A DNA stretch of 14,528 nucleotides from an uncultured Gemmatimonadota bacterium (GTDB lineage Bacteria > Gemmatimonadota > Gemmatimonadetes > Gemmatimonadales > Gemmatimonadaceae): assembly GCA_946480295.1 (NCBI GenBank), contig CAMLIT010000108.1:1-14528 (forward strand), given 5' to 3'. Positions within the stretch are counted from its first letter, which is position 1. The number at the start of each line of letters is the position of its first letter. Positions 1-14,528 of the stretch are shown in pieces. The translations under genes and the position numbers were made by a program. The notes beneath the pieces are model-generated. The model was not told where the DNA came from. It ran no database searches and saw only the letters and a program-made list of their open reading frames with translations.

Positions 1-431
1 ACACCGGCGGCTCGCTCGGCGAGACGTCGGCGCTGCTCATCCTGCTCTGCGGCGGGTACCTCGCCCTCCGGCGCTATCTCGACTGGCGCATCCCCCTGAG
101 CATCTTCGCCACGGTGGCGGCGTTCGCGGCGATCCTGCACCTGGCGAACCCGAAGTATCCGGGACCGCTGTTCATGCTCTTCTCCGGGGGCCTGATGCTC
201 GGCGCCGTGTTCATGGCGACCGACATGGTCACGGCGCCGGTGACGAGCGGGGGGAAATGGCTGTTCGGGCTCGGCATCGGCGTGCTCGTGGTGGTGATCC
301 GCGTCTGGGGCGGCCTCCCCGAAGGCGTGATGTACGCGATCCTGCTCATGAACGCGCTCGTCCCGTTCATCAATCGTGCGACGCAGCCGCGGGTGTTCGG
401 CACGCGCGTGGCGAAGGAGGTGGCCGGATGA
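1..431 (+). CDS. rnfD: RnfD, electron transport complex membrane subunit (5' end missing)
   Basis: This is the C-terminal part of RnfD, the integral-membrane subunit that carries covalently bound FMN in the Rnf ferredoxin:NAD+ oxidoreductase. The frame opens at base 3 and 142 residues are visible out of the roughly 320-350 usual for the family. The first residues read TGGSLGETSALLIL, the conserved RnfD/NqrB stretch that follows the flavin-attachment segment. The FMN-Thr site itself lies upstream of the window. Further hydrophobic segments follow, with the family motifs NPKYPGPLF, MATDMVTAPVT and YAILLMNALVPFINR. The stop TGA overlaps the rnfG start as ATGA at 428-431, so the two genes are translationally coupled. 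The identification is firm; only the N-terminus is missing because the window begins inside the gene. Confidence 0.96.
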   Translation, partial: TGGSLGETSALLILLCGGYLALRRYLDWRIPLSIFATVAAFAAILHLANPKYPGPLFMLFSGGLMLGAVFMATDMVTAPVTSGGKWLFGLGIGVLVVVIRVWGGLPEGVMYAILLMNALVPFINRATQPRVFGTRVAKEVAG

Positions 432-1093
432 GCATGGGCATGAGCGGCGGCCCGCCGCCGGCGGCCGCCAAGGACGTGCGCTCGTGGAAGCTGCTCGCGC
501 TCATGACGTCGGCGGGCGCCGTCGCCGGCTTCCTGATCGTCACCGCGTTCCAGGCCACGCTGCCGAGGATCGAGCGGCACCAGGGCGAGGTGATGCAGGC
601 GGCGATCCGCGAGGTGCTCGAGTCGCCGCCGAGCTTCGACACGCTGTACCTCGTGAAGGGCGCGCTGGCGAAGGCGCTGCCCGCGGGGACGAATCCCAAG
701 GACGTGGAGAAGGTCTACCTCGGGCACGACGCGGCGGGGAAGCGCGTCGGATTCGCGCTGAGCGCGTCGGGCAACGGCTTCCAGGACGCGATCACGCTGA
801 TGTTCGGCTACGACGCCACGGCGCACCGGGTGATCGCGATGAAGGTCATCGGGAACAAGGAGACGCCGGGGCTCGGCAACAAGGTCGAGACGGACAGCGC
901 GTTCGTGAACGGGTTCGTGAACGTCGAGGCGCCGATCGAGGGCGTGAAGAAGGGCGCCGGGAAGGGCGCGAAGAACGAGCTGGTCATGATCACCGGCGCC
1001 ACGATCTCGTCGCGCGCGGTCATCCGCATCATCAACGACGCGATCGGCCGGTGGCAGCCCCTGATGGACGCCTATCACGAGGAGACGAAGTGA
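428..1093 (+). CDS. rnfG: RnfG, covalent-FMN subunit of the Rnf complex
   Basis: RnfG (221 aa) is the membrane-anchored periplasmic flavin subunit of Rnf. A cytoplasmic leader rich in Gly/Pro is followed by one transmembrane helix at about residues 21-42, then the FMN-binding domain. Visible motifs are ETPGLGNK (about 145-152) and MITGATISS. In the latter, Thr192 sits at the position where ApbE attaches FMN through a phosphoester bond. The ATG at 428 overlaps the rnfD stop by four bases. A second in-frame ATG two codons later is possible but gives no better coupling. The frame stays open far upstream, but that extension lies over rnfD and is not coding. Downstream, the stop overlaps the next ATG by one base (TGATG). 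Confidence 0.96.
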   Translation: MSMGMSGGPPPAAAKDVRSWKLLALMTSAGAVAGFLIVTAFQATLPRIERHQGEVMQAAIREVLESPPSFDTLYLVKGALAKALPAGTNPKDVEKVYLGHDAAGKRVGFALSASGNGFQDAITLMFGYDATAHRVIAMKVIGNKETPGLGNKVETDSAFVNGFVNVEAPIEGVKKGAGKGAKNELVMITGATISSRAVIRIINDAIGRWQPLMDAYHEETK

Positions 1094-1236
1094 TGACGAC
1101 GATCGTGGGCGTGGTGCTCGCGGCGGTGCTGTTCGGCGTGTTCACCATGTTGCGTCCCAGGAACTCGGCGTGCACCGGGCACTGCGCCGGCTGCACCGGC
1201 GACGGGGCGTGCGACAAGGATGGAGTGAAACGATGA
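1093..1236 (+). CDS. 47-aa membrane-anchored four-Cys protein in the rnf operon (NqrM/FeoB-associated-like)
   Basis: This small protein has one N-terminal transmembrane helix (about residues 3-20), the basic patch RPR at 21-23, and a short Cys-rich tail CTGHCAGCTGDGAC holding Cys27, Cys31, Cys34 and Cys40. It starts at the ATG overlapping the rnfG stop (TGATG), with GGAG just upstream. It ends in an ATGA overlap with apbE, so it is almost certainly translated. The layout (single helix, then a small metal-binding Cys cluster) resembles NqrM, the maturation factor that supplies iron for the membrane Fe centre of Na+-NQR, and the FeoB-associated Cys-rich proteins. I see no direct family signature, so the NqrM-like role, iron delivery to the RnfA/RnfE cluster, is an inference from architecture and position. 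At this length it is easily missed by gene callers. Confidence 0.82.
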   Translation: MTTIVGVVLAAVLFGVFTMLRPRNSACTGHCAGCTGDGACDKDGVKR

Positions 1237-2231
1237 CCACCACATCGGAAGGCGTCCGGCAGCCGCTCGGCCGGCGCGAGTTCATCGGCTTCGGCATCGG
1301 CGCGCTGGTCGTTGCCGCGATCCCGCTGTCGCGCCGGCGCCCCGTGGGCGTGACGCGACGCACGCTGCCGGTGATGGGGACGATCGCCGAGCTCGCGGTC
1401 GTGCATCGCGACCCGCGGCAGGCGCACGCGGCGATCGACGTCGCGATGGCGGAGCTGCAGTGGGTGGAGCGCGTGATGACGCGCTTCACCGACGCTTCCG
1501 ACATCGGCCGCGCGAACCTCGGCGCGTGGCGCGACGGCGTGGCGGTGACCGCCGAGACGGCGCTCGTCGTCGGCGAGGCGCTGCGCTGGGCGGCGGCGAC
1601 GAACGGCGCCTACGACCCCGCCGTCGGCCGCACGGTGGCGCTCTGGGACGTGAAGCACCGCCACGAGCCGCCGCCGGCCGCGGCGCTCGCGCCCTTCGCC
1701 GGCCGGAAGCTGTACCACACGGTCGAGGTGGGGACGAGCCGCGGACGCGCCGTGCTGCGCTATCACGACCGCGACGCCAGCGTGGACCTGGGGAGCATCG
1801 CCAAGGGCTACGCCGTGGACCGGGCGACGGCGGTCCTGCGGCGGCACGGGATCGAGCACGCCGTGGTGGACGTCGGCGGCGACCTGTACGCGCTCGGCGC
1901 GGCGCCCGACGGCGAGCCGTGGCGCATCGGCGTCCAGTCGCCGTACGACGCCCGCGCGCTGATGGGCGAACTGCGCGTCGCCGACCAGGCGGTCGCCACG
2001 TCGGGGACGTACATCCAGTTCTTCCGCTATCGCGGCGTGCGGTACCACCACCTGATGGACCCGAGCACCGCGGCGCCGCGCGCGACGCCGGTGCAGAGCC
2101 TGACGATCGTCGCCGACAGCTGCATGCACGCGGACGTCGGCGCGACCGCGGTGTACGGCGCGAGCGCCGCCGAGGCGAATCGCATCCTCGCGCGCATGGC
2201 ACCCGGCGCACGGATCGCCGAAGTCATCTGA
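1233..2231 (+). CDS. apbE: ApbE, FAD:protein FMN transferase with twin-arginine signal
   Basis: ApbE transfers FMN from FAD to a Thr of RnfG and RnfD outside the cytoplasmic membrane. The 332-aa protein shows the family motifs DLGSIAKGYAVDRA (from Asp185), DVGGDLYALG (from Asp213), VATSGTY, HHLMDPSTAAP (from His272), and the Mg-binding DxxxT pair Asp301/Thr305. The usual DPxTG reads DPSTA here. The N-terminus has RREFIGFG at residues 14-21 followed by a hydrophobic stretch, which reads as a twin-arginine signal rather than the lipobox common in ApbE. Tat export would imply folding, perhaps with cofactor, before translocation. The ATG overlaps the stop of the 47-aa gene as ATGA. Its place between rnfG and rnfE makes RnfG/RnfD its obvious substrates. 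Confidence 0.94.
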   Translation: MTTTSEGVRQPLGRREFIGFGIGALVVAAIPLSRRRPVGVTRRTLPVMGTIAELAVVHRDPRQAHAAIDVAMAELQWVERVMTRFTDASDIGRANLGAWRDGVAVTAETALVVGEALRWAAATNGAYDPAVGRTVALWDVKHRHEPPPAAALAPFAGRKLYHTVEVGTSRGRAVLRYHDRDASVDLGSIAKGYAVDRATAVLRRHGIEHAVVDVGGDLYALGAAPDGEPWRIGVQSPYDARALMGELRVADQAVATSGTYIQFFRYRGVRYHHLMDPSTAAPRATPVQSLTIVADSCMHADVGATAVYGASAAEANRILARMAPGARIAEVI

Positions 2232-2263
2232 GCACGGACGCAACCTCCTCGCGGAGAAGGATC

Positions 2264-2611
2264 ATGAAGACCCAGATCGCGTACTGCTCCGCATGCGACC
2301 ACGACGTGCGGATCGCGCTCGCCGACGAGCCGCTGTTCGACGGGCACGCGAACCTCGTCGACCCGGAGATCGTGTGCCTCGAGATCGGCGAGAGCTGCAC
2401 GGGGCACATGTGTCCCATCGGCGCGCAGCCGTCCACCGTCATGAAGGCCCGCCTGGTGAAGAGCGGGATGACGCTGCACCTCCAGCCGATCGTGCGCGCC
2501 TGGTGCGAGGGGTGCAGCGGCGAGTCGGAGTTCGTGGTCATCGACAGGCAGTACGCCACCTGCCCGAGCTGCGGCCACACCGTCGCGCGGGCGGAGCTCA
2601 CGCCATCATGA
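2264..2611 (+). CDS. 115-aa double zinc-ribbon protein in the rnf operon, function unknown
   Basis: I do not recognise a named family. The 115-residue soluble protein has two Cys groups spaced like zinc ribbons or rubredoxin-type sites. The first is Cys8-x2-Cys11 with Cys45-x4-Cys50 (GESCTGHMCP), plus an extra Cys38. The second is Cys81-x2-Cys84 with Cys100-x2-Cys103 (CPSCGH). There is no signal peptide or membrane segment, so it should be cytoplasmic. The ATG at 2264 is preceded by GGAGAAGG, a good ribosome-binding site, and lies 32 bases after apbE. Its stop overlaps the rnfE start as ATGA. This tight placement among rnf genes suggests a role in assembly, or a Zn- or Fe-bearing accessory subunit. 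Either role is inference; a plain structural Zn-ribbon protein is equally possible. Confidence 0.85.
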   Translation: MKTQIAYCSACDHDVRIALADEPLFDGHANLVDPEIVCLEIGESCTGHMCPIGAQPSTVMKARLVKSGMTLHLQPIVRAWCEGCSGESEFVVIDRQYATCPSCGHTVARAELTPS

Positions 2612-3315
2612 GCCTCGTCGTCAAGGAAACGTCCACGCCGAAGACCGCGACCGGCATCCTCACGCGCGGGCTGTGGCACGAGAACCCGGTGCTCGTCCAG
2701 ACGCTCGGGCTGTGCTCCGCGCTGGCGGTGACGAACGCGGTGGCGAACAGCCTGGCGATGGGGCTGGCGACGACGTTCGTGCTCGTGTGCTCGGCGATCA
2801 TCGTCTCGACGATGCGGAAGTTCATCCCGCACCAGATCCGCATCACGACCTACATCCTGATCATCGCCACCTTCCTGGCGGTGGCCGACATGACGCTCGA
2901 GGCGATCGTGCCCGACGTGCACAAGGCGATGGGGCCGTACATCGCGCTCATCGTGACGAACTGCATCGTCCTCGGGCGGCAGGAGGCGTTCGCCTCGCGT
3001 CAGCCCGTGCCGCTGGCGATCCTCGACTCGCTCGGCAACGGCCTCGGGTTCACGATCGCGCTCCTGCTGATGGGCATCCCGCGCGAGGTGCTGGGGAACG
3101 GCACCTTCCTCGGCGTGCACGTGATGCCCGCCGCGTTCGAGCCGTGGGTGGTGATGATGCTCCCGCCCGGCGGCTTCTTCATGATCGGGTTCCTGCTCCT
3201 GGGCGCGAACTGGCGCGACCTGCGGACGCTCGCGCGCGAGCGCGCGGCGAAGGCCGCGGCGAAGGTCCAGCTCCCGCAGCCCGCGGCGAAGGAACCGGAG
3301 CCGGTGCTCGTATGA
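2608..3315 (+). CDS. rnfE: RnfE, membrane subunit of the Rnf complex
   Basis: RnfE (235 aa) is one of the paired, inverted membrane subunits that together hold the intramembrane [2Fe-2S] cluster of Rnf. About six hydrophobic helices are visible. The two cluster-ligand motifs are intact: LGLCSALAVTN with Cys36 and IVTNCIVLGRQEAFAS with Cys119. A further Cys61 lies in LATTFVLVCSAI, outside the usual ligand motifs. The C-terminus carries an extra tail of about 30 residues rich in Ala, Lys and Pro, longer than in typical RnfE. The start at 2608 overlaps the upstream zinc-ribbon gene by four bases (ATGA). The stop overlaps rnfA in the same way. The opening GLWHENPVLVQTLG is characteristic of the family, which supports the start chosen. 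Confidence 0.96.
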   Translation: MSLVVKETSTPKTATGILTRGLWHENPVLVQTLGLCSALAVTNAVANSLAMGLATTFVLVCSAIIVSTMRKFIPHQIRITTYILIIATFLAVADMTLEAIVPDVHKAMGPYIALIVTNCIVLGRQEAFASRQPVPLAILDSLGNGLGFTIALLLMGIPREVLGNGTFLGVHVMPAAFEPWVVMMLPPGGFFMIGFLLLGANWRDLRTLARERAAKAAAKVQLPQPAAKEPEPVLV

Positions 3316-3887
3316 ACGACCTCTTCTGGATCTTCATCTCCGCCGCCGTCGTCACGAACTTCGTCCTCGTCTACTTCCTCGGGCTCTGCCCGGTGATCGG
3401 CGTGACGTCGAAGAGCGCGACGGGGCTGCGGCTCGGGCTCGCGACGACGTTCGTGATGGTGCTGGCGAGCCTCGCGGCGTGGGTCCTCAACACCTACGTC
3501 CTCGACGCCGCGCCGTACCTGCGGGTGATCGCGTTCGTCGTCGCGATCGCGTCGATCGTGCAGATCGTCGAACTGTTCGTGCACAAGACGAGTCCCGCGC
3601 TCTACCGGGAGCTGGGCATCTTCCTCCCGCTGATCGCCAGCAACAGCCAGGTGCTGGGGATGACGATCTTCCAGACGAACCGCGGCTACACCCTGGTGCA
3701 GGGGCTGATGTTCGCGGTCGGCGGCGGGCTCGGGATCACGGCCGTGCTCTCGATCGTCGGCGGCATCCGCGAGCGGCTCGACCTCGCCCCGATCCCCGCC
3801 GTCGCGCGCGGCCCGGCGCTCGTCTTCATCATCGCGGCCACGCTGTCGCTGGTGTTCATGGGGTTCAGCGGGATGGGGGCGGCGTAG
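3312..3887 (+). CDS. rnfA: RnfA, membrane subunit of the Rnf complex, with Ser in place of a cluster Cys
   Basis: RnfA (191 aa) pairs with RnfE across the membrane. The length and sequence fit the family throughout: VTNFVLVYFLGLCPVIGV with ligand Cys26, LATTFVMVLAS, KTSPALYRELGIFLPLI, GIRERLDLAPIP and LVFMGFSGM. The exception is the second ligand motif. The family normally reads TNC here, but this gene reads IASNSQVLG, with Ser112 (codon AGC at 3645-3647) at the Cys position. The surrounding frame is clean, so this is a substitution and not a frameshift. No other Cys in RnfA obviously replaces it. The start overlaps rnfE by four bases. It is the last gene of the operon; no rnfB follows, so rnfB and rnfC probably lie upstream of the window. 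Confidence 0.95.
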   Translation: MNDLFWIFISAAVVTNFVLVYFLGLCPVIGVTSKSATGLRLGLATTFVMVLASLAAWVLNTYVLDAAPYLRVIAFVVAIASIVQIVELFVHKTSPALYRELGIFLPLIASNSQVLGMTIFQTNRGYTLVQGLMFAVGGGLGITAVLSIVGGIRERLDLAPIPAVARGPALVFIIAATLSLVFMGFSGMGAA

Positions 3888-3890
3888 CGG

Positions 3891-3960
3891 GAGGGGCGAG
3901 GGTCGAGGGTCGAGGGTCGGGGGTCGAGGGGCGAGGGGCGAGGGTCGAGGGTCGAGGGGC
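3891..3960 (+). repeat. Ten tandem G-rich heptads (GAGGGTC / GAGGGGC)
   Basis: Ten consecutive 7-base units run without a break from 3891 to 3960, three bases after the rnfA stop. Each unit is GAGGGTC or GAGGGGC except one, GGGGGTC. A partial unit (GAGAGAG) follows. The same unit appears in inverted form on the far side of the central palindrome. The array is noncoding. Confidence 0.93.
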
Positions 3961-3971
3961 GAGAGAGTGCG

Positions 3972-4055
3972 TGTCATCCTGAGCGAGCCGCGCGAGCGAA
4001 GGATCTGGCGCCGGCGCACCACGGCCAGATCCTTCGCCTGCGGCTCAGGATGACA
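3972..4055. repeat. Large imperfect palindrome (TGTCATCCTGAGC ... GCTCAGGATGACA)
   Basis: The outer arms are a perfect 13-bp inverted repeat, TGTCATCCTGAGC at 3972-3984 and its complement at 4043-4055. The inner arms are a perfect 14-bp inverted repeat, GCGAAGGATCTGGC at 3996-4009 and its complement at 4024-4037. Unpaired bulges of 11 and 5 bases lie between outer and inner arms, and the loop is 14 bases (4010-4023). This TGTCATCCTGAGC...GAAGGATCT type of sequence is, to my knowledge, a dispersed intergenic repeat in several GC-rich environmental phyla. It lies between two convergent operons, where a hairpin could end transcription from both sides, although there is no U-tract. Confidence 0.9.
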
Positions 4056-4074
4056 TCGTGGCTCCGTCTCACCA

Positions 4075-4146
4075 CTCGCCCCTCGCCCCTCGCCCCTCTC
4101 TCGCCCCCCTCTCTCGCCCCCCTCTCTCGCCCCTCGCCCCTCGACC
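4075..4146 (-). repeat. C-rich inverted heptad array abutting pth
   Basis: Three clean GCCCCTC units at 4078-4098 are followed by a longer variant (GCCCCCCTCTCTC) present twice in tandem, then more GCCCCTC/GACCCTA-like units. These are the reverse complement of the G-rich heptads at 3891-3960, so the whole 3891-4146 block could pair into one very large stem-loop. The array runs directly into the pth stop codon at 4147-4149. Confidence 0.85.
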
Positions 4147-4782
4147 CTAGCTCTTCGCGTTGTACCTGTTCATCGCCGCCTCGATCCCCTCCCACACCCA
4201 CACCCCGATCCCCTCCGTCACCGTCGGGAACAGCGCCCGCACGCGCTCCGCTTCGTCGGGGTCGAACTCGTCCAGCACGAAGTCCGCGAGGTTGCCGGGC
4301 TTGCGGCTCGGGACCTCGGGGCCGATTCCGATGCGCAGGCGCGGGTAGTCCTGGTTGCCGATCGCGTGCTCGATGCTCTTCAGCCCATTGTGGCCGCCCG
4401 CGCTCCCGCGCGCGCGGAAGCGGAAGCGGCCGACGGGGAGCGCGACCTCGTCGACGACCACCAGCAGGTCGACCTTCGGCGACCAGAAGGCGCGGCGGAG
4501 ATAGGTCCGCAGCACCGCGCCGCTCAGGTTCATGTAGGTGAGCGGCTTCACGAGGCGCACGCGGTGCGGGCCGACCTGCCCCGTCACGACGCGCGCCTCG
4601 CCGTCCTTCTTCCACCCCTCGAAATGCCAAACGTCGGCCAGGTGGTCGAGTACCCACCAGCCGACGTTGTGGCGCGTGCCTTCGTACTCGCTGCCCGGGT
4701 TGCCGAGGCCGAGAATGACCTTCACCGGCTCGTCGTCCGGGGCGTGCCGTGATCCGAAGAGCGAACGGACAAGACGGAGCAC
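4147..4782 (-). CDS. pth: Peptidyl-tRNA hydrolase
   Basis: Pth cleaves peptidyl-tRNA released from stalled ribosomes and so recycles tRNA. The motifs are complete: GLGNPG, TRHNVGWW with catalytic His38, KPLTYMNLSG with Asn85, VVVDEVALP with Asp111, SAGGHNGLKS with Asn132, and RLRIGIGP (numbering from the start at 4782). The GTG at 4782 gives 211 aa with an N-terminal extension of about 19 residues. A second GTG at 4725 gives VKVILGLGNPG and 192 aa, which matches the usual family start and length. Neither has a convincing ribosome-binding site, so the shorter form may be the true one. The gene follows rplY by 11 bases in the longer version and is last in the minus-strand operon. Confidence 0.96.
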   Translation of the reverse strand: MLRLVRSLFGSRHAPDDEPVKVILGLGNPGSEYEGTRHNVGWWVLDHLADVWHFEGWKKDGEARVVTGQVGPHRVRLVKPLTYMNLSGAVLRTYLRRAFWSPKVDLLVVVDEVALPVGRFRFRARGSAGGHNGLKSIEHAIGNQDYPRLRIGIGPEVPSRKPGNLADFVLDEFDPDEAERVRALFPTVTEGIGVWVWEGIEAAMNRYNAKS

Positions 4783-4793
4783 GAAGCGGGCGA

Positions 4794-5441
4794 TCAGGCC
4801 TCGCCGCCCTCTTCCGCCTTGGGCTTGCGGATGAGCTCCGGCTCGGCCGTCGTCTCGGCCTCGGTCGTCGGCGCCGTCTCCGTCGCCGTGCGCGGCGCGA
4901 CCACGGTGCAGACCGTCGCATCGCCGTCCGAGATCGCCTCGACGCCCGCGGGGAGCCTGATGTCCGACACGTGGATGCCGTGTCCGATCGTCAGCGGCGT
5001 CACGTCGATGTCGATGTGGTTCGGGATGTTCGCCGGATCCACCTCGATCTCGATCTCGTGCATGACCTCCTCGAGCACGCCGCCGTTCTTCACGCCCTCG
5101 GCGGTGCCGGTGAAGACGAGCGGCACGCGGACGACGACCTTCTCACCCGCGACGAGCTCCTGGAAGTCCACGTGCAGGACGTGCTTCTTGACCGGGTGGC
5201 GCTGCACCTCGCGGATCAGCGTGCGCGCGGTCGTCCCGTCGACACCGAGCTCCACGACGGTCGTCGAGATCGAGTGGGTGGCGAGCAGCCGGTCGAGCTC
5301 GCGGGTGTCCACGGCCAGGGAGAGCGGCGCGCGCCCGTGGCCGTAGATGACGGCGGGGACCTGTCCCTGCGCACGAAGCTTCCGCGCGTTCCCCTTGCCC
5401 ACGGTCGACCGGGGCGTCGCGTTCAGTGTTGCGTTTGCCAT
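4794..5441 (-). CDS. rplY: Ribosomal protein bL25, long (CTC) form
   Basis: bL25 binds 5S rRNA in the large ribosomal subunit. The 215-aa protein is the long CTC form with an N-terminal L25 domain (about 1-95, including GKGNARKLRAQGQVPAVIYG and HPVKKHVLHVDF) and a C-terminal TL5-type beta domain (about 100-185, including PANIPNHIDIDVTPL). An acidic, Thr/Glu-rich tail follows. The ATG at 5441 is preceded by AAAGGAAC, the clearest Shine-Dalgarno in this operon. The gene lies between prs and pth, the arrangement found in many phyla. It is separated from prs by a 139-base spacer holding two hairpins, so its expression may be tuned apart from prs. Confidence 0.96.
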   Translation of the reverse strand: MANATLNATPRSTVGKGNARKLRAQGQVPAVIYGHGRAPLSLAVDTRELDRLLATHSISTTVVELGVDGTTARTLIREVQRHPVKKHVLHVDFQELVAGEKVVVRVPLVFTGTAEGVKNGGVLEEVMHEIEIEVDPANIPNHIDIDVTPLTIGHGIHVSDIRLPAGVEAISDGDATVCTVVAPRTATETAPTTEAETTAEPELIRKPKAEEGGEA

Positions 5442-5505
5442 GCTGGTGTTCCTTTCGACTCGGGTACTTCAGGTGCAGCGAACCCGTCCACCCGGTTCTA
5501 CTCTC

Positions 5506-5523
5506 GGGAGGCTGCGTCCTCCC
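5506..5523 (-). other. Second hairpin in the rplY leader
   Basis: GGGAGG at 5506-5511 pairs with CCTCCC at 5518-5523 around a 6-base loop, giving a small stem in the rplY 5' leader about 65 bases before the ATG. Together with the stronger hairpin at 5535-5557 it makes the 139-base prs-rplY spacer look structured. I see no promoter I would defend in this spacer. Confidence 0.4.
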
Positions 5524-5534
5524 TACCATCCGGT

Positions 5535-5557
5535 GCCGGGCGCGTGTCGCGCCCGGC
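5535..5557 (-). terminator. Perfect GC hairpin between prs and rplY (terminator or attenuator candidate)
   Basis: GCCGGGCGCG at 5535-5544 and CGCGCCCGGC at 5548-5557 form a perfect 10-bp stem with a 3-base loop, about 24 bases past the prs stop in the minus-strand transcript. There is no run of U after it, so it is not a standard intrinsic terminator. It could be a partial terminator, a 3' stabiliser of prs mRNA, or an RNA processing site. Confidence 0.6.
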
Positions 5558-5580
5558 GTGTACGACGGGGAATTCCTTTA

Positions 5581-6534
5581 TCAGTCGAACAGCGAGCTGA
5601 CCGACTGCTCGGCATGCGTGAACCGGATCGCCTTCGCCAGCAGCTCGGCGACGGAGAGCACGCACAGCCGGTCGAACGTGCGCTCCGGCGGGATCGCGAT
5701 GGTGTTCGTGACCGCGACCTCCGCGATCGGCGACTCGCGCAGCCGCTTCGCCGCGGGGCCGGAGAGCAGGGCGTGCGTCGCGCAGCAGTAGATGTCGTTC
5801 GCGCCGAGCGCCTTCAGGGCGCGCGCCGCCTCGGACACCGTGCCCGCCGTGTCGATCATGTCGTCGACGAGGATGCAGTCGCTCCCGGCGACCTCGCCGA
5901 CGACGTTCACCACCTCGGACACGTTCGGCTGCGGCCGGCGCTTGTCGATGATCGCCAGCGTCGCGTTCAGCCGCTTGGCGAAGCCGCGCGCCATCTTCGC
6001 CGAACCGACGTCCGGCGCCACGACCACCGGCCGCACGAGCTGCTTCTTCCGGTAGTGCGCCGTGAAAACCGGCATCGCGTAGAGGTGGTCCACCGGAATG
6101 TCGAAGAATCCCTGCAACTGGTGCTGGTGGAAGTCCACGCCGAGCACCCGGTCCGCCCCGGCGGCCATGATCATGTTGGCCACGAGCTTCGCCCCGATCG
6201 GCACCCGCGGCTGGTCCTTGCGGTCCTGCCTGGCGTAGCCGTAGTACGGCATCACGCAGGTGATGCGCGCCGCCGACGCCCGCCGCGCCGCGTCGATGAG
6301 GAGCAGCAGCTCCATCACGTTCTCGGCCGGCGGATTCGTGGGCTGGACGATGAAGACGTCGTTGCCGCGGACGTTCTCGTCGATGCGCACGGAGATCTCG
6401 CCGTCGGCGAACCGCCCCAGGTTCACCTTGCAGAGGTCGATGCCGAGATGGCTCGCGATCTCTTCCGCGAGGCCACGGTTCGCCGTGCCTGCCAGCACCT
6501 TCAGGCCGTGGCTCGGTACGGAGAGTCCGTCCAT
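5581..6534 (-). CDS. prs: Ribose-phosphate pyrophosphokinase (PRPP synthetase)
   Basis: Prs makes PRPP from ribose 5-phosphate and ATP for nucleotide, His, Trp and NAD synthesis. The 317-aa protein has the class I signatures: GRFADGEISVRI, YYGYARQDRKDQPR, DFHQHQLQGFFDIPVDHL, the flexible loop DKRRPQPN (Lys198-Arg200), and the PRPP-binding loop VDDMIDTAGT (Asp224-Thr232). The metal-binding segment usually reads DLHAxQIQGFF; here it is DFHQHQLQGFF, with the key His kept. The ATG at 6534 gives the family length. The same frame is open upstream to beyond 7300, but that stretch covers the tRNA and ispE and is not coding. There is no clear Shine-Dalgarno. The tRNA-Gln gene ends 56 bases upstream. 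Confidence 0.96.
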   Translation of the reverse strand: MDGLSVPSHGLKVLAGTANRGLAEEIASHLGIDLCKVNLGRFADGEISVRIDENVRGNDVFIVQPTNPPAENVMELLLLIDAARRASAARITCVMPYYGYARQDRKDQPRVPIGAKLVANMIMAAGADRVLGVDFHQHQLQGFFDIPVDHLYAMPVFTAHYRKKQLVRPVVVAPDVGSAKMARGFAKRLNATLAIIDKRRPQPNVSEVVNVVGEVAGSDCILVDDMIDTAGTVSEAARALKALGANDIYCCATHALLSGPAAKRLRESPIAEVAVTNTIAIPPERTFDRLCVLSVAELLAKAIRFTHAEQSVSSLFD

Positions 6535-6590
6535 TCGCGCAGCCGAGTAAGTTAGTGTGCGATGCAAGGTTGGTCCACGGGAGGGAGATG

Positions 6591-6661
6591 TTGCCCCCGG
6601 TGGATTCGAACCACCATTCTCGGATCCAAAGTCCGATGTCCTGCCATTGGACGAGGGGGCA
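6591..6661 (-). tRNA. tRNA-Gln (anticodon UUG)
   Basis: A full cloverleaf of 71 bases reads on the minus strand. The acceptor is TGCCCCC/GGGGGCA with discriminator A. The D arm has stem GTCC/GGAC, and the anticodon stem is TCGGA/TCCGA. The loop CTTTGGA gives anticodon TTG, which reads CAA (Gln). The variable region is four bases, and the T arm is GGTGG-TTCGAAT-CCACC. CCA is not encoded; the 3' flank is CATC. It starts 13 bases after the ispE stop, so it is probably cut out of the ispE-prs transcript by RNase P and 3' processing. Confidence 0.96.
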
Positions 6662-6674
6662 GCAGCCTCACAAG

Positions 6675-7544
6675 CTATCGCGCCAGCTCCACCCCGACAA
6701 CTCGCTCCGCCGTTCGCGTCGTGAGCACGCGGGCGCCCGTCGCCGCCGACAACGACGCGCTGCCCGGCTTCCCCTCGTAGATCGCGAACAGGCTCGAGCC
6801 GGAGCCGCTCATCATCGCCAGCAGCGCCCCCTGCTGCCGGAGGGCGTCCAGGTGCCCGGCGAGCTCCGGGTGCCGGGCGACCACGACCGGCTCGAAGTCG
6901 TTCGTCGCCACCGACGCCATCCCCCGCCACGTGCCCAGCAGGTCGAGCGTGAACACCGGTCCGGGCGCCGGGACCGCCGCCCGGGCCTCCGATACCCAGG
7001 CGTAGGCGTCCGCGGTCGACACGCCGAAGCCGGGCAGCAGGAGCGCGAGCGGACGCGACGGCAGGGGAGGGAGGGCGAGCAGCCGGTCGCCGCGTCCCCA
7101 GCCGAGCGCCATCGGGTGATCGGTCGTCAGGAAGGGGACGTCGGCCCCGAGCGGCGCGGCGACCTCCACCAGGCGCGCCCCGAGCGGCTTCGGCGACAGC
7201 GCGTCGAGGGCGCGAAGCACCGCGCCGGCGTCGGCGCTTCCGCCGCCGAGGCCGCCGCCCACCGGCACGTGCTTGTCGATCTCGATGCTGAAGCCGTTCG
7301 GCCACCCGGTGGCATCGGCGTAGGCGAGGGCCGCGCGGTACGCCAGGTTGCGCTCCGCCGGCCCGACGTCCGCGCCGCGGCAGTCGACGCTGCGCGATGC
7401 GCCGCCCACGCGCACCACGACGTCGTCGCCGACCTCCAGCCGCAGGAAGACGGTCTCGATCGAGTGATAGCCCGACAGCTCCCGCGCGAGAACGCGCAGG
7501 AGGAGGTTGATCTTCGCCTGCGCCCAGATGCGTGCTTCCGTCAT
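6675..7544 (-). CDS. ispE: 4-diphosphocytidyl-2-C-methyl-D-erythritol kinase
   Basis: IspE is the GHMP-family kinase that phosphorylates CDP-ME in the MEP pathway to isopentenyl diphosphate. The 289-aa protein shows AKINLLLRV with Lys11, the ATP-binding loop PVGGGLGGGSADAGA, GADVPF with the catalytic Asp135, and the C-terminal MMSGSGSSLFAIY motif. The ATG at 7544 overlaps the stop of the upstream membrane-protein gene as ATGA, which fixes the start and couples translation. The frame is open further upstream, but that region is covered by the membrane protein. Downstream come tRNA-Gln and prs, the common ispE-prs neighbourhood. The presence of ispE shows that this organism uses the MEP route. 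Confidence 0.96.
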   Translation of the reverse strand: MTEARIWAQAKINLLLRVLARELSGYHSIETVFLRLEVGDDVVVRVGGASRSVDCRGADVGPAERNLAYRAALAYADATGWPNGFSIEIDKHVPVGGGLGGGSADAGAVLRALDALSPKPLGARLVEVAAPLGADVPFLTTDHPMALGWGRGDRLLALPPLPSRPLALLLPGFGVSTADAYAWVSEARAAVPAPGPVFTLDLLGTWRGMASVATNDFEPVVVARHPELAGHLDALRQQGALLAMMSGSGSSLFAIYEGKPGSASLSAATGARVLTTRTAERVVGVELAR

Positions 7545-8575
7545 TCGTTCTCCGCTGGAAGACGGGAGTCCCCGCGGCCGGCGCGTCCCAGCTCGTCCAT
7601 CGTCAGGCCGGCGCGCGCGAAGTAGACGGCGCCGATGACGGTGATGGGGATGAACGACAACACGTGGAAGCTGATGGCCCACGTCGCCGCGAGGCCGGCG
7701 TTGATGCCATAGACGCCGAGCGCCAGCCGCGCCGCGAACTCGAACGGCCCGAAGAAGCCGGGCACCGATGGGATCGAGACGCCGATGGCGATGATCCCCT
7801 GCGTGAACAGCGCGGCGGAGAAGGGCGCGTGCAGGTGCACGGCGCGGAACGCCAGCCAGAACGCGAACGCGTTGAGCAGCCAGTGCAGCACCGCCCACCA
7901 GAGCACGGCGACGAAGCGCCGCGGGCTGCGCAGCACGCCGAGGCCGCTGGCGAAGGCGTGGAGCACGGAGCGGCCGCGCGCCTCGAGCCGCGGCGCCACG
8001 CGCCGCGCCAGCAGCTCGAACCACCCGATGATGCGCTCGGGGAAGATGACGAAGACGTACAGCCCCACGAGCAGGACAGCGACGATCCCGAGCCCGCCGA
8101 TCGCCGCCTTCGTCAGCGCGCTGTCGCTCGCCAGCCCGCCGGCGGGGAAGCCCGGCGCGACCATCCCGATGAAGAGGAGGCCGAGGACGACGATCGCGTC
8201 GAAGAGCCGGTCGACGGCGAGGGAGGCGAAGGTCGTCGAGAAGGGGAGCGAGGGCAGCTCGCGGGTGAGGTCGTAGGCGCGGGCCAGCTCGCCGGCGCGC
8301 GCGGGCGCCACGTTGTTGATCATCATCCCGATCGCCGTCGCGTGCCACAGCGGCGCGAAGGGGATGTCCCGCTGCACGGGATCGAGGATCGTGCGCCAGC
8401 GGCGCGCGCGGAGGGGGAAGATGCCGGTCGCGGCGATCGCCGACAGGACGAGCAGCCAGACGTTGGCGCGCCGGAGGTGGTCGACCGCCTCGTTCCAGGG
8501 GACAGCGTGGAAGGCGTACCAGAGCAGCGCCGCGCTCAGGATGACGCCGAGCGCGCCGCGCCAGCCGAGCTTCAT
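7541..8575 (-). CDS. Flippase-like integral membrane protein (LPG_synthase_TM / UPF0104 family)
   Basis: This 344-aa protein has about eight hydrophobic segments and the hallmarks of the lysylphosphatidylglycerol synthase transmembrane (flippase-like) family. These are LRARRWRTIL after the second helix, MMINNVAPARAGELARAYDL (about 86-105), FASLAVDRLFDAI, and SIPSVPGFFGPFEFAARLALGVYG near the C-terminus. Members stand alone or are fused to a catalytic MprF domain; no such domain is present here. The substrate cannot be told from sequence; lipid or isoprenoid-linked glycan translocation has been proposed for relatives. The ATG at 8575 lies three bases after the upstream gene, and the stop overlaps ispE by four bases. 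It is thus within the pdxJ-to-pth operon. Confidence 0.88.
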   Translation of the reverse strand: MKLGWRGALGVILSAALLWYAFHAVPWNEAVDHLRRANVWLLVLSAIAATGIFPLRARRWRTILDPVQRDIPFAPLWHATAIGMMINNVAPARAGELARAYDLTRELPSLPFSTTFASLAVDRLFDAIVVLGLLFIGMVAPGFPAGGLASDSALTKAAIGGLGIVAVLLVGLYVFVIFPERIIGWFELLARRVAPRLEARGRSVLHAFASGLGVLRSPRRFVAVLWWAVLHWLLNAFAFWLAFRAVHLHAPFSAALFTQGIIAIGVSIPSVPGFFGPFEFAARLALGVYGINAGLAATWAISFHVLSFIPITVIGAVYFARAGLTMDELGRAGRGDSRLPAENE

Positions 8576-8578
8576 CGG

Positions 8579-10321
8579 CTACTCCGCCAGCGCGAGGTCC
8601 AGCAGGTCGAACAGCTCGTCGAGCGCCGCGCGCTCGGGCGTCCCGCCGGCGCGTCGGAGCTCGTCGCGGATGGCGATCGCGCGTTCGATGGCGGCGCGCC
8701 CGCGGTAGACGAGGGAGTCGACAGGCACGATCGGCATCAGGTCGAGGGGCCTCGGCGGGCTCAGTGGGCGCTCGGCGAGGCTCCTGATCCCGGTGATGCC
8801 GTCGTCAATGGCGTGGATCAGCCCCTCGCCCGAGCGGCGGTGCGGCGCGGGCGCGGTGGGCGGAGGCGGCGCCGCGGGCGACGGAGCCGCCTCCGGCGTG
8901 GAGCGAGGCGGAGCGGAGGGCGCGGTCGCCGCCAGGTCGCTCGCCGCCACGGCCGCGGCGACAGGGGTGGCGATGGACGGACGGGACGGACGGGGGACGG
9001 GGATCGCCGGATTGACGATCGGCGTCGGCGCGTCGGACCGCAGCACGGCGCTCAGCCGCGGGTTCGTCGGATGGTGCGTCGGGCCGGGCTCCGTGCCGAC
9101 CAACGCGGAGCCGATGCCCGCGTCGATCTCCCGCCCCGCCTTCAGCTCGGCGAGCCGCGCGCCCAGCCGCTCCCCCTGGGAGCCGGGGCGGGCGATCACC
9201 GAGGCGAGGGCGTCGAGCGCGTTGAGGCCGAGGTAGTCGAGCGCCTCGACCGCGTCGCCGTGGCCCGCGATGAGTGCCGCGACCTCGGTCTCGCCGAAGC
9301 TCTCGGCGGCCGCGCGCAGGCTGTCGAGGGCGTGACGCAGGTCACGACGCACGCGATCCTTCGCCATCGGGTCGCGCGCCTCGCGGCCGTCGGCGACCAG
9401 CCGCTGGAGGTGCTCGCCCTGGCTCACCATCTCGAGCCGGAATCGTTCGGCGGGCGTGGTGGGCGGGTTCGGCGCCGTGCTCACCACCTTGGGGCCGGCA
9501 TCGTCGAAGAAGAGCTGCGAGATCGGGACGATGCGCTCCGAGGGCGCCTCGGCGCCGTGGAAGGCGTCGAGCGCCGCCCGGAAGCGGTCGCGCTGCGGCG
9601 ACGGGGCGTCCACCGGGGCGCCGCTGCGCAGCGCGCCGGCGATCGCGCGCAGGAGCTCCGCGCCGCTGCGCAGCACCTCGAGCCCCGGCGCGCCGATCGG
9701 CCCCTCGCCCAGCTCCAGCGGCTTCATCACGAGCTCCGCCGCCTCGAGGATGTCGGCGAGCGGCCCGATGTCGCGGATGCCGGCGATCCCGCGCAGCGCG
9801 CGCACGCGGCGCAGCACGTTGGTCGCGCCCTCACGATCGTCGGGGCGCGCGGCGAGGAGCTCGAAGCCCGCGGCGATGTTCGACGATTCGGTCGCGAAGA
9901 AGGTCGATCCCGAGCTGGCGGTGGGCGTCGACGTCACGCCGGGACGGAAGGGGGCGTGGCGCGCGAGCTCCGCCGAACGAGTGGCGACGCGCTGATCCTC
10001 CGCCGGCGACCAGTTGCGCACGGCGCGGACGAGCAGCTTGAGATCGTCCACCGCCGCGGTCAGCGCGCCGGCGAGCGCCGGCTCCCAGCCCGTCGCCCGC
10101 TCGCGCAGCGCGCGGCCGACGCGCTCGACGGCCGACGCCAGCTCGGCGATGCCGGACACCTTCGCCATCGTCGCGCTGCCGCGGAGCGCGCGCGCCGTCT
10201 TGTACACGGCATCGCCGTCCGGGCCGGACGCGCCAGCGTGCGCGACCAGCCCGTCGAGCTGCTCCACGTACTCGCTGGCTTCGAGGATGAAGAAGTCGAG
10301 AAGTCCACCCGGCGACGTCAT
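8579..10321 (-). CDS. Multi-Hpt protein with degenerate phosphotransfer sites (CheA/ChpA-N or FimL-like)
   Basis: This 580-aa soluble protein appears to hold three Hpt-like helical modules. Module 1 (about 5-105) has DFFILEASEYVEQLDGL and TARALRGSATM, where the phospho-His of HxLKGS is replaced by Arg44. Module 2 (about 140-235) has RVRALRGIAG with Arg174 at the same place. Module 3 (about 292-380) has LRHALDSLRAAAESFG, with His330 roughly where a phospho-His would lie but without the LKG context. A Pro/Ala-rich linker (about 405-500) and a short helical C-terminus follow. There is no kinase, CheW or receiver domain. It recalls FimL, a ChpA-like scaffold that has lost its phosphorylation sites. 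The ATG at 10321 has GGAG upstream. The family assignment rests on motif reading only, and the partner system is not in the window. Confidence 0.7.
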   Translation of the reverse strand: MTSPGGLLDFFILEASEYVEQLDGLVAHAGASGPDGDAVYKTARALRGSATMAKVSGIAELASAVERVGRALRERATGWEPALAGALTAAVDDLKLLVRAVRNWSPAEDQRVATRSAELARHAPFRPGVTSTPTASSGSTFFATESSNIAAGFELLAARPDDREGATNVLRRVRALRGIAGIRDIGPLADILEAAELVMKPLELGEGPIGAPGLEVLRSGAELLRAIAGALRSGAPVDAPSPQRDRFRAALDAFHGAEAPSERIVPISQLFFDDAGPKVVSTAPNPPTTPAERFRLEMVSQGEHLQRLVADGREARDPMAKDRVRRDLRHALDSLRAAAESFGETEVAALIAGHGDAVEALDYLGLNALDALASVIARPGSQGERLGARLAELKAGREIDAGIGSALVGTEPGPTHHPTNPRLSAVLRSDAPTPIVNPAIPVPRPSRPSIATPVAAAVAASDLAATAPSAPPRSTPEAAPSPAAPPPPTAPAPHRRSGEGLIHAIDDGITGIRSLAERPLSPPRPLDLMPIVPVDSLVYRGRAAIERAIAIRDELRRAGGTPERAALDELFDLLDLALAE

Positions 10322-10351
10322 GCCCGCTCCACGGGTTCAGGCGCTCCGAAG

Positions 10352-11077
10352 TTAGGCCGCGCCACGAGCTTCGTCCATGGCCCGGCGCATCTCGCGCACG
10401 GCTTCCTCGAGCCCGACGAACACCGCCCGGCTCACGATCGAATGCCCGATGTTCAGCTCCTCGACCTGCGCGATCGACGCGACCGGCGTCACGTTCGCGA
10501 CCGTCAGGCCGTGCCCCGCGTGAATGGCGAGCCCCAGCTCCGCGCCGTAGCGCGCCGCGTCGCGCAGCGCGCCGAGCGTCGCGTCGGAGGGGGCGTTGGC
10601 GTACGCGCCCGTGTGCAGCTCGATCGCGACCGCGCCGAGGGCGCGCGAGCGCTCGACGACGACGGGATCGGGATCGATGAAGAGGCTCGTGCGGATCCCC
10701 GCCGCGTTGAGCCGGGTAATCCCGTCGGCGAGGCGCTGCGGGTCGCGGCCGACGTCGAGCCCTCCCTCGGTGGTGATCTCCTGGCGGCGCTCGGGGACGA
10801 GCGTCGCCTGATGGGGGCGGAGTCGTTCGGCGATCGCCAGCATCTCGTCGGTGCAGGCCATCTCGAGATTGAGGACCGTCGTCACGGCCGTGGCGAGTCG
10901 CTCGATGTCGTCGTCCTGAATGTGACGGCGGTCCTCGCGCAGGTGGGCGGTGATGCCATCGGCGCCGGCGCGCTCGCAGACCATGGCGGCGGCGACGGGA
11001 TCGGGCTCGCCGCCCCGGCGCGCCTGTCGCAGCGTGGCCACGTGGTCGATGTTGATGTACAGCCGCTGGTGCAGCAT
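10352..11077 (-). CDS. pdxJ: Pyridoxine 5'-phosphate synthase
   Basis: PdxJ condenses 1-deoxyxylulose 5-phosphate with 3-amino-1-hydroxyacetone 1-phosphate to make pyridoxine 5'-phosphate, in the DXP-dependent B6 route. The 241-aa TIM-barrel protein shows [16 protein letters not shown] (Asn9, Asp11, His12, Arg20), [11 protein letters not shown] (His45, Arg47, Arg50, His52), LNLEMA with Glu72, AIHAGHGL, and [15 protein letters not shown]. The ATG at 11077 has GAGGG about ten bases upstream. It is the first gene of the minus-strand run and stands divergent from the lipoprotein gene at 11159, so its promoter should lie in the 81-base gap. I could not pick out a convincing -35/-10 pair there. Confidence 0.96.
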
Positions 11078-11158
11078 GTCACGGCCCTCGTTCGTGCTTG
11101 CGTCGCTGCATGCGCCCGGCGAGCGTTAGATCCATCACGACTCTGACCGGAGAATCGA

Positions 11159-11608
11159 GTGAGGAAGTTAATCAGCGTCCTGGTGTTGCTCGCCGCCTGC
11201 CGCTCGGCGCAGCCGGCGCCCGCCACACGCCCCACGCCGTCGGGCAGCCAGACCGGTGCGCCCAGCGCGCGCGCCGCCGTGCAGGAGTTCCTCGCCTCCG
11301 TGCGCGCCGAGGACCTGCAGGCGATGTCCACCGTATGGGGGACGACCAGCGGCCCCGCGCGTGACGCGCTCCCCCGTCAGGAGCTCGAGAAGCGGGAGCT
11401 GATCATGATGTGCTACTTCCGCCACGACAGCTCGCGCATCCTCGAGGAGGCGCCCGGCACCGGCGGCAAGACGGTGTTCGCCGTGGAGCTGAAGCGCGGG
11501 GGGTTGACGGGCAGTACTAATTTCTACGTGGTGGCGGGGCCGCGAGGACGCTGGTACGTGGAGAGTGCGGACCTGAATCCGCTGCGCCGTTTCTGCTCGC
11601 GAAGCTGA
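11159..11608 (+). CDS. Small predicted lipoprotein, function unknown
   Basis: This 149-aa protein begins at GTG 11159 with GGAGAATCGA just upstream. The N-terminus MRKLISVLVLLAAC is a compact lipoprotein signal: a basic n-region, a hydrophobic core, and a lipobox LAAC with Cys14 as the lipidated residue. A Pro/Ser/Thr-rich linker (about 17-38) leads to one small domain (about 39-145), ARAAVQEFLASVRAED...NFYVVAGPRGRWYVESADL. Its pattern, an N-terminal helix then beta strands closing with a W-Y-V-E strand, resembles NTF2-like or DUF4878-type lipoproteins. That fold guess is weak. Two Cys remain in the mature domain (in MMCYF and RRFCSRS). It is convergent with the epimerase gene and divergent from pdxJ. 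Confidence 0.75.
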   Translation: MRKLISVLVLLAACRSAQPAPATRPTPSGSQTGAPSARAAVQEFLASVRAEDLQAMSTVWGTTSGPARDALPRQELEKRELIMMCYFRHDSSRILEEAPGTGGKTVFAVELKRGGLTGSTNFYVVAGPRGRWYVESADLNPLRRFCSRS

Positions 11609-11635
11609 CGGGGAACCGCCGGCCCGCAGGCGGGA

Positions 11636-12052
11636 TCAGTCCTCGGTCAGCTCGACGAGGACGCCGCCGGTGGAGGCGGGGTGCAGGAAGGCGATGGGCT
11701 TGCCCTCCGCGCCGATCCGCGGCGTCTCGTCGATGAGCCGGATGCCCGCGGCCCGGCACCGGTCGAGCGTGGCGGCGAGGTCGTCCACGATGAAGCAGAC
11801 ATGATGAATGCCGGGCCCGCGCCTGGCGACGAACTTGCCGATCGGCGACTCGGGCGACTCCGCCTCGAGCAGCTCGACGAGGGCGTCGCCGGCGACGAGT
11901 CCGGCGATGCGGGCGCCGTCGGCGTCGTCGAGCGGGGTCTCGGGCAGGCCGAGGACGTCGCGATAGAAGGGCAGGATCTCGTCGAGGGCACGCACCGCGA
12001 TGCCGATGTGCGCGATGCGGGCGCGGGCGCCGCGGCGGGACGCGTCAGACAT
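11636..12052 (-). CDS. mce: Methylmalonyl-CoA epimerase
   Basis: This VOC-superfamily enzyme interconverts (2R)- and (2S)-methylmalonyl-CoA, linking propionyl-CoA to succinyl-CoA metabolism. The 138-aa form from ATG 12052 fits the family length and shows RIAHIGIAVRALDEILPFYRDVLGL with metal-ligand His15, a VELLEAESPESPIGKF segment, GIHHVCFIVDDL with the second His, and a C-terminal GGVLVELTED with the metal-ligand Glu. An in-frame ATG at 12103 adds 17 residues that do not look like the family and has no ribosome-binding site. The paired mutase genes are not in the window. It is divergent from trxA across about 89 bases. VOC proteins share folds, so a related activity is possible, but the GIHHVCF and SPIGKF motifs favour the epimerase. 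Confidence 0.9.
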   Translation of the reverse strand: MSDASRRGARARIAHIGIAVRALDEILPFYRDVLGLPETPLDDADGARIAGLVAGDALVELLEAESPESPIGKFVARRGPGIHHVCFIVDDLAATLDRCRAAGIRLIDETPRIGAEGKPIAFLHPASTGGVLVELTED

Positions 12053-12141
12053 GGAAGGAACGCTCCGAGGCTGCAGTTCGGGCCCGGAATGTACACCGAG
12101 CATGGCGAGCGAACGAGGCTCGTCCGGAGGATAGCCAGCGT

Positions 12142-12468
12142 ATGTCGAATGCAGTCGCGGTCACCGACGCCAACTTCGAGCAGGAAGTCGAGAAGCAGCA
12201 GGGGCTGACCGTGGTGGACTTCTGGGCCACCTGGTGCGGGCCCTGCCGCATGATCGCGCCGATCCTCGACCAGCTCGCGACGGAGTACGCGGGCAAGGTC
12301 CGCATCGCCAAGCTCGACGTCGACCAGAACATCAAGACGGCGTCGCGGTTCAACGTGCGGTCGATCCCGATGCTCCTCTTCTTCAAGGACGGCAAGGTCG
12401 TGGACCAGATCATCGGCGCGGTGCCGAAGAACATGATCCAGTCCAAGTTCGAGCAGCACGCGGCCTGA
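12142..12468 (+). CDS. trxA: Thioredoxin
   Basis: This is a 108-aa classical thioredoxin, a cytoplasmic dithiol reductant. It has the active site WCGPC (Cys32, Cys35), buried Asp26, and cis-Pro76 in SIPMLLFF, all at the same residue numbers as E. coli TrxA. The residue after the cis-Pro is Met rather than the usual Thr. The ATG at 12142 lies 11 bases after GGAGG, a little long but the only good ribosome-binding site nearby. It is transcribed away from the epimerase gene. The 140 bases that follow hold a separate promoter for the next gene, so trxA is probably monocistronic. Confidence 0.96.
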   Translation: MSNAVAVTDANFEQEVEKQQGLTVVDFWATWCGPCRMIAPILDQLATEYAGKVRIAKLDVDQNIKTASRFNVRSIPMLLFFKDGKVVDQIIGAVPKNMIQSKFEQHAA

Positions 12469-12517
12469 CGGCCGCTCCGCCGTGGGCGGCGACGCTGTCG
12501 CGCTGTGACGCAGCTTA

Positions 12518-12546
12518 TTGCCGCCCCGTGCGCCGGCCGTCATAAT
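12518..12546 (+). promoter_or_regulatory. Sigma-70-type promoter for the PATAN-like gene
   Basis: TTGCCG (12518-12523) and CATAAT (12541-12546) are separated by exactly 17 bases and match the -35 and -10 consensus in 4 of 6 and 5 of 6 positions. This is an AT-rich island in a very GC-rich stretch, which makes a chance match less likely. Transcription would begin near 12553, giving a leader of about 55 bases before the ATG at 12609. Phyla other than Proteobacteria may use different promoter spacing, so this stays a prediction. Confidence 0.6.
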
Positions 12547-12608
12547 TGCCTGGGTATCCGACCGTCGGTGCCCAGGCATCGTCTTTCCGAGTCGTCGCTC
12601 CCTCCTTC

Positions 12609-13586
12609 ATGCCCGTGAACATCGCCGGTCTGCGCTTTCCCGCGTCGCGGGTGCTCCTGCCGCGCACCCGGCTCGCCTACATCCACCTCCGCAACCTGCT
12701 CACGGACGCGAAGCGCGACCGGGCGGCGCGCGTGTCGGGCTACGTCGCGATCTGGCTCCCCGAGGAGCTGGTCACGCTGTACCTGCGCGGCGGCGAGGTG
12801 GTGAACGCGACGGTGCACGGTGGCCGCGGCTCGCGCGCGATCGCGATCGCCCAGGCGCTGGAGATGGTCCCGGCCGAGCCGGAGTACGGCGAGATCTGCT
12901 TCCACGAGGCCGAGGAGGAGCAGCTCGCGTGCATGTTCCGCGCGCAGACCGCCGACGCCGAGCCGTGGCCCGAAGGGCTCGCGGTGAGCGATCCGGCCAC
13001 GCTCTTCCCGTTTCTCATGTCGACGATCTTCGACGGGGCGGTGGAGATCGTCGCGCAGGACTCGGTGAACTACCTGATCTTCAAGGACGGCGCGGTGGTG
13101 CGCGCCTTCCTCTCGGCGGGCCACCACGGCACGCTCGTCGATCGCGTCGCCAAGCTGTTCGCGCGCGAGGGACGGATGGGCGAGGTGAAGCTCCGCCGCT
13201 GGCCGTCGCCCATCGACCTGCCGGTCCAGGCGCCCCCCGCCCTCGTCGCCGCCTATCGAGACCTCGCCTCCTCCCTCGTGCAGCGCCTGCTCGCCGAGGG
13301 GCGCGACAGCGCGCCGGCGATCGCCGAGCACGCGCGGCAGAACCTCGTCGCCGAGCACCCGTGCCTCGACGGCTTCTCCTTCGACGGACGCCAGGTGCGC
13401 GATCCGATCACGGACACGCAGGCGCTGACGGCGGCGGTGGCCACGTGGACGAAGGAGCTGATGTGGACGGCGGCCGACCCCGGCGGCACCTCCCCCGAGG
13501 CGCTGCTCAAGGACCTCACCTGGGAGCGGCGCCACATCTTCCAGTCGGCGGGGCTGTTCGACCAACTACCATGGAAGATCGTGTGA
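12609..13586 (+). CDS. PATAN/DUF4388-like two-module protein, function unknown
   Basis: This is a 325-aa soluble protein without signal or membrane segments. Residues about 15-110 (LAYIHLRNLLTDAKRDRAARVSG, then VTLYLRGGEVVNATVHGG and EYGEICFHEAEE) follow the PATAN/DUF4388 pattern of a helix pair, a strand, G-x-h-x-x-A, and a closing strand. Residues about 135-200 (TLFPFLMSTIFDGAVEIV, YLIFKDGAVVRAFLSAGHHG) look like a second copy of the same fold. The last 110 residues are mostly helical. PATAN-type modules occur in bacterial signalling and motility regulators. The ATG at 12609 lacks a ribosome-binding site; a TTG at 12546 is open in frame but overlaps the promoter, so I reject it. The 3' end overlaps rsmI by 16 bases. 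The family call is tentative. Confidence 0.7.
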   Translation: MPVNIAGLRFPASRVLLPRTRLAYIHLRNLLTDAKRDRAARVSGYVAIWLPEELVTLYLRGGEVVNATVHGGRGSRAIAIAQALEMVPAEPEYGEICFHEAEEEQLACMFRAQTADAEPWPEGLAVSDPATLFPFLMSTIFDGAVEIVAQDSVNYLIFKDGAVVRAFLSAGHHGTLVDRVAKLFAREGRMGEVKLRRWPSPIDLPVQAPPALVAAYRDLASSLVQRLLAEGRDSAPAIAEHARQNLVAEHPCLDGFSFDGRQVRDPITDTQALTAAVATWTKELMWTAADPGGTSPEALLKDLTWERRHIFQSAGLFDQLPWKIV

Positions 13587-14422
13587 CCGTCGCCGAGCGG
13601 GCCGGCCGGTTGTTCGTCGTCAGCACCCCCATCGGCAACATGGGGGATTTTTCTTTTCGGGCGGTCGAGACCCTGCGCGGCGTGGCGACGATCCTGGCGG
13701 AGGACACGCGCCACTCGCGCCGGCTGCTCGAGCGCTACGAGATCGCCACGCCGGTCGTGGCGTATCACGAGCACAACGAGGCGAAGATGACGCCGCGCCT
13801 CGTCGAGCGGCTCCGGCAGGGCGAGGATCTCGCGCTCATCACCGATGCGGGGACGCCGCTGCTGTCGGACCCGGGGGCGCGGCTCGTCCGGGCGGCGATC
13901 GACGCGGGGCTCGACGTCGTGCCCGTGCCGGGCGCGTCGGCGCTCCTCTCCGCGCTCGTCGCCGCCGGCCTCCCGGCGGACCGCTTCACCTTCTTCGGGT
14001 TCCTCCCCCGGAAGGGGCGCGAGCGGGCGTCCGCGCTCGACGACCTGGTGGCGCTGCGCCACACCGCGGTGCTGTACGAGGCCGCGAATCGCGTGGCCGA
14101 CACTCTCGCCGAGCTGGAGCAGCTCGGCGCCGGAGAACGTCCGGCGGCGGTGGCCCGCGAAATGACGAAGCAGTTCGAGGAGGTCCGCCGGGGAACGCTG
14201 ACGGAGCTCCGGGCGTACTACGAGGGATCGCCGCCAAGAGGGGAAGTCGTGATCGTCGTTGCCGGGGCCCCGGAGCGGGCAGTCTCCGAAGAGCTCGTTC
14301 GAGAGCGTGCGCGCGCACTGCGTGCGTCCGGCCTGAGCGTGCGCGACGCCGCCGCGGCGCTGGCGCGGGAGCTGGGCGTGGCCAGGAACGTGGCGTACCG
14401 GGTGGCGGGGGAGGAAGGATGA
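13571..14422 (+). CDS. rsmI: 16S rRNA (cytidine1402-2'-O)-methyltransferase
   Basis: RsmI uses SAM to 2'-O-methylate C1402 of 16S rRNA in the decoding centre. The 283-aa tetrapyrrole-methylase-fold protein has LFVVSTPIGNMGDFSFRAVETL, ILAEDTRHSRRLL, LALITDAGTPLLSDPG, VPVPGASALLSAL, FFGFLPRKGRER and AREMTKQFEEVRRGTL, all diagnostic of the family. A C-terminal helical region (about 235-283) ends in GVARNVAYRVA, typical of RsmI. The ATG at 13571 lies inside the upstream gene. A GTG at 13583 forms a GTGA overlap with the upstream stop at 13584-13586, has GGAAGA before it, and may be the true start. The two genes are probably co-transcribed from the promoter near 12518. Confidence 0.96.
   Translation: MEDRVTVAERAGRLFVVSTPIGNMGDFSFRAVETLRGVATILAEDTRHSRRLLERYEIATPVVAYHEHNEAKMTPRLVERLRQGEDLALITDAGTPLLSDPGARLVRAAIDAGLDVVPVPGASALLSALVAAGLPADRFTFFGFLPRKGRERASALDDLVALRHTAVLYEAANRVADTLAELEQLGAGERPAAVAREMTKQFEEVRRGTLTELRAYYEGSPPRGEVVIVVAGAPERAVSEELVRERARALRASGLSVRDAAAALARELGVARNVAYRVAGEEG

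Positions 14423-14528
<106 letters not shown>

Follow-up and report, generated by a model that had tools for sequence, protein, structure and literature searches.

The rnf gene cluster in the window and in Gemmatirosa kalamazoonensis

The window, by which we mean the whole 14,528-nucleotide stretch of DNA analysed, opens within rnfD; the genes that follow are rnfG, a 47-codon gene for a cysteine-rich membrane protein, apbE, a gene for a zinc-ribbon-like protein, rnfE, and rnfA. The features to which the analysis refers are the following:

3..431, + strand: RnfD, C-terminal part (TIGR01946 rnfD, 157 bits against a cut-off of 207, the gene being partial; PF03116); the region for FMN attachment is not in the window
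428..1093, + strand: RnfG, FMN-binding subunit (TIGR01947, 90 bits against a cut-off of 102; PF04205), with the TGAT threonine motif (ITGATISS)
1093..1236, + strand: 47-amino acid membrane protein of the FeoB-associated type with four cysteines, CxxxCxxCxxxxxC (PF12669, 29.4 bits against a cut-off of 27)
1233..2231, + strand: ApbE, FMN transferase (PF02424, 229.5 bits)
2264..2611, + strand: cysteine-rich zinc-ribbon-like protein, 115 amino acids (zinc-ribbon matches weak and under the cut-off; homologues adjoin rnf in relatives)
2608..3315, + strand: RnfE (TIGR01948, 216.7 bits against a cut-off of 213.4; RsxE-type subfamily, 231.5 bits against a cut-off of 184)
2713..2715, + strand: RnfE Cys36, cluster ligand, kept (Cys in 120/120 best listed relatives)
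2788..2790, + strand: RnfE Cys61, variable (Cys in 36/120 best listed relatives)
2962..2964, + strand: RnfE Cys119, cluster ligand, kept (Cys in 120/120 best listed relatives)
3312..3887, + strand: RnfA, 191 amino acids, with Ser at the place of the second ligand Cys (TIGR01943 rnfA, 201.4 bits, the best family but below the cut-off of 229.3)
3387..3389, + strand: RnfA Cys26, cluster ligand, kept (Cys in 120/120 best listed relatives)
3636..3650, + strand: RnfA residues 109-113, ASNSQ, the altered ligand loop, TTNCA elsewhere (alignment of clade against other rows)
3645..3647, + strand: RnfA Ser112 codon AGC, fourth ligand position (sequence and relatives)

The locus does not fall into the Na+-NQR subtype, because the window proteins scored below the cut-offs of the nqrE model (127 bits, cut-off 248) and the nqrD models (175 and 193 bits, cut-offs 245 and 235) and lower than with the Rnf models. 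The stretch between rnfA and the next gene (3880-4160) contains tandem repeats with an imperfect 7-base unit (GAGGGTC/GAGGGGC), along with the reverse complement of these; they flank the inverted pair TGTCATCCTGAGC ... GCTCAGGATGACA. Some ORFs adjoining rnf in the window read as housekeeping genes, for instance those for peptidyl-tRNA hydrolase and ribosomal protein L25.

Gemmatirosa kalamazoonensis is a cultured species with an rnfA 86% identical to that of the window. The gene sits on a 1,106,233-base replicon (NZ_CP007129.1) that is included in a plasmid collection, whereas the rnf genes of the window lie beside the housekeeping-like ORFs. The order in this species is an oxidoreductase-like gene pair, RnfB, a NifJ-like protein, RnfC, RnfD, RnfG, the small cysteine protein, ApbE, RnfE, RnfA, and the zinc-ribbon protein. 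RnfB, RnfC, RnfD, and RnfG are thus all encoded in one operon here; the window contains part of RnfD and RnfG, and because RnfB and RnfC both fall outside it, their membership of the operon comes from the relative only. RnfB of G. kalamazoonensis reached 60.7 bits, the cut-off being 68.7. An impression gained from locus L053 that the operon lacks RnfB was overturned, since RnfB is present. In Gemmatimonadota, Bacteroidota, and Pseudomonadota relatives, RnfB, the NifJ-like protein, RnfC, D, G, E, and A also occur together, within the reach of the contigs. The first two genes of the G. kalamazoonensis operon read as a 2-oxoacid:ferredoxin oxidoreductase pair, and its NifJ-like protein resembles pyruvate:ferredoxin oxidoreductase and contains ferredoxin domains. 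A natural reading of this gene order is that ferredoxin reduced via pyruvate oxidation would feed the Rnf complex.

The threonine motifs for putative covalent attachment of FMN are kept, both in RnfG (TGAT, in the window and in G. kalamazoonensis) and in RnfD (TAAT, in G. kalamazoonensis). An Asp is expected three residues ahead of the RnfG motif. This position is Val in the window and in the Gemmatirosa locus (L066), Gln in L069, L070, and L002, and Asp in L067 and L068; ApbE is present nonetheless where the Asp is missing.

The accessory genes vary in placement. In the window and in Gemmatirosa, rnfG and rnfE are separated by the small cysteine gene and apbE, whereas in relatives with all four ligand cysteines (four-Cys relatives; L002, L069, and L070) rnfE and rnfA directly follow rnfG and the two genes come later. 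The zinc-ribbon-like gene stands before rnfE in the window and after rnfA in Gemmatirosa; homologues of its product (window 2264-2611) are found beside rnf in many Gemmatimonadota loci and are strongly diverged in Gemmatirosa. Homologues of the small cysteine protein adjoin rnf in a number of relatives, and we regard this 47-amino acid protein as a putative iron or cluster delivery factor. In the Vibrio cholerae NQR, NqrM is seemingly required to insert the corresponding cluster, according to an excerpt of PMC12174285. By analogy, the small cysteine protein is a possible functional counterpart of NqrM.

Ser112 of RnfA and the remaining cysteines

An earlier note on this DNA had stated that RnfA carries a serine where the family has an iron-sulfur ligand cysteine. 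Alignment of the window protein with solved RnfA chains (matches at 1.2e-43 to 2.1e-40) confirmed this: codon 3645-3647 is AGC and falls at the position of the second cluster Cys in solved Rnf/Nqr proteins, the TNC motif reading SNS (IASNSQVLG aligned with ITTNCAVLG). The frame is intact around codon 112 (3312-3887, + strand, 191 amino acids), and the other three ligand cysteines are in place, as the note had said: RnfA Cys26 (3387-3389), RnfE Cys36 (2713-2715), and RnfE Cys119 (2962-2964). The note had also proposed to align RnfA homologues in order to see whether the serine is clade-wide. It is: ASNS was present in 120/120 of the closest clusters listed (best 120 of 6646), and the organism names given among the closest RnfA rows are Gemmatimonadaceae. 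G. kalamazoonensis RnfA has ASNS too, and its Ser112 codon is also AGC. The related genomes thus gave AGC or ASNS and not the TGC at 3645-3647 that would have pointed to a misread codon, and because the 120 closest listed clusters and G. kalamazoonensis all agree, Ser112 is not a sequencing error. A second RnfA was not found in the G. kalamazoonensis genome: at E 0.001, only this RnfA and its RnfE matched. Comparing the window with G. kalamazoonensis by the NG86 method gave a dN of 0.085 and a dS of 0.376 for rnfA (dN/dS near 0.23), and a dN of 0.141 and a dS of 0.408 for rnfE (dN/dS near 0.35); both genes are under purifying selection. With dN well below dS, and with all 120 listed relatives and the record of a named replicon in agreement, a sequencing error or a decaying gene copy can for practical purposes be dismissed.

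RnfA Cys26, RnfE Cys36, and RnfE Cys119 are each Cys in 120/120 of the best listed rows (for RnfE, best 120 of 7735), the RnfA and RnfE sets having been found separately and not matched genome by genome. The metal site that holds four cysteines elsewhere therefore has three here, with Ser112 at the fourth place in 120/120 of the best listed relatives. The earlier suggestion that RnfE Cys61 might take over as ligand did not survive the comparison, because this position is Cys in only 36 of the best 120 RnfE rows, the others having Gly (75), Ser (6), or Ala (3), and it is Gly in G. kalamazoonensis. RnfA has no second cysteine in 118/120 of the best listed rows, and RnfE has exactly two, the ligands, in 82/120; therefore, no cysteine of RnfA or RnfE replaces the lost one throughout the clade. 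RnfD Cys209 (G. kalamazoonensis numbering; the residue is present in the window RnfD) was rejected as a replacement, since it also occurs in the four-Cys relatives G051, G227, and G131 and is absent in G013 and G001. A cysteine of RnfG was rejected as well, RnfG being devoid of cysteine in the window and in six Gemmatimonadota loci. Although RnfE Cys61 and RnfD Cys209 are both present in the window proteins, replacement of the lost ligand by another cysteine, such as one of these, is accordingly very improbable.

The change in RnfA extends beyond the ligand itself. In the alignment of 121 clade rows, columns 109, 110, 112, and 113 are fixed, whereas elsewhere these columns are T, T, C, and A in 101, 102, 102, and 101, respectively, of 102 comparison rows, from which NqrE-like rows were left out. 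Between the 121 clade rows and the 102 others, 13 RnfA positions show fixed clade-specific differences, and 5 of them (109, 110, 112, 113, and 114) lie no more than 3 residues from a ligand (hypergeometric p 9e-4, with the 3-residue distance chosen after the sites had been seen). RnfE has six fixed clade differences, which do not cluster around the ligands (p 0.31), and only one of them adjoins a ligand: residue 37, beside Cys36, is Ser in the window and Pro in 99/99 other rows (NqrD-like rows left out). An AlphaFold model of the RnfA monomer, built on a 28-row alignment, had a mean pLDDT of 67.3, a modest confidence, and showed helix 105-124 without a break, at low confidence. One RnfA of the clade, P0009, is 220 amino acids long owing to an inserted duplicate-like stretch (alignment columns 146-177), which may be an assembly artefact.

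Distribution, origin, and divergence

Outside the clade, RnfA was read in several sets of genomes. One search of named genomes found 21 relatives with identities of 42-59%, including a Gemmatimonadota MAG, and all 21 have TTNC. In a survey of 395 Gemmatimonadota genomes, 86 had a match and 85 of these were read (G340 was left out). Together, the Gemmatimonadota loci and the 21 named-genome loci make up 121 RnfA-like rows, with a few places appearing in duplicate. At column 112, 119 of these rows have Cys; the other 2 have Ser, and both come from the Gemmatirosa gene, which had been retrieved on two occasions. Column 26 reads Cys in 119 rows, and 2 truncated rows lack it. Among 179 genomes of the G. 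kalamazoonensis family, 37 matched (G407 and G410 were left out of the reading), and a close match was found only in G. kalamazoonensis itself (86%; the next at 60% or less); the loci newly fetched from this family had TTNC in 22/22 cases, comprising 4 new genes and 18 repeats of places already read. Two further phyla were represented by 200 and 118 genomes, of which 131 and 35 matched, respectively; 30 loci were read in each, and Cys was present at both RnfA columns in 60/60, two of which repeat known genes. Ser112 is thus fixed in one lineage, and none of the rows read outside it has this serine.

We also built quick trees with support by SH-aLRT only; many forks near the clade are open in them, and long branches were flagged. 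In the RnfA tree (127 rows, 16 with Ser112), the clade formed one group (SH-aLRT 100) nested among Gemmatimonadota rows; its stem is long, at 2.15 changes per column. Masking the motif columns and leaving out nine NqrE-like rows (118 rows) again produced a single clade (SH-aLRT 100), for which one change is needed. The RnfE tree (117 rows) likewise recovered the clade as one group (100) inside Gemmatimonadota, with a stem of 0.63, which is ordinary for that tree. This indicates that the Cys to Ser change at RnfA 112 arose once, inside the Gemmatimonadota RnfA.

The subunits have not diverged equally. We compared the identity of Gemmatirosa to four-Cys relatives (3 or 5 pairs) with the identity among those relatives (3 or 10 pairs). 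The values were 59.1% versus 72.7% for RnfA and 56.4% versus 65.7% for RnfE, and gaps were also apparent for the small cysteine protein (48.6% versus 66.0%), ApbE (51.7% versus 57.6%), and the zinc-ribbon protein (39.9% versus 61.9%). The gap was at most 2.3 points for RnfB (63.7% versus 64.8%), NifJ (63.6% versus 63.5%), RnfC (69.8% versus 72.1%), and the C-terminal part of RnfD (75.1% versus 76.8%), and 3.3 points for RnfG (49.8% versus 53.1%). From these figures, RnfB, NifJ, RnfC, RnfD, and RnfG stand at about the usual distance, and RnfA, RnfE, and three of their neighbours stand further away. Because the small cysteine protein, the zinc-ribbon protein, and ApbE are among the diverged proteins, the divergence extends beyond the scaffold of the cluster.

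Possible ligation of the RnfA/RnfE cluster

In known complexes, the [2Fe-2S] cluster of RnfA/RnfE is the carrier between RnfB and RnfG (excerpt of PMC12174285), and RnfA Cys113, in Clostridium tetanomorphum numbering, is called invariant in an excerpt of PMC9588780. We give a probability of roughly 0.55 to the reading that the operon encodes a complete, working Rnf-type complex in which the RnfA/RnfE site has been remodelled to three cysteines and one serine, Ser112 binding the [2Fe-2S] cluster. The earlier note had named this ligation next to a rescue by Cys61; the rescue falls away, and the serine ligation is the most economical reading because the loss of one ligand Cys is clade-wide while the other three are kept (120/120 listed). 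The metal site would then consist of RnfA Cys26, RnfE Cys36, RnfE Cys119, and RnfA Ser112, the oxygen of Ser112 most likely binding one iron of the cluster. Electrons would still pass from RnfB through the cluster to the FMN of RnfG, and the potential of the cluster would probably be lower than at a four-cysteine site. We infer the presence of the cluster, its serine ligation, and the direction of the potential shift from sequence comparison. The crowding of fixed changes around the RnfA ligands and the extra divergence of RnfA and RnfE favour this reading; the scatter of the fixed RnfE changes, the ordinary RnfE stem, and the divergence of the three neighbours weigh against it. Excerpts of PMC6006211 treat one-serinate [2Fe-2S] clusters and report that Cys to Ser changes in rubredoxin bring the potential down by 100-200 mV.

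A [2Fe-2S] cluster could also be held by just the three cysteines, with the fourth site vacant or taken by water, hydroxide, or another atom, for example one of Gln113 or Asn111; Ser112 would then only fill space and form hydrogen bonds. The invariance of the three cysteines fits this arrangement too, and so does the fixation of Gln113 and Ser110 in the clade along with Ser112. However, all 121 clade rows have Ser112, and a residue that only fills space would not have to be so strictly conserved. In the V. cholerae NQR, moreover, the NqrD-C29A variant, in which one ligand is changed from Cys to Ala, is devoid of the cluster according to an excerpt of PMC10643135, so that the fourth ligand matters and three cysteines alone may not suffice. 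We therefore consider a cluster held by three cysteines unlikely. Since a role open to any small residue predicts variation at position 112, its invariance makes the site with three cysteines and one serine the simplest account.

Less likely again is that the cluster has been lost or is now a mononuclear iron, with electrons bypassing RnfA/RnfE or no longer passing there. The disappearance of one of four ligands together with its flanking motif would agree with such a loss, as would the long stem of the RnfA clade. Against it, the other three cysteines are invariant; G. kalamazoonensis has retained RnfB, RnfC, RnfD, RnfG, and ApbE; and rnfA and rnfE are under purifying selection. The three cysteines stay fixed while Cys61 drifts, and without a cluster nothing obvious would hold them.

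A more far-reaching form of the serine-ligated reading, to which we give slightly less than an even chance, is that a natural intramembrane [2Fe-2S] site of three cysteines and one serine works in an ion pump driven by redox reactions, and that its parts (the RnfA loop, RnfE Ser37, and possibly a delivery factor) have been retuned together to a shifted potential. Engineered serine-ligated [2Fe-2S] ferredoxins exist, judging from titles cited in PMC9737848; in those of C. pasteurianum and Anabaena one Cys ligand is changed to Ser, which is the chemistry proposed here. Those are soluble laboratory mutants, whereas the present case would be a natural site within a membrane pump. In the open-licence PMC literature, including that on Rnf with Gemmatimonad or Gemmatirosa, we recognised no description of a natural RnfA variant with a serine ligand. 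If serine ligation is correct, it would break the four-cysteine rule of the Rnf/Nqr family and shift the potential of a step that has been proposed as the gate for ion movement. The conserved natural ligand change would then offer a ready-made test of what sets the potential of the site and of whether pumping needs four-cysteine ligation, and the test is practical because the Ser112 variant is carried by a named species, G. kalamazoonensis.

The four-cysteine Rnf of C. tetanomorphum (RnfABCDGE, 7zc6) shares with the window the homologous RnfA/RnfE pair, the three ligand cysteines, the RnfG FMN motif, and ApbE, and with the Gemmatirosa operon also RnfB and RnfC; it differs in having Cys113 in place of the serine, TTNCA in place of ASNSQ, and CP in place of CS at the first RnfE ligand. 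The cluster site is common to NqrD/NqrE of Na+-NQR, which has NqrA and NqrF as partners where the Gemmatirosa operon has RnfB and RnfC. Like the clade, nine NqrD-like/NqrE-like Gemmatimonadota rows have CS at the first ligand of RnfE and, in contrast to TTNCA, an Ala at RnfA 109; unlike the window RnfA, all nine NqrE-like rows keep the cysteine.
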